A stretch of DNA of 64,000 nt from Thauera phenolivorans (GTDB lineage Bacteria; Pseudomonadota; Gammaproteobacteria; Burkholderiales; Rhodocyclaceae). The stretch is taken from positions 1 through 64,000 of the forward strand of contig NZ_MBFM01000004.1 of assembly GCF_001696715.1 (NCBI RefSeq), written 5' to 3'. This document shows, piece after piece, positions 1 to 64,000 of the stretch. Both the position numbers and the translations under genes were made by a program. Position 1 is the first letter of the stretch. Each line of letters opens with the position of its first letter. The notes beneath the pieces were generated by a model that was not told the DNA's origin, made no database searches, and worked only from the letters and a program-made list of their open reading frames with translations.

Positions 1-302
1 CGAAATACCCGCCGCAGCTCCGAGAAGCCCAGCGACTTCCACAGCTCGGTCAGCGCCCACACGTTACCGAGCGCGCGCGCGGACTCGAACGACACCGTGG
101 GCGCCGGCGGCTTGGCGCCCATCGGCGCGCGGCCGGTGATCTTCAGCAGGCCGTTGATGACCGCGTCGAGCGACCCATCGACCTGTTCGGCGCGGCCGAG
201 CGTGGCGACGGTGCGCTTCTTTACCCGTCCAGCCTCGTCGCGGTAGGACTCGACGAGTTGGACGTAGCGGCGACCTCCGGAGGTGGTGAGCTTGACGTGC
301 AT
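1..302 (-). CDS. IS1634-type transposase, N-terminal part (cut by window edge)
   Basis: The minus strand is open from an ATG at 302 to the window edge and gives 100 residues. The start (MHVKLTTSGGRRYVQLVESY) and the following KKRTVATLGR segment are the typical beginning of IS1634/IS4-type transposases, which carry a DDE catalytic domain further downstream. That domain lies outside the window, so activity cannot be judged. The gene points away from the IS66 remnant to its right. The element probably inserted into the IS66 tnpB gene, because tnpB sequence begins only about 175 bases upstream of this start. The family call rests on recognised N-terminal sequence only. Confidence 0.8.
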   Translation of the reverse strand, partial: MHVKLTTSGGRRYVQLVESYRDEAGRVKKRTVATLGRAEQVDGSLDAVINGLLKITGRAPMGAKPPAPTVSFESARALGNVWALTELWKSLGFSELRRVF

Positions 303-478
303 GATGCCGCCACTTTAACCACCTAAGAAGCGCCGTCAAGCTTGAGGGTGGCTGTTACAAACGTGCCACCACAGCGCTTTTGCGATCGCGGCCGTCAAAC
401 CCGCGCCGGCGCTGGAGGCACTTTCCGAAAAGGGGCGAAAATCGGGGTGAAGTGTCGAACCTCGGGGTCCAGGGCGGT
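303..478. other. Non-coding junction between two IS elements
   Basis: This stretch lies between the IS1634-type transposase start and the first recognisable tnpB codons. It should hold the terminal inverted repeat of the left IS and the insertion junction. I could not define the exact IS end from one copy. No convincing gene is present. Confidence 0.4.
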
Positions 479-568
479 GTCGCACTCACCCGGGCGCAGT
501 TCGACGCGCTGGTGCTCGGGCTGCCATGGCAGCGGCTGGGCGACGGCGGTGTGATCCGGACACTCTGA
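479..568 (+). pseudogene. IS66 tnpB (Orf2), C-terminal fragment
   Basis: The last 29 codons of a TnpB-like accessory protein are readable: VALTRAQFDALVLGLPWQ followed by a short tail and TGA. TnpB is needed with TnpC for IS66 transposition. Everything upstream, including tnpA and the left inverted repeat, is missing, probably because the neighbouring IS1634-type element inserted here or deleted it. No start codon with a ribosome binding site precedes the fragment, so it is dead as a gene. Confidence 0.75.
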
Positions 569-629
569 ACACGCGCTATCGGCGGATGCCCCGATGGTGG
601 CGGAGGCGTGCATCGGACATGATCGATCC

Positions 630-2144
630 ATGCCGCTGCCCGCCGACCTCGATCAACTGGATGCCGACGCCTTGCGTCGCCTGCTCATCGAGCAGGAGCG
701 CGAACTCGTGTGGCGTCAGACCAAGATCGAGCGGCTCACGCATGAGCTGGCGCTGCACAAGCGTCATCGCTTCGGCGTGAGGACCGAGCGCCTGTCCACC
801 GAGCAGGTGCAGCTCTTCGAGGAGACCGCCGAGGCCGATCTTGCGGCGATGAGCGAAGAGCTCGAGCAACTCCAGCCCAGTGTCGGCACGTCGACGCCCA
901 AGGGCCAGGCCCGACGCAAGCCGCTGCCGCCCGAGCTGCCGCGCACCGAGATCCGTCACGAACCCGACTCGACCACCTGCGCCTGCGGCTGCCAGATGCG
1001 CCGCATCGGCGAGGACGTCGCCGAGAAGCTCGACTACACCCCGGGCCGCTTCACCGTCGAGCGCCACATCCGGGGTAAGTGGGCGTGCGCGGCGTGCGAG
1101 ACCCTCGTGCAGGCGCCGGTACCGGCGTACATCATCGACAAGGGCATTCCCACCGCCGGCTTGCTCGCCCAGGTGCTGGTGGCCAAGTATCAGGACCATC
1201 TGCCGCTCTACCGGCAGGAAAGCATCTTCGGTCGGGCCGGGTTGGCGATCCCGCAGTCGACGTTGGCCCAGTGGGTGGGCCAGAGCGGCGTACACCTGCA
1301 GCCGCTAGTCGAGGCGCTCAAGGCCGACGTGCTGGCGCACCCCGTGCTGCACGCGGACGAGACCCCGGTGGCGATGCTCGATCCGGGTGCGGGCAAGACC
1401 CACCGCGCCTACCTGTGGTCCTACAGCGTCGGCGCGTTCGATCCGATCAAGGCGGTCGTCTACGACTTCGCCGACAGCCGCGCGGGCCGTCATGCCCAGG
1501 CGTTTCTGGGCGACTGGCGCGGCACGCTGATCTGCGACGACTACGCCGGCTACAAGGCGCTGATCGCCCTGGGGGTAACCGAAGCCGGCTGCATGGCGCA
1601 CGCGCGGCGCAAGTTCTTCGATCTCGCTGCCCAGGGCCAGAGCCAGATCGCCAGCGAGGCGCTCGAGGCCATTGCCCAGCTCTACGGTGTCGAACGCGAA
1701 GCGGCGGAACTCGACATCGACGCCCGGCAGCGCTTGCGGGAAGCGAAGGCCCGCCCCATTCTCGAACGCCTGCATGCGTGGCTGCTCGCGCGCCGCACCC
1801 AGGTTCCCAACGGCTCGGGCATCGCGCGCGCCATCGACTACAGCCTCAAGCGCTGGGCTGCGCTCACGTACTACGTGGGCGACGGTCGGGTACCCATCGA
1901 CAACAACTGGATCGAGAACCAGATCCGGCCGATTGCGCTCGGGCGCAAGAACTGGCTCTTCGCGGGCAGCCTGCGGGCGGGCCAGCGTGCCGCTGCGATC
2001 ATGAGCCTGATTCAGTCCGCGCGGCTCAATGGCCACGAGCCCTTTGCGTATCTTAAGGATGTGCTCGAACGGCTGCCGACGCAGCCCTACAGCAGGATTG
2101 GGGAGTTGCTGCCGCATCGCTGGCAGCCGGTCGCCTGCGCCTGA
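630..2144 (+). CDS. tnpC: IS66-family transposase TnpC
   Basis: This 504-residue protein is the DDE transposase of IS66 elements. Residues about 15-45 form the N-terminal leucine-rich helical segment. A cysteine cluster at about 117-156 (CACGC and CAAC) is the IS66 zinc-binding domain. The catalytic acidic residues are visible in HADETP (D243), ICDDYAGY (D303/D304) and NNWIENQIRP (E429). The length is normal for the family. I chose the ATG at 630 because TnpC proteins typically begin with MPLPADLDQLDAD-like sequence; a start 36 bases upstream is possible. The reading frame is intact, but its partner genes are lost. Confidence 0.93.
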   Translation: MPLPADLDQLDADALRRLLIEQERELVWRQTKIERLTHELALHKRHRFGVRTERLSTEQVQLFEETAEADLAAMSEELEQLQPSVGTSTPKGQARRKPLPPELPRTEIRHEPDSTTCACGCQMRRIGEDVAEKLDYTPGRFTVERHIRGKWACAACETLVQAPVPAYIIDKGIPTAGLLAQVLVAKYQDHLPLYRQESIFGRAGLAIPQSTLAQWVGQSGVHLQPLVEALKADVLAHPVLHADETPVAMLDPGAGKTHRAYLWSYSVGAFDPIKAVVYDFADSRAGRHAQAFLGDWRGTLICDDYAGYKALIALGVTEAGCMAHARRKFFDLAAQGQSQIASEALEAIAQLYGVEREAAELDIDARQRLREAKARPILERLHAWLLARRTQVPNGSGIARAIDYSLKRWAALTYYVGDGRVPIDNNWIENQIRPIALGRKNWLFAGSLRAGQRAAAIMSLIQSARLNGHEPFAYLKDVLERLPTQPYSRIGELLPHRWQPVACA

Positions 2145-2156
2145 GCGAAACGGCAA

Positions 2157-2178
2157 GACGGGTTCGCCGGGTGCTTAC
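2157..2178. repeat. IS66 right terminal inverted repeat
   Basis: The sequence read inward on the minus strand begins GTAAGCACCCGGCGAACCCG, which matches the usual GTAAGCG-type termini of IS66 elements. It starts 13 bases after the tnpC stop codon. The matching left repeat is not in the window. Confidence 0.7.
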
Positions 2179-2229
2179 GGTACGGCTGCTTCCGCAGTCT
2201 TCGTCCTGAAGCGATTCGTAGACGGCCGA

Positions 2230-2260
2230 CGCCCGATCCATTGATGAGATGGATCGGGCG
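2230..2260 (-). terminator. rRNA operon terminator hairpin
   Basis: A perfect 11-bp stem (CGCCCGATCCA / TGGATCGGGCG) with a 9-base loop lies 18 bases downstream of the 5S rRNA 3' end on the minus strand. There is no strong T-run, but the position and stability fit the end of the rRNA transcript. Confidence 0.75.
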
Positions 2261-2278
2261 CGGGAGGGATGGGGTTAG

Positions 2279-2391
2279 TCTGACGATGACCTACTTTCGC
2301 GAGGGCAATCCTGACTATCATCGGCGCGCACCTGTTTCACGGTCCTGTTCGGGATGGGAAGGCGTGGTACCGGGTGGCTATGGTCGTCAGA
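2279..2391 (-). rRNA. rrf: 5S ribosomal RNA
   Basis: Read on the minus strand, it begins TCTGACGACCATAGCC and ends CATCGTCAGA, with the internal CCCGAACAGGACCGTGAAAC-type core. The two ends pair as helix I. It is the last gene of the 16S-tRNA-tRNA-23S-5S operon. The ends are estimated from helix I pairing. Confidence 0.96.
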
Positions 2392-2494
2392 CTTTGACTT
2401 GTCCGCCAGGGGGGGGGTTTTCCCCGTGGCGCAAATTGGGAAGGAGGTGTTGTTGCGTTGTTGTGTGATTGTTCAGGCGAGTGTTGCCTGTATA

Positions 2495-5395
<2,901 letters not shown>

Positions 5396-5540
5396 TTAGA
5401 CCCTCTCATCGAAGGCCCAGCCTATAGGCTAACTCGCTTGTGTGGTGACCTTCGTCGCTGACAAGCACGAAAGCCACCGATGCAATCACACAACATGCAG
5501 CGCACACCGGCTCGATGCACGCTACACACCTTCTTCCAAT

Positions 5541-5552
5541 TTGTTAAAGAGC
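5541..5552 (-). promoter_or_regulatory. boxA antitermination site before 23S
   Basis: On the minus strand this reads GCTCTTTAACAA, identical to the classic bacterial boxA. It lies in the tRNA-Ala to 23S spacer, where NusB/S10-dependent antitermination signals occur in other rRNA operons. Confidence 0.8.
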
Positions 5553-5586
5553 CTACTGCCGAAACACCGCTTCACGCAGCGTCCCA

Positions 5587-5630
5587 AGAAGTAAGCCATG
5601 CCGACCCAACGATCGGCAGGGCTTACTTCT
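5587..5630 (-). promoter_or_regulatory. Long hairpin in the tRNA-Ala to 23S spacer (boxB-like position)
   Basis: An inverted repeat of 11 bp, one mismatch and 6 bp (AGAAGTAAGCC-a-TGCCGA pairing with TCGGCA-g-GGCTTACTTCT) encloses an 8-base loop. In the direction of transcription it comes 34 bases before boxA. This is the place of a boxB stem, or it may be a processing stem for the precursor RNA. The function is inferred from position. Confidence 0.65.
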
Positions 5631-5676
5631 CGCACCTCGAGCACCCCACACGCGCCGCCACACACACGACACGCAC

Positions 5677-5752
5677 TGGTGGAGCTGGTCGGGATCGAAC
5701 CGACGACCTACGGCTTGCAAAGCCGCCGCTCTCCCAGCTGAGCTACAGCCCC
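5677..5752 (-). tRNA. tRNA-Ala (TGC)
   Basis: The minus strand folds as a 76-nt cloverleaf. The acceptor strands are GGGGCTG and CAGCTCC, the TΨC loop is GGTTCGATC, and the encoded end is ACCA. The anticodon loop CTTTGCAAG gives TGC for alanine. It sits in the usual Ile-Ala pair of the 16S-23S spacer. Confidence 0.97.
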
Positions 5753-5781
5753 CCGTGTCTTGCGTCGAACAACCAATCCCT

Positions 5782-5858
5782 TGGTGGGTCTGGTTGGGTT
5801 CGAACCAACGACCCCCGCCTTATCAAGACGGTGCTCTAACCAGCTGAGCTACAGACCC
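5782..5858 (-). tRNA. tRNA-Ile (GAT)
   Basis: This 77-nt cloverleaf on the minus strand has acceptor strands GGGTCTG and CAGACCC, anticodon loop CTTGATAAG (GAT, isoleucine) and an encoded CCA. It is the first of the two spacer tRNAs after 16S. Confidence 0.97.
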
Positions 5859-5932
5859 GCTACACCTCGAGGCCTATGGGCCTGAACAACCGATAAGTTG
5901 TGGATACTTGATCACCGCGGCTTCTTCTCTTG

Positions 5933-7471
<1,539 letters not shown>

Positions 7472-7593
7472 AATCCAGCAAAGTACTCAAAATACTGACT
7501 TACAGTATGAGCACTCGATCCTTGCGAAACAAAACTGCACAAACGCAGCTTCACCGCAGCAACCAAGCACCCACACTTATCGGTTGTTCATCT

Positions 7594-7605
7594 TTTTAAA
7601 GAACC
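7594..7605 (-). promoter_or_regulatory. boxA-like site in the rRNA leader
   Basis: The minus strand reads GGTTCTTTAAAA about 120 bases upstream of the 16S 5' end. It is a close variant of boxA (GCTCTTTAACAA), consistent with rRNA antitermination. Confidence 0.55.
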
Positions 7606-7633
7606 GCCGCAACCCGTGCAGCGAAGAAGCGAG

Positions 7634-7662
7634 ATTATGAGCAGATCAAACCACCCCGTCAA
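7634..7662 (-). promoter_or_regulatory. rRNA promoter P2
   Basis: On the minus strand a -35 box TTGACG (7662-7657) and a -10 box CATAAT (7639-7634) are separated by 17 bases. It lies between P1 and the leader boxA, matching the tandem promoter layout of rRNA operons. Confidence 0.75.
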
Positions 7663-7776
7663 GCCCCAACCGGTAAATTCTTCAGCGCAACCGCCAAAGC
7701 CCCACCGACAGAACCAACCCCCTTCCACCCCCCCCGCACCGCAGATAAATCACCGCAGCGACGAAAGAAGCTGCGC

Positions 7777-7804
7777 ATTATAGACACGGGAAAACGCACG
7801 TCAA
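7777..7804 (-). promoter_or_regulatory. rRNA promoter P1
   Basis: On the minus strand a -35 box TTGACG (7804-7799) and a perfect -10 box TATAAT (7782-7777) are separated by 16 bases. A T/A-rich stretch upstream (about 7812-7830) could act as an UP element. A G/C-rich discriminator (GCGC) follows the -10, as in stringently controlled rRNA promoters. Confidence 0.85.
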
Positions 7805-7878
7805 GCGTCCGATCCATGAAAGTGCAAAAAGCGCGGGCGCGCGCCATTCCCTACCCTGAATGGAATTCAGCCTCGACG

Positions 7879-9258
7879 CTACAGAACGCGATAGCTGCGC
7901 AAATCGAAGTCATAGCCCCGACTCACGCCTGCCAGCGGAAGTAACCGGGCGGAACCGTGTTCGCCCTTCGCGAACAGTGTCTTCTCACCGATCGTCAAGC
8001 CTGGTGGCAAGGCGAGTCGGACGGAGTGGCCGGGCTGGATGGGATCGCAGGCAATCACGTCGAGCGCAAGGTCCGCACACTCGACGCTGAGCAAGACGGG
8101 CTCCAGGCAGAGCGTCTCGATGCCGACCGAAACACGTCCGGTGCCATAGCGCACGCGGCGCGCGACGCCGATCTGCCATTCGCCTCCGTCGAGCGCACGC
8201 ACGCCCACCAGTTCCCCGTTGTCGGGAACCGGTCGGCTCGGCTCGAAGGGAATCGACGCTCCGAGCCCGGTTCGACTGAGATCGGTCACCCGCCAGGTTG
8301 CCGGCGCCGTTGCCGCTCGCGACGACAGGGCCGCACGCGTACCGGAGAACCCGCAGATCACCGCAAGATCCCCGTCCAATGCATAGCGGCGCGCGCGCCG
8401 CTTGGGCGGGTCGACGCACAGGCACGCCTTCAGCCTACGCACCGCGGCGATCGCCGATTCACGATCGAGCCCCTCGAGCCTCCGCGGCGTGCGCCCAAGA
8501 CTCAGCAGCAGCGCGAGCTCGTCGAAGAACTCGGAGGCCAGGCCGGGACGAAAACTCCAGCCCCGACGGTCGGCAATCGGCGACAAGCGCCGCTGCGGGA
8601 CGCAGACATCCGGTGGATCGACGAAGTAGTGAATGCCGACAGGCGCATCGCGACCAAGCGCCAGGAACGGCAGAGCGGCACCGATCGCCTCACAACTCGC
8701 GAGCGCCTCGGAAAAGGGCAGCTGATCGATATCTGCGGCAAACAGGGCGACCGCACGCAGGAACTCGCGTGAAACATTGGGAAGATCCCCCGCCACGTCA
8801 CCAGCGGCCACCTCGTCCGCTGCTCGAAAAAGCGAGCCCAGGCGAATCCAGGCCAGCGAGGGCGGATCGTGCCGATCACAAAGACTCCACTGCACCTGGG
8901 ATGCCATCACGCTCGCAGCGCGAAGCCGCAACGTCTCGGTGCCCACCGATGTTTCGTCGCCCAGCAAGGTCCAGTAGGCGTCGCCTAGCGCCGCGAAGAC
9001 GTCGCGCACCGTTGCCAGCCACGCCGGCCTGCGGAACTCCCCCCCCGCGCCCACCTTGTAAGAGATCGCGAGGGAATGGGTCGCATCGCGCACGCTTTCG
9101 TCATGGCCCGTCACGAGCTCCACGTCGGCAGAGGACAGCCCGGCATGAAGCATTGCGCGAAGCGACGCACTCACCGCGCGAAGGCTGCGAACGACGTCGT
9201 CCTCGTCGAAAGGCGTTGGCGCCGAATTGACACTCGGGGACTTGACAGCGTTTTCCAC
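7879..9258 (-). CDS. PilZ-domain protein with long N-terminal region
   Basis: The protein has 459 residues and starts at GTG with a good GGAGG six bases upstream. A PilZ signature is visible in the C-terminal third: an arginine-rich RxxxR segment (RRARR, residues 287-291) and DLSRTG (326-331), which fits the D/NxSxxG motif. PilZ domains bind cyclic di-GMP. Residues 1-280 are helical and I recognise no domain there. No signal peptide or membrane segment is seen, so it should be cytoplasmic. It is convergent with nothing and ends just upstream of the rRNA promoters. The link to motility, polysaccharide or another c-di-GMP output cannot be told from the sequence. Confidence 0.75.
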   Translation of the reverse strand: MENAVKSPSVNSAPTPFDEDDVVRSLRAVSASLRAMLHAGLSSADVELVTGHDESVRDATHSLAISYKVGAGGEFRRPAWLATVRDVFAALGDAYWTLLGDETSVGTETLRLRAASVMASQVQWSLCDRHDPPSLAWIRLGSLFRAADEVAAGDVAGDLPNVSREFLRAVALFAADIDQLPFSEALASCEAIGAALPFLALGRDAPVGIHYFVDPPDVCVPQRRLSPIADRRGWSFRPGLASEFFDELALLLSLGRTPRRLEGLDRESAIAAVRRLKACLCVDPPKRRARRYALDGDLAVICGFSGTRAALSSRAATAPATWRVTDLSRTGLGASIPFEPSRPVPDNGELVGVRALDGGEWQIGVARRVRYGTGRVSVGIETLCLEPVLLSVECADLALDVIACDPIQPGHSVRLALPPGLTIGEKTLFAKGEHGSARLLPLAGVSRGYDFDLRSYRVL

Positions 9259-9488
9259 GACTGCCTCCGATCAAAAAGGCTGCGCCTCCCTGCCACAGCG
9301 CACGGAAGATGGCGACTCAGAAATGTGCTGAAACAAATCGACGATAGCACAAAGCCATGAAGCCAAGTGAGCGTCGACCGCGAAAGAAGGGGACCTCACG
9401 GCAGACCGCGACGTTCCGAAGCCTGCCCCGGCAGGCAGCACAGCCAACCAGGATGTAATAACATCCTCTGTTTTCGACGGAAGTGCAG
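9259..9488. promoter_or_regulatory. Divergent intergenic region with two small hairpins before thyA
   Basis: The region separates the PilZ gene from thyA and must hold both promoters. Two perfect inverted repeats lie side by side: GCCTGC-CCCG-GCAGGC at 9421-9436 and AGGATGT-AATA-ACATCCT at 9450-9467. The second is followed by CTGTTTT, and the thyA ribosome binding site comes a few bases later. They may act as an operator or as a leader structure for thyA. Confidence 0.4.
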
Positions 9489-10283
9489 ATGAAGCAATAT
9501 CTCGATCTGATGCGTCACGTGCTCGAGCATGGCGACCGCAAGACCGATCGCACCGGCACCGGCACGCTCTCGGTCTTCGGCTGGCAGATGCGTTTTCCGC
9601 TGTCTGACGGCTTTCCGCTGCTGACCACGAAGAAGCTGCACACCCGCTCGATCATCCACGAACTGCTGTGGTTCCTGCAGGGCGACACGAACATCCGCTA
9701 TCTCAAGGATAACGGGGTCTCGATCTGGGACGAGTGGGCGGATGCCGACGGCGAGCTCGGCCCGGTCTACGGCAAGCAGTGGCGCCGTTGGGAAAGCGGC
9801 GACGGCGGCACGGTCGACCAGATCGCCCGCTTGGTGGCCGGACTGAAAGCGAATCCCGACTCGCGCCGGCACATCGTCACCGCCTGGAACCCGGGCGAGG
9901 TAGACCGCATGGCACTACCGCCATGCCATGCGTTGTTCCAGCTCTATGTCGCCAACGGGCGGCTCTCCTGCCAGCTCTACCAACGCAGCGCGGACATCTT
10001 TCTAGGCGTGCCTTTCAACATCGCTTCCTACGCACTGCTGACGCTGATGCTCGCGCAGGTCTGCGACTACGAGCCGGGCGAGTTCGTATGGACCGGCGGC
10101 GACTGCCATCTCTACCTCAACCACCTGCAACAGGCCGAGGCGCAGCTCGCGCGCGCGCCGCGCGCCTTGCCTACGATGCGGCTGAATCCGGCGGTGAAGG
10201 ACATCTTCGGCTTCCGCTTCGAGGATTTCGCCATCGACGGCTACGACCCCCACCCCCACATCAAGGCACCGGTAGCGGTATGA
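9489..10283 (+). CDS. thyA: Thymidylate synthase
   Basis: ThyA converts dUMP to dTMP using 5,10-methylene-tetrahydrofolate and releases dihydrofolate. The protein has 264 residues, the same length as the E. coli enzyme, and starts MKQYLDLM. The catalytic cysteine is visible in LPPCHALFQ (C146). The folate and nucleotide signatures [17 protein letters not shown] and CQLYQRSAD are present. I chose ATG at 9489 over a GTG two codons earlier because of the GGAAG five bases upstream and the match to family length. It overlaps folA by 3 bases, so the two enzymes of the dTMP cycle are translated together. Confidence 0.97.
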
Positions 10284-10777
10284 GCATCGACAACGAAATC
10301 GTCATCGTCGCTGCGGTCGCGCGCAATGGGGTGATCGGCCGGAACAACGCCCTGCCCTGGCGGCTCAAGGCCGACCTAGCGCACTTCAAGGCGCTGACGC
10401 TCGGCCACGCACTGCTGATGGGTCGCAAGACCTGGGAGTCGCTCGGGCGGCCGCTTCCCGGGCGGCGCAACCTGGTCGTCAGCCGCGACCCCGGCTATTC
10501 GGCGGCCGGCGCCGAAGTATTCACCAGCCCGGAGGCCGCATTGCGCGCGGCCCCCGGCGCGCGCGTCTTCGTCATCGGCGGCGCCGACCTCTACCGTCAG
10601 CTGATCGGGCAGGCCGACCGCCTGGTGATCACCGAAGTCTGGGCCGACGTAGAAGGCGATGCCCACTTCCCCGAGATCGATCCGCTGCGCTTCTGCGAGG
10701 ATCGGCGCGAACCGCACCTCGCCGACGAGCACAACGAGCACGATTTCGACTTCGTCGAGTATCGACGTCGGGACTGA
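10280..10777 (+). CDS. folA: Dihydrofolate reductase
   Basis: FolA reduces dihydrofolate, the by-product of ThyA, back to tetrahydrofolate with NADPH. The 165-residue protein shows the family motifs [21 protein letters not shown] with the active-site acid, GRKTWES and VIGGADLY. Its ATG overlaps the thyA stop (ATGA), so it is translationally coupled. A strong hairpin terminator follows within 20 bases. This is the normal chromosomal type of enzyme. Confidence 0.97.
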
Positions 10778-10792
10778 CTCGCGCCGCATGCG

Positions 10793-10830
10793 CAAAAAAC
10801 AGGGCCGCGCATAGCGGCCCTGTCTGTTTT
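10793..10830. terminator. Bidirectional terminator between folA and the decarboxylase gene
   Basis: A 10-bp stem (ACAGGGCCGC / GCGGCCCTGT, loop GCATA) has AAAAAA on its left and CTGTTTT on its right. It can therefore end both the plus-strand thyA-folA transcript and the converging minus-strand decarboxylase transcript. Confidence 0.9.
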
Positions 10831-10845
10831 CCGTTTCCGCCGGCC

Positions 10846-13092
10846 TCAGCCGCCGGCCACGCAGTCGATGTAGTATCGGCCGTCCTCGCCCTTCACCAGT
10901 CCGTGGATGTCGGTCTCGAACCCGGGGAAGCGGGCGTTGAAGTCACGACCGAAGCGAAGGTAGCGGACGATGGTGGCGTTGAAGCGCTCGCCGGGGATCA
11001 GCAGCGGGATGCCCGGAGGATAGGGCGTCACCAGCATGGCGGTGACGCGCCCCTCGAGCTCGTCGATCGCCACCCGTTCGATCTCGCGGTGCGCCATCTT
11101 GGCAAAGGCGTCGGCCGGCTTCATCGCCGGGATCATGTCCGAGAGGTACATCTCGGTGGTGAGGCGGGCGACGTCGTGCTCCTTGTAGAAGCTGTGGATC
11201 TGGTTGCAGAGGTCCTTCAGCCCCACCTTCTCGTAGCGCGGATGCTTGGCGATGAAATCGGGCATCACGCGCCACAGCGGCTGGTTGCGGTCGTAATCGT
11301 CCTTGAACTGCTGGAGCTCGGTCACCATCGTGTTCCAGCGGCCCTTGGTGATGCCGATCGTGAACATGATGAAGAAGGAGTAGAGGCCGGTCTTCTCGAC
11401 GATGATCCCGTGCTCGGCGAGGTACTTGGTGACGATCGCCGCCGGAATGCCGGTGTGCTCGGCGAAGTCGCCGCTCATGTTCAGGCCCGGGGTGATGATG
11501 GTCGCCTTGATCGGGTCGAGCATGTTGAAGCCTTCGGCAAGGTCGCCGAAGCCGTGCCAACCCTCGCCGGCGTGCAGCATCCAGTGCTCGCGCTTGCCGA
11601 TGCCTTCCTCGGCCAGGTACTCCGGCCCCCACACCTGGAACCACCATTCGTGCTCGCCGAAGTCGAGATCGACCTTGCGCATCGCGCGACGGAACTCGAC
11701 CGCCTCGGTGAGCGACTCCTCGACCAGCGCCGGCCCGCCCGGCGGCTCCATCATCGCCGCGGCGACGTCGCACGAGGCGATGATCGCGTACTGCGGCGAG
11801 GTCGAGGTGTGCATCAGGTAGGCCTCGTTGAAAATGTCGCGGTCGAGCGTGCGGGTCTGCGAGTTCTGCACCAGGATCTGCGAGGCCTGGCTCAGGCCGG
11901 CGAGCAGCTTGTGCGTGGACTGGGTGGAGAACACCATCGACTCGCGACAGCGCGGGCGGTCGGCACCGATCGCATGGTAGTCGCCGTAGAACTCATGGAA
12001 GGCCGCGTGCGGCAGCCACGCCTCGTCGAAGTGCAGGGTGTCGATGTGGCCGTCGAGCATCTCCTTGATCGCCTCGACGTTGTACACCACGCCGTCGTAG
12101 GTCGACTGGGTGATGGTGAGGATGCGCGGCTTCTTGTTCTTCGCCTCGCGGGCGAAGGGGTTCGCCTCGATCTTCTTCTGGATGTTCTCCATCGAGAACT
12201 CCTCGATCGGGATCGGCCCGATGATGCCGTAGTGATTGCGGGTGGGCGTCAGGAACACCGGCACCGCGCCCGTCATGATGATCGAGTGGAGAATGGACTT
12301 GTGGCAGTTGCGGTCCACGACCACGATGTCGCCGGGCGCGACCGTCGTATGCCACACCATCTTGTTCGAGGTCGAGGTGCCGTTGGTGACGAAGTAGAGG
12401 TGGTCGCAGTTGAAGATGCGCGCGGCGTTGCGCTCGGAGGCCGCCACCGGGCCGGTGTGGTCGAGCAGCTGGCCGAGCTCGTCGACCGCGTTGCAGACGT
12501 CGGCGCGCAGCATGTTTTCGCCGAAGAACTGGTGGAACATGTGGCCGACCGGGCTCTTCAGAAAGGCGACGCCACCCGAATGGCCCGGGCAGTGCCACGA
12601 GTAGGAACCGTCGGCGGCGTAGTGGGTCAGCGCGCGGAAGAAGGGTGGCGCGAGCGAGTCGAGGTAGTTGCGCGCCTCGCGCACGACGTAGCGCGCGATG
12701 AACTCCGGCGTGTCCTCGAACATGTGGATGAAGCCATGCATCTCGCGCAGCACGTCGTTGGGAATGTGACGCGTGGTGCGGGTCTCGCCGTGCAGGAAGA
12801 TCGGGATGTCGGCGTTGCGGAAGCGGATCTCCTGCACGAAGGCGCGCAGGTCGGCGATCGCCTTGTCGGCCGCCTCGGGCGAGGAGAACTCCTCGTCGTC
12901 GATCGACAGGATGAAGGCCGACCCCCGGCTCTGCTGCTGGGCGAAGGAGGTCAGGTCACCATAGCTGGTGACGCCGAGGACCTCGATGCCCTCCCCCTCG
13001 ATCGCCTTCGCGAGGGCGCGAATACCCAGACCCGAGGTGTTCTCCGAGCGAAAATCCTCGTCGATGATGATGATGGGAAAGTGGAATCGCAT
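10846..13092 (-). CDS. Lysine/arginine/ornithine decarboxylase
   Basis: This 748-residue PLP enzyme belongs to the large bacterial Orn/Lys/Arg decarboxylase class. Residues 1-150 form the response-regulator-like wing domain. The central aminotransferase-like fold contains HCPGHSGG (substrate and cofactor region), HFDEAW (D356) and the PLP-binding lysine in STQSTHKLLAG (K395). The C-terminal domain follows. The length is that of the family. Which amino acid it uses (lysine, arginine or ornithine) cannot be read with confidence. Decarboxylation would yield cadaverine, agmatine or putrescine, for polyamine supply or acid tolerance. It stands alone, without an antiporter gene nearby, which favours a biosynthetic role. 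Transcription ends at the shared hairpin next to folA. Confidence 0.9.
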   Translation of the reverse strand: MRFHFPIIIIDEDFRSENTSGLGIRALAKAIEGEGIEVLGVTSYGDLTSFAQQQSRGSAFILSIDDEEFSSPEAADKAIADLRAFVQEIRFRNADIPIFLHGETRTTRHIPNDVLREMHGFIHMFEDTPEFIARYVVREARNYLDSLAPPFFRALTHYAADGSYSWHCPGHSGGVAFLKSPVGHMFHQFFGENMLRADVCNAVDELGQLLDHTGPVAASERNAARIFNCDHLYFVTNGTSTSNKMVWHTTVAPGDIVVVDRNCHKSILHSIIMTGAVPVFLTPTRNHYGIIGPIPIEEFSMENIQKKIEANPFAREAKNKKPRILTITQSTYDGVVYNVEAIKEMLDGHIDTLHFDEAWLPHAAFHEFYGDYHAIGADRPRCRESMVFSTQSTHKLLAGLSQASQILVQNSQTRTLDRDIFNEAYLMHTSTSPQYAIIASCDVAAAMMEPPGGPALVEESLTEAVEFRRAMRKVDLDFGEHEWWFQVWGPEYLAEEGIGKREHWMLHAGEGWHGFGDLAEGFNMLDPIKATIITPGLNMSGDFAEHTGIPAAIVTKYLAEHGIIVEKTGLYSFFIMFTIGITKGRWNTMVTELQQFKDDYDRNQPLWRVMPDFIAKHPRYEKVGLKDLCNQIHSFYKEHDVARLTTEMYLSDMIPAMKPADAFAKMAHREIERVAIDELEGRVTAMLVTPYPPGIPLLIPGERFNATIVRYLRFGRDFNARFPGFETDIHGLVKGEDGRYYIDCVAGG

Positions 13093-13211
13093 CCTGCAGT
13101 TCTCCGGCGTGGCGCAGGACGATCCTGCAGGTCGGCAGGATCGTCCGAAAGGGGATCATGTTACTCCCCGCTCCTTTGCGCGCGCGTTACCAATGGTGTT
13201 TAAGAATGCAC

Positions 13212-13231
13212 GAGGGGCCGCGATCGGCCCC
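13212..13231 (-). terminator. Hairpin downstream of dcd
   Basis: A perfect 7-bp stem (GGGGCCG / CGGCCCC) with a CGAT loop lies about 30 bases after the dcd stop on the minus strand. It has only a weak T-rich tail, so efficiency is uncertain. Confidence 0.5.
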
Positions 13232-13261
13232 CGTCACGCATCGATGAGGAATCGGCGGCGC

Positions 13262-13828
<567 letters not shown>

Positions 13829-13930
13829 CCGGTACGCCTTCCTCGAGGGCCGCAGGGCCCGGTTGCGAAAGCCGCGTAGTGTAGGGCAAGCACCGCCGGC
13901 GGGAAAGCCGGCGATCCGCCATTTCCGGCC

Positions 13931-15022
13931 TCAGGTGTTCTTCATGACGATATTGGGGAACTTGTGCGTCATGTCCTTCGCCTTCTCCGCGATGCGCACC
14001 GCCAGCTTGCGTGCGATTTCCTTGTAGATCCCGGCGATGCGGCCGTCGGGATCGGCCACCACGGTGGGGGCGCCGCCGTCGGTCTGCTCGCGGATCTGGA
14101 GGTCGAGCGGCAGCGCGCCGAGGAAGGGGACCTTGTACTCCGCGCACATCTTCTCGCCGCCGCCGTGACCGAAGATGTGCTCCTCATGGCCGCAGTTCGA
14201 GCAGATGTGGATGCTCATGTTCTCGATCAGGCCGAGGATGGGCACACCGACCTTCTCGAACATCTTCAGGCCCTTGCGTGCGTCGAGCAGGGCGATGTCC
14301 TGCGGCGTGGTGACGATCACCGCTCCGGTGACGGGTACGCTTTGCGACAGGGTCAGCTGGATGTCGCCCGTACCCGGCGGCATGTCGATCACGAGATAGT
14401 CGAGATCCTTCCACGCGGTGTCCTTCAACAACTGGTTCAGCGCCTGGGTGGCCATCGGCCCGCGCCACACCATCGGCGTGTCGGGATCGATCAGGAAGCC
14501 GATCGACATCGCCTGGATGCCGTAGGCCTCGAGCGGCTCCATGGTCTTGCCATCGATGGATTCCGGGCGGCGGTCGCCGATGCCGAGCATCTGCGGCTGC
14601 GACGGACCGTAGATGTCGGCATCGAGGATACCGACCTGCGCGCCCTCGGCGGCCAGCGCCAGCGCCAGGTTGACCGCCGTCGTGCTCTTGCCCACTCCGC
14701 CCTTGCCGGACGACACCGCGATGATGTTGCGCACGCCGGGCAACAGCTTGACGCCGTGCTGCACGGCATGAGCGACGACCTTGCTCGTGACCGTGATGTC
14801 CACGCGGCCGATGCCCGGGAGCTTCGCCAGTGCATCGGCCAGCATGCGGCGGATCGCCTCGTGCTGACTGCGGGCCGGGTAGCCGAGTTCGACGTCGAAG
14901 CGCACGTCGGCGCCATCGACCGCCAGATTGCGGATCGCACGACTCGACACGAGATCCTTGCCGGTGTTCGGGTCGATCACGGACTTGAGCGCTTCGCTGA
15001 CGGTTTCCTGGTTAAGACTCAT
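13931..15022 (-). CDS. apbC: Iron-sulfur cluster carrier ATPase ApbC/Mrp
   Basis: ApbC (Mrp/NBP35 family) binds and transfers Fe-S clusters to target proteins in the cytoplasm. The 363-residue protein has an N-terminal MIP18-like domain (about 1-85). A deviant Walker A, SSGKGGVGKST, lies at 104-114, and DMPPGTGD follows. The bridging cluster-binding CSNC is at C274 and C277. The length fits bacterial Mrp. It is divergent from the lipoprotein gene at 15169, and in many betaproteobacteria apbC lies next to metG as here. Confidence 0.95.
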   Translation of the reverse strand: MSLNQETVSEALKSVIDPNTGKDLVSSRAIRNLAVDGADVRFDVELGYPARSQHEAIRRMLADALAKLPGIGRVDITVTSKVVAHAVQHGVKLLPGVRNIIAVSSGKGGVGKSTTAVNLALALAAEGAQVGILDADIYGPSQPQMLGIGDRRPESIDGKTMEPLEAYGIQAMSIGFLIDPDTPMVWRGPMATQALNQLLKDTAWKDLDYLVIDMPPGTGDIQLTLSQSVPVTGAVIVTTPQDIALLDARKGLKMFEKVGVPILGLIENMSIHICSNCGHEEHIFGHGGGEKMCAEYKVPFLGALPLDLQIREQTDGGAPTVVADPDGRIAGIYKEIARKLAVRIAEKAKDMTHKFPNIVMKNT

Positions 15023-15168
15023 CGCGGTTTCCTAGATAATCATGGCCCCGGCTCCCCGGGGCGGTGCGGGGATCATACCGGACCCGCCCCGTTCCCACAC
15101 CCGTGCTGGCAGTGTGGTCTGTGCGAACGGCCGCACGCACGCAAGTACCCGAAACACGAGCACCCACC

Positions 15169-15723
15169 ATGAAGAAGACCCTTTCCCGACTGATGCCCCT
15201 CTGCCTCACCGCCCTGCTCGCCGCCTGCGCAACGCCGGGCCCGCAACAGATCGACGACGGCAGCAAGCGCGGCGCGAGCGCCGAACGCATCGACTGGAGC
15301 GGGCTGCGCCTGCGTCTCGCCGCCGGCGTCGCCACCGACCCCGGCATCGAGCTCGGCGAACGCGAGGCCGGGAGCCTGCAGGTGCGCGTCCCCGTCGCCG
15401 ACGGCTTCGCCCCGGGCAAGGCGGAAGTTCGCCCGGCACTGCAGCGCAGGCTCGACATCCTCGCCACGGCGCTCGCCGCCGAACGCGAGGTGGCCGTGCT
15501 CGTCGTCGGCCACACCGACAGCCAGGGCAGCGAGATGTACAACCTGCAGCTGTCGATCGCCCGCGCCGAAGCGGTCGCGGAGCAGTTGCGCGGCCGGGGC
15601 GTCGCCCTCGAGCGCCTCGCCGCCGACGGCCGCGGCGAGGCCGAACCGATCGCTGACAATGGGAGCGAGGCCGGCCGCGCGCAGAACCGCCGCATCGAAC
15701 TTCTGCTGCGCGCGATGCCCTGA
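15169..15723 (+). CDS. OmpA-family lipoprotein
   Basis: The 184-residue protein starts with a lipoprotein signal peptide (MKKTLSRLMPLCLTALLAAC). Cleavage before C20 would anchor it to a membrane. Residues from about 85 onward form an OmpA C-terminal domain with the peptidoglycan-binding pattern GHTDSQGSEMYNLQLSIARA and RRIELLL. It should sit in the outer membrane and bind peptidoglycan, like Pal-type or YiaD-type proteins. The middle region of about 60 residues is not recognised. I chose the ATG at 15169 because only it gives a signal peptide. Confidence 0.85.
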   Translation: MKKTLSRLMPLCLTALLAACATPGPQQIDDGSKRGASAERIDWSGLRLRLAAGVATDPGIELGEREAGSLQVRVPVADGFAPGKAEVRPALQRRLDILATALAAEREVAVLVVGHTDSQGSEMYNLQLSIARAEAVAEQLRGRGVALERLAADGRGEAEPIADNGSEAGRAQNRRIELLLRAMP

Positions 15724-15805
15724 GAACGAGCGCGACGGTCAGCCGGTCGAGCGGGACCGGCCGGCGCTTTGTTAAACTTCCGTTTTTGATTCGCGCGAAA
15801 CCCTC

Positions 15806-17977
15806 ATGTCCCGCAAGCTCCTCGTCACCAACGCCCTGCCCTACGCCAACGGCGACATCCACCTCGGCCACCTCGTCGGCTATATCCAGGCCGACATCTG
15901 GGTGCGCTACCAGCGCATGCGGGGCAACCAGGTGCACTACGTGTGTGCGGACGACACCCACGGCACGCCAGTCATGCTGCGCGCCGAAAAGGAAGGCCTC
16001 ACCCCCGAGCAGCTGATCGCCCGCGTCCATGGCGAGCATCTGCGCGACTTCACCGCCTTCGGCGTCGCCTTCGACAACTACCATTCGACGCACACCTCGG
16101 AGAACCGCTTCTACGCCGAGGACATCTACGGCAAGCTCAAGGCGGGCGGAATGATCGAGACGCGCGCGATCGAGCAGTACTATGACCCGGTCAAGGAGAT
16201 GTTCCTGCCTGACCGCTTCATCAAGGGCGAGTGCCCGAAGTGCGGCGCCCCCGACCAGTACGGCGACAACTGCGAGGCCTGCGGCGCCGCCTACGCCCCC
16301 ACCGAGCTGAAGAACCCCTACTCCGCGGTGTCGGGTGCCAAGCCCGTGCTGAAGACGTCGGAGCACTACTTCTTCCGCCTGTCGGACGAGCGCGCGGTGG
16401 CCTTCCTGCGCGAATGGACGCGCGGCACCAACGCCGCCGGCCAGCGCCGCCTGCAGGCGGAGGCCGCCAACAAGATGAAGGAATGGCTCGGCGACGAAGG
16501 CGAGAACAAGCTCTCCGACTGGGACATCTCGCGCGACGCGCCCTACTTCGGCTTCGAGATTCCGGGGGCGCCGGGCAAGTACTTCTACGTCTGGCTCGAC
16601 GCGCCGATCGGCTACCTCGCCAGCTTCCGCAATCTCGCCGGCAAGCTCGGCGACATCGCGCTCGAGGACTACACCGACGCCGACCGCGCCGAGGCCGCCG
16701 GCACCGAGATGGTGCACTTCATCGGCAAGGACATCCTCTACTTCCACGCCCTATTCTGGCCGGCGATGCTCAAGTTCGCCGGCTACCGCACGCCGAGCCA
16801 GCTGTGCGTCAACGGCTTCCTCACGGTCGACGGCGCGAAGATGAGCAAGAGCCGCGGCACCTTCATCACCGCGCATTCCTACATCACGCAGAAGCTCAAC
16901 CCGGAGTGGCTGCGCTACTACTTCGCCGGCAAGTCGAACGGCACGATGGAAGACGTCGACCTCAACCTCGACGACATGATCGCCAAGGTCAATTCCGACC
17001 TCGTCGGCAAGTACGTCAACATCGCCAGCCGCTGCGCCGGCTTCATCGCCAGGCGTTTCGACGGCAAGCTGGCCGCCAGCGATACGGTCGCGACGATGGA
17101 GTTCGAGGCCGCGCACCGCGCCGGCCTCGTGGCCCAGGCCTACGAGGAGCGCGATTACGGTCGCGCGCTACGCGAGATCATGCATCTCGCCGACACCGCC
17201 AACCAGTACGTCAACGAAAACAAGCCGTGGGAACTCGCGAAGCAGGAAGGCCAGGAGGTTCGCCTGCACCAGGTGTGCAGCACCGCGCTGACGATGTTCC
17301 GCGACCTCACCCTCTACCTGAAGCCGGTGCTGCCCGCGCTCGCCGTCGAGGTCGAGCGCTTCCTCGCGATCGAGCCGATGGCCTGGCCCCCGCACTGGGC
17401 AGCGCTGCCGGCTGGGCACGAGATCCGGCCCTACCAGCACCTGATGACCCGCATCGAGCGCAAGCAGATCGACGCCCTGCTCGAGGCCAACCGCGAATCG
17501 CTCGCGCCCGCCGCCCCGACAAAACCCGGCGGGGACGCCAGGGAGGGCGAGGCCGCTTCCTCCCAGCAGCGTCATGCCGAGAAGCAGCAGCACGCCGCCC
17601 AGGCGGCCGAGACCGCCTCGCCGCAGATCTCGATCGACGACTTCGGCAAGGTTGACCTGCGCATCGCGCGGATCGTCGATGCCCGGCACGTCGAAGGCGC
17701 CGACAAGCTGATCCGCCTGTCGCTCGACATCGGCGAAACCGACGACAGCGGCGCGCCGAGAACCCGGCAGGTGTTCGCCGGCATCAAGTCGGCCTACGAC
17801 CCGGCCAACCTGGTCGGCCGGCTGACGGTCATGGTCGCCAACCTCGCCCCACGCAAGATGAAGTTCGGCATGAGCGAGGGCATGGTACTGGCCGCCTCGG
17901 ATACCGACGGCAGGACACCCGGGCTGTTCATCCTGTCGCCCGACGCCGGCGCACAGCCGGGGATGCGCGTAAAATAA
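15806..17977 (+). CDS. metG: Methionyl-tRNA synthetase
   Basis: MetG charges tRNA-Met with methionine. The 723-residue protein shows the class I signatures HLGH (19-22) and KMSKS (345-349). The zinc-binding knuckle CPKCG...CEACG lies in the connective peptide. The anticodon-binding helical domain follows. A linker of about 45 residues rich in Ala, Gln and Glu leads to a C-terminal tRNA-binding domain (about 610-723) of the EMAP/Arc1p type, which supports dimerisation. The length is that of the long bacterial form. The start ATG follows closely after a TTAAACT-like -10 region. Confidence 0.97.
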
Positions 17978-18100
17978 AACGATGCCTCTGACGCCCTCGA
18001 AACGCTGGATCATCCTGCATCACGCGGGACGAGGGTGCCTGTCTCCGTAGCACCGCCGCAGTCGCGGCATCGCGTTCACCTCAGTTCGCACGGAGACACC

Positions 18101-19792
18101 ATGAAAATCCTGTTCCGCCCCAAACTCCTCGACACCCTGCACGGCTACGACCGTGCCGCCATCGTGGGTGACGTCTCGGCCGGCATCACCGTCGGCGTGC
18201 TCGCGCTGCCGCTCGCGATGGCCTTCGCGATCGCCTCCGGCATGTCGCCTGCCGCCGGCATCTGGACGGCGATCGTCGCCGGCTTCCTCGTCTCGCTGCT
18301 CGGCGGCTCACGGGTACAGATCGGCGGTCCCACCGGCGCCTTCATCCCCATCATCTACGCCATCGTGATGGACTACGGGGTGCAGAGCCTGCTCATCGCG
18401 ACCATGATGTCCGGCGTGCTGCTGTTCGCGATGGGCGCACTGCGGCTCGGCAACATGATCCGCTTCATCCCGCTCTCGGTCGTGATCGGCTTCACCAACG
18501 GCATCGCGGTGGTGATCTTCATCTCGCAGATCAAGGACTTCCTCGGCCTGCAGATCGACAACCTGCCGGGCGAGTTCTTCGCCAAGATGGCCGCGCTGTG
18601 GGCTGCGCTGCCGACCCTGCAGACGCCCACCGTGGTGCTCGCGCTGGTTTCGCTCGGGGTGCTGGTGGCGTGGAACCGGGCCGCGGTGAAAGTCCGCTGG
18701 ATGCGGCGGATGCCCGGACCGCTGGCGGTGCTGCTGATCATGACCGCGGTCAACGCGCTGTTCGCGCTGCCGGTCGACACCATCGGCAGTCGCTTCGGCG
18801 GCATCCCGCGCGAGATTCCCACCTTCGGCCTGCCCGAGCTCAGCCTCGGCACGCTCGGCAAGCTGATCGCGCCGGCGATCACCATCGCCCTGCTCGGCGC
18901 GATCGAGTCGCTGCTGTCGGCGCGGGTCGCCGACAGCGTGATCGACGACCGCCACGACCCCAACCAGGAGCTGATGGCGCAGGGGGTGGCCAACCTCGCC
19001 GCCCCGCTGCTCGGCGGTTTCGCCGCCACCGGCGCGATCGCCCGCACCGCGACCAACATCCGCTCCGGCGGCAAGACGCCGGTCGCAGGCATCGTCCATT
19101 CCATGGTGCTGCTCGCGGTCGTGCTGGTGCTCGCACCGCTGGCGAGCCACATCCCGCTCGCGACGCTGTCGGCGATCGTCGTCATGGTGTCGATCAACAT
19201 GGGCGAATGGCATTCGTTCGCGCCGAAGGAGCTCGCTCGCTACTCGCTGAACTACCGCACGACCCTGCTCGGCACCTTCTTCGTCACCGTGCTGTTCGAC
19301 CTCACTCTCGCTGTCGAGCTCGGCATGGTGATGGCGAGCCTGTTCTTCATCTACCGCATGTCCGACCTCACCCGCATCGAGCTCATCCCGCTGGCGCGGC
19401 GTTATCCCGACGCCGAGCTCGTGCGCCCCGACGGCACGCCGCGGGTGCTCGCCTACCGCATGTTCGGCAGCCTGTTCTTCGGCGCCGCGAACAAGCTCGA
19501 GAACCTGTTGCTGATGCAGCACGGCCATCCCGACGTGGTGATCCTCGACATGGACAAGGTCATCAGCATCGACACCACCGGGCTCGACATCCTGCAGACC
19601 CTGCACCGCAACCTCGGCAAGCGCGGCGCCCGGCTGGTGCTCTGCGGCCTGAACTCGCAGCCGGGCTCGCTGGTGTTCCGCTCCGGCTTCCTCGACCGCC
19701 TCGGCGACGACAACGTCGTCGCCACCCTCGACGAAGCGCTCGTCCGTGCCAACCAGCTGCACGGCGACGATCCGGAGATCGCCTATGCCTGA
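18101..19792 (+). CDS. SulP-family anion transporter
   Basis: This 563-residue inner-membrane protein has about 12 hydrophobic segments in the first 420 residues. SulP hallmarks near the N-terminus are VGVLALPLAMAFAIASG and GGPTGAF. The C-terminal STAS domain includes VVILDMDKVISIDTTGLD. SulP proteins carry sulfate, bicarbonate or other anions, often with sodium or protons. The substrate cannot be told here. The start ATG at 18101 follows CGGAGACACC. Its stop overlaps the acylphosphatase start by 8 bases. Confidence 0.88.
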   Translation: MKILFRPKLLDTLHGYDRAAIVGDVSAGITVGVLALPLAMAFAIASGMSPAAGIWTAIVAGFLVSLLGGSRVQIGGPTGAFIPIIYAIVMDYGVQSLLIATMMSGVLLFAMGALRLGNMIRFIPLSVVIGFTNGIAVVIFISQIKDFLGLQIDNLPGEFFAKMAALWAALPTLQTPTVVLALVSLGVLVAWNRAAVKVRWMRRMPGPLAVLLIMTAVNALFALPVDTIGSRFGGIPREIPTFGLPELSLGTLGKLIAPAITIALLGAIESLLSARVADSVIDDRHDPNQELMAQGVANLAAPLLGGFAATGAIARTATNIRSGGKTPVAGIVHSMVLLAVVLVLAPLASHIPLATLSAIVVMVSINMGEWHSFAPKELARYSLNYRTTLLGTFFVTVLFDLTLAVELGMVMASLFFIYRMSDLTRIELIPLARRYPDAELVRPDGTPRVLAYRMFGSLFFGAANKLENLLLMQHGHPDVVILDMDKVISIDTTGLDILQTLHRNLGKRGARLVLCGLNSQPGSLVFRSGFLDRLGDDNVVATLDEALVRANQLHGDDPEIAYA

Positions 19793-20081
19793 TCGTGATC
19801 CAGCCCCCGTCGCCCGTCTGCTTCGCATCCGCGGGCGGGTGCAGGGAGTGTGGTATCGCGCCAGCGCGGTGGAACAGGCGCAGCGCCTCGGCCTGCGCGG
19901 CTGGGTGCGCAATCGCGCCGACGGCAGCGTGGAGATCCTGGTCGCCGGCAGCGAGAGCGGGATCGAGGATTTCCTCGACTGGGCGCGAATCGGACCGCCG
20001 AAGGCGCAGGTCAGCCGGATCGAGATCGAGGCTGCCGACCCGGCCGAGGCGGGGCCCTTCGCCCAGCGGCCCGACCACTGA
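19785..20081 (+). CDS. acyP: Acylphosphatase
   Basis: Acylphosphatase hydrolyses carboxyl-phosphate bonds such as those of acetyl phosphate or carbamoyl phosphate. The 98-residue protein shows the phosphate-binding loop GRVQGVWYRAS with its catalytic arginine, and GWVRNRADGSVEI with the catalytic asparagine. The chosen ATG at 19785 lies inside the 3' end of the SulP gene, giving an 8-base overlap and likely translational coupling. The gene converges on dnaE with 6 bases between the stop codons. Confidence 0.93.
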   Translation: MPDRDPAPVARLLRIRGRVQGVWYRASAVEQAQRLGLRGWVRNRADGSVEILVAGSESGIEDFLDWARIGPPKAQVSRIEIEAADPAEAGPFAQRPDH

Positions 20082-20087
20082 AGCGGC

Positions 20088-23000
20088 TCAGTTCGGGTAG
20101 ATCACCTCTACGCCCTCGGGCGCGAGCCACTCCCGCAGACTCTCGAGCAGCTGATCCTCGAGCCGCACCCGCCAGCCCTCGCCGAGCGGCAGCTCGGCCT
20201 CGGCCACCGCATTGCGGTAGTTCACCCGGATCGGACAGCCCCCGTCGCGGAAGGGCTCGAGCAGGGTCTGCAGGCGGTTGGCCGCCGCCACCGCACCGCC
20301 GGATTCGCCGACCTCGCCGTTGATCTTCAGCGCGAGTGCGCGCGCGAAGCGGGCGCGGGCCTCGCCCAGGGTCAGCAGGCGGTCGGCGACGATGCGCAGC
20401 CCCCCGGAAAAATCGTCGTTGCTCACCTTGCCCTCGACCACCAGCACCTCGTCGGTGACGATCTTGCCGCGGTTGGCCTCGAGCACCTCGGAATACACCG
20501 CGACCTCGCGCGACTGGGTGCCGTCGTCGAGCTGCACGAACACCATCTTGCCGCGGTTGCCCATCTTGGTGCGGGCCTCCATCACCACCCCGGCGAGCAT
20601 CGCGAGATCGCGGGAGGGCTCGAGCTGGGCCAGGGTGCGGCGCACGAAGCGGCGCACCTCGGCCCTGTAGGCATTGAACGGATGGCCGGAGAGGAAGAAG
20701 CCGATCGCCAGCTTCTCCTCCCTGAGCCGGTCGCGCTCGCCCCACGGACGCGCGCGCACGAACTCCACCGGCGCACCCGCGGCCTCGGGCAGCAGGTCGA
20801 ACAGGCCGCCCTGCATCGCGTTGGCTGCGGCCTGTTCCGCCGCCTCCATCGCCAGCGCGACGGTCGCCATCAGCTCGGCGCGGTCGCGACCGGCGTGGCC
20901 GGCGAGCGCGTCCATCGCCCCGGCGCGGATCAGCGCCTCGATCACCCGGCGATTGGCGAGGCGCCGGTCGACCCGCTCGCAGAAATCGAACAGGTCGCGG
21001 AAGGGCCCGGCCTTCTCGCGCGCGGCGATGATCGCGCGCACCGCCGGCTCGCCGACGCCCTTCACCGCGCCGAGGCCGTAGCGGATGGTCTTTCGATCGA
21101 CCGGCACGAAGCGGTAGTCGGATTCGTTCACATCCGGCGGCAGCACCGCGATGCCGTTGGCGAGCGTGTCCTCGTAGAAGATCTTGACCGTGTCGGTGTT
21201 GTCGAGGTCGGACGACATCGTCGCCGCCATGAAGGCCGCGCAGTGGTGCGCCTTGAGCCACGCGGTGTGGTAGGTCACCACCGCATAGGCCGCGGTGTGC
21301 GACTTGTTGAAGCCGTACTCCGCGAACTTGGTCATGAGGTCGAAGAGCTGCTCGGCGAGCGCCGGGTCGTAGCCCTTCTGCTTCGCGCCATCGGCGATGG
21401 TGGCGCGATGCTTGGCCATCTCGTCGGCCTTCTTCTTGCCCATCGCGCGGCGCAGCATGTCGGCGCCGCCCAGGGTGTAGCCCCCGATGATCTGGGAGAT
21501 CTGCATCACCTGTTCCTGGTACACGATCACGCCGTAGGTCGGCTCCAGACAGGCCTTGAGGTCCGGGTGGAAGTAGTCGATCTCCTGCTGCCCCTTCTTG
21601 CGCAGGATGAAGTCGTCCACCATGCCCGAGCCGAGCGGACCGGGCCGGTAGAGCGCGAGCACCGCGATGATGTCCTCGAAGCGGTCGGGCGCGAGCTTCT
21701 TCAGCAGCTTCTTCATGCCGTCCGATTCGACCTGGAAGATCGCCGTGGTGTTGGCGTCCTTCAGGATCTGGTAGGCGGCGGGATCCTCGAAGCCGAGGCT
21801 CATCAGGTCGGGGCGGCTGCCCTCGAGGCGCTCGACGTACGCCAGCGCCAGCTCGATGATGGTGAGGTTGCGCAGGCCGAGGAAGTCGAACTTCACCAGG
21901 CCGACCGCTTCCACGTCGTCCTTGTCGAACTGCGACACCGGGGTGGCGTCGTCGCCATCGGCGATGTAGAGCGGGCAGAAGTCGGTGAGCCTGCCGGGCG
22001 CGATCAGCACCCCGCCGGCGTGCATGCCGACGTTGCGCGACAGCCCCTCGAGCGGCTGGGCGAGGCTCCACAGCTCCTGCACCGACTCGCCGTCGTTGCC
22101 GTCCTTCATCATCTCGCCGATCTGCGGCTCCATCTCGTAGGCCTTGGCGAGCGAGACCGGCTTCGCGCCCTCGATCGGCACCAGCTTGGAGAGGCGGTCG
22201 CACAGACCGTAAGGGAGGTCGAGCACGCGGCCGACGTCGCGCACCACCGCCTTCGAGGCCATAGTGCCGAAGGTGGCGATCTGGCTCACCGCGTCCTTGC
22301 CGTAGCGCTCGCGCACGTACTCGATGACGCGGTAGCGGTTGTCCTGGCAGAAGTCGATGTCGAAGTCGGGCATCGACACCCGCTCCGGGTTCAGGAAGCG
22401 CTCGAACAGCAGCGCGTAGGCGAGCGGATCGAGGTCGGTGATCTTCAGCGAATAGGCCACCAGCGAGCCCGCGCCCGAACCCCGGCCCGGCCCCACCGGC
22501 ACGCCGTTGTTCTTGGCCCACTGGATGAAGTCCGCGACGATCAGGAAGTAGCCGGGAAAGCCCATCTGGATGATGGTGTCGGTCTCGAACTTCAGCCGCG
22601 CCTCGTAGCGCGGGCGTTCCTTCTCGCGCTCCTCGGGATGCGGGTAGAGCTGGACCAGGCGCTCCTCCAGCCCCCGCTTCGCCTCCGCCACCAGGAAATC
22701 GTCGAGGGTCATGCCGTCCGGGGTCGGGAACAGCGGCAGGAAGTTCTTGCCGAGCTGCACCGTCAGCGAGCAGCGCCGCGCGATCTCGACCGCATTCTCG
22801 AGCGCCTCGGGGATGTCGGCGAAGAGCTCGCACATCTCGTCCTGGCTCTTGAGATACTGCTCCTCGGTGAATTCGCGCGGGCGGCGCTTGTCCGCCAGCA
22901 CGTAGCCCTGCGCGATGCAGACTCGTGCCTCGTGCGCCTTGAAGTCCTCGCGCTTGAGGAACTGCACCGGGTGCGTCGCCACCACCGGCAGGCCGAGCTT

Positions 23001-23594
23001 GCCGGCGATGCCCATCGCCTGGCGGATGTATGCCTCGGTGCCGGGATGGCCTGCGCGCTGCAGCTCGATGTAGAAGGCGTCGGGGAACAGCCGCGCCCAA
23101 TCCGCCGCCAGCGCCTCGGCCTGCTCGGGGTTGCCGTGCACCAGCGCCTGGCCGACATCGCCCGTCATCGCCCCCGAAAGACACAGCAGCCCGCTCGCCG
23201 CACCGCCCTCGAACCACTCGCGCCGGATCTCGGCGCGACCACGATGCTTGTTCTCCAGGTAGGCGCGCGTGAGCAGCGCACACAGCTGGCCATAGCCTTC
23301 GCGGTTGCGGCACAGCAGCAGCGTGCGCAAGGGCTTGTCGCGCTCGACATCGTTCTGGATCCAGACGTCGACCCCGACCACGGGCTTGAGCCCGGCCCCG
23401 CGCGCGCCCTTGTAGAACTTCACCATGCCGAACAGGTTGGCCAGGTCGGCGATGCCGAGCGCCGGCATGCCGTCGGCGGCGGCGCGCGCGATGGCCTCGT
23501 CGATCTGGACGATGCCGTCGGTGATCGAGTACTCGGTATGGACGCGCAGGTGGACGAACCGGGGTTCGCGGGACAGGGGGGCTTCGGCAGTCAT
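20088..23594 (-). CDS. dnaE: DNA polymerase III alpha subunit
   Basis: DnaE is the replicative polymerase subunit. The 1,168-residue protein begins with a PHP domain (FVHLRVHTEYSITDG). The C-family polymerase core follows, with PGRGSGAGS and the catalytic PDFDIDF at about residue 408. Next come the thumb and fingers, a helix-hairpin-helix region and a C-terminal OB fold (about 960-1040). The length is close to E. coli DnaE (1,160). I chose the ATG at 23594, which puts MTAEAPLSREPRF in front of the PHP domain; an upstream ATG would add 11 residues. There is no sign of an error-prone dnaE2-type cassette around it. Confidence 0.97.
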   Translation of the reverse strand: MTAEAPLSREPRFVHLRVHTEYSITDGIVQIDEAIARAAADGMPALGIADLANLFGMVKFYKGARGAGLKPVVGVDVWIQNDVERDKPLRTLLLCRNREGYGQLCALLTRAYLENKHRGRAEIRREWFEGGAASGLLCLSGAMTGDVGQALVHGNPEQAEALAADWARLFPDAFYIELQRAGHPGTEAYIRQAMGIAGKLGLPVVATHPVQFLKREDFKAHEARVCIAQGYVLADKRRPREFTEEQYLKSQDEMCELFADIPEALENAVEIARRCSLTVQLGKNFLPLFPTPDGMTLDDFLVAEAKRGLEERLVQLYPHPEEREKERPRYEARLKFETDTIIQMGFPGYFLIVADFIQWAKNNGVPVGPGRGSGAGSLVAYSLKITDLDPLAYALLFERFLNPERVSMPDFDIDFCQDNRYRVIEYVRERYGKDAVSQIATFGTMASKAVVRDVGRVLDLPYGLCDRLSKLVPIEGAKPVSLAKAYEMEPQIGEMMKDGNDGESVQELWSLAQPLEGLSRNVGMHAGGVLIAPGRLTDFCPLYIADGDDATPVSQFDKDDVEAVGLVKFDFLGLRNLTIIELALAYVERLEGSRPDLMSLGFEDPAAYQILKDANTTAIFQVESDGMKKLLKKLAPDRFEDIIAVLALYRPGPLGSGMVDDFILRKKGQQEIDYFHPDLKACLEPTYGVIVYQEQVMQISQIIGGYTLGGADMLRRAMGKKKADEMAKHRATIADGAKQKGYDPALAEQLFDLMTKFAEYGFNKSHTAAYAVVTYHTAWLKAHHCAAFMAATMSSDLDNTDTVKIFYEDTLANGIAVLPPDVNESDYRFVPVDRKTIRYGLGAVKGVGEPAVRAIIAAREKAGPFRDLFDFCERVDRRLANRRVIEALIRAGAMDALAGHAGRDRAELMATVALAMEAAEQAAANAMQGGLFDLLPEAAGAPVEFVRARPWGERDRLREEKLAIGFFLSGHPFNAYRAEVRRFVRRTLAQLEPSRDLAMLAGVVMEARTKMGNRGKMVFVQLDDGTQSREVAVYSEVLEANRGKIVTDEVLVVEGKVSNDDFSGGLRIVADRLLTLGEARARFARALALKINGEVGESGGAVAAANRLQTLLEPFRDGGCPIRVNYRNAVAEAELPLGEGWRVRLEDQLLESLREWLAPEGVEVIYPN

Positions 23595-23636
23595 GGGCGC
23601 GATTTTACCCGACCCCCGCCGCCCCACGCGGACCGA

Positions 23637-24611
23637 TCAAGGCAGCAGCACGGTCGAGCCGGTGGTGAGACGCGCCTCGAGCGCGCGATGCGCCTCGGCG
23701 GCCTCGCGCAGGGCGAAGCGCTGGCCGATCTCGATCTTCACCTTGCCTGCCGCGACTACCTCGAACAGCTCGCCCGCGCGCTCGAGCAGTTCCCCGCGGT
23801 CGGCGATGTAGTCGAACAGGGTCGGCCGGGTGACGTAGAGCGAGCCCATCTTCATCAGCAGCGCACACTCGAAGGGCGGCACCGGCCCGGTGGCGTTGCC
23901 ATAGCTCACCATCAGGCCGCGCCGGCGCAGACAGGCGAGCGAATCGAGGAAGGTGTCCTTGCCGATCGAGTCGTACACCACCGGCACGCCGGCGCCGCCG
24001 GTGATCTCGCGCACCCGCTCGGGAAATTTCTCGCGGGTGTAGACGATCACGTGGTCGCAGCCGAGCGCGCGCACCTTTTCCGCCTTGGCATCGCTGCCGA
24101 CGGTGCCGATCACGGTCGCGCCGAGCGCCTTCGCCCACTGCACCATGATCGAGCCCACCCCACCGGCGGCCGCATGCACCAGGACGGTTTCGCCCGCCTG
24201 CACCGGGTAGGTGCTGCGCAACAGGTATTGCGCGGTCAGGCCCTGCATCATCATCGCCGCGCCCTCCTCGAAGGAGATCGCATCGGGCAGGCGCACCAGC
24301 AGGCCGGCCCCGATGTTGCGCACCTCGGCATAGGCGCCGAGCGGGCCGCCGGCATAGGCGACGCGGTCGCCCACCGCGACCTCGGTGACGCCCTCGCCCA
24401 CCGCTTCCACCACCCCCGCGCCCTCCTGGCCGATCCCCGAAGGCAGCGACACCGGATAGAGGCCGCCGCGATGGTAGGTGTCGATGTAGTTCAGGCCCAC
24501 CGCGTGCTGGCGCAGGCGCACCTCGCCCGGCGCCGGCGCGGGCGGCTCGACCGCCTCGAACTGCAGCACTTCGGGGCCGCCGTTGCGGTGGAAACGGATG
24601 ACATGGCTCAT
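23637..24611 (-). CDS. qor: Quinone oxidoreductase (zeta-crystallin type)
   Basis: This 324-residue medium-chain dehydrogenase/reductase lacks the structural and catalytic zinc ligands, as quinone reductases do. Motifs include GLNYIDTYHRGGLYP, GIGQEGAGVVEAVG and the NADPH-binding AAAGGVGSIMVQWAKALG. It likely reduces quinones with NADPH in the cytoplasm. The ATG at 24611 follows a GGAGAT sequence. The gene lies 42 bases downstream of dnaE's start, reading in the same direction. Confidence 0.9.
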   Translation of the reverse strand: MSHVIRFHRNGGPEVLQFEAVEPPAPAPGEVRLRQHAVGLNYIDTYHRGGLYPVSLPSGIGQEGAGVVEAVGEGVTEVAVGDRVAYAGGPLGAYAEVRNIGAGLLVRLPDAISFEEGAAMMMQGLTAQYLLRSTYPVQAGETVLVHAAAGGVGSIMVQWAKALGATVIGTVGSDAKAEKVRALGCDHVIVYTREKFPERVREITGGAGVPVVYDSIGKDTFLDSLACLRRRGLMVSYGNATGPVPPFECALLMKMGSLYVTRPTLFDYIADRGELLERAGELFEVVAAGKVKIEIGQRFALREAAEAHRALEARLTTGSTVLLP

Positions 24612-24664
24612 TGCGATCTCCTTCAAGAGGGCGCACGGCACCGGCCTGGCACCTGCGCCACGGT

Positions 24665-25882
24665 TCAGCGGACGAACGACAGGCCGATACGGTACTGCGG
24701 ATCCACCGACACGTTGTAGTCGCGCAGCGTCTCGCCATAGCCGCGGAAGTACTGGAAGTGAACGAAGGCCCCCACCCCGGAGAAGATGCTGCGCCGGAGC
24801 GGGTAGGAGAGATCGATCTCCGTGCCACTGTTGCCGTCGGTGCCGCGCCGCAGGAGCGCGGTCGCCATCAGCGCGTCGTCGCGCCCGACACGCAGCCCGA
24901 GCTGGGCGTAGCCGCGATAGCGGGTGATGTCCGGATTGTCCCGCTTGCCGAGATAGGCCCATGCCTTCGGAATCAGCCCGACGTAGGTGCCCCGCTCGTC
25001 GAGATAGTGGCGCAGCTCGGTCTGCAGGAACAAGGTGTCGATGCTGCGGGTGTCGGGGCCGTCCTTCCCGTTCGACTCATGCTCGTAGCCGGCGGCGAGC
25101 GTCGCCCAGCCGCCCGAGCCCGGGTCGGAAAGACGGAACTGGTAGAACAGCGACGGGCGGAAGCTGGTGTCGCGGAAGGGCTTGGAGTCGCTGCCGAGGT
25201 CCCACACCGAGGTCTGGGTGTAGCCGAAATACAATCCGCGCGCGAGCGGAAAGCGTTCGGCCACGACGCCGATGTCGTCGAAGATGCGGTAGCGGAAGCT
25301 GAACTGGAAGCGCGCCGAACGCGGATGCGAGCCGCCATAGACGAAGTACATCGGCTCGTGAAAACCGAGCGCGTTCGGCGCGGCAGGCACCGTCCCCGAA
25401 ATCGCGGGCGACACCGGCGCCATGCGATCGACCCCGCTATCGACCCTGCCATCGACCGCCGCCAGCGGCGCGCCACCGGCGGCGGCAGGCGCGCCAGTGG
25501 CCACGGCGCTCGCGTCGAGCAGCAGACGCGCGGAGGGCGCTTCGCTCAGGCTCAGCATCGCCGTTCCCACCAGCTCTTGCGGCCAGCGGCCGAAGTAGTG
25601 GCGCTGGCGCGGATCGACGGGTTCGGCCTCGGCCGCCGCCAGCTCGATGGCGATGCCCTCGCCGCCGCCGGGCGGCGCGATGCGGGCTGCCAGCCGCGGC
25701 GGCAGCGCCTCGCTGTCGGGCGGCGCGATCACCACCACCTGAAAGGCCTCTCCCGGCACCACCGCGGGGTCTGCGGAGGCGAGCAGCCAGCTCGCGGCCT
25801 GTGCCGGCAGGCTCGCAGCGGCGCACAACAGGCCGGTCGCCAGCAGGCGCGCGGCGCATGTCGTCAGCTCGGTCTTTTTCAT
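24665..25882 (-). CDS. pldA: Outer-membrane phospholipase A (OMPLA-like)
   Basis: The 405-residue protein has a cleavable signal peptide (about residues 1-30). An extra region of about 140 residues follows, then a beta-barrel of the OMPLA family, which hydrolyses phospholipids in the outer membrane. The active-site segment YEHESNG supplies H268 and S270. The residue aligned with the E. coli catalytic Asn156 is D282 (in RSIDTLF). The protein ends in an aromatic-rich strand (IGLSFVR), as barrels do. The N-terminal extension is longer than in E. coli OMPLA (289 residues). The ATG at 25882 was chosen because it opens the signal peptide. Confidence 0.85.
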   Translation of the reverse strand: MKKTELTTCAARLLATGLLCAAASLPAQAASWLLASADPAVVPGEAFQVVVIAPPDSEALPPRLAARIAPPGGGEGIAIELAAAEAEPVDPRQRHYFGRWPQELVGTAMLSLSEAPSARLLLDASAVATGAPAAAGGAPLAAVDGRVDSGVDRMAPVSPAISGTVPAAPNALGFHEPMYFVYGGSHPRSARFQFSFRYRIFDDIGVVAERFPLARGLYFGYTQTSVWDLGSDSKPFRDTSFRPSLFYQFRLSDPGSGGWATLAAGYEHESNGKDGPDTRSIDTLFLQTELRHYLDERGTYVGLIPKAWAYLGKRDNPDITRYRGYAQLGLRVGRDDALMATALLRRGTDGNSGTEIDLSYPLRRSIFSGVGAFVHFQYFRGYGETLRDYNVSVDPQYRIGLSFVR

Positions 25883-25990
25883 TGATACCCCGCAAAGGAG
25901 AAGAGGCAGCCGGGCGGCCCCGACTGCCTCGAACCCAGGCGCTCGCCCGCACGCGTCTACCACGCCGCGCGAGCACCACCGCGCCCGGAT

Positions 25991-28273
25991 TCAGCGCGCG
26001 GCCTGCGCGTCGACCACCGCCAGCGCGGTGATGTTCACCAGCCGCCGCACGGTGGCCGACGGGGTGAGGATATGCACCGAGTTCGCCGCCCCGAGCAGGA
26101 TCGGGCCGATCGACACGCCGTCGCCGTTGGCCATCTTCATCAGGTTGAAGGAGATGTTGGCGGCGTCGAGGTTGGGCATCACCAGCAGGTTGGCCTCGCC
26201 GCTCAGGGTCGACTCGGGATGCATCTTGTCACGGATCTCGACCGACAGCGCCGAGTCGCCATGCATCTCGCCATCGACGTTGAGGTCGGGCACGCGCTCG
26301 CGCAGGATCTCGCGCGCCGCGCGCATCTTGCGCGCCGAAGCCGACTTCGAACTGCCGAAGTTGGAATGCGACAGCAGCGCGACCTGGGGCTCGATGCCGA
26401 AGCGGCGCAGCTCTTCGGCCGCCATGCGGGCGATCTCGGCCACTTCCTCCGCGTCCGGCTCCTCGTTCACATAGGTGTCGGTGATCGCCAGCATGCGCTT
26501 GGGCAGTAGCAGCAGGTTCATCGCCGCGAACTGCCTGGCACCCGGCTTCAGGCCGATGACGTCGCGCACCTGCTGCAGGTGGTAGTCGTAGGTGCCGAAG
26601 GTGCCGCACACCAGGGCGTCGCCGTCGCCGCGGCGCAGCAGCATCGCACCGATCAGCGTGGTGTCGCGCAGGACCTTGGCCTTGGCGAGGTCGGGCGTGA
26701 TGCCGTCGCGCCCCATCAGCCGGTAGTACTCGGTCCACAGCTCGCGATAGCGCGGGTCGGACTCCTGGTTGACCACGTCGAAGTCGCGCCCGGGCACGAG
26801 ATGCAGACCGATACGGGCGATCCGCATCTCGATCACGCTCGGTCGCCCGATCAGGATCGGACGCGCCAGGCCCTCGTCGACCACCACGCGCACCGCATGC
26901 AGCACGCGCTCGTCCTCGCCCTCGGAATAGATCACCCGCTTCTGCTCGATAGGCACCGCCTTGGCCGCCGAGAACACCGGCTTCATGACGATGCCGGACG
27001 TGTACACGAAGCTGTTGAGGCTGGAGACGTAGGCGTCGAAGTCGGTGATCGGCTCGGTGGCGACCCCCGAATCCATCGCCGCCTTCGCCACCGCCGGCGC
27101 GATCTTCACGATCAGGCGCGGGTCGAAGGGCTTGGGAATGATGTAGTCGGGGCCGAAGCCGAGGTCCTGGCCACCATAGGCGGAGGCCACGATGTCGCTC
27201 TGCTCGGCCCGCGCCAGCTCGGCGATCGCCTTCACGCAGGCCAGCTTCATCTCCTCGTTGATCGTGGTGGCGCCGACGTCGAGCGCGCCCCTGAAGATGA
27301 ACGGGAAGCACAACACGTTGTTGACCTGGTTCGGGAAGTCCGAACGGCCGGTGGCGACGATGCAGTCGGGGCGCACCGCCTTGGCGTCGGCCGGCAGGAT
27401 CTCGGGGTTCGGGTTGGCGAGCGCGAAGATCAGCGGCTTGTCGGCCATCTTCGCCACCATCTCGGGCTTGAGCACGCCGGCGGTCGACAGGCCGAGGAAG
27501 ACGTCCGCGCCCTCGATCACCTCGCCCAGGGTGCGCGCCGAGGTGTTCTGGGCGTAGCGCGCCTTGGTCGGCTCCATGTTGGCCTCGCGGCCCTCGAAGA
27601 TCACACCCTTCGAGTCGCAGACGTAAACGTTCTCGCGCTTCAGGCCGACGCTCGCCATCAGGTCGAGACAGGCGATCGCCGCCGCGCCAGCGCCGGAGCA
27701 CACCAGCTTGACCTTCTCGATGTCCTTGCCCACCACCTTGAGGCCGTTGATCAGGCCGGCCGCGGAGATGATCGCGGTGCCGTGCTGGTCGTCGTGGAAG
27801 ACCGGGATCTTCATGCGCTCGCGCAGCTTCTTCTCGATGTAGAAGCACTCCGGCGCCTTGATGTCCTCGAGGTTGATGCCGCCCAGCGTGGGCTCGAGCG
27901 AGGCGATGATCTCGATCAGCTTGTCGGGGTCATTCTCGGACAGCTCGATGTCGAAGACGTCGATGTTGGCGAACTTCTTGAACAGGCAGCCCTTGCCTTC
28001 CATCACCGGCTTGGCCGCGAGCGGTCCGATGTTGCCCAGGCCGAGCACCGCGGTGCCGTTGGTGATCACCGCCACCAGGTTGCCACGGCTGGTGAATTCG
28101 CGCGCCTGCGTGGGGTCGGCGACGATCGCGTCGCAAGCGGCGGCCACACCCGGCGAGTAGGCGAGCGCAAGGTCGCGCTGGTTGGTGAGGCCCTTGGTCG
28201 GCACAACCGCGATCTTGCCGCGCGTCGGCGAACGGTGGTAGTCGAGCGCTGCAGCAATGAAGTCCTGATCCAT
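25991..28273 (-). CDS. maeB: NADP-dependent malic enzyme with phosphotransacetylase-like domain
   Basis: MaeB oxidatively decarboxylates malate to pyruvate with NADP. The 760-residue protein has the same length and architecture as E. coli MaeB (759). A malic enzyme N-terminal domain (about 1-170) contains [18 protein letters not shown]. The NAD-binding domain (about 170-410) contains [16 protein letters not shown]. The phosphate acetyltransferase-like regulatory domain fills about 430-760. In this family that domain senses acetyl-CoA. The ATG at 28273 follows a GGAGAAA ribosome binding site. It is divergent from the parA-like gene. Confidence 0.95.
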
Positions 28274-28544
28274 TTTCTCCCTCTCGGAACAGTTTGGTGT
28301 ATGCGGCCCGGTCGCGCCTGCGTCCAGGCCGCGCGTCCGGGATACGCCTTTGGGAGTTCGCTGCCGCGAATGCTTGTTGTTGTCGACGCCGGAGCGACGT
28401 GCGGCATAGCCCCGGGCCTTGCGGCCCGCATGTCGTCCGGCCTCGGGGAACGGGCGAGGATCGGCATGAATGACGAAGCGGAATTTTAGCGCAGCGCAAC
28501 ACCCTTTGGCAGAATGCTCGGCATTACGGGAAGGAGATCGACAG

Positions 28545-29324
28545 ATGCGGCGAGTGGTGTTCAATCAGAAGGGCGGGGTCGGCAAATCGACGATCACCTG
28601 CAACCTGGCGGCGATCAGTGCCCACGGCGGGGCGCGCACCCTGGTGGTCGATCTCGACCCGCAGGGCAATTCCACCCAGTACCTGCTCGGCGGCGAGGCG
28701 GACGGGCTCGAAGCGACACTGGCCGACTTCTTCGACCAGACCCTCAATTTCAGGCTCAACCCCAGGCGCACCTCGGAGTTCGTCGTCGCCACCCGCTTCC
28801 CCGGCCTCCACGTGCTGCCCTCCCATCCGCAGCTCGAGGAGCTGCAGGCCAAGCTCGAGTCGCGCTACAAGATCTACAAGCTGCGCGACGCGCTCGCGGA
28901 ACTCGCCGCCGACTACGACTGCGTCTACATCGACACCCCGCCGGCGCTGAACTTCTACACCCGCTCGGCGCTGATCGCCGCCGACGCCTGCCTGATCCCC
29001 TTCGACTGCGACGAGTTCTCGCGCCGCGCGCTCTACTCGCTGATCGAGAACGTCGAGGAGATCCGCGCCGACCACAACCGCGAGCTGCGGGTCGAGGGCA
29101 TCGTGGTGAACCAGTTCCAGCCGCGCGCCAGCCTGCCGCAGAAGATGGTACTGGCCCTGGTCGAGGAAGGCCTGCCGGTGCTCGAGCCCTACCTGTCGAG
29201 CTCGGTGAAGATCAAGGAGTCGCACGAGCAGGCGATGCCGATGATCCACCTCGATCCGCGGCACAAGCTGACCCAGGAGTTCGTCGCCCTGCACGACGGC
29301 CTGGCGCGCAAGTACGGCGCCTGA
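28545..29324 (+). CDS. Orphan ParA-family ATPase
   Basis: The 259-residue protein is a Walker-type ATPase of the ParA/Soj family. Its deviant Walker A is NQKGGVGKST near the N-terminus, the second motif is VVDLDPQGNST, and IDTPPALNF follows. Such proteins position DNA or protein complexes on the nucleoid. No parB or parS-like partner is adjacent, so the cargo is unknown. The start has a good AAGGAG eight bases upstream. The gene converges on uvrD. It differs from the main chromosomal parA, which usually lies next to parB. Confidence 0.85.
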   Translation: MRRVVFNQKGGVGKSTITCNLAAISAHGGARTLVVDLDPQGNSTQYLLGGEADGLEATLADFFDQTLNFRLNPRRTSEFVVATRFPGLHVLPSHPQLEELQAKLESRYKIYKLRDALAELAADYDCVYIDTPPALNFYTRSALIAADACLIPFDCDEFSRRALYSLIENVEEIRADHNRELRVEGIVVNQFQPRASLPQKMVLALVEEGLPVLEPYLSSSVKIKESHEQAMPMIHLDPRHKLTQEFVALHDGLARKYGA

Positions 29325-29325
29325 G

Positions 29326-29345
29326 GCCCCGCTCGGCGGCGGGGC
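29326..29345. terminator. Possible convergent terminator between parA-like gene and uvrD
   Basis: A GCCCCG / CGGGGC stem lies right after the ParA stop codon, in the 42-base gap to the uvrD stop. No T-run follows on either strand, so it may only slow transcription. Confidence 0.35.
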
Positions 29346-29366
29346 TCGTGCGCGGCCCCGCCGGGT

Positions 29367-31589
29367 TCAGGCCGCCTCGAGCTTCGCCACCGCGAGCAGC
29401 AGCCACTTGACCCCGGCGTCGCCGAAGTTGATCTGCGCCCGCGCGTCGCTGCCGCTGCCCTCGGCGGCGATGATCACCCCCTGGCCGAAGCGCGCGTGCC
29501 GCACCAGCTGGCCGACGCGCAGGCCGCCGGGAAGAGGCGCGCTCGCGGTCGGTGGCGGCGCAGGACGCGGCGACCGCCCGCTGCTCGAAGGCGTGTAGTA
29601 GCTGCCGCGCGCACTGCCGCCGAAGGCGCCGGCGGTGCTGGTCCGCACGCTCGGCGGCGTGAGCCACTTGAGCAGCGCCGGTGGAAACTCCTCGAGAAAG
29701 CGCGAACGCAGGTTGTAGCGGGTCTGGCCATGCAGCATCCGGCTCTGCGCGAAGGACAGGTAAAGCCGCTCGCGCGCCCGTGTCACCGCCACGTACATCA
29801 GGCGGCGCTCCTCCTCCAGGCCGGTGGGCTCGAGGATGCTGTTCTCGTGCGGGAACAGCCCTTCCTCCAGGCCGGAAAGGAAGACGACGTCGAACTCCAG
29901 CCCCTTGGACGAATGCACCGTCATCAGCTGCACCGCGTCCGAGCCCTGGTCGGCCTGATGCTCGCCCGCCTCGAGTGAGGCATGAGCGAGGAAATCGGCG
30001 AGCAGGGCGTGGTCCTGCTGCATCGCCTCGGCGCCGGCGTCGGCCTCGGCGAGGAAGTTGGCCGCCGCGTTGAGCAGTTCGTCCAGGTTCTCCAGCCGCT
30101 CGCGGCCCTCCTTTTCCGCCTTGTAGTGGGCGCGCAGGCCCGACAGCTCGAGCACGTGATCGACCAGTTCGGGCAGCGGCAGGCGCGTGGTGTCGCGCCG
30201 CATGTCCTCGATCAGTCGCACGAACTGCGCCAGCACGGTGCCGGGCTTGCCCGTCAGGTGCGGCACCGTGGCATACAGGCTGGTGGCGTAGACCCGCGCC
30301 GCATCCTGCAACACCTCGATCGAGCGCGCCCCGATGCCTCGGGTGGGAAAGTTCACCACCCGCGCGAAGGCGGTGTCGTCGTCGGCGTTGGCGATCAGGC
30401 GCAGATAGGCGAGCGCGTGCTTGATCTCCTGGCGCTCGAAGAAGCGCAGCCCGCCATACACCCGGTAGGGAATGCCGGCGGAGAACAGCTGGTGCTCCAG
30501 CACCCGCGACTGCGCGTTCGAGCGGTAGAGCAGCGCGATCTCCGCCCGCATCAGGCCCTCGCGCACCAGGGACTGGATCTCCTCGACGATCCAGCGCGCC
30601 TCGTCGATGTCGGCATAGGCCTCGAACACCCGGATCGGCTCGCCCGCACCCTGGTCGGTCCACAGGTTCTTGCCCAGGCGGTTGGCGTTATGGCGGATGA
30701 TCGCGTTGGCGGCATCGAGGATGTTGCCGCGCGAGCGGTAGTTCTGCTCGAGGCGGATCACGCTGTCGACCCTGAACTCGCGCTCGAAGTCGCGCATGTT
30801 GCCGACCTCGGCGCCGCGAAAGCCGTAGATCGACTGGTCGTCGTCGCCGACGCAGAACATCGACGCGCCGCCCTCGCGGCCCTCGTCGGCGAACTGCTTC
30901 AGCCAGCGATACTGCAGCCGGTTGGTGTCCTGGAACTCATCCACCAGGATGTGGCGGAAGCGGCGCTGGTAGTGGCGGCGCACCGGCTCGTTGCGCTCGA
31001 GCAGTTCGTAGCTGCGCAGCAGCAGCTCGGCGAAGTCGACCACCCCCTCGCGCTGGCACTGCGCCTCGTACGCCTGGTAGAGCTGCACCCGGTGACGGGT
31101 GTAGTCGTCCCAGGCCTCCACCGCGTGCGGCCGGACGCCCGTCTCCTTCTGGCCGTTGATGAAGTGCTGCAGCTCCTTGGGCGGAAACTTCTCGTCATCG
31201 ACATTGAGCGTCTTCAGCAGCCGCTTGATCGCCGCCAGCTGATCCGCCGAGTCCAGGATCTGGAACAGCTGCGGCAGGCCGGCATCGCGGTGATGCGCGC
31301 GCAGCAGCCGGTTGGCGAGGCCGTGGAAGGTGCCCACCCACATCCCGCGCGTGCTCACCGGCAGCATCGCTCCCAACCGGGCGAGCATCTCCTTCGCCGC
31401 CTTGTTGGTGAAGGTCACCGCGAGGATGCCGCCCGGGTCGGCCTGGCCGGACTGGATCAGCCAGGCGATGCGGGTGGTCAGCACGCGCGTCTTGCCCGAG
31501 CCGGCGCCGGCCAGGATCAGCGCGTGCTGCGGCGGCAGGGTAACGGCCTGGAGTTGTTCGGGATTGAGATTGGCAAGCAGCTTCGACAT
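29367..31589 (-). CDS. uvrD: DNA helicase II (UvrD)
   Basis: UvrD is a 3'-5' superfamily 1 helicase used in nucleotide excision and mismatch repair. The 740-residue protein shows motif I AGAGSGKT (27-34), TFTNKAA, motif II VDEFQDTN, DDDQSIYGFRGA and the C-terminal QLMTVHSSKGLEF and VAVTRAR motifs. The last 60 residues form the Tudor-like RNA polymerase-binding tail (RVGQLVRHARFGQGVI). The length (740, against 720 for E. coli UvrD) and this tail favour UvrD over Rep. Confidence 0.93.
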   Translation of the reverse strand: MSKLLANLNPEQLQAVTLPPQHALILAGAGSGKTRVLTTRIAWLIQSGQADPGGILAVTFTNKAAKEMLARLGAMLPVSTRGMWVGTFHGLANRLLRAHHRDAGLPQLFQILDSADQLAAIKRLLKTLNVDDEKFPPKELQHFINGQKETGVRPHAVEAWDDYTRHRVQLYQAYEAQCQREGVVDFAELLLRSYELLERNEPVRRHYQRRFRHILVDEFQDTNRLQYRWLKQFADEGREGGASMFCVGDDDQSIYGFRGAEVGNMRDFEREFRVDSVIRLEQNYRSRGNILDAANAIIRHNANRLGKNLWTDQGAGEPIRVFEAYADIDEARWIVEEIQSLVREGLMRAEIALLYRSNAQSRVLEHQLFSAGIPYRVYGGLRFFERQEIKHALAYLRLIANADDDTAFARVVNFPTRGIGARSIEVLQDAARVYATSLYATVPHLTGKPGTVLAQFVRLIEDMRRDTTRLPLPELVDHVLELSGLRAHYKAEKEGRERLENLDELLNAAANFLAEADAGAEAMQQDHALLADFLAHASLEAGEHQADQGSDAVQLMTVHSSKGLEFDVVFLSGLEEGLFPHENSILEPTGLEEERRLMYVAVTRARERLYLSFAQSRMLHGQTRYNLRSRFLEEFPPALLKWLTPPSVRTSTAGAFGGSARGSYYTPSSSGRSPRPAPPPTASAPLPGGLRVGQLVRHARFGQGVIIAAEGSGSDARAQINFGDAGVKWLLLAVAKLEAA

Positions 31590-31917
31590 GAACGGACCCT
31601 TGTTCGAGCCCGCATTCTACCCGCCCCGGGGCTCGCCGCCGCCTGCGCCCGCCTGGCACCGCCCGGACCGCACGCCGCCATCTTGTTTCAATAAGCAACT
31701 ATTGCTTGCTACACTGCCGGAGATCCGCTATCTTCCCGATTGTGCATAGCAGCATTTCGCCTTCAAAGCCGCAAACTCAGGCAGAAATGTAGGTGATTAA
31801 TCAGACAGTAAGCTGCCCATTCGGCAGATATTGCAGCACCACAATCCGGACCGTACCGGCTTCACGAGAGCCCTCGCGGCAACCAGCCGAAACGCGGCAA
31901 GTAAAAGGATGCAAACC
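31590..31917. promoter_or_regulatory. AT-richer intergenic region with a palindrome
   Basis: This 328-base gap separates divergent uvrD and the 108-aa gene. It is clearly less GC-rich than its surroundings. It contains a perfect inverted repeat AAGCAA-CTA-TTGCTT at 31693-31707, which could be an operator, and a small CTGCC-CATTC-GGCAG hairpin near 31813-31827. No gene was found. I could not place a convincing sigma-70 promoter. Confidence 0.35.
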
Positions 31918-35092
<3,175 letters not shown>

Positions 35093-35101
35093 GGTCAGTC
35101 G

Positions 35102-35635
35102 ATGCCCCTATTCCGGCCTCGCGCCCGGCCCCTCTCCCGCCGCGCCTTCCTGCTCACCGGCCTGCTGCTGCCGGCCGCAACGGCCCTCGGAGGCTGCGGC
35201 TTCCGCCTGCGCGGTCCGCAGCGGATGGAGTTCGCGACCCTGCACGTCGGCGTGCCCGCGCAGACCGAGCTGGGCGCCCAGCTGCGCCGCCTGGTCGCCA
35301 CCAGCGACAGCACGATCGTGGTCGAGGATCCGGCCGAGGCCGAAGCCCGCTTGCAGATCCTCGCCAACGCACGCGGCCGGGAGATCCTCAGCCTCACCGG
35401 CGCCGGCAAGGTGCGCGAGTACCAGCTCAACCAGTCCCTGCGCTTCCAGCTGCTCGACAAGGCGGGCAAGACACTGATCCCGCCCACCACGCTGTCGGCG
35501 CGGCGCGACTACAACTTCGACGAGGACGCGGTGCTCGGCAAGGCGCAGGAAGAGGAGATGCTCTACCGCGACATGCAGGACGACCTGGTTCAGCAGCTGA
35601 TGCGCCGGCTCTCCGCCTACCGCCGCAGCGGCTGA
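35102..35635 (+). CDS. lptE: LPS-assembly lipoprotein LptE
   Basis: LptE plugs the LptD barrel and helps insert lipopolysaccharide into the outer membrane. The 177-residue protein has a signal peptide with the lipobox LGGC, followed by GFRLRGPQ, a hallmark of LptE. The remaining sequence fits the alpha/beta LptE fold. It starts 9 bases after leuS and is followed by holA after 7 bases, the conserved leuS-lptE-holA order, which supports the call. Confidence 0.92.
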   Translation: MPLFRPRARPLSRRAFLLTGLLLPAATALGGCGFRLRGPQRMEFATLHVGVPAQTELGAQLRRLVATSDSTIVVEDPAEAEARLQILANARGREILSLTGAGKVREYQLNQSLRFQLLDKAGKTLIPPTTLSARRDYNFDEDAVLGKAQEEEMLYRDMQDDLVQQLMRRLSAYRRSG

Positions 35636-35642
35636 AGCAGCG

Positions 35643-36653
35643 GTGAACCTGCGTCCCGACCAGCTCGCGGCCCAGCTCGCGAAGCCGCTGGCGCCGCTCT
35701 GGGTGCTGCACGGCGACGAACCGCTGCTGGTGCTGGAGGCGGCCGATGCGATTCGCGCCGCGGCGCGCAAGCAGGGCTACGAGGAGCGCGAAACCCTGGT
35801 CGTCGGTCAGGGCTTCAAGTGGGAGTCGCTGGCGCTCGCCGCCGGCAACCTGTCGCTGTTCGGCGGCGCCAGGCTGATCGACCTGCGCATCCCCACCGGC
35901 AAAGCCGGGCGCGACGGCGGCGAGGCGCTGCAGCGCTACGTCGCCCGCCTGCCCGAACAGACCCTGACTCTGGTGACCCTGCCGGGGCTCGACTGGGCGA
36001 CACGCAAGACCGCCTGGTTCAGGACCCTCACCGATGCCGGCAACACCATCGAACTGAAGGCCCCCGAGCGCGAGCGCCTGCCCGACTGGATCGCGCGCCG
36101 GCTGGCAGTGCAAAAACAGTCGGCCACACCCGACGCGCTCGCCTTCATCGCCGAACATGTCGAGGGCAACCTGCTCGCCGCCCACCAGGAGATCCTCAAG
36201 CTCGGCCTGCTCCACGGCGAAGGCGCGCTGAGCCTGGAACAGGTGCAGGAGGCGGTGCTCGACGTCGCCCGCTACGACATCGACGGCCTGCGCCAGGCGG
36301 TGGTGGAGGGCGAGTCCGCCCGCTGCGCTCGCCTGCTCGAAGGCCTGCGCGGCGAAGGCGCTGCGCCGCCGCTGGTGCTGTGGGCGCTCGCCAACGAGGT
36401 GCGCACCCTCGCCAGCCTGCGCGCGGGACAGGACGCCGGCCAGCCGCTGGCCGCGCTGTACAAGAGCGAGCGGGTGTTCGACGAGCGCCGCAAGCGCCAG
36501 CTCGGCCACGCGCTGAGCCGTCTCCCGCTCGGCGCGCTCACCGCCGCCCTGCTCCACGCCGCGCGCATCGACCGCATCATCAAGGGCCTCGCCCCGGGTG
36601 ACGTCTGGGACGAATTCCTCCAGCTCGCGCTGCGCCTGGCCCGCCGCGCATAG
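35643..36653 (+). CDS. holA: DNA polymerase III delta subunit
   Basis: HolA is the clamp-loader subunit that opens the sliding clamp. The 336-residue protein has the delta N-terminal domain with LWVLHGDEPLLVLEAAD and the following helical domains. The length matches E. coli HolA (343). The start is GTG (VNLRPDQLAAQL); no ATG fits the family N-terminus. It lies directly after lptE and probably belongs to the leuS operon. Confidence 0.92.
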   Translation: MNLRPDQLAAQLAKPLAPLWVLHGDEPLLVLEAADAIRAAARKQGYEERETLVVGQGFKWESLALAAGNLSLFGGARLIDLRIPTGKAGRDGGEALQRYVARLPEQTLTLVTLPGLDWATRKTAWFRTLTDAGNTIELKAPERERLPDWIARRLAVQKQSATPDALAFIAEHVEGNLLAAHQEILKLGLLHGEGALSLEQVQEAVLDVARYDIDGLRQAVVEGESARCARLLEGLRGEGAAPPLVLWALANEVRTLASLRAGQDAGQPLAALYKSERVFDERRKRQLGHALSRLPLGALTAALLHAARIDRIIKGLAPGDVWDEFLQLALRLARRA

Positions 36654-36711
36654 CCCTTGCGCCGCGTTCGGTGCTTTAATTGCCGTTTAGCCCGACACTG
36701 CCGACACCGCG

Positions 36712-37989
36712 ATGGACATCCAGAACTACATGCAGACCCTCGGCCAGCAGGCTCGCGCCGCCTCGCGCCTGCTCGCCGCCGCATCCACCGAAGCCAAGAA
36801 CACTGCGCTGCGCGCGATGGCGACCGAGATCCGCGCGCGTCGCGACGACCTGCTCGCCGCCAACGCGGCCGACCTCGAGGAAGCCCGCCGCGCCGGCCTC
36901 GAGCCCGCGCTGCTCGACCGCCTCACGCTCGACGCGAAGGGCATCGAGGCGATGGCCGAGGGCCTCGAGCAGATCGCCGCCCTGCCCGATCCGGTGGGCG
37001 AGATCAATGAGGTCAAGCGCCGCCCCTCGGGGATCCAGGTCGGCAAGATGCGCGTGCCGCTCGGCGTCATCGGCATCATCTACGAGGCCCGTCCCAACGT
37101 CACCGCCGACGCCGCCGCGCTGTGCCTGAAGTCGGGCAACGCCGCGATCCTGCGCGGCGGCCGCGAGGCGATCAACGCCAATCGCGCGATCGCCGCCTGT
37201 GTGCGCGCCGGCCTGCTCGAAGCCGGCCTGCCCGAGCACGCGGTGCAGGTGGTCGAGACCACCGACCGCGCCGCGGTGGGCGCGCTGATCACCATGCCCG
37301 AGTTCGTCGACGTCATCGTCCCGCGCGGCGGCAAGGGCCTGATCGAGCGCATCTCGGCCGAGGCGCGGGTGCCGGTGATCAAGCATCTCGACGGCAACTG
37401 CCACGTCTATATCGACGCCGAGGCCGACCCCGCGAAGGTGGTGCCGATCGTCGAGAATGCCAAGACCCAGCGCTACGGCACCTGCAACACCGCCGAATCC
37501 TTGCTGGTGGCGCGTGACGTCGCCGACATCTACCTGCCCGAGATCGGCCGCATGCTCGCCGCCCGGGGGGTGGAGATGCGCTGCTGCGCCGACTCGCTCG
37601 CGCTGCTGCGCGAGGCGGGCGTCGCCGCCGACAAGCTGGTCGCGGCTACCGACGCCGACTGGCGCGAGGAGTACCTGGCACCGATCATCGCGGTGAAGCT
37701 GGTCGACGGCCTCGACGCGGCGATCGCGCACGTCAACACCTACAGCTCCGGCCACACCGAGGCGATCGTCACCGAGAACTACACGAGCGCGATGCGCTTC
37801 CTGCGCGAGGTCGACTCCGCGTCGGTGATGATCAACGCGTCGACCCGCTTCGCCGACGGCTTCGAATACGGGCTCGGCGCGGAGATCGGCATCTCCACCG
37901 ACAAGATCCACGCGCGCGGTCCGGTCGGCCTCGAGGGCCTGACCAGCCAGAAGTGGATCGTCTTCGGCAATGGCGAGATCCGCCGCTGA
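36712..37989 (+). CDS. proA: Gamma-glutamyl phosphate reductase
   Basis: ProA reduces gamma-glutamyl phosphate to glutamate semialdehyde in proline synthesis, using NADPH. The 425-residue protein shows the aldehyde dehydrogenase-like fold. The catalytic cysteine is in [14 protein letters not shown], and [14 protein letters not shown] and [12 protein letters not shown] are characteristic. The family length is normal. It overlaps ogt by 20 bases. The proB partner is not adjacent. Confidence 0.96.
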
Positions 37990-38497
37990 GGCAGACACCC
38001 GGCGGGGCGAAACCGCGCTGGCGCACGCCGGTGCGGGCTTCGCCGCCATCATCGCCCTGCCATTCGGCCCGTTCGGCATCCGCACCGCGGACGCACGCCT
38101 GAGCGAACTGGTCTTCCTGCCGCCCGGCACCCCGCTGCGGGCGCCGGTCGACGCCCTCGCGCGCGGCGCCGCCGAGGCCTTGCTGGCCTGGGTCGACGAC
38201 CCCGCCCGTCGCTTCACCCTGCCACTGGCCGATTCCGGCACACCCTTCCAGCGCCGGGTCTGGGCGGCGATCTCGGCCATACCGCCGGGCCGCACCGAGA
38301 CCTACGGCGAGCTCGCGCGCGCCCTCGGCAGCGCCGCACGCGCGGTCGGCCAGGCCTGTGGCGCGAACCCCTTCCCGCTCGTCGTGCCCTGCCACCGCGT
38401 CACCGCCGCCACCGGCATCGGCGGCTTCGCCAATGCGCGCGACGGCTGGCTGCTCGAGGCCAAGCGCTGGCTGCTCGCCCACGAAGCCCGCCGATGA
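37970..38497 (+). CDS. ogt: Methylated-DNA--protein-cysteine methyltransferase
   Basis: Ogt removes methyl groups from O6-methylguanine by transfer to its own cysteine. The acceptor is C141 in VVPCHRVT, preceded by the helix-turn-helix region [22 protein letters not shown]. The protein has 175 residues. The ATG at 37970 overlaps the end of proA by 20 bases, and the 3' end overlaps xerD by 4 bases. This points to a proA-ogt-xerD transcript. It lacks the N-terminal Ada regulatory domain. Confidence 0.92.
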
Positions 38498-39420
38498 GCG
38501 TCGCTGCACGCGCCGAGGACGCGCTCGCGGCCGCCACCCGCGCCGAACTCGACGCCTTCACCGACTCGCTCTGGCTCGAACACGGCCTGTCGCGCAACAC
38601 GCTGGCCGGCTATCGCAGCGACCTCGCGCTCTTCGCCCGCTGGCTCGAGCCGCGCGGCGGCGGCCTGCGCGACGCCACCGCTGCCGACCTCGCCGCCTAC
38701 CTCGCCGAGTTCGCACGCCGCGCCCGGCCGGCGAGCCAGCGTCGCCTGCTGTCGGCCTGGCGGCGCTACTTCCGCCACCTGCTCACGCACCAGCAGATCG
38801 CCGAGGATCCGACCCTCTTCCTCGACCCGCCAATGCCCGCCCAGCGCTTCCCGCGCACCCTGAGCGAGACCCAGGTCGAGGCCCTGCTCACCGCCCCCGA
38901 CACCGGCAGCCCGCTGGGCCTGCGCGACCGCTGCATGCTCGAGGTGCTCTACGCCGCCGGCCTGCGCGTATCGGAACTCGTCGGCCTGAAGACTTTCGCC
39001 GTCAGTCTCGACCAGGGACTGGTGAGAATTATCGGCAAGGGCGGCAAGGAACGACTGGTCCCGCTCGGAGAAATCGCCGCGGACTGGATCCAGGCCTATA
39101 TGCGCGAGGCCCGGCCGCAATTGCTCGCGGGGCGCAATTGCGACGAGGTTTTCATTACCCGGCTCGGCGCCGGAATGACAAGACAGATGTTCTGGCGCAT
39201 CATCAAGACGCACGCCCTCACTGCCGGAATTGCGCCCGAGCGCATTTCACCCCACACCCTGCGCCATGCATTCGCCACCCACCTGCTCAATCACGGCGCC
39301 GACCTGCGTGTGGTGCAGATGCTGCTCGGGCATGCGGACATTTCGACGACCCAGGTCTATACCCATGTCGCGCGCGAGCGCCTGAAGAAGTTGCATGGCG
39401 AACATCACCCACGCGCCTGA
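38494..39420 (+). CDS. xerD: Site-specific tyrosine recombinase XerD
   Basis: XerD acts with XerC at dif to resolve chromosome dimers during division. The 308-residue protein has the N-terminal SAM-like core-binding domain (about 15-110). The catalytic set is R158 (GLRVSELVGL), K182 (GKGGKERLVPLG), H254 and R257 (HTLRHAFATHLL), H280 and the nucleophile Y289 (TTQVYTHV). The sequence resembles XerD more than XerC. It is a chromosomal housekeeping gene, not part of the mobile element at 47-55 kb. Confidence 0.94.
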   Translation: MSVAARAEDALAAATRAELDAFTDSLWLEHGLSRNTLAGYRSDLALFARWLEPRGGGLRDATAADLAAYLAEFARRARPASQRRLLSAWRRYFRHLLTHQQIAEDPTLFLDPPMPAQRFPRTLSETQVEALLTAPDTGSPLGLRDRCMLEVLYAAGLRVSELVGLKTFAVSLDQGLVRIIGKGGKERLVPLGEIAADWIQAYMREARPQLLAGRNCDEVFITRLGAGMTRQMFWRIIKTHALTAGIAPERISPHTLRHAFATHLLNHGADLRVVQMLLGHADISTTQVYTHVARERLKKLHGEHHPRA

Positions 39421-39441
39421 AACAATGCACACGAGGCCATC

Positions 39442-39930
39442 ATGAGCCAGACCGAACGCCACGCTCCGGAAACCCCCGCCACCCGCTTCCTGCGCCAGAA
39501 CCATATCGCTTTCTCGACCCACCTCTACGAATACGAAGAGCACGGTGGTACCAAGGTTTCCTCGCGCGAATTGAACGTCAGTGAGCATGCGGTGGTGAAG
39601 ACCCTGGTAATGGAGGATGAAAACGCCCATCCGCTGATCGTGCTGATGCACGGTGATCGCAAGGTATCCACCAAGGAACTCGCCCGCCAGATCGGCTGCA
39701 AGAAGGTGGAGCCCTGCAAACCGGAGGTCGCCAATCGCCACACCGGCTATCTGGTGGGCGGCACCACGCCGTTCGGCACCCGCAAGCGCCTGCCGGTCTA
39801 CCTCGAAAGGACCATCCTCGACCTGCCGCTGATCTATATCAATGGCGGTCGCCGCGGATTCCTGGTCGGCATTCACGCGCACGACCTGCTGCGCGCGCTC
39901 AATCCCACGCTCGTCGAGGTCGGGCAATAA
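39442..39930 (+). CDS. ybaK: Cys-tRNA(Pro) deacylase, YbaK type
   Basis: YbaK hydrolyses cysteine wrongly attached to tRNA-Pro. The 162-residue protein shows the YbaK/EbsC fold, with VVKTLVMED, the substrate-pocket lysine region, and VGGTTPFGTRKRLPVYLE. The length is normal. It follows xerD after 21 bases and may share its transcript. Confidence 0.92.
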   Translation: MSQTERHAPETPATRFLRQNHIAFSTHLYEYEEHGGTKVSSRELNVSEHAVVKTLVMEDENAHPLIVLMHGDRKVSTKELARQIGCKKVEPCKPEVANRHTGYLVGGTTPFGTRKRLPVYLERTILDLPLIYINGGRRGFLVGIHAHDLLRALNPTLVEVGQ

Positions 39931-40097
39931 GGAATGATTTTTTTGATCTCCGCGACAATCGAATTCATTTCACGCGCAATTGGTGGCAGAATCGGATTCG
40001 TCGAGCCCGCACCATTGCGAACCATCGTAATTGGCCCGTAATTCGTAGGATACACAAGGACCCGGTCGCTCCACGCGGCCTCAATTACGGAGAAATC
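39931..40097 (+). promoter_or_regulatory. AT-rich upstream region of the H-NS-like gene
   Basis: This 167-base region is AT-rich relative to its neighbours and has two CGTAATT copies near 40028-40044. A possible promoter is TTGCGA, 18 bases, TAATTC, ending near 40042. H-NS-type genes are often autoregulated by binding such curved DNA. This is only suggested here. Confidence 0.3.
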
Positions 40098-40463
40098 ATG
40101 GATATTCCCAGCCTGTCCACCTTGTCGCTCGTCGAGCTGCGCCGCCTGCAATCCAAAGTCGAAACCGAGATTCGCCGCCGCAGCGACACGGCCCGCCGCG
40201 CTCTGCTGAAGAAAGTGCAGAAAATGGCCGCCGACGAAGGCCTCTCCCTCGACGATCTGATCGAGAGCACCGTCGAAGCGGAGAAACCCGCAGCCAAAAA
40301 GGTCGGCCCGCGCGCCGCGGCGAAAAAGGACAAGCCGGCGCCGGTGGTCAAGTACCGCAATCCGGCCAATCCGGAACAGGGCTGGAGCGGCCGTGGCCGC
40401 AAACCGCAATGGGCGCTCGACTGGATCGCCAGCGGCAAGTCGCTCGACGAACTGGCAGTCTGA
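40098..40463 (+). CDS. H-NS-family nucleoid protein
   Basis: The 121-residue protein has an N-terminal helical oligomerisation segment (about 5-60, VELRRLQSKVETEIRRRS). A lysine/alanine-rich linker follows, then the C-terminal DNA-binding motif NPEQGWSGRGRKPQW, the H-NS/BpH3/MvaT-type AT-hook-like loop of betaproteobacterial H-NS proteins. It would bind AT-rich DNA and silence foreign genes. A hairpin terminator follows directly. Confidence 0.9.
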   Translation: MDIPSLSTLSLVELRRLQSKVETEIRRRSDTARRALLKKVQKMAADEGLSLDDLIESTVEAEKPAAKKVGPRAAAKKDKPAPVVKYRNPANPEQGWSGRGRKPQWALDWIASGKSLDELAV

Positions 40464-40485
40464 ATCGCGCCGTCAAAGAACGAAT

Positions 40486-40508
40486 CGCCGGCCGCGGGCC
40501 GGCGTTTT
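40486..40508 (+). terminator. Terminator after the H-NS-like gene
   Basis: The stem CGCCGGC / GCCGGCG with a CGCGG loop is followed by TTTT. It ends the H-NS transcript before the convergent folB gene. Confidence 0.85.
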
Positions 40509-40549
40509 CATTTGCGCCGGAGCGCCCGACTGGCTGCCGGGCGCCGCAA

Positions 40550-40927
40550 TCAGCCTTCCGCGTCGGGCAGCAATACGCCCTCGCGGCTGCGCTGGATGAA
40601 CACGCCGACGCGTTTCACCCCTTTCATCACGCCGATCTTGGCGATGCGGATCTTCACCCAGGGCGCGCCGAATTCCTCGAACAGCATGTTCACGACGAAT
40701 TCGCCGAGCGTTTCGATGAGGTTGAAATGGCGCGCCTCGAGCTCGGCGCAAATCCGCTGGATCACCTTCGAATAATCGATGGTGTCGGCAATGTCGTCGC
40801 GCCGGGCGGCGGCATCGGGGACGCCGAAAGTCAGGTTGAGTTCGAGCAACTGCGCCGCCTGCCGCTCGCGCGGATAGATGCCGACCCTCGCGTGGACGCG
40901 CAATTCCTCGATGAAGATGAAATCCAT
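40550..40927 (-). CDS. folB: Dihydroneopterin aldolase
   Basis: FolB cleaves dihydroneopterin to 6-hydroxymethyl-dihydropterin in folate synthesis. The 125-residue protein has VHARVGIYPRERQAAQ near the start, the DTIDYSKV region, and the catalytic LIETLGEFV segment. The length is normal. It is divergent from plsY, as is usual in betaproteobacteria, with a 126-base promoter region between them. Confidence 0.93.
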   Translation of the reverse strand: MDFIFIEELRVHARVGIYPRERQAAQLLELNLTFGVPDAAARRDDIADTIDYSKVIQRICAELEARHFNLIETLGEFVVNMLFEEFGAPWVKIRIAKIGVMKGVKRVGVFIQRSREGVLLPDAEG

Positions 40928-41053
40928 GCTGTTTCCCGATTAGAATCGACGCGATTCTAGCGCGGATGCGGGACACACCCGCAGGCTTCTCGGCCCGATC
41001 CGGTCCGCGCACTGGCCTTGATCGGCCCCGCATGCCGGGGCCGGGGAGAAACG

Positions 41054-41647
41054 ATGTCCCTGCTGCTCCTGCTTCTCGCCGCCTATCTCGTCGGCTCGAT
41101 TCCCTTCGCAATCGTCGTCAGCAAGCTGTTCGGCCTGCAGGACCCGCGCGCCTATGGCTCCGGCAACCCGGGCGCGACCAACGTGCTGCGCAGCGGCAAC
41201 AAGGGGGCTGCAGCGCTGACCCTGCTCGGCGATGCGTTCAAGGGCTGGCTCGCGGTGTGGGCCGCGACCCGCTTCGGCTTCGGCCCATCCGAGGCTGCCT
41301 TTGCCGGCCTCGCCGCCTTCCTTGGCCATGTCTTCAGCTTCTTCCTGCGCTTCAACGGCGGCAAGGGCGTCGCCACCGCGATCGGCGTGCTCGCCGGCGT
41401 GGAGCCCCGGATCGCGATCTTCTGCGCGATCGTCTGGCTGGCGGTCGCCTACACCACCCGCTACTCCTCGGTCGCCGCGCTGTCCGCAGCGGCGCTCGCG
41501 CCGGTCGCCGGCCTGATCTTCCTCGGCCCGGTGCCGGCGGTGCTGGCGCTGCTGGCGATGAGTGCGATCCTGTTCTGGCGCCACGCGGAGAACATCCGGC
41601 GCCTGAAGGCAGGCACCGAAGGCAGGATCGGCGCGAAGAAGTCCTGA
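41054..41647 (+). CDS. plsY: Acyl-phosphate glycerol-3-phosphate acyltransferase PlsY
   Basis: PlsY makes lysophosphatidic acid from acyl-phosphate and glycerol-3-phosphate at the inner membrane. The 197-residue protein has about five hydrophobic segments. The family motifs are [10 protein letters not shown], the glycine-rich [12 protein letters not shown] and [12 protein letters not shown]. The ATG at 41054 follows GGGGAGAAACG. It converges on tsaD with 4 bases between stop codons. The folB-plsY-tsaD grouping is conserved. Confidence 0.95.
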
Positions 41648-41651
41648 GCGC

Positions 41652-42686
41652 TCAGTCGGCCGCAGCCAGCGGCGGGCGCAGTTCCATCAGCGGCCAGCGC
41701 GGCCGGATGCGCACCGCCGGCGGCGACAGACGGCGTTCCCCGGCCGCGAGCCGCAGCGCGCCGGCGAAGGCGATCATCGCCCCGTTGTCGGTGCACAGCG
41801 CCGGCTCGGGGTAATGCACCCGACCGCCGCGCGCGGCGAGCGCCGCATCCAGGTTTGCGCGCAGGCAGCGGTTCGCGCCGACGCCGCCCGCCACCACCAG
41901 GGTGTTGAGGCCGGTCTTCTTCAACGCCGCGAGCGACTTCGCACACAGCACGTCGACCACCGCCTGCTGGAAGTCCGCCGCGAGATCGGCCGCATCCGCG
42001 GGATTCCAGTCGTCCGCCGACACCACGTTGAGCACCGCGGTCTTGAGGCCGCTGAAGCTGAAGTCGAGGTCGCCCGAACGCAACATCGGCCGCGGCAGCC
42101 GGAATCGACCGGTCGCGCCCGTCTCCGCCAGCGCCGCCAGCTGCGGCCCGCCCGGATAGCCGAGCCCGAGCAGCTTGGCGGTCTTGTCGAAGGCTTCGCC
42201 GGCGGCGTCGTCCACCGACTCGCCGAGCAGCGCGTAATCGCCCACCCCGCGCACCCGCATGAGCTGGGTGTGCCCGCCCGAGACCAGCAGGGCGACGAAG
42301 GGAAAGGCGGGCGGGTCGGCAGACAGCAGCGGAGACAGCAGATGGCCCTCGAGATGGTGCAGCGGCAGCGCCGGCACCCCGAGGCTCAGGGCGAAGGCCT
42401 CGGCCACGCTCGCCCCCACCAGCAGGGCGCCTGCCAGGCCGGGGCCGGCGGTGTAGGCGACCGCGTCGAGCTCGCCGACGGCCAGGCCCGCCTCGGCGAG
42501 AGCCTGCCTGATCAGCAGCGGCAGGCGGCGGATGTGGTCGCGCGAGGCGAGCTCGGGCACGACGCCGCCGTAGGCCGCGTGCAGGTCGATCTGCGAGTGC
42601 AGGCAGTGCGCGAGCAGGCCGGCGTCGGTGTCGTACACCGCGACCCCGGTCTCGTCGCAGGAGGACTCGATCCCCAGTACTTTCAT
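41652..42686 (-). CDS. tsaD: tRNA threonylcarbamoyladenosine synthase TsaD
   Basis: TsaD transfers the threonylcarbamoyl group to A37 of ANN-decoding tRNAs, with TsaB and TsaE. The 344-residue ASKHA-fold protein starts [14 protein letters not shown]. The metal-binding histidines are H111 and H115 in [16 protein letters not shown] and [10 protein letters not shown] are present. I chose the ATG at 42686, which gives the standard N-terminus. It is divergent from rpsU, an arrangement kept in many proteobacteria. Confidence 0.96.
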
Positions 42687-42754
42687 TGCTTCCATCCGCT
42701 TGATTCGGTGCAGCATTCTAGCAACCGCGACGGCCGCCGGGCGCATACGGGGGC

Positions 42755-42783
42755 TTGCCATCGCGGGTGTGCTCGGTTATATT
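42755..42783 (+). promoter_or_regulatory. rpsU operon promoter
   Basis: TTGCCA (42755-42760) and TATATT (42778-42783) are separated by 17 bases, a near-consensus sigma-70 promoter. It lies 40 bases upstream of rpsU and would drive rpsU-dnaG-rpoD. Confidence 0.8.
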
Positions 42784-42822
42784 CGCCGTCTTTCTGCTCA
42801 CCGACACCCAAGGAAGTACGCA

Positions 42823-43035
42823 ATGCCCGGTATTCGCGTCAAGGAAAACGAGCCGTTTGAAGTTGCGATCCGCCGCTTCAAGCGCACTATCGAGAAGACC
42901 GGTGTGCTTACCGAGCTCCGCGCCCGCGAGTTCTACGAAAAGCCCACCGCCGAGCGCAAGCGCAAGCTGGCCGCTGCCGTGAAGCGCAATCACAAGCGCC
43001 TGCGCAGCCAGATGCTGCCGCCGAAGCTCTACTGA
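42823..43035 (+). CDS. rpsU: Small ribosomal subunit protein bS21
   Basis: bS21 is a 30S subunit protein that helps initiation. The 70-residue basic protein reads [20 protein letters not shown] and ends [13 protein letters not shown], as in other betaproteobacteria. AAGGAAG lies nine bases upstream. It is the first gene of the macromolecular synthesis operon with dnaG and rpoD. Confidence 0.97.
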
Positions 43036-43068
43036 TCACGCCGCAGCCGGTTCTTCCGGATGCCTGAA

Positions 43069-43103
43069 CGCCGGGCGGAAACCCCTGAGGTTTCCGCCCG
43101 GCG
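43069..43103 (+). terminator. Strong hairpin between rpsU and dnaG (attenuating terminator)
   Basis: A perfect 15-bp stem (CGCCGGGCGGAAACC / GGTTTCCGCCCGGCG) encloses a 5-base loop. No long T-run follows. In E. coli a terminator at this place lowers dnaG and rpoD expression relative to rpsU. The same role is likely here. Confidence 0.8.
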
Positions 43104-43121
43104 TCGTGCTTTCCGCACGGA

Positions 43122-44945
43122 ATGATCCCACAGTCTTTCGTCCAGGAACTGCTGTCGAGGGTCGACATCGTCGACGTCATCGAACGCCACCTGCCGCTGA
43201 AGAAGAGCGGTGCGAATTACTTCGCCTGCTGCCCCTTCCACGGCGAGAAGTCGGCTTCGTTCTCGGTCAGCCCGAGCAAGCAGTTCTACCACTGCTTCGG
43301 CTGCGGCGCGCACGGCAGCGCGATCGGCTTCCTGATGGAACACAACGGCCTCGGCTTCGTCGACGCCGTGAAGGAACTCGCCGGCCAGGTCGGCCTGCAG
43401 GTTCCCGACGACGGCCACCACGCGAGCCCGGCGGAAACCGACGCGCGCGAGCGCCTCTACGAGGCAATGGCCGCAGCGGCCCGCTTCTACAAGGAACAGC
43501 TGCGGCACGGCCCGGCGGCGGTCGCCTACCTGAAGCGGCGCGAGGTCAGCGGCGAGATCGCCGCCCGCTTCGGCCTCGGCTTCGCCCCCGATGAATGGCA
43601 GGCGCTGCAGCGCGTGTTCCCCGACTATCAGGCGAAGACGCTCGCCGAGGCCGGCCTCGTCATCGACAACGACCAGGGCCGCCGCTACGACCGCTTCCGC
43701 AACCGCATCGTGTTCCCGATCCACGACCGCCGCGGCCGCATCATCGCGTTCGGCGGCCGGGTCATGGACGGCGGCGAGCCGAAGTACCTGAACTCGCCGG
43801 AAACCCCGCTGTTCGAGAAGGGCCGCGAACTCTACGGCCTGTTCCTCGCCCAGAAGGCGATCCGCGACGCCGGCCACGTGGTGGTGGTCGAGGGCTACAT
43901 GGACGTGGTCGCGCTCGCCCAGTTCGGCGTCGCCAACGCGGTCGCCACGCTCGGCACGGCGACCACGCCGCAGCACGTGCTCGCCCTGTTGCGCCAGACC
44001 GACCGCATCGTGTTCTGCTTCGACGGCGACGCCGCCGGCCGCCGCGCCGCCTGGCGCGCGCTGGAGAACGCGCTGGAGGCGCTGCGCGACGACGCCACCC
44101 TCGCCTTCCTCTTCCTGCCCGCCGAGCACGATCCCGACTCCTTCGTGCGCGCCGAAGGCGCCGAAGCGTTCCGCAAGGCCGCCGCCGGCGCGACCTCGCT
44201 GGCCAATTTCCTGATCCAGGAACTTTCGGCACGGCATGCACTCGATACCGCCGAAGGGCGGGCCGGACTGGTGCATGAAGCACGTCCGCTGGTGACCCGT
44301 ATCGGCGCGCCCCTGTTGCGGCTGCAGGTAATGAAGATGCTTGCCGAAGCGAGCGAACTGACCCAGACCGAGATCGAGGACGCCTTGGGCTTGCGCCAAT
44401 CGCGCGCCGTACGCAAGGCACCGCCGCACCAGGAGGGTTGGCGACCGCCCGCAGGGAATTTCACGCCTCGCCGGGCACCTGTGCGTGGTGGGCGCCGCAA
44501 GCCGCCATCGGCGATCGAGTCGTTGCTGCGTCTGGTGCTCACCCACACCGCCCTGGCCGCCCGCCTGCCGGTGGGACTGATCCCGGACGACAGCGCCGAA
44601 GGGCGCGCCCTGATCGCGATCATCGACATGCTGAGCCTGGGCGAGCCGGTGCCGGCCGGCGGCCTCGGCGCGCTGATCGAGCGCTTCCGCGACACGCCGC
44701 ACGGCGAGCCCCTGTCACGGATCGCGGCCGAGCTGGTGGATGCCGAATTCGACGAGGCGGTGATAGAGCCCCTGTTCGAGGACATCCTGCGCAAATTGCA
44801 GATCGACCATGTCAGCGCCGAGCTTGCCGAGCTGATGCAACGCTCGCGCGAAAACGGTCTCGACAACCGCGGCCGGCACCGCATGGCCGAGCTGCTGGTG
44901 GAGAAGAGCAAACTCTCCTCCGCGGCTAAAGGCTCGGATCTATAG
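43122..44945 (+). CDS. dnaG: DNA primase
   Basis: DnaG makes RNA primers for replication. The 607-residue protein has a CHC2 zinc finger (C37, H40, C58, C61). The TOPRIM catalytic domain contains VVVVEGYMDVVAL and FDGDAAGRRA, and the C-terminal helicase-interaction domain follows. The length is close to E. coli DnaG (581). The start lies 18 bases after the attenuator hairpin and lacks a strong Shine-Dalgarno sequence, which would keep primase levels low. Confidence 0.96.
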   Translation: MIPQSFVQELLSRVDIVDVIERHLPLKKSGANYFACCPFHGEKSASFSVSPSKQFYHCFGCGAHGSAIGFLMEHNGLGFVDAVKELAGQVGLQVPDDGHHASPAETDARERLYEAMAAAARFYKEQLRHGPAAVAYLKRREVSGEIAARFGLGFAPDEWQALQRVFPDYQAKTLAEAGLVIDNDQGRRYDRFRNRIVFPIHDRRGRIIAFGGRVMDGGEPKYLNSPETPLFEKGRELYGLFLAQKAIRDAGHVVVVEGYMDVVALAQFGVANAVATLGTATTPQHVLALLRQTDRIVFCFDGDAAGRRAAWRALENALEALRDDATLAFLFLPAEHDPDSFVRAEGAEAFRKAAAGATSLANFLIQELSARHALDTAEGRAGLVHEARPLVTRIGAPLLRLQVMKMLAEASELTQTEIEDALGLRQSRAVRKAPPHQEGWRPPAGNFTPRRAPVRGGRRKPPSAIESLLRLVLTHTALAARLPVGLIPDDSAEGRALIAIIDMLSLGEPVPAGGLGALIERFRDTPHGEPLSRIAAELVDAEFDEAVIEPLFEDILRKLQIDHVSAELAELMQRSRENGLDNRGRHRMAELLVEKSKLSSAAKGSDL

Positions 44946-44951
44946 TATAAT
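44946..44951 (+). promoter_or_regulatory. Candidate internal -10 box before rpoD
   Basis: TATAAT lies immediately after the dnaG stop codon within an AT-rich island (TATAGTATAATTTTCC). No matching -35 was found at the right distance. It may be an internal rpoD promoter, perhaps for another sigma factor. Confidence 0.4.
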
Positions 44952-44993
44952 TTTCCGTTTTTCCCCAATCCAAGCTCTGACTTGAGGAGTGCC

Positions 44994-46997
44994 ATGGCAC
45001 GCGAAAAAGCCAAGGATGCGCGCAAGGACGGTCCGAAGGGACGCGCCTCCAAGTCGAAGGACAAGGTTGCCCAGCTGATCGAAGCGCCGGCAGCCAGTCC
45101 GCTCGACGCCGAGGTGCGGCGCACGCGGCTGAAAACCCTGATCACGCTCGGCAAGGACCGCGGCTATCTCACCTACGCCGAGATCAGCGATCACCTGCCG
45201 GACGACGTCGCCGATGCCGAACAGATCGAAGGCATCATCGCGACCTTCAACAACATGGGCATCCAGGTCTACGACGTCGCGCCCGCGGCGGACGACCTGC
45301 TCATGTCCGACAACGTCGCCAGCTCGGTCGACGAGGACGTCGCCGAGGAAGAGGCGGAACAGGCCCTGTCGTCGGTCGACGCCGACTTCGGCCGCACCAC
45401 CGACCCGGTGCGCATGTACATGCGCGAGATGGGCACGGTCGAGCTGCTGACCCGCGAGGGCGAGATCGAGATCGCGAAGCGCATCGAGGACGGCCTCAAG
45501 CACATGGTACAGGCGATCTCCGCCTGCCCGACGACGATCGCCGAGATGCTCGAGAGTGCCGACAGGATCGCCCGCGACGAGATGCGCATCGACGAGTTGA
45601 TCGACGGCCTGATCGATCCCAACGCCGCGGACGAAGCGGCGGCGCAGGAGGATGACGAGGCGCAGGAGGACGCGGACGCGGAGGAGGAATCCGACGACGC
45701 CGACGGCGACTCCGAAGAGGAGGACGAGGACGAGGAGGATGAGGGCGCCAAGGCCGAGCGGGCCGCGGCCCAGTCGCTGCTCCAGCTCAAGACCGATGCC
45801 CTCGCCCGCTTCGAGGGGATCCGCGAACTGCAGCAGAAGATGATGGCCGCGCTCGAAGCCAGGGGCTCGTCCGACCTGAACTACCTCGCGCTGCAGCAGG
45901 CGATCTCCGACCAGCTCCTGAACATCCGCTTCACCGCCAAGACCATCGAGCGCCTGTGCGACTCGGTGCGCCAGATGGTGGATCAGGTGCGCGGCCACGA
46001 ACGCCACATCCTGCAGTTGTGCGTCGACCGCGCCGGCATGCCGCGCCAGCACTTCATCAAGATCTACCCCGGCCACGAGACCGACTCCGCCTGGCTCGAG
46101 GCCGAACTGGCCGGCAACAAGGCCTACGTCGAAGGCCTGTCGCGCGTCGCCCCCTCGATCCTGGAAGAACAGCAGAAGCTGCTCGAGCTGCAGGACAGGC
46201 TCGGCATCACGCTGAAGGACCTGAAGGACATCAACCGCCAGATGTCGACCGGCGAGGCAAAGATGCGCCGCGCCAAACGGGAAATGACCGAGGCCAACCT
46301 GCGCCTGGTGATCTCGATCGCCAAGAAGTACACCAACCGGGGCCTGCAGTTCCTCGACCTCATCCAGGAAGGCAACATCGGCCTGATGAAGGCGGTCGAT
46401 AAGTTCGAATACCGCCGCGGCTACAAGTTCTCGACCTACGCTACCTGGTGGATCCGCCAGGCGATCACGCGCTCGATCGCCGACCAGGCACGCACTATCC
46501 GCATCCCGGTGCATATGATCGAGACGATCAACAAGATGAACCGCATCAGCCGCCAGATCCTGCAGGAGACCGGCCTCGAGCCCGATCCCGCGACCCTGGC
46601 CGAGAAAATGGAGATGCCCGAGGAGAAGATCCGCAAGATCATGAAGATCTCCAAGGAGCCGATCTCCATGGAGACGCCGATCGGCGACGACGACGACTCC
46701 CACCTGGGCGACTTCATCGAGGACACCGCCACCCTGGCGCCGGCCGAGGCCGCGGTGTACACCGGACTGCGCGACGCTACCGGCGAAGTGCTCGACTCGC
46801 TCACCCCGCGCGAGGCGAAGGTGCTGCGCATGCGCTTCGGCATCGAGATGAACACCGACCACACGCTGGAAGAGGTCGGCAAGCAGTTCGACGTCACCCG
46901 CGAGCGCATCCGCCAGATCGAAGCGAAGGCCCTGCGCAAGCTGCGTCACCCGAGCCGCTCCGAGAAGCTGCGCAGCTTCCTCGACAGCGACCAGTAA
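44994..46997 (+). CDS. rpoD: RNA polymerase primary sigma factor RpoD (sigma-70)
   Basis: RpoD directs RNA polymerase to housekeeping promoters. The 667-residue protein has region 1.1 at the N-terminus and region 1.2 ([20 protein letters not shown]). A very acidic insertion in the non-conserved region lies at about 210-250, with long runs of Glu and Asp. Regions 2.1-2.4 include [12 protein letters not shown] and [12 protein letters not shown]. Region 4.2 includes [21 protein letters not shown] chose the ATG at 44994 because GAGGAG lies five bases upstream. It is the third gene of the rpsU-dnaG-rpoD operon. Confidence 0.97.
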
Positions 46998-47006
46998 GGA
47001 TTTGCC

Positions 47007-47082
47007 GGGCCTTTAGCTCAACGGTTAGAGCAGAGGACTCATAATCCTTTGGTTGCGGGTTCGAATCCCGCAGGGCCCACCA
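47007..47082 (+). tRNA. tRNA-Ile2 (CAT anticodon, lysidine type)
   Basis: This 76-nt cloverleaf starts GGGCCTTTAGCTC and ends GGGCCCACCA. The anticodon stem-loop GGACTCATAATCC is almost the same as in E. coli ileX/ileY. The CAU anticodon would therefore be modified to lysidine-AU by TilS and read AUA as isoleucine. It is not an elongator or initiator tRNA-Met: it lacks their stem features. It lies 10 bases after rpoD. Its 3' half forms one side of the attachment site of the integrated element, and the full tRNA remains intact. Confidence 0.9.
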
Positions 47083-47132
47083 GCAGAATCAAGCACTTGC
47101 GCCAGTCCTTCGGGGCTGGCGTTTTGCTTTTC
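47035..47132. repeat. attL: direct repeat covering the tRNA-Ile2 3' half and terminator
   Basis: This 98-bp segment starts at GGACTCATAATCC in the anticodon arm. It is repeated at 55404-55501 with only two differences (47089 T/C and 47126 G/T). The first 54 bases are identical. It marks the left junction of the integrated element and leaves the tRNA functional. Confidence 0.95.
47100..47132 (+). terminator. tRNA-Ile2 terminator with UUCG tetraloop
   Basis: The stem CGCCAGTCC / GGGCTGGCG (one G-T pair) is closed by a TTCG tetraloop and followed by TTTTGCTTTTC. It lies 17 bases after the tRNA and is part of the direct repeat. A second copy lies at 55469-55501. Confidence 0.88.
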
Positions 47133-47140
47133 TTGGGTCG

Positions 47141-47157
47141 TGTAAGCGCTATGTAAG
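47141..47157. repeat. Left arm-type integrase site
   Basis: TGTAAGCGCTATGTAAG is found here, 8 bases inside attL, and again at 55269-55285 just upstream of the integrase gene. It contains two direct TGTAAG copies 11 bases apart, about one helical turn. This is the expected form of arm-type binding sites for a tyrosine integrase. Confidence 0.7.
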
Positions 47158-47436
47158 CGCCAGCGCGAGGTCAGCACCACGCGGCCGGCCTCGTCGTTTT
47201 TCGCGGTTAGCGGTGAAGGAAGGGGGTCCATGCGGTTCGCGCGCTCGGTTCCTCGTGATTTTTGGCGGCAGGCGGCCGCCGGGAATGCCCTTCAGGCGCG
47301 CCAGGAACGGCCACAGCAGGCGCAGCAGGCCGGGGTGATGCTCTGCCCTTGCCGGGCGCTTCAGCGGCTTGTGCGGCCTCTGGTGCGCGGTGCCCTTGGC
47401 GCAATGCAACACGCCAGAAGCGAAAGCAATGGTCAT
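47149..47436 (-). CDS. Doubtful small arginine-rich protein
   Basis: A 95-residue frame (MTIAFASGVLHCAKGTAHQR onward) is open here at the left end of the element. It is rich in Arg, Pro and His and shows no known motif. There is only a weak ribosome binding site. It lies downstream of the minus-strand terminator at 47548-47574 and runs into the arm-type site. It may be a chance frame in GC-rich DNA. Confidence 0.25.
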   Translation of the reverse strand: MTIAFASGVLHCAKGTAHQRPHKPLKRPARAEHHPGLLRLLWPFLARLKGIPGGRLPPKITRNRAREPHGPPSFTANREKRRGRPRGADLALALT

Positions 47437-47547
47437 GCCGTCGCTTCGCGTGCATTGCAGGGCTGGTGATGCGGCGTTTCTTGCTTGTGGTTGCTACTGT
47501 CATTGTGCGACGCAGCGTTGCGGCTAGGCCACCACGGACGGCAGGCG

Positions 47548-47574
47548 AAGAAAAACCGCCTCGGGGGCGGTTCA
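47548..47574 (-). terminator. Rho-independent terminator at the end of the capsid operon
   Basis: On the minus strand the stem AACCGCC / GGCGGTT with a 5-base loop is followed by TTTTTC. It comes after the cysteine-rich 84-aa gene and would end the main minus-strand transcript of the element. Confidence 0.85.
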
Positions 47575-47655
47575 GTTCGCAGGGGTGCGGGTTCAGTCCG
47601 GGCCGGGTGCGCGTCGAGGTCGTTTGCTGATTTTCGCGGGAATCAAAACGGGCGA

Positions 47656-47687
47656 AACCTGCATAGCGCAAGGCTATCGGACAGGTT
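47656..47687 (-). other. Two-part hairpin downstream of the 84-aa gene
   Basis: The minus strand reads AACCTG-tccg-ATAGC-cttgc-GCTAT-g-CAGGTT, an outer 6-bp and an inner 5-bp stem. It lies in the 3' untranslated part of the transcript, before the terminator. It could stabilise the mRNA or be a protein-binding or packaging signal; this is not known. Confidence 0.4.
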
Positions 47688-47780
47688 CAGTTTGATTGTT
47701 TTTGAAAACGGGGGTTTTTTCTGCGCGTGCGAATGGGCGCGGTTTCTTCGGTCGGCACCTTCTAGACTTTTCACCCGCCC

Positions 47781-48035
47781 CTACCCCGTCAGCCTCGCAA
47801 GCTCTCGCGCCAGTCGGTCGCGCTTCGGTTCCAGCAGCGGAAGCGTTCGCGCTCCCCATGCGCTCGGGTGCGCTTGGTACCGTGCAATCATGCCCTCCAC
47901 ATGCGCCAGGGCGGCGCGTATGCGGTCTAGGGCGGCTTCTTGCTTGCGTCGGCAGGCCACCCCACAGTAAAGGCGCTTGCGGCCTGTCTCAGGCTGCTCT
48001 AGGGGCTTTCCGCAGACTCTGCAATTCTCCGGCAT
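47781..48035 (-). CDS. Small four-cysteine protein of the element
   Basis: The 84-residue protein starts MPENCRVCGKPLEQ with CxxC, followed by YCGVACRRKQ with CxxxC. Together they form a probable zinc-binding knuckle. The remaining residues (about 32-84) are helical and basic. A very good GGAGGAA lies eight bases upstream of the ATG. I do not recognise the family. Such mini zinc proteins are common in phage genomes, and its place downstream of the capsid gene suggests late expression. Confidence 0.7.
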   Translation of the reverse strand: MPENCRVCGKPLEQPETGRKRLYCGVACRRKQEAALDRIRAALAHVEGMIARYQAHPSAWGARTLPLLEPKRDRLARELARLTG

Positions 48036-48090
48036 CGTCGGGTTCCTCCGAGCATGTGACCGTTTTTGGATGCGTTTATGGTTGAAAGGC

Positions 48091-48402
48091 TTACCGGACG
48101 GTTCCCAGTGGGGTCGCCCTCCATTCTGGAATGGCCCCTTGGGGTGTGAAGGTGTCGGCCACGCACTCACCACAAATGCTGCCGACGGTCGATTTATTGC
48201 GATGGCTCGACGGGCCACTTTCAGGGGTGAAACCTAACCCCCGCAATTCTTTGTCGCTTAGCTCACGACCAGCGCAGAACCCGCAGTGCGGAAAATCGGA
48301 ATCACGCGAAGTTCGCCCAAAACCGTCACGAGGTTCTTGGTGAAATCGTCGCCGCTGTAGCCGACCTCGATGCTGAAACCATCGGCCACGATAAGCTCGC
48401 AA
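48091..48402 (-). CDS. Overlapping frame with ClpX-like CxxC...CxxC pattern, start unclear
   Basis: This frame overlaps the 3' end of the capsid gene in another register and extends 167 bases beyond it. The non-overlapping part encodes CGFCAGRELSDKELRGLGF and then GSICGECV. This is a C4 arrangement like the zinc domain of ClpX and of small phage proteins. The only ATG (48402) would give a 145-base overlap, and no GTG lies in between; a TTG at 48246 would lose the first CxxC. Either a frameshift, an unusual start or a degraded gene is involved. The cysteine spacing suggests real coding history. Confidence 0.4.
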   Translation of the reverse strand: MRAYRGRWFQHRGRLQRRRFHQEPRDGFGRTSRDSDFPHCGFCAGRELSDKELRGLGFTPESGPSSHRNKSTVGSICGECVADTFTPQGAIPEWRATPLGTVR

Positions 48403-49334
48403 TGGCTCGAATCCAGCACCATCGCTGAACCGGCTGTCACGCTGGGACTCAGCACCACACGCAAGCCGCGCAGGTTCGGCTCAATCGCGCCCAGGTAGCT
48501 GCCGCTCAAATAGTGGTCATTCAAGGTGCCGGTTGCCGTGCAAATGCCCAGCCACGCCGCCGGACTCATGCAAACCACATCGGGCACAAAGCCATCGCCC
48601 TGCATGTCAGCCGCTGCGGCGGAAATGCTGTCAACCAATGCGGGGTAAGTGCTCGTGCTGAATCCCGTCGCCAGCGCGCCGAACCCAGCCCATGCGGGCG
48701 TGATGTTGCCGTCAAACAGCGCTGCATCAAGGGCGCTGCCAACGCTGCGCATCAAGGTGATATTGACGGCGCGCTTCAGTTCCTCGCTGTCTGCCAGGGC
48801 TTGTTTCGACATCTTGCAGTAACCCGCAATCGTCAACGCGCTTTGCGTGATGATGGTGTGGTCAGGACGGATTGCAGCCTTCGCAGCGCCTTCGCCAGCT
48901 TGAACCGCTGCCGCGCCTTGCGTGCCGGTAAACCGCGAATACTCAACAACTGAAGTGCTTGCCACGCGGCGCGATGGCATGGCGTTTTGCAGGCCAATGA
49001 TGCCGCCTTCAATGGCACCCACGCCGCCCGCGATGATGCTGCGGCCCGATGCGGTGCTCACAGGGTCGGCGGCGGCTTTGATTTCCAGGCGCAGGGATTT
49101 GGTTTTGCCGAACAGCTCGCGGTTGGCTTCGAACTGCGTCGCCACCTGCGCCCCGAGATTGTCAGCAGTGCCGCCGGGCATGGACTTCATGGTGACGCCG
49201 CCTTGCGCGAGGTCGGTCAGTGCCGCGTCAATCTTTGCGTCTTGCTCTGCCTTGGCAGCTTTGATTTCTGCGGAGAGCTTGGATTGCAGGGCCTTGATGC
49301 CCTCCTGGACTTCTTGAATAACGGTGGTGGACAT
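48258..49334 (-). CDS. Phage major capsid protein, HK97 fold
   Basis: The 358-residue protein builds icosahedral heads in HK97-type tailed phages. Residues 1-50 form a coiled-coil delta-domain-like start (VQEGIKALQSKLSAEIKAA). The core follows, with QALADSEELKRAVNITLMRSVGSALDAALFDG (split here for reading: QALADSEELK, then RSVGSALDAALFDG), the PDVVCMSPAAWLGI segment, and the typical C-terminal strand LGELRVIPIFRTAG. I chose the ATG at 49334 because AAGG lies upstream and the family N-terminus fits. The frame stays open for 61 more codons upstream without family-like sequence. No protease, portal or terminase gene is adjacent, which is unusual for a capsid gene. Confidence 0.85.
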   Translation of the reverse strand: MSTTVIQEVQEGIKALQSKLSAEIKAAKAEQDAKIDAALTDLAQGGVTMKSMPGGTADNLGAQVATQFEANRELFGKTKSLRLEIKAAADPVSTASGRSIIAGGVGAIEGGIIGLQNAMPSRRVASTSVVEYSRFTGTQGAAAVQAGEGAAKAAIRPDHTIITQSALTIAGYCKMSKQALADSEELKRAVNITLMRSVGSALDAALFDGNITPAWAGFGALATGFSTSTYPALVDSISAAAADMQGDGFVPDVVCMSPAAWLGICTATGTLNDHYLSGSYLGAIEPNLRGLRVVLSPSVTAGSAMVLDSSHCELIVADGFSIEVGYSGDDFTKNLVTVLGELRVIPIFRTAGSALVVS

Positions 49335-49550
49335 GATGATGCCTTTCAAATGTTGGATGAATCGCCTAATCCATCGCATCGCAAGCATCACGCAGGTGTC
49401 AGCAATTGGGTGTCTTTTCGCTGGCAGGGTCAGAATCGCTCTGTTGTCCAGCCCGAGAAAATCACTCGGCGCCTGCCGGATGTTTTTGCATCGCGGCATT
49501 GGCCGCGAGTTTAACACATAGGATAAAAAGCGCCCGCGTTTAAAGGTTTT
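49335..49550 (-). promoter_or_regulatory. Leader region of the capsid gene
   Basis: This 216-base gap separates the 71-aa gene from the capsid gene. It contains a perfect hairpin CGCGGC-ATTG-GCCGCG at 49492-49507. An AT-rich stretch just before it (TTTTTATCCTATGTGTTAAAC on the minus strand, given in part: TATCCTATGTGTTAAAC) may hold the capsid promoter. I could not fix exact -35 and -10 boxes. Confidence 0.35.
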
Positions 49551-49766
49551 TCACCAGTTCGCGCAGGCCACCAGCGGCCGGGCGGTTTGGGTTCGTCGTG
49601 CGCGGGCGGCGTTGCATGCTTGGTGCGCTTCGTCGGCAAGGCGTGCCACTGCCTCGGGGCTCACGCCAAATTCAGCGGCGGCCACGGTTGAAGCTCGCGC
49701 CAGGGGGTGCCCTTCCTCCAGCAGAAGGCGGGCGGCTTGCACTGCTCGGAAAAGGCTCAGGCTCAT
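49551..49766 (-). CDS. 71-aa helical protein of the element
   Basis: The protein begins MSLSLFRAVQAARLLLEEGH and continues ARASTVAAAEFGVSPEAVARLADEAHQAC. The middle part looks like a helix-turn-helix (AAEFGVSPEAVARL), so it may bind DNA. A GGAG lies about eleven bases upstream of the ATG. It sits between the repeat array and the capsid gene, a good place for a late-gene regulator. I do not recognise the family. Confidence 0.55.
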   Translation of the reverse strand: MSLSLFRAVQAARLLLEEGHPLARASTVAAAEFGVSPEAVARLADEAHQACNAARARRTQTARPLVACANW

Positions 49767-49821
49767 CGTTCAGGGCTCCAGAAAAGGGGGGCGGTTTGGC
49801 TCTCTGCTGCGGTCTGTCGGG

Positions 49822-49925
49822 TTCCCGTTTTTTCCTTCCCGCTGTTCCCGCCCCCATAAAGGGGGCGCGGGAAAAACGGGAAACCCCGGCGCTCCTGTTT
49901 TTTCCCGTTTCGGGAATTTCGGGAA
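49822..49925. repeat. Array of eight TTCCCG/CGGGAA repeats (candidate origin or regulator site)
   Basis: Within 104 bases there are eight copies of the hexamer. Forward copies start at 49822, 49836, 49845 and 49902. Inverted copies start at 49868, 49877, 49911 and 49920. Several pair as inverted repeats: TTCCCG-TTT-CGGGAA at 49902-49916, and a long stem around CCCCCATAAAGGGGG at 49845-49873. The array lies exactly between the primase-helicase gene and the 71-aa gene. In satellite elements of the P4 and PICI type the replication origin often lies beside the primase gene and consists of such repeats. Regulation of the capsid transcript is the other option. Confidence 0.65.
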
Positions 49926-49927
49926 AG

Positions 49928-51901
49928 TCACGGAAGCCACAACCAGCCCTCCTGGTGCTTCAGGTTTCCCCGGCCCACCAGTCCGGTAACGGCTTGTTGT
50001 GCGCGTTCCCGGCGGCGCTTCTGCTCGCACGGAAGCGCAGCGGCGGCGGCGGTTACTGCGGCCTCCAGTTCGATGCAGGGGCGGCCGGGCGGGGCCGATG
50101 CCTTCCCATAGGCGCGCACGTCCTTCAGCGCGGCGGCGATGGCGTCATATGCCAGCCGTTGATTACCTCCACCGGGCAGGGCGGCGCGGCGGATGCCTTC
50201 GGCGGGGCGCTCCGTCGGCTCGATTGCGCACGATGTAAGCGGCTCTCCGTCGCTGTCGGTGCCAAGTTCCACCACGTCGAGGCGGAAGGGGTGCGCGTCT
50301 CCGTCTGCACCGTCCTTGCTCTTGGCGGTTCGCCATTCCCGGCGGTCGTCGTTGCGGCTCACCTCGATTACGGCATCAAGCGCACCCAATAGGCTTGAAT
50401 GGCCTCGCATGCCTCGGGTCTGGTCCTTCCCCGAGTGATGTACGGCAAGCACCAGCCCGCCAAGCTCGGTTTGCAGGGCTTTCAGGCCGGCGATTACTTC
50501 GCCCATGTCGGCGCTCGTGTTCTCGTCCATTCCCGGCGCGGAAGCGGCCAGGGTGTCGATACACAGCACGCCACCGGCCAGCCCGGCGGCCTTTGCGGCT
50601 CGCACGATGTCGGCGCGGTCTGTCGGCTTGCGCACGTCGAGGGGCGCGGCAAGGAAGCGCATGCGTTCTGCTCCACCGTGTCGGGTCTGGTGCGCTTGCA
50701 CTCGTTGCGCAATGCCGGCTTCGCCCTCAAGGGCGATGTACAGCACAGGCGCGGACTGCACTCGATAGCCAAACCACGGCCGGCCGGTCGCAATGGCGGC
50801 AAGCACGTCGAGGGCTAGGAAGCTCTTACCGGAACCGGGCGGGCCGTAGATTGCGGCGATGCCCTCTTGTGGCAGCACACCACGCACGCGCCAGCGCACA
50901 GGCGGAAGGGCGGCGAGTTCGTCGGCGGTCATCAGGCGGAACCGTTGCGGCGGCGCTTTCGGGTTGCGCAGCAGTTCGGCCAGGGCGTCGAGGCCGTCCC
51001 TCTGATGCATGTCGTTCGCGTCGAAGTTCTGCGGACTGTCGGCGGGCATTTCCACCCAGGTGCATTCAATATCCCTTGCGATGCGTGCGCAGTGGTCCTC
51101 CTTGCCGGCGTCGGCAATCAGCACCAGCCGGGCGGCCGGATAGCGGGCCTGAAACGCGCGGGCTACCTGCTCCATGCGGCCGGCACCGAAGGCCACCACG
51201 GCAGGCATGCCGGCGGCGGCGTTGCAGCTCCATGCCTGCCCGATGCCCTCGCACACGGCGATGCTCGGCCCTTCGCCCGGCGGCGTGATTCGCCCCACCA
51301 CGAAAGCACCGGCCACCGGGCGGCCGGGCGCGTTCAGCTTCTTGCCCTCGCTCGGGATGAACTGCACCGTTTGCAGCTTGCCGGCCATGTCATAAGCCGG
51401 AACCATCAGCGCACCGTCGAGGGCTTGCCCGGCGATGCGCTCCGGGCCTCGATACACGCGCAGGCCGGCGGGGTTGCCTTCCTTCTTGATGATGTACGGG
51501 TGCGCCTCTGTCGCAGGCTCTCCGGCCTTCCATGCGCTTTCCACATCGAAGGGCGGGCGCTTGCCTTGCTCGGGGCGCTGCGGGGCTTGTGCGGGCTTCT
51601 GGCGCGTCTGGTGCGGTCGGTGTTGCGGGCCGTTGTGTTCCTGCCAGCCGGCCGCCTTCGCCATTGAAAAGAGGGTGCCGGCTTGAATGCCTCCGTCCTC
51701 CTTGATGCTTCTCCACACTGCGGCGCAATCAGCCTTCCCGGCGTAGTTCCCGGCGGTCGCGCTCCACTGCTCGAAGTCATCGAATTGCAGGCCGGCGGCC
51801 TTCGCTGCCATTGCGGCGCGCACCCATTCAGCGCGCTCCGCTCCGGCGTCGAGGATCCACAAGGCGCGGCGTGCGCGTTCGGGGTCGTGTCCGTTGTGCA
51901 T
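49928..51901 (-). CDS. Primase-helicase (PriCT-2, TOPRIM and RepA-like AAA domains)
   Basis: The 657-residue protein probably initiates and primes replication of the element. Residues 5-90 form a PriCT-2 domain (FDDFEQWSATAGNY, VWRSIKEDGG). A TOPRIM region at about 210-300 has E218 (VCEGIGQAWS) and D264 (LIADAGKED). A RecA/RepA-type ATPase follows at about 325-560, with Walker A YGPPGSGKS (352-360), Walker B CIDTLA (D449) and LAVHHSGKD. The C-terminal 80 residues may bind DNA. The ATG at 51901 lies 8 bases after the previous gene. This architecture is common in small integrated elements and phages. Confidence 0.85.
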   Translation of the reverse strand: MHNGHDPERARRALWILDAGAERAEWVRAAMAAKAAGLQFDDFEQWSATAGNYAGKADCAAVWRSIKEDGGIQAGTLFSMAKAAGWQEHNGPQHRPHQTRQKPAQAPQRPEQGKRPPFDVESAWKAGEPATEAHPYIIKKEGNPAGLRVYRGPERIAGQALDGALMVPAYDMAGKLQTVQFIPSEGKKLNAPGRPVAGAFVVGRITPPGEGPSIAVCEGIGQAWSCNAAAGMPAVVAFGAGRMEQVARAFQARYPAARLVLIADAGKEDHCARIARDIECTWVEMPADSPQNFDANDMHQRDGLDALAELLRNPKAPPQRFRLMTADELAALPPVRWRVRGVLPQEGIAAIYGPPGSGKSFLALDVLAAIATGRPWFGYRVQSAPVLYIALEGEAGIAQRVQAHQTRHGGAERMRFLAAPLDVRKPTDRADIVRAAKAAGLAGGVLCIDTLAASAPGMDENTSADMGEVIAGLKALQTELGGLVLAVHHSGKDQTRGMRGHSSLLGALDAVIEVSRNDDRREWRTAKSKDGADGDAHPFRLDVVELGTDSDGEPLTSCAIEPTERPAEGIRRAALPGGGNQRLAYDAIAAALKDVRAYGKASAPPGRPCIELEAAVTAAAAALPCEQKRRRERAQQAVTGLVGRGNLKHQEGWLWLP

Positions 51902-51909
51902 GCCGGGCC

Positions 51910-52335
51910 TCACTGCCAGCCGGCAAGGGTTGCGGCCACAGCCAGAAGCGCCAGCCAGCCGGCCAGCTCGGGGGCGATGAATCCGCCTTGCTTGCGCCTT
52001 TCGAGGGCGGCAGCGGTTGCGGGGACCTGCCGGTCGAGGCTGTATTCCGCAATCAGCGGGCGGCAGCGCGGATGCGCGATAAGGCGCGAGCGGATGCCCC
52101 ATCCGTCATCCTTCAGGCTCTTGATGTGCGCGGCCAATCTCCAGCCGGGCCGGTAGTCGGCTTGATTCAGCGGGCCTGCAATCAGGGCTTGCAGTGCGTC
52201 GGCTTTGCGGGTGCCCTCGGTCGGCCAGATAGCGGGCGTTGCAGCGGGCAGGCTGTCCGGGAAAAGGTCCGGCGCGGTATCATTGCGGCGCTTGTCCAGG
52301 GCGCTCGCTTCCTTCGGGGGGCGGGCGTTTTTCAT
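51910..52335 (-). CDS. 141-aa protein of the element, possible winged helix
   Basis: The protein starts MKNARPPKEASALDKRRNDT, with a polar N-terminus. A segment WRLAAHIKSLKDDGWGIRSR resembles a winged-helix DNA-binding motif, as in small phage proteins that modify or regulate DNA. The last 20 residues (LAGWLALLAVAATLAGWQ) are hydrophobic enough for a membrane anchor. The ATG overlaps the stop of the 154-aa gene (ATGA), so the two are translated together. Function unknown. Confidence 0.65.
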   Translation of the reverse strand: MKNARPPKEASALDKRRNDTAPDLFPDSLPAATPAIWPTEGTRKADALQALIAGPLNQADYRPGWRLAAHIKSLKDDGWGIRSRLIAHPRCRPLIAEYSLDRQVPATAAALERRKQGGFIAPELAGWLALLAVAATLAGWQ

Positions 52336-52796
52336 TGCTGCGCCTCCTTGTATTCGCGGACTGCCTCGGCAATCGCACTGCCCGGCGCACTCCCGATGCA
52401 CTCGGGCTCCAGTGAGCGCAGCAGGCGCGGGGTCAGGTACTCGGCTACAGCAGCGGCGGCGGATTGCTTGTCCTGCCCGAAAATCTGCGTCAGGCGCGCG
52501 GCCAGCCGGGCGGAAGCGTCGGTAATGCTGTCGGACTGGTACAGATCGGATAGCGCGTCCTCGGCAATGCCGCGCGCATTTGCTGCCTGGATTGCGCCGG
52601 CCTGCTGATGGCACTCCGTCTGGTCGGCGGCCTCGCGCAGCTTGTCGGCCATTTCGCGCAGGGCGCGGGCGTCTGTGCGGGCTCGCACAACGAAGCCAAG
52701 GGGGTCGTTGACCAGCAGCATGCCGGCGGCCGGGTCGGCTTGAAGGGCGCCCACCGGGCCGAGGCTGGCAATCGTGATGAGGGCGGGCGCGTTCAT
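52332..52796 (-). CDS. 154-aa protein of unknown function
   Basis: The protein (MNAPALITIASLGPVGALQA onward) is mostly helical, acidic and Ala-rich. It contains RALREMADKLREAADQTECH, a typical helical stretch. It overlaps both neighbours by 4 bases and therefore belongs to a tightly coupled early operon with the helix-turn-helix gene and the primase gene. I do not recognise the family. Confidence 0.65.
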   Translation of the reverse strand: MNAPALITIASLGPVGALQADPAAGMLLVNDPLGFVVRARTDARALREMADKLREAADQTECHQQAGAIQAANARGIAEDALSDLYQSDSITDASARLAARLTQIFGQDKQSAAAAVAEYLTPRLLRSLEPECIGSAPGSAIAEAVREYKEAQQ

Positions 52797-53029
52797 GCTG
52801 CCACCTCCTCGCCAGCGGCCAGCCGTTCGATTTGGTCAGCAGGCCACGCCAGGAAGCGATTAGCCAGCTTCAGCGGGCGAACGTTGCAGTAATGCCCATC
52901 GCGGCAAAGGGCGGCGCGCAGGGTTTGCGGGCGGATGTGAAGGGCGGCGGCGGCCTGCTCGGTCGAAAGGGTGCGGGCGGCGAGCGGCGCATCATTGCGC
53001 CATGCGGTCGGGATGGTTTGGGCTTGCAT
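52793..53029 (-). CDS. Small helix-turn-helix protein (AlpA/excisionase-like)
   Basis: The 78-residue protein has a MerR/AlpA-type helix-turn-helix: LSTEQAAAALHIRPQTLRAA, followed by a wing-like segment and FLAWPADQIERLAAGEEV. Proteins of this kind act as excisionases or as activators of integrase and early genes in satellites and prophages. It is the first gene of the coupled small-gene operon. A near-palindrome lies 31-46 bases upstream. Confidence 0.7.
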   Translation of the reverse strand: MQAQTIPTAWRNDAPLAARTLSTEQAAAALHIRPQTLRAALCRDGHYCNVRPLKLANRFLAWPADQIERLAAGEEVAA

Positions 53030-53059
53030 CGCGGGGGCTCCGTCGAGTGTTGACGGTGC

Positions 53060-53075
53060 CCATTACATGCAATGG
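53060..53075. promoter_or_regulatory. Near-palindromic operator candidate
   Basis: CCATTACATGCAATGG matches its own reverse complement at 14 of 16 positions. It lies just upstream of the helix-turn-helix gene and could be its autoregulatory operator. TTTGCAAA-like motifs occur within 40 bases. Confidence 0.45.
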
Positions 53076-53124
53076 AATGCCCCCGGTCGCCAGTTTGCAA
53101 AAACGAGGGCGAAAGTCTGCAAAG

Positions 53125-53745
53125 TCAGATTCGCGGCCAGTTCATCCGAAGGGCCTTGCGGAAGGGCTTTTGCTGGCGCTCATGCTCGTTGAATAGGTCG
53201 GTCGCCTTGCGCTGGCAAATCGGCAAGCGCAGTTCCTCGCGCGCTCGCTTGATGCAGGCGTCTTTGCTCAGGTGCGGTTCCTTGGCGTGAATATCCCAAA
53301 CGCGCACGGCAAGGCTAACCGCTTGCGAGTGGGTGCGGCGCACGTTCTGGCCTCGCTTCCCGGCGGGCATTCGGCGCGCAACGCCGAAAGCGTCATCAAG
53401 CGTTACCGGCTCGGCTTCAAAGCGTCTGATGCGCTCCTGAAACCCGGTTGCGCACCAGTACGGAAGCGGCAGATTCTGGCGCGCACACTCCCGGATTGCC
53501 CACAGAATCGCGGAACTGTCGCCGGCCTCGTATTTCAGCCGATACACCTCCAGCAGTTCATGCACATCTAGCAGTGACTGCATATGCAAGGCGTCGCCAT
53601 CCGGCCGCCATGACCAGCGGATGCCGGTTCGGAATCCATGCGCACAGTCTCCCCATGCCTGCTCGATGCGGGCTAGCTGTTCCTCGTCCTCGCTCGGTCG
53701 CATGTCGGGCGGCGCAAGCTCAAATGCCTTTCTGAAAGGGTTCAT
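53125..53745 (-). CDS. 206-aa protein of the element, unknown function
   Basis: The protein begins MNPFRKAFELAPPDMRPSED and is charged and mixed helical. It contains WSWRPDGDALHMQSLLDVHEL and a C-terminal basic part with FNEHERQQKPFRKALRMNW. The FRKAFE and FRKALR segments at its two ends are a curious echo. No known domain is recognised. GGAG lies ten bases before the ATG. It follows the integrase after 100 bases. Confidence 0.65.
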   Translation of the reverse strand: MNPFRKAFELAPPDMRPSEDEEQLARIEQAWGDCAHGFRTGIRWSWRPDGDALHMQSLLDVHELLEVYRLKYEAGDSSAILWAIRECARQNLPLPYWCATGFQERIRRFEAEPVTLDDAFGVARRMPAGKRGQNVRRTHSQAVSLAVRVWDIHAKEPHLSKDACIKRAREELRLPICQRKATDLFNEHERQQKPFRKALRMNWPRI

Positions 53746-53845
53746 TTCTCGCGCTCCTTCGATGCGCTCCTTCGTTTGGGTGCCGCGCCAGCCGGGTGAA
53801 GGTCTCCCGGTTTTCTCCCCGTCGGGATAGGCGCGGCATGCTCGG

Positions 53846-55228
53846 TCAGGCCACGCGCAGCGCGGGGGCGGCCTCTTGCTCGGTCGGCTGTTCGATGCCG
53901 GCTTCGCTCAGAATCCAGGCTTCAATCTTCGTGTGCCACTGGCGCAGCAGGTCGATAGGGCGGACTCGGTAATGCTTTTCAGCGGTCGCGCTCGGCTTGT
54001 GCCCTTGGATTTGCGCCACGATGCCGGCGGGCACTTCGCACCACTCGGACAGGCTGCCGAAACTGCGGCGCAGGCCGTGAATCGTGATGTTCGGCAAGCC
54101 GGCATCCCTCAAGGCGCGGTTGTGCGCAATGCGCGGCTCTTGCAGGTAGCCAGAAGCGGCGGTCTTGCTGGCGAATACCCACGGCGAAGGCTCCCAGGCG
54201 TCGAGGTCGTTTTTGATGCGCTTGCCGTGAAGGATGCGGAACTCAGCCGGCCGGGTGTCGTTGCGGCGCTTCAGGTCGCGCAGCAGGCCGGAAACATAGG
54301 GCGTTAGCGGAATGGTGCGCTCGCCTTCCACCTTGTCGCGGATGATGATTTTGTTCCAGCGAAAATCCACGTCCTCCCATCGCATTTCGGCCACTTCTTC
54401 CCGGCGTGCGCCAGTCAGCAGGGCCACTTGCAGATAAGCGGCCTGCACCGGGTTGGTGATGGCGCGCACTTGCTCGAACCAAGGGCGCAGCATTTCGCGT
54501 TCTAGGGCGTCTCGCTTGGCTTGGCGCTTGGGCAGTTCCTCGCGCACTGCCTTCGATGCGCAGGCGTCGGCGTGAATCTGCTTCTGGTACTCGGGGCGGT
54601 CGGCGCACCAGTTCAGGAAGCCACGCAGCAGGCGGAAGGCCAGCGCGGCTTGCGTCGGGCGCTTGGCGGCTTCGTCCTTCAGCCAGGATTGCACGCGGGC
54701 GGCGTCGATTTTCGCCAGCGGCAGCACCAGCAGCGGGCGCAGCAGGCCGGGCTGTGTCTTGCCGTCCTCGGTCGTCTTGCGGCCTCGGGTGATGGTCTCG
54801 CCTCCCTCTTTGCTCAGGGTGACGTGATTCCGGTAACTGGTTTCGCCCCACTTCGGCCGGCGGGCCTCAAGGTAGGTTGCCCAGGCTTCCAGGGCGGGCG
54901 CTTCGATGCGGCGGGCTTCCTCGCGCTTGGCCTCGCTGGCGGCGATGCGTTCGGCCTTCTCTTGGCGCGGGTCGGTGCCCTGGTCGACAAGGGTTTGCAG
55001 GCGGCGCGCTTCGGTGCGGGCGTCGTCAATTCCCCATGCGCGGGAATCCCCGATGGTGACGCGAAAATCCTTGTTGTTCAGCTTGCCTTGATAGACGAAG
55101 GCTTTCGCGCCAGCGGTCGCACGCAGGGCAAGGCCGGGCGCTTCGGAATCCCACAAAAAGGCTTGGGCCTTGCCGGTCGGGCAGGCGAAGTCACGGATGC
55201 GGCCGGCGGTCAGTTTGGTGCGTGCCAT
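53846..55228 (-). CDS. int: Tyrosine integrase of the element
   Basis: The 460-residue protein carries out integration and excision at tRNA-Ile2. The N-terminal about 90 residues form the DUF4102-like arm-binding domain (RIRDFACPTGKAQAFLWDSE). A core-binding domain follows. The catalytic set is R275 (TGARREEVAEM), H384 and R387 (IHGLRRSF), H410 (QGHKPSAT) and the nucleophile Y420 (EKHYRVR). The ATG at 55228 has GGAGA nine bases upstream. All catalytic residues are intact, so the protein should be active. It reads away from attR into the element. Confidence 0.94.
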   Translation of the reverse strand: MARTKLTAGRIRDFACPTGKAQAFLWDSEAPGLALRATAGAKAFVYQGKLNNKDFRVTIGDSRAWGIDDARTEARRLQTLVDQGTDPRQEKAERIAASEAKREEARRIEAPALEAWATYLEARRPKWGETSYRNHVTLSKEGGETITRGRKTTEDGKTQPGLLRPLLVLPLAKIDAARVQSWLKDEAAKRPTQAALAFRLLRGFLNWCADRPEYQKQIHADACASKAVREELPKRQAKRDALEREMLRPWFEQVRAITNPVQAAYLQVALLTGARREEVAEMRWEDVDFRWNKIIIRDKVEGERTIPLTPYVSGLLRDLKRRNDTRPAEFRILHGKRIKNDLDAWEPSPWVFASKTAASGYLQEPRIAHNRALRDAGLPNITIHGLRRSFGSLSEWCEVPAGIVAQIQGHKPSATAEKHYRVRPIDLLRQWHTKIEAWILSEAGIEQPTEQEAAPALRVA

Positions 55229-55249
55229 GTTCTCGGTCTCCCTTGCAGT

Positions 55250-55285
55250 CGCTTACATCGGGGTTCCATGTAAGCGCTATGTAAG
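55250..55285. repeat. Right arm-type integrase sites upstream of int
   Basis: This region contains TGTAAGCGCTATGTAAG at 55269-55285, identical to 47141-47157. An inverted copy CGCTTACAT lies at 55250-55258. The sites lie 22-57 bases upstream of the integrase start and may also let the integrase repress its own gene. Confidence 0.7.
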
Positions 55286-55403
55286 TGGATTCTAGAATAT
55301 GGCTCAACATCAAGCAATGCAGAGAATCGCCTTTTCCCTTGCTTTTCCGTCGTTTAGCGTTTTGTCTGCATACTGCTCAACGTCGAAAAAGGGGCTTTCC
55401 CTC

Positions 55404-55501
55404 GGACTCATAATCCTTTGGTTGCGGGTTCGAATCCCGCAGGGCCCACCAGCAGAACCAAGCACTTGCGCCAGTCCTTCGGGGCTGGCGTTTTTCTTTT
55501 C
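55404..55501. repeat. attR: second copy of the tRNA-Ile2 3' half and terminator
   Basis: This 98-bp copy differs from attL at two positions. It starts in the anticodon arm (GGACTCATAATCC) and contains the T arm, acceptor 3' strand and CCA, but no 5' half, so it is not a tRNA gene. The UUCG terminator copy is at 55469-55501. Chromosomal sequence resumes directly after it. Confidence 0.95.
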
Positions 55502-55545
55502 GGGCGATGCGGAGCACGGCCCTTCTCCTCCGCCGAGCCGCAGGC

Positions 55546-56526
55546 TCAGGGCTCACCGTGCCGCTCCAGGGCCCGCGCCGCACCGATCAACGCCGCATGC
55601 GGCGCGCGGATCACCCAGGTCGGGATCGCGGCGAGATAGCCGCTGAAACGGCCCTTGCTCTCGAAGCGCGCGCGGAAGCCCGAGCGCACGAAGAAGTCCC
55701 CCAGCTTGGGCACGATGCCGCCACCGATGTAGATGCCGCCGCGCGCGCCGAGGGTGAGGGCGAGATCGGCGGCCACGGTGCCGAGCATCGCGCAGAAGCT
55801 CCCGAGCGCTGCGACGCACAGGGGGCAAGTGCCCGCCAGCGCGCGCGCGCTCACTTCGGCCGGGGTGAGCGCCTCGCCCACTTCACCACGCAGCGCGGCG
55901 TGCGCCTCGTACAGTGCCAGCAGCCCCGGGCCGGACAATGCGCGCTCGGCGGAAACGTGCGGGTATCGCGTCGCGAGCCGCGCGAGCAGGGCCGCCTCGC
56001 CGGCGTCGCTCGCCGGCAGGGTGACGTGGCCGCCCTCGGCCTCGAGCGCGACGTAGTCATCGCCGCAGGGGATCAGGCCCGACACGCCGAGGCCGGTGCC
56101 GGCACCGAGCAGACCGATCGCCCGGCCCGCAACAGGCCTGCCGCCGCCGACCGCGAGCAGGTCCTCGCCCGCCAGCGCGGGCAGCGAGAGGGCGAGCGCG
56201 GTGAAGTCATTCACGACCTCGAGCCGCTCGAAGCGCAGTGTCTGACGCAGCCCGCGGATCGAGAACACCCAGTCGAGATTGGTCATCCGCACATCGTCAC
56301 CGGTGACCGGGGTGGCGATGCCGAAGGCGCACCAGCGTGGCCGCGCCCCGGGCAAAGCCTCGAGATAGTGCGCGATGGCCTCGGCCGGCCCGGCGAAGTC
56401 GCCGCTCCGCAGCGTGCGTGTCGCCTCGGGGGCGGCACCCGGCGCGGTGACGAGGGCGAAACGCGCATGCGTTCCACCAATGTCGCCGACCAGGTGCGGA
56501 TAGGTATGAAGGGATGGAGCACTCAT
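55546..56526 (-). CDS. glk: Glucokinase
   Basis: Glk phosphorylates glucose with ATP. The 326-residue protein has the family start HLVGDIGGTHARFAL (phosphate 1 motif), EVVNDFTALALSLP with the catalytic aspartate, GLLGAGTGLGVSGLI and GGIVPKLGDFF. The length matches E. coli Glk (321). Its stop lies 44 bases right of attR, so the element inserted between tRNA-Ile2 and glk without damage to either. Confidence 0.94.
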   Translation of the reverse strand: MSAPSLHTYPHLVGDIGGTHARFALVTAPGAAPEATRTLRSGDFAGPAEAIAHYLEALPGARPRWCAFGIATPVTGDDVRMTNLDWVFSIRGLRQTLRFERLEVVNDFTALALSLPALAGEDLLAVGGGRPVAGRAIGLLGAGTGLGVSGLIPCGDDYVALEAEGGHVTLPASDAGEAALLARLATRYPHVSAERALSGPGLLALYEAHAALRGEVGEALTPAEVSARALAGTCPLCVAALGSFCAMLGTVAADLALTLGARGGIYIGGGIVPKLGDFFVRSGFRARFESKGRFSGYLAAIPTWVIRAPHAALIGAARALERHGEP

Positions 56527-56674
56527 CTCGCGACCTCGTAATCCTCCGCTGCCCGCCCGGGAGCCCGAACCGGCGCTCGTTCACGCCAGTTTCGCCCCGG
56601 CTCCGTGCACTCTTTTACAGATTGGACCGAATTGTGCTTGAATGATTTGACACTCCTCGGATCCCGGGCCCGCC

Positions 56675-57352
56675 ATGGCGACGACGCGCTGCACCTTCTG
56701 CCAGCACGACAACCCCGACGATGCACAATTCTGCAACGCGTGCGGCTCATCGTTGAAGCTGCAGCTCTGCGAGGGCTGCGGCGCGATCAACGACATCACC
56801 GCGCCGGCGTGTCACAAGTGCGGGAAGCCGTTTCCGCAGGTGGTTGCGAATGCCGCGCCCGGGACGAATGGCGACCCCGAGCAGGTCCCGGCGGGCGAGA
56901 CACCCGCCGCCCTTCCCCCGGGGCGCTCGGCGCCGCAGGTCGACGTACGCACCACGCTCATCGGGCTGGTCGTGCTCGCGCTGCTGGCAGCGCTGGCCTA
57001 CCTCGCCCTGCGCCCCGCCGACGAGCCTGCGCCCCCGCCCGCTGCCGCCGGCACCGTCGCCCCGGCCGCCCCGGCCGCCGTTTCCAGCGTGCCCGATGCG
57101 CGTGAGACGGCACCGGAGCCGCCGGTCGAGCCCGTGGTCGAGCCCGTGGTCGAGCCACCGCCTCAGCCCGCGCTCGACCGCGCCGACGAGGCCGTAGCGG
57201 GCGAGGCCGCAGCGGCGCAGGAAGAGGCGTCTGCTCCGCCAGCGGACCCGGCGCTCAACGCCGTCGTCCCCACGGCGCCGCCCCCGAAATCCACCACCGC
57301 CTGCGAGCCGGCGCTGGATGCGCTCGGACTGTGCGATCACCCCCAACGATAG
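56675..57352 (+). CDS. Zinc-ribbon membrane protein with C-x6-LGLC tail
   Basis: The 225-residue protein has two zinc ribbons at the N-terminus (C6, C9, C20, C23 and C32, C35, C46, C49). One membrane span follows at about 93-112, then a Pro/Ala/Glu-rich region that should lie in the periplasm. The last 20 residues contain C-EPALDA-LGLC. The TAXI receptor encoded 18 bases downstream ends with the same C-x6-LGLC pattern. The two genes probably form an operon and their products may interact. The function is unknown. It is divergent from glk. Confidence 0.75.
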   Translation: MATTRCTFCQHDNPDDAQFCNACGSSLKLQLCEGCGAINDITAPACHKCGKPFPQVVANAAPGTNGDPEQVPAGETPAALPPGRSAPQVDVRTTLIGLVVLALLAALAYLALRPADEPAPPPAAAGTVAPAAPAAVSSVPDARETAPEPPVEPVVEPVVEPPPQPALDRADEAVAGEAAAAQEEASAPPADPALNAVVPTAPPPKSTTACEPALDALGLCDHPQR

Positions 57353-57370
57353 GCAAAGGAGAACATCGGC

Positions 57371-58420
57371 ATGCGGCGACTGGTAACGGGCATTCTCACC
57401 TGCGTGACGCTCCTGCTGCCCACGGCGGCGCAGCCTGCCGCGGAGTACAAGATCGTGACCGCCTCCGAGCGCGGCACCTACATCCAGATCGGGCGCGATC
57501 TCGGCAAGTTCGTCGCCCCCCAGGCCGACATCGCGCTCCAGGTCCTGCCCTCCGCCGGGTCGGCGGAAAACGTGCGCCGCCTGCGCTACGAGCCGGGAGT
57601 GAAGTTCGCCCTCGTCCAGTCCGACGTCTATCAGGCCTTCCTCGACCAGGCCGACGAGGGCAATGCCGAGGCGGCGCGCATGCTGCGGCCGCTGCGGGTG
57701 ATCACCCCGCTCTATGACGAGGAGATTTACTTCATCGCCCGCGCCGATGCGCCGATCGAGTTCGTGCACCAGATCGCCGACACGCGCATCAACGTCGGGC
57801 CGCTCGGCAGCGGCACCGCGCTGTCCGCCACCACGCTGTACCGGCTCATGTTCGGCGCCCCCATCGCGGACGATAAGACGAGCCACCTGACGAACGAGGA
57901 TGCCCTCGTGCGCCTGCTCACCGACAACAGCCTGGACGTCGTCGTCGTCGTCGCCGGCCAGCCCGCCCGGCTGCTCGCCGAAATGAAGCCCGAGGCGCGC
58001 CAATACATCAAGCTGCTCAAGTTCGACCCCGAGCACGCCAGCAGCCAGGCGGCCCTCCGCACCTATTTCCCGGCGCGGATCCGGGCAGGCAGCTACCCCA
58101 ACCTGCTCGCGACCGACCTCGACGGCATCGCGGTACGGGCCTTCCTCGTCACCTACGATTACACGACGCCCAGGACCATTCGCCATCTCGCCGCCTTCGC
58201 GCGCGCCTTGTGCGAGGGCATGCCGCGCCTGCAGGCCGAGGGCCATCCGAAATGGAAGGAGGTGAGCCTGTCGCTGCCCGCCCTCGGCAAGGGCTGGGCC
58301 TATTCGAGCGCGACCGAAGCACAGATCCGCAGCTGCATGCAGGGCGCCCCTGCGACGCCGTCACCGCCCAAGCGCGCGGACTGCACCCAGCAGGAACGCA
58401 TCCTCGGTCTGTGCGAATGA
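57371..58420 (+). CDS. TAXI-type periplasmic solute receptor
   Basis: The 349-residue protein has a signal peptide (MRRLVTGILTCVTLLLPTAAQ). A TAXI/NMT1-like binding domain follows: YKIVTASERGTYIQIGRDLG, GPLGSGTALSATTLYRLM and VVVVVAGQPARLL. TAXI receptors feed TRAP transporters, but no TRAP permease gene is near, so it is an orphan or has another role. A tail of about 30 residues ends in C-TQQERI-LGLC, like the upstream protein. AAAGGAG precedes the ATG. Confidence 0.82.
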   Translation: MRRLVTGILTCVTLLLPTAAQPAAEYKIVTASERGTYIQIGRDLGKFVAPQADIALQVLPSAGSAENVRRLRYEPGVKFALVQSDVYQAFLDQADEGNAEAARMLRPLRVITPLYDEEIYFIARADAPIEFVHQIADTRINVGPLGSGTALSATTLYRLMFGAPIADDKTSHLTNEDALVRLLTDNSLDVVVVVAGQPARLLAEMKPEARQYIKLLKFDPEHASSQAALRTYFPARIRAGSYPNLLATDLDGIAVRAFLVTYDYTTPRTIRHLAAFARALCEGMPRLQAEGHPKWKEVSLSLPALGKGWAYSSATEAQIRSCMQGAPATPSPPKRADCTQQERILGLCE

Positions 58421-58471
58421 CCCCGGCGAGCGCAGACCGCCCCGACGCGCGTGCCTGAGCGGAGCGCAGTG

Positions 58472-59416
58472 ATGAGCGCCGCGATGAGCGCCGCATCGCG
58501 CCGACGCCTGTTGCAGGCGCTGCTCGCGGGCACGGCCGCGCTCGCCTTGCCGGCCACCGCCCGCGCAACCGGCGCCGCCCTCGCGGGCGCGCCACTGACG
58601 CGACCGATCCCCTCCTCCGGCGAGCAGCTGCCGCTCGTCGGCCTGGGCAGCTGGATCACCTTCAACGTCGGCAACGATCCGGTGGCGCGCGCCGGCTGCG
58701 CCGAGGTGATGCGCAACTTCTTCGCCGCCGGCGGACGGCTGATCGACTCCTCGCCGATGTACGGCTCCTCGCAGGCGGTGATCGGCGAGGGCCTCGCCCG
58801 CCTCGGGCTGCCGCCGCAGGCGTTCGCCGCCGACAAGGTGTGGATCTACGGTGGCCCCCGCGGCCGCACACAGATCGAGGCATCGCGCGAGGCCTGGGGC
58901 GTGCCGCGCTTCGACCTGCTGCAGGTGCATAACCTGCTGTCGTGGGAGGCCCACCTCGAGACCCTGTTCGGGATGAAGGCGGCCGGCGAGCTCCGCTACG
59001 TCGGCATCACCACCTCGGAGGGCCGGCGCCACGCCGACTTCGAGCGCATCATGCGCAGCCAGCCGCTCGACTTCGTGCAGTTCAGCTACAACGTCCTCGA
59101 TCGTGAGGTGGAACGCCGGCTGCTGCCGCTCGCGCGCGAGCGCGGCATCGCGGTGCTCGCCAACCGCCCCTTCCGCCAGGGCGCGCTGACCACCGCGCTC
59201 GCCCGCCAGCCGCTGCCGCCGTGGACGGCGGAGCTCGGCTGTCGCAGCTGGGCGCAGCTGCTGCTCAAGTTCATCGTTTCCCACCCGGCGGTCACCGCCG
59301 CGATCCCCGCGACCCGTCGCGTGGATCACGTGCTCGAGAACATGGCGGCCGCACATGGCCCCATGCCCGACGAGGCGATGCGCCGGCGCATGATCGCCGA
59401 GGTCGAAGCGCGCTGA
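58472..59416 (+). CDS. Exported aldo/keto reductase
   Basis: The 314-residue protein has a twin-arginine-type signal (SRRRLLQALLAGTAALALPA). An aldo/keto reductase barrel follows, with catalytic D92 and Y97 (IDSSPMYGSS), K122 (DKVWIYGG) and H153 (LLQVHNLL). It likely uses NADPH in the cytoplasmic folding step before export by Tat; the substrate is unknown. I chose ATG at 58472, which has GGAGCGCAG upstream, over an earlier GTG. It overlaps the next gene by one base. Confidence 0.83.
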   Translation: MSAAMSAASRRRLLQALLAGTAALALPATARATGAALAGAPLTRPIPSSGEQLPLVGLGSWITFNVGNDPVARAGCAEVMRNFFAAGGRLIDSSPMYGSSQAVIGEGLARLGLPPQAFAADKVWIYGGPRGRTQIEASREAWGVPRFDLLQVHNLLSWEAHLETLFGMKAAGELRYVGITTSEGRRHADFERIMRSQPLDFVQFSYNVLDREVERRLLPLARERGIAVLANRPFRQGALTTALARQPLPPWTAELGCRSWAQLLLKFIVSHPAVTAAIPATRRVDHVLENMAAAHGPMPDEAMRRRMIAEVEAR

Positions 59417-60084
59417 TGGCCGATTGGTGGAGCTACACCCTGGCGGACTTCGCGCTGTACTCGCCCGCCACCTACCGCCGCATGCTCGAGCTCTACAACG
59501 TCGCGATCTGGCCGGCGCAGCCCTTCGCCCTGGCGCTCGGCGGGCTCGTCCCGCTGCTGGCGGCGAGGCCCGGCGGCGCCGGACGCATCGCCACCGTGCT
59601 GCTCGCGCTCGCCTGGCTATGGACCGGCTGGGTCTTCCATCTCGGCCACTACGCCGCGATCAACTGGGCGGCAAACGGCTTCGCTGCCGCCTTCCTGCTG
59701 CAGGGCGCGCTGCTGCTGGCATTAGGCGCCGCGGGCGGCGTTCTGGCGGCGGCGCACACGCCCACCGCGCGGTCGCGCGCCGGCCTCGGCCTGTTTCTGT
59801 TCGCGCTCCTCGCCTATCCCTTCGTCGGCCTCCCCGGCGGTGGTGGCTGGCGCGAAGCGGAAATCCTCGGGCTCTTTCCCGACCCCACCGCACTCGCCAC
59901 CCTCGGCCTGTTGCTGATGGCTCGCCGCGCCCCGCTCCCCTTGCTCGCCGTGCCGCTCGCCTGGTGCGCGCTCGCCGGCGCCACGCTCTGGGAGCTCGAC
60001 CCCGCGCGCGCCTGGCTGCTGCCGGCGGCGGCGATCGCCGTGCTCGGCCTGCGCCCCTGGCGCGACGCCGCACATCGACCGTAA
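59416..60084 (+). CDS. Small multi-pass membrane protein
   Basis: The 222-residue protein has about six hydrophobic helices. It begins MADWWSYTLADFALYSPATY, with the conserved-looking tract YRRMLELYNVAIWPAQPFAL, as in DUF6064-type membrane proteins. The ATG overlaps the reductase stop (TGATG), so both are translated together. The function is unknown. A link to the exported reductase is possible but not shown. Confidence 0.75.
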   Translation: MADWWSYTLADFALYSPATYRRMLELYNVAIWPAQPFALALGGLVPLLAARPGGAGRIATVLLALAWLWTGWVFHLGHYAAINWAANGFAAAFLLQGALLLALGAAGGVLAAAHTPTARSRAGLGLFLFALLAYPFVGLPGGGGWREAEILGLFPDPTALATLGLLLMARRAPLPLLAVPLAWCALAGATLWELDPARAWLLPAAAIAVLGLRPWRDAAHRP

Positions 60085-60294
60085 AGGGAAGGTCGATGAC
60101 CGGGAGAGATCCTCCGCATCTCCGACGCACGCCGCGCGTCAGCACGTCTTCATAGTCGCCCGTGCTGCCCACAACGGGCAGCCGTCATCGATCGGGGAGG
60201 GTTTTCCGCAATACTGCGCACCGCGGGGGACGGCAACAATCGTCCCTGACTCCCGCAGCGAGTCTCCGAACCTTCACCCCGGCAGGAAGCGACC
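60085..60294. promoter_or_regulatory. Intergenic region before the liv-type operon
   Basis: This 210-base region must hold the promoter of the transporter operon. It has a weak CGACC / GGTCG hairpin right after the membrane protein stop. I could not fix a promoter. GGCAGGAAGCG lies just before the livG start. Confidence 0.3.
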
Positions 60295-61062
60295 ATGAGC
60301 GAGTTCGTCCTCGAAACGGCGGGCCTCACCAAGGAATTCAAGGGCTTCGTCGCAGTCTCCGACGTCAACCTCAAGGTGCGCCGCGGCACCATCCATGCGC
60401 TGATCGGCCCCAACGGTGCGGGCAAGACCACGGTCTTCAACCTGCTCACCAAATTCCTCACCCCGAGCGCCGGCACGATTCACTTCGAGGGCCGCGACAT
60501 CACCCACGAGGCGCCCGCGCTCACCGCGCGCCGCGGCATGGTGCGCTCCTTCCAGATCTCGGCCACCTTCCCCAATCTCACCGCGCTCGAGAACGTGCGC
60601 ATCGGCCTCCAGCGCAGGCTCGGCAAGCATTTCCACTTCTGGCGTTCGACGAAGTCGCTCGCCGCGCTCGACGACCAGGCGATGGCCCTGCTCGAGTCGG
60701 TCGATCTGGCGCAGTTCGCCCACACGGTCACCGCCGAGATGCCCTACGGCCGCAAGCGCGCGCTCGAGTTCGCCACCACGCTCGCGCTCGAGCCGAGCAT
60801 GATGCTGCTCGACGAGCCGACCCAGGGCATGGGACACGAGGACATCGGCCGCGTGGTCGAGGTCATCCGCAAGGCCGCTGCCAACCGCACCATCCTGATG
60901 GTCGAACACAATCTGTCGGTGGTCGCCGACCTGTGCGACCGCATCACCGTGCTCACCCGCGGCAGCATCCTCGCCGAGGGCGACTACGCCGAGGTGTCGA
61001 AGAACCCGAAGGTGCTCGAGGCCTACGTCGGCTCCGAGGACATGAGCGACGCCCACCACTGA
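60295..61062 (+). CDS. livG: ABC transporter ATP-binding protein, LivG type
   Basis: The 255-residue ATPase powers uptake of branched-chain amino acids or a related substrate. It shows Walker A GPNGAGKTT, the Q-loop FQISATFPNLT, the variant signature MPYGRKRALEFA (in place of LSGGQ-type), Walker B MLLDEPTQGMG and the switch histidine in VEHNLSVV. The length is normal for LivG. It is followed by livF after 17 bases. Confidence 0.9.
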   Translation: MSEFVLETAGLTKEFKGFVAVSDVNLKVRRGTIHALIGPNGAGKTTVFNLLTKFLTPSAGTIHFEGRDITHEAPALTARRGMVRSFQISATFPNLTALENVRIGLQRRLGKHFHFWRSTKSLAALDDQAMALLESVDLAQFAHTVTAEMPYGRKRALEFATTLALEPSMMLLDEPTQGMGHEDIGRVVEVIRKAAANRTILMVEHNLSVVADLCDRITVLTRGSILAEGDYAEVSKNPKVLEAYVGSEDMSDAHH

Positions 61063-61079
61063 GCCGGAGCCGCCCCACA

Positions 61080-61802
61080 ATGACCAGCGCCTTCCAGCCC
61101 CGCCCCGAGATGCTGCGCCTGCAGGACCTGCACGCCTTCTACGGCGAGTCCCACATCCTGCACGGCATCGACCTGCGGGTGATGCGGGGCGAATGCGTCA
61201 CCCTGCTCGGCCGCAACGGCGCCGGCCGCTCGACCACGCTGAAGGCCATCCTCGGCCTGGTGGGCCGGCGCACCGGTTCGGTCATGGTCAATGGCAAGGA
61301 AGTCATCGGCGAACCGACCCACCGCATGGCGCAGCACGGCATCGGCTACGTGCCCGAGGAGCGCGCGATCTTCGCCTCCCTCAGCGCCGAGGAGAACCTG
61401 CTGCTGCCGCCCCAGGTGTCGAGCGGCGGGCTGTCGGTCGACGAGATCTACGCGATGTTTCCCAACCTGCACGAGCGCCGCGCCAGCCCCGGCTCGAAGC
61501 TCTCGGGCGGCGAGCAGCAGATGCTGGCGATGGCGCGCGTACTGCGCACCGGGGCGCGCCTGCTCCTGCTCGACGAGATCACCGAGGGCCTCGCGCCGGT
61601 GATCGTCAGGAAGCTCGGCGAGGTCATCGTCGAGCTGAAGTCGCGCGGCTTCACGATCGTGATGGTGGAGCAGAACTTCCGCTTCGCCGCACCGCTCGCC
61701 GACCGGCACTACGTGCTCGAGCACGGCGAGATCATCGCCACCATTCCGGCCGAGGAACTCCCCGGGCGGATGGCGTGGCTGCATCAGACGCTCGGGGTCT
61801 GA
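61080..61802 (+). CDS. livF: ABC transporter ATP-binding protein, LivF type, with Arg in Walker A
   Basis: The 240-residue protein is the second ATPase of the transporter. It shows the signature LSGGEQQMLAMARVL, Walker B LLLLDEITEGLAP and the switch histidine replaced in the usual VEQNF manner of LivF. The Walker A reads GRNGAGRST, with R50 where nearly all ATPases have lysine. Binding of ATP may still occur, but activity could be reduced. The ATG at 61080 was chosen from family length. Confidence 0.88.
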   Translation: MTSAFQPRPEMLRLQDLHAFYGESHILHGIDLRVMRGECVTLLGRNGAGRSTTLKAILGLVGRRTGSVMVNGKEVIGEPTHRMAQHGIGYVPEERAIFASLSAEENLLLPPQVSSGGLSVDEIYAMFPNLHERRASPGSKLSGGEQQMLAMARVLRTGARLLLLDEITEGLAPVIVRKLGEVIVELKSRGFTIVMVEQNFRFAAPLADRHYVLEHGEIIATIPAEELPGRMAWLHQTLGV

Positions 61803-61837
61803 CCCGCGCGAGCAGAACCATACCAACGGAGACAACG

Positions 61838-63052
61838 ATGCACGTTCGCAAACTGCTCACCCTCGCCTGCACCGCAGCCTTCGCCGCCTTCGCCGGCGGC
61901 GCGCACGCACAGATCTCGGGCGACACGGTCAAGGTCGGCGTCCTCACCGACATGTCGGGCACCTACTCCGACCTCGCCGGCGCCGGTGCGGTGCTCGCCA
62001 CCCAGATGGCGATCGACGACTTCGTCGCCGCCGAGAAGCCCGACTTCAAGGTCGAGCTGGTCTCCGCCGACCACCAGAACAAGGCCGACATCGCCTCCAA
62101 CAAGGCGCGCGAGTGGTTCGAGCGCGAGGGCGTCGACACCGTCACCGAGCTGGTGTCGACCACGACCGCGCTGGCGGTGATGAAGGTGGCCAAGGAAATG
62201 AACCGGATCACGCTGATGAGCGGCCCGGGGTCGACGCCGATCACCAACGAACAGTGCACCGACCTCAACGTGCACTACACCTACGACACCTACGCGCTCG
62301 CCAACGGCACCGCCAAGGCGGTGACCCAGCAGGGTGGCGACAGCTGGTTCTTCCTCACTGCCGACTACGCCTTCGGCCAGGCGCTCGAGAAGGACTCCTC
62401 CTCGGTCGTGACCGCCACCGGCGGCAAGGTGCTCGGCTCGGTGCGCCACCCCTTCCCCGCCTCCGACTTCTCCTCCTTCCTGCTTCAGGCACAGGCCTCG
62501 GGCGCCAAGATCATCGGCCTGGCCAACGCCGGCGCCGACACCACCAACGCGATCAAGCAGGCGGCCGAGTTCGGCATCACGCCCAAGCAGCAGCTCGCCG
62601 GCCTGCTGATGTTCATCTCCGACGTGCATTCGCTCGGCCTCAAGAACACCCAGGGCATGTACCTCACCACCGGCTTCTACTGGGACCTCAATGAAGACAC
62701 CCGCGCCTGGTCGCAGCGCTACTTCGAAAAGCAGAAGCGGATGCCGACGATGGTGCAGGCCGGTCAATACTCGTCGGTCATGCACTACCTGAAGGCGGTG
62801 AAGGCGGCGGGCACCGATGAGGCGGGCAAGGTCATGGCGCAGATGAAGTCGACCCCGATCAACGACTTCTTCGCCACCAACGGCCGCATCCGCGACGACG
62901 GCCGCATGGTGCACGACATGTACCTCGCGCAGGTGAAGTCGCCGGCGGAATCGAAGGGTCCGTGGGACTACTACCACATCCGCCAGACCATCCCGGCGGA
63001 CGAGGCCTTCCAGCCGCTGTCCGAGTCGCGCTGCCCGCTGGTGAAGAAGTGA
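61838..63052 (+). CDS. livK: ABC transporter substrate-binding protein, LivK type
   Basis: The 404-residue periplasmic protein has a signal peptide ending in GGAHA. A type I periplasmic-binding fold follows: VKVGVLTDMSGTYSDLAGAG, ELVSTTTALAVMKVAKEM and FSSFLLQAQASGAKIIGLAN. The substrate is a branched-chain amino acid or another small carboxylate; the exact ligand cannot be told. GGAGACA precedes the ATG. It lies within the same transporter operon. Confidence 0.9.
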   Translation: MHVRKLLTLACTAAFAAFAGGAHAQISGDTVKVGVLTDMSGTYSDLAGAGAVLATQMAIDDFVAAEKPDFKVELVSADHQNKADIASNKAREWFEREGVDTVTELVSTTTALAVMKVAKEMNRITLMSGPGSTPITNEQCTDLNVHYTYDTYALANGTAKAVTQQGGDSWFFLTADYAFGQALEKDSSSVVTATGGKVLGSVRHPFPASDFSSFLLQAQASGAKIIGLANAGADTTNAIKQAAEFGITPKQQLAGLLMFISDVHSLGLKNTQGMYLTTGFYWDLNEDTRAWSQRYFEKQKRMPTMVQAGQYSSVMHYLKAVKAAGTDEAGKVMAQMKSTPINDFFATNGRIRDDGRMVHDMYLAQVKSPAESKGPWDYYHIRQTIPADEAFQPLSESRCPLVKK

Positions 63053-63136
63053 TGCCCGCCGGCGTCCGCCCGGCCTGATCCGATCCACCACGACGCGCCG
63101 GGGACGACACACCGTCCCCGGCGCGGGAGCCGCGCC

Positions 63137-64000
63137 ATGGAAATCTTCGGGGTACCGAGCGCGCTGTTCGGCAGCCAGCTGCTGATCGGCCTGATCAACG
63201 GTTCCTTCTACGCCATTCTGAGCCTCGGCCTGGCGATCATCTTCGGCCTGCTCAACATCATCAACTTCGCCCACGGCGCCCAGTACATGATGGGCGCCTT
63301 CGTCGCCTGGATCGCGCTCACCCGCTTCGGCATCAACTACTGGGCCGCGCTGCTGCTGTCGCCGCTGCTGATCGGCCTGCTCGGCGTCGTCCTCGAACGG
63401 ACCATGCTGCGCAAGCTGTACAAGCTCGACCATCTCTACGGCCTGTTGCTGACCTTCGGCCTGGCGCTGATCTTCGAGGGCCTGTTCCGCGACCAGTACG
63501 GCATCTCCGGTCAGAGCTACGACGTGCCCGAGCTGCTGCAGGGCGGCATCAACCTCGGCTTCATGTTCCTGCCGATCTACCGCGCCTGGGTGGTGGTCGC
63601 CGCGCTCACGGTGTGCTTCGGCACCTGGTTCATGATCGAGAAGACCAAGCTCGGCGCCTACCTGCGCGCGGGCACCGAGAACCCGCAGATCGTCCAGGCG
63701 CTCGGCATCAACGTGCCGCTGCTGATCACCTTCACCTACGGCTACGGCGTGGCGCTCGCCGCCTTCGCCGGAGTGCTCGCCGCCCCGATCTACCAGGTCA
63801 GCCCGATGATGGGCTCGAACCTCATCATCGTCGTCTTCGCGGTGGTCGTCATCGGCGGCATGGGTTCGATCATGGGTTCGATCGTCACCGGCCTCGGCCT
63901 CGGCCTGATCGAGGGCCTGACCCGGGTCTTCTACCCCGAGGCCTCCGCGGTCGTCGTCTTCGTCATCATGGTGATCGTGCTGCTGGTCCGGCCCGCCGGA
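63137..64000 (+). CDS. livH: ABC transporter permease, LivH type (cut by window edge)
   Basis: The first 288 residues of the inner-membrane permease are present, almost the whole protein. They contain the characteristic LINGSFYAILSLGLAIIFGL and NFAHGAQYMMGAF, and the GTENPQIVQALGINV coupling loop that contacts the ATPase. It has about eight hydrophobic segments. The start ATG lies after CGGGAGCCGCGCC. A livM-type partner is expected just outside the window. Confidence 0.9.
   Translation, partial: MEIFGVPSALFGSQLLIGLINGSFYAILSLGLAIIFGLLNIINFAHGAQYMMGAFVAWIALTRFGINYWAALLLSPLLIGLLGVVLERTMLRKLYKLDHLYGLLLTFGLALIFEGLFRDQYGISGQSYDVPELLQGGINLGFMFLPIYRAWVVVAALTVCFGTWFMIEKTKLGAYLRAGTENPQIVQALGINVPLLITFTYGYGVALAAFAGVLAAPIYQVSPMMGSNLIIVVFAVVVIGGMGSIMGSIVTGLGLGLIEGLTRVFYPEASAVVVFVIMVIVLLVRPAG

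Follow-up and report, generated by a model that had tools for sequence, protein, structure and literature searches.

A candidate phage satellite with a lone HK97-type capsid gene at a tRNA gene of Thauera phenolivorans

The window, a stretch of 64,000 nucleotides from Thauera phenolivorans, contains an 8,369-bp island at the 3′ part of a tRNA gene. The island is probably a PICI-like phage satellite, and its major capsid protein (MCP) would redirect the head assembly of a helper phage in the manner of the Ccm protein of SaPIbov5. A capsid-bearing phage satellite that retains the capsid gene but lacks the rest of the head block had been proposed in the first-pass annotation and is still the best reading. 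In the proposed mechanism, a helper phage would trigger excision, a small helix-turn-helix (HTH) protein would act as regulator or excisionase, and a primase-helicase would replicate the excised circle from an iteron array. Portal, protease, terminase, tail and lysis functions would be provided by the helper. The island MCP would join or replace the helper MCP, yielding heads small enough to exclude the helper genome while still taking up the island, as with Ccm of SaPIbov5. Similar islands in related bacteria suggest a little-noticed type of phage parasite.

The island has clean att ends, formed by a 98-bp direct repeat with 2 mismatches. Copy 1 (47035-47132, plus strand) starts within the tRNA gene, and copy 2 (55404-55501, plus strand) lies at a spacing of 8,369 bp. 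The next best direct repeat at the same scale has 21 bp and scores 18 versus 92 for the att pair, which is therefore not a chance repeat. The repeat search thus confirmed the repeat pair and spacing of the first-pass annotation, including the position of one copy in an intact tRNA gene. This integration target (47007-47082, plus strand) has a CAT anticodon and was labelled Met by ARAGORN. The name tRNA-Ile2 was kept over this label because of an apparent likeness of the gene to E. coli ileX. None of 29 genus genomes searched for an empty site showed a clean one; the DNA to the right of the CAT tRNA gene is of several types among them. The right flank in the window (55502-56600) is absent from the loci of the other genomes, which extend at most 1.5 kb past the match.

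Ten open reading frames of the island were scanned against Pfam and PHROG families. A custom script called eight genes, all on the minus strand and hence in a single transcription direction, in agreement with the near-total one-strand layout described initially; a further gene, zn85, was added by hand. Family profiles likewise confirmed the reported content of an intact tyrosine integrase, a primase-helicase and an HK97-type capsid protein, and gave weak matches for the HTH protein. All island genes described below are on the minus strand. The intact tyrosine integrase (53846-55228, 460 aa) matches PF00589 (1.1e-14) and PF13356 (2.3e-11). It is followed by p206 (53125-53745), a protein of no family with an uncertain start, for which the caller favoured 152 aa. 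The small HTH protein hth78 (52793-53029) is AlpA/excisionase-like, with positional homologs in relatives and weak family matches (HTH_17 0.011, under the cut-off). It does not match the AlpA family (PF05930), whereas AlpA of EcCICFT073 scores 3e-18 with this profile. The next gene, p154 (52332-52796), has no family, and p142 (51910-52335) encodes a possible winged-helix protein that precedes the primase in many relatives. The primase-helicase (49928-51901) combines PriCT_2 (7e-15), AAA_25/RepA (2e-39) and Toprim_3 (7e-6, slightly under the cut-off) domains; its length of 657 aa was set from an alignment of relatives, which begins at about 51901. Upstream of the MCP gene lies the small p71 (49551-49766), a homolog of which (77%) occupies the second position ahead of the MCP gene in island L303. 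The small zinc-ribbon-like zn85 (47781-48035) has homologs at the same island end in two genus mates (L309, L324) and matches the HNH-endonuclease family phrog_1271 (4.7e-4) across 33 residues.

Portal, terminase and protease families gave zero matches among the ten reading frames, and no tail gene was recognised in the island; the intact MCP gene is the sole virion gene recognised there. P4-like satellites carry the genes for Sid, Psu, delta and the alpha primase. No such family was named in the Pfam and PHROG scans of the ten reading frames. The whole genome contains neither a PF04860 portal nor a PF03354 terminase, so that no resident helper of this type is seen.

The MCP (48258-49334, start at 49334) has 358 aa, including an N-terminal extension of delta-domain size. 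It matches PF05065 (2.8e-11) and phrog_10 (1.2e-16). Its best matches are phage heads, including PDB 9lbm (1.7e-18) and HK97 gp5. Weak extra matches to a baseplate hub (phrog_184, 0.0096) and a neck protein (phrog_5223, 0.098) were taken as coiled-coil chance. Island MCPs have an extension of about 65-160 aa ahead of the PF05065 domain, comparable to HK97 and Ccm. A delta domain in the window MCP is putative, judged from family boundaries and a low-confidence helix, and AlphaFold models of the protein were poor (pLDDT 38 alone, 43 with 23 viral relatives).

Directly 3′ of the primase gene, eight copies of CGGGAA/TTCCCG surround a GC-rich hairpin (49822-49925). This iteron array is a candidate replication origin. 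Among 48 regions lying 3′ of primase homologs, 15 hold at least four copies; the mean there is 2.4 per 250 bp, versus 0.19 upstream and in coding DNA. The capsid islands L061 and L096 have no iterons after the primase.

Across the order, 66 islands with related integrases were mapped at tRNA genes, a number that includes two same-place repeats (L078, L167) and two islands (L070, L075) that have other integrases and were positioned manually. Later counts omit L078, L167 and L147 as duplicates. Fifteen capsid islands with mapped att ends, the window island included, occupy seven kinds of tRNA gene. The integrase is located at one end and the MCP is the last large gene, except for IS66-like genes in L315. 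Recurrence at several tRNA sites with conserved gene order, named at the outset as a mark of a real element family, is thus observed. A primase was recognised in 11 of the 15 (not in L070, L075, L315 and L328), and the MCP is the sole recognised head gene in nine. Three islands encode a small terminase close to the MCP. In the genus of the window, six of seven PF05065 capsids belong to islands of this kind, one of which has weak ends, and the seventh to a full prophage. L306, a fragmentary capsid next to a tape-measure-like gene, was left uncounted. The families were recognised with a home-made HMM set of limited power: among eight prophage control loci it found portal and terminase in five (three of which were seeds), the MCP only in two and the terminase only in one. 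Sigma factor, glucokinase, IS66, tape measure and several integrases and HTH proteins were named by eye, as was the protease of L075, which was a seed of the protease HMM.

Fourteen of the 15 capsid islands measure 7,990-10,376 bp; the outlier has an IS66-like insertion. The standard deviation of these 14 is 657, versus 1,951 for 27 primase-bearing islands free of a capsid (permutation p 0.004). With all 15 against the 27, the p values were 0.097 for the standard deviation and 0.011 for the interquartile range. Levene tests gave 0.20 and 0.26 for sets of 8 and 14 islands. The size test excluded L327, which has a 14-bp repeat only, and L305, whose contig is truncated. The size evidence for a narrow range of capsid islands is weak.

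An MCP tree of 28 rows was built without the near-copies L127 and L315 and without MCPs of prophages (L074, L307 and L325 among others). A single clade of island MCPs was rejected (AU p 0.002), and at least five gains or losses were obtained. L327, L312, L055 and L309 form a satellite-only clade (support 100/98). The satellite label is only weakly non-random on the tree, 34 of 500 shuffles being as low. L310 and L315, found in different genera and at different tRNAs, have a common 2.6-kb module (92%) with MCP and small terminase, for which dN/dS is 0.17 and 0.08, respectively. To judge from the former ratio, this one cross-genus MCP pair is under purifying selection. A 69-aa gene in the same module shows two nonsynonymous and no synonymous changes. 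The islands may represent capsid-only satellites of 8-10 kb that form a large class, so far unrecognised, in Betaproteobacteria, with different backbones, repeated MCP capture from different phages and small heads imposed on helpers; this wider proposal is tentative and held with slightly less than even confidence. In the literature searched, no satellite paper was found for this bacterial group.

That a lone capsid homolog can redirect head assembly has been demonstrated experimentally for Ccm of SaPIbov5, and the change in head size needs no other satellite protein (PMC8569155). Ccm has about 355 aa, an HK97-like fold and a delta domain (PMC8569155; cf. PMC5052747). The window island likewise has a single HK97-like capsid-protein homolog. 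SaPIbov5 differs as a Staphylococcus PICI of other organisation from an unrelated host group, and the function proven for Ccm is putative in the window island. EcCICFT073, whose region was recognised by its MCP and decoration genes, has the gene order int, AlpA, primase, MCP. The window island resembles it in the order integrase, small HTH protein, primase, MCP, with these genes in one direction. It shares with Gram-negative PICIs a tyrosine integrase that uses a specific att site, compactness, the lack of portal, large terminase and tail, and iterons 3′ of the replication gene, as reported for E. coli PICIs (PMC6092414). In contrast, the EcCICFT073 primase (D5_N/DUF5906) has no Pfam family in common with the PriCT_2/Toprim/AAA_25 protein, its MCP, accompanied by a decoration protein, belongs to the lambda E type (PF03864) instead of the HK97 type, and its AlpA match is a true one. 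PmCI172 of Pasteurella also encodes an MCP homolog and forms small heads, the role of the MCP there being untested (PMC6092414). The cfPICIs are satellites with their own MCP as well; their capsids were recruited from phages several times, and they carry protease, portal, connectors and terminases (PMC10690885, PMC11389934). This head and packaging set was not recognised in the window island, and a cfPICI was ranked lower. The island had initially been regarded as a further reduced or different type, a view that is not fully supported. Since satellites with an MCP but no portal have been published (SaPIbov5 Ccm, PMC8569155; EcCICFT073 and PmCI172, PMC6092414), the island is considered a variant of a known strategy.

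The MCP could instead be an anti-helper device, acting as dominant-negative subunit or decoy, while the island is packaged into ordinary heads of the helper, possibly in multimeric form. Two findings given in PMC6092414 favour this: MCP deletion in EcCICFT073 left transfer and interference unchanged, and Ccm also blocks the growth of the helper. The three islands with a small terminase close to the MCP and the narrow size range, itself weak evidence, argue against this, though not decisively, and an anti-helper role is considered rather unlikely. An integrative mobilizable element that spreads by conjugation and carries the capsid gene incidentally would agree with the 56 of 71 mapped islands (duplicates removed) without a recognised capsid and with related helicases on plasmids; the recurrence of capsid and small terminase and the lack of a relaxase family among the ten reading frames make it improbable. 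An encapsulin-like compartment of the host cell would agree with a lone HK97-fold gene, but the match of the protein to phage heads, its location within a mobile island and its retained N-terminal extension leave hardly any likelihood for such a function.

A deletion remnant of a prophage, with integrase, primase and capsid kept by chance, is very improbable. The MCP does stem from a phage family, the GC content of its stretch is about 0.60 versus 0.68 in the surroundings, and distant relatives in isolate phages number 851 for the L061 MCP and 885 for that of L070. Close relatives in IMG/VR, however, number one weak match for the window MCP and none for L055 and L061, versus at least 596 for a prophage MCP. 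The recurrence of islands of similar layout, with mapped ends, at many tRNA genes, the satellite-only clade, the selection on the MCP pair and iterons conserved in part of the relatives also argue against a remnant. The same region within a full prophage, named in the first-pass annotation as the observation that would speak for a remnant, did not turn up; in the full prophages that were found, both the MCPs and their context are different. If the wider proposal of a capsid-only class is true, many of the 'orphan' capsids in these genomes are functional genes of satellites instead of leftovers from prophages. A lone capsid gene is an unreliable prophage mark. Lone capsids on several backbones, with MCPs outside a single clade, offer a natural series on how one foreign subunit sets head size.

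A conserved 20-bp non-coding element, CACGCGCAGAAAAAA(T/C)CCCC (47711-47730, minus strand), is a candidate cis site near the tRNA end. With up to 3 mismatches it occurs in 10 of 71 islands, some of which had served to define the motif, versus 0 of 71 for the reversed control. In nine of the ten it lies near the end away from the integrase, at a distance of 467-787 bp; in L112 it is found at the integrase end, probably by chance. A scan of IMG/VR for phages with the element returned none. Among 249 family genomes seven matches were obtained: five, each with one mismatch, are apparently fortuitous occurrences in host DNA, and the two free of mismatches are islands (own genome, G525). One guess is that the element may be a packaging signal.

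The most likely identity of the island in the Thauera phenolivorans window, as judged from its sequence and that of its relatives, is a satellite of a recurrent class that depends on a helper and has a single capsid gene. The 98-bp direct repeats reported by the first-pass annotation were borne out: both copies lie on the plus strand (47035-47132 and 55404-55501), 8,369 bp apart and with 2 mismatches, and the first begins within a CAT-anticodon tRNA gene. The runner-up direct repeat at island scale has 21 bp. A sigma-70-type gene, with the tRNA gene behind it, flanks one side and a glucokinase-like gene the other (both named by eye). All eight script-called island genes are located on the minus strand. 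Families were assigned to a tyrosine integrase, a PriCT_2/Toprim/AAA_25 primase-helicase and an HK97-type major capsid protein (MCP; PF05065; 48258-49334). Library scans matched no family for the small genes p206 and p154, and the remaining small genes gave weak matches, e.g. zn85, HNH-like over 33 residues. Between p71 and the MCP gene, an inverted repeat with imperfect arms (49480-49519) may serve the capsid gene as operator or promoter region. Part of the att sequence recurs a third time in this genome as a 67-nt exact copy (G000:C7:723808-723874; locus L299), some 320 bp short of a contig end; it could be a scar or the end of another element. Right of the rpoD-adjacent tRNA (47082), genus mates (L270-L293) carry DNA of several types, which in some cases includes integrase-like genes; this variety suggests a hotspot of integration.

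Mapped islands with an MCP number 15 including the window (L055, L057, L061, L070, L075, L096, L127, L303, L308, L309, L310, L312, L315, L328). Their plan places the integrase terminally at one side and the MCP as last large gene, except for the IS66-like genes of L315. A primase was recognised in 11 of them and not in L070, L075, L315 and L328. Sigma-factor and DnaG-like genes, named by eye, adjoin L055 just as they adjoin the window island. One genome carries L057, L127 and L308; the MCP gene is identical between L057 and L127. The MCP is the sole recognised head gene in nine of the 15. Ten window ORFs went through the library scans, together with 35 listings drawn from eleven further capsid islands (none from L127, L315 or L328), six of which contributed only one or two proteins. 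A separate protease was recognised by eye in L075, and a protease fused to the MCP in L096 and L328 (PF04586 and own HMM, respectively); L310 has a small terminase (8e-17) with a homolog in L315, and L061 a weak small-terminase match (0.002). Portal, large terminase and connector gave no match at E 0.1 to our own HMMs in 14 of the 15 (L328 left out); the same HMMs failed to detect portal or terminase at 3 of 8 control loci. The protease-MCP fusion is the only recognised head gene in L096, L328 and the contig-truncated L305, and is a solution other than the window's. L306 (G555) is neither a plain satellite nor a full prophage: this 14-kb island at a tRNA-Val combines a capsid fragment with a gene that resembles a tape measure (by eye).

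Apart from the island's MCP, a search of the window's genome for PF05065 capsid, PF04860 portal and PF03354 terminase found no member of the three families. Among 50 genomes, picked mainly for island content and thus favouring islands, 22 PF05065 matches in 17 genomes comprised 13 capsid islands, 7 full prophages (L304, L307 and L311 classed from gene content by eye), 1 truncated contig and 1 hybrid. Four of the five PF04860 matches in this set stood beside a capsid gene. The 29 genomes of the window's genus, a set without selection favouring islands, yielded 7 PF05065 matches: one full prophage and six capsid islands, including L327 with a 14-bp repeat only.

The MCP tree, of 14 satellite sequences and 14 from prophages or phages, requires 7 changes of label (gains or losses), of which well-supported branches force at least 5, and rejects a single satellite clade (p-AU 0.0019); it has long branches, by which the window and L075 join, and phages are sparsely sampled with 14 rows. 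L327, L312, L055 and L309 form a satellite-only clade (support 100/98). L310 (G553) and L315 (G580) share a near-identical MCP-terminase module (92% over 2.6 kb) across two genera with different tRNA targets. Their replication genes differ, suggesting an exchange of modules among islands. The dN/dS of this pair is 0.17 for the MCP and 0.08 for the terminase; 2 nonsynonymous changes are the only ones in its 69-aa gene. Close MCP relatives in IMG/VR amounted to 1 weak match for the window and 0 each for L055 and L061, and to at least 596 for a prophage MCP. Isolate phages at E 1e-3 gave 38 records for the window MCP (best 32% over 64%), 851 for L061, 38 for L057, 885 for L070 and none for L055. 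All these matches stay below 60% identity: the island capsids are phage-derived, yet not close copies of known phages.

The 355-residue capsid homolog Ccm of SaPIbov5 by itself redirects phi12 heads (PMC8569155). Two phage-inducible satellites (PICIs) of Gram-negative hosts, EcCICFT073 and PmCI172, encode an MCP homolog, whose deletion in EcCICFT073 left interference and transfer unaffected (PMC6092414); capsid-forming PICIs possess the whole head set (PMC10690885, PMC11389934). VEIMEs (PMC10872708) and tycheposons (PMC10803314) could include MCP-only members. A literature search, with most subscription papers and preprints outside its scope, found no paper on satellites of Betaproteobacteria or Rhodocyclaceae. 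Capsid islands span 7,990-10,376 bp, except L315 (12,128 bp, with IS66-like genes). The size spread of all 15 is smaller than that of 56 capsid-less islands (p 0.001), and without L315 smaller than that of 27 primase-bearing capsid-less islands (p 0.004). Once L315 is included, the second comparison fails by standard deviation (p 0.097) and gives p 0.011 by IQR; Levene tests against primase-bearing islands gave p 0.20 with 8 and 0.26 with 14 capsid islands. The narrow range is suggestive only, because fetched stretches reached about 20 kb at most and capsid islands were gathered partly by a different search. A small-head mechanism would rest on analogy and this weak size evidence.

Directly 3' of the primase, an iteron array of about 105 bp (49822-49925) holds eight CGGGAA/TTCCCG copies around a GC hairpin, in agreement with the iteron position reported for E. 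coli PICIs (PMC6092414). Four or more copies occur in 15 of 48 regions 3' of primase genes, the remainder including the CGGGGA variant or none; the mean is 2.4 there vs. 0.19 in upstream and coding controls. Among the capsid islands tested, iterons are present in the window, L055 and L057 and absent from L061 and L096. A second element, CACGCGCAGAAAAAA(T/C)CCCC, defined on some of the same 71 islands scanned, was found in 10 of the 71 with up to 3 mismatches (reversed control 0/71). Nine of the ten hits lie 467-787 bp from the non-integrase end; that of L112 is at the integrase end. L324, from a genus mate, is an island end at tRNA-Lys with 89% identity to the window over 911 bp; the motif sits inside a stretch where the two differ at 1 position per 100 bp. 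As a guess, it is a candidate packaging signal.

Counting the window's genome, primase homologs occur in 117 of 297 same-family genomes at E 1e-3, many matching only part of the protein, and integrase homologs in 51 of the 297 at E 1e-60 and in 37 of 399 genomes of the order at E 1e-90. Most of the 28 named primase-found loci come from Rhodocyclaceae, Comamonadaceae and further Burkholderiales; a few lie elsewhere. In the fetched stretches, 66 islands with att repeats overlapping a tRNA gene were mapped, two being one place fetched twice. The nearest primase relative (91%) is located on an IMG/VR contig, with no capsid beside it within the 2 kb available before the contig end. L046 (G343), at a tRNA-Lys, shares the window's backbone (integrase 80%, primase about 60%); at the place of the window's capsid it has genes that resemble, by eye, those of an exonuclease, a resolvase and an SSB.
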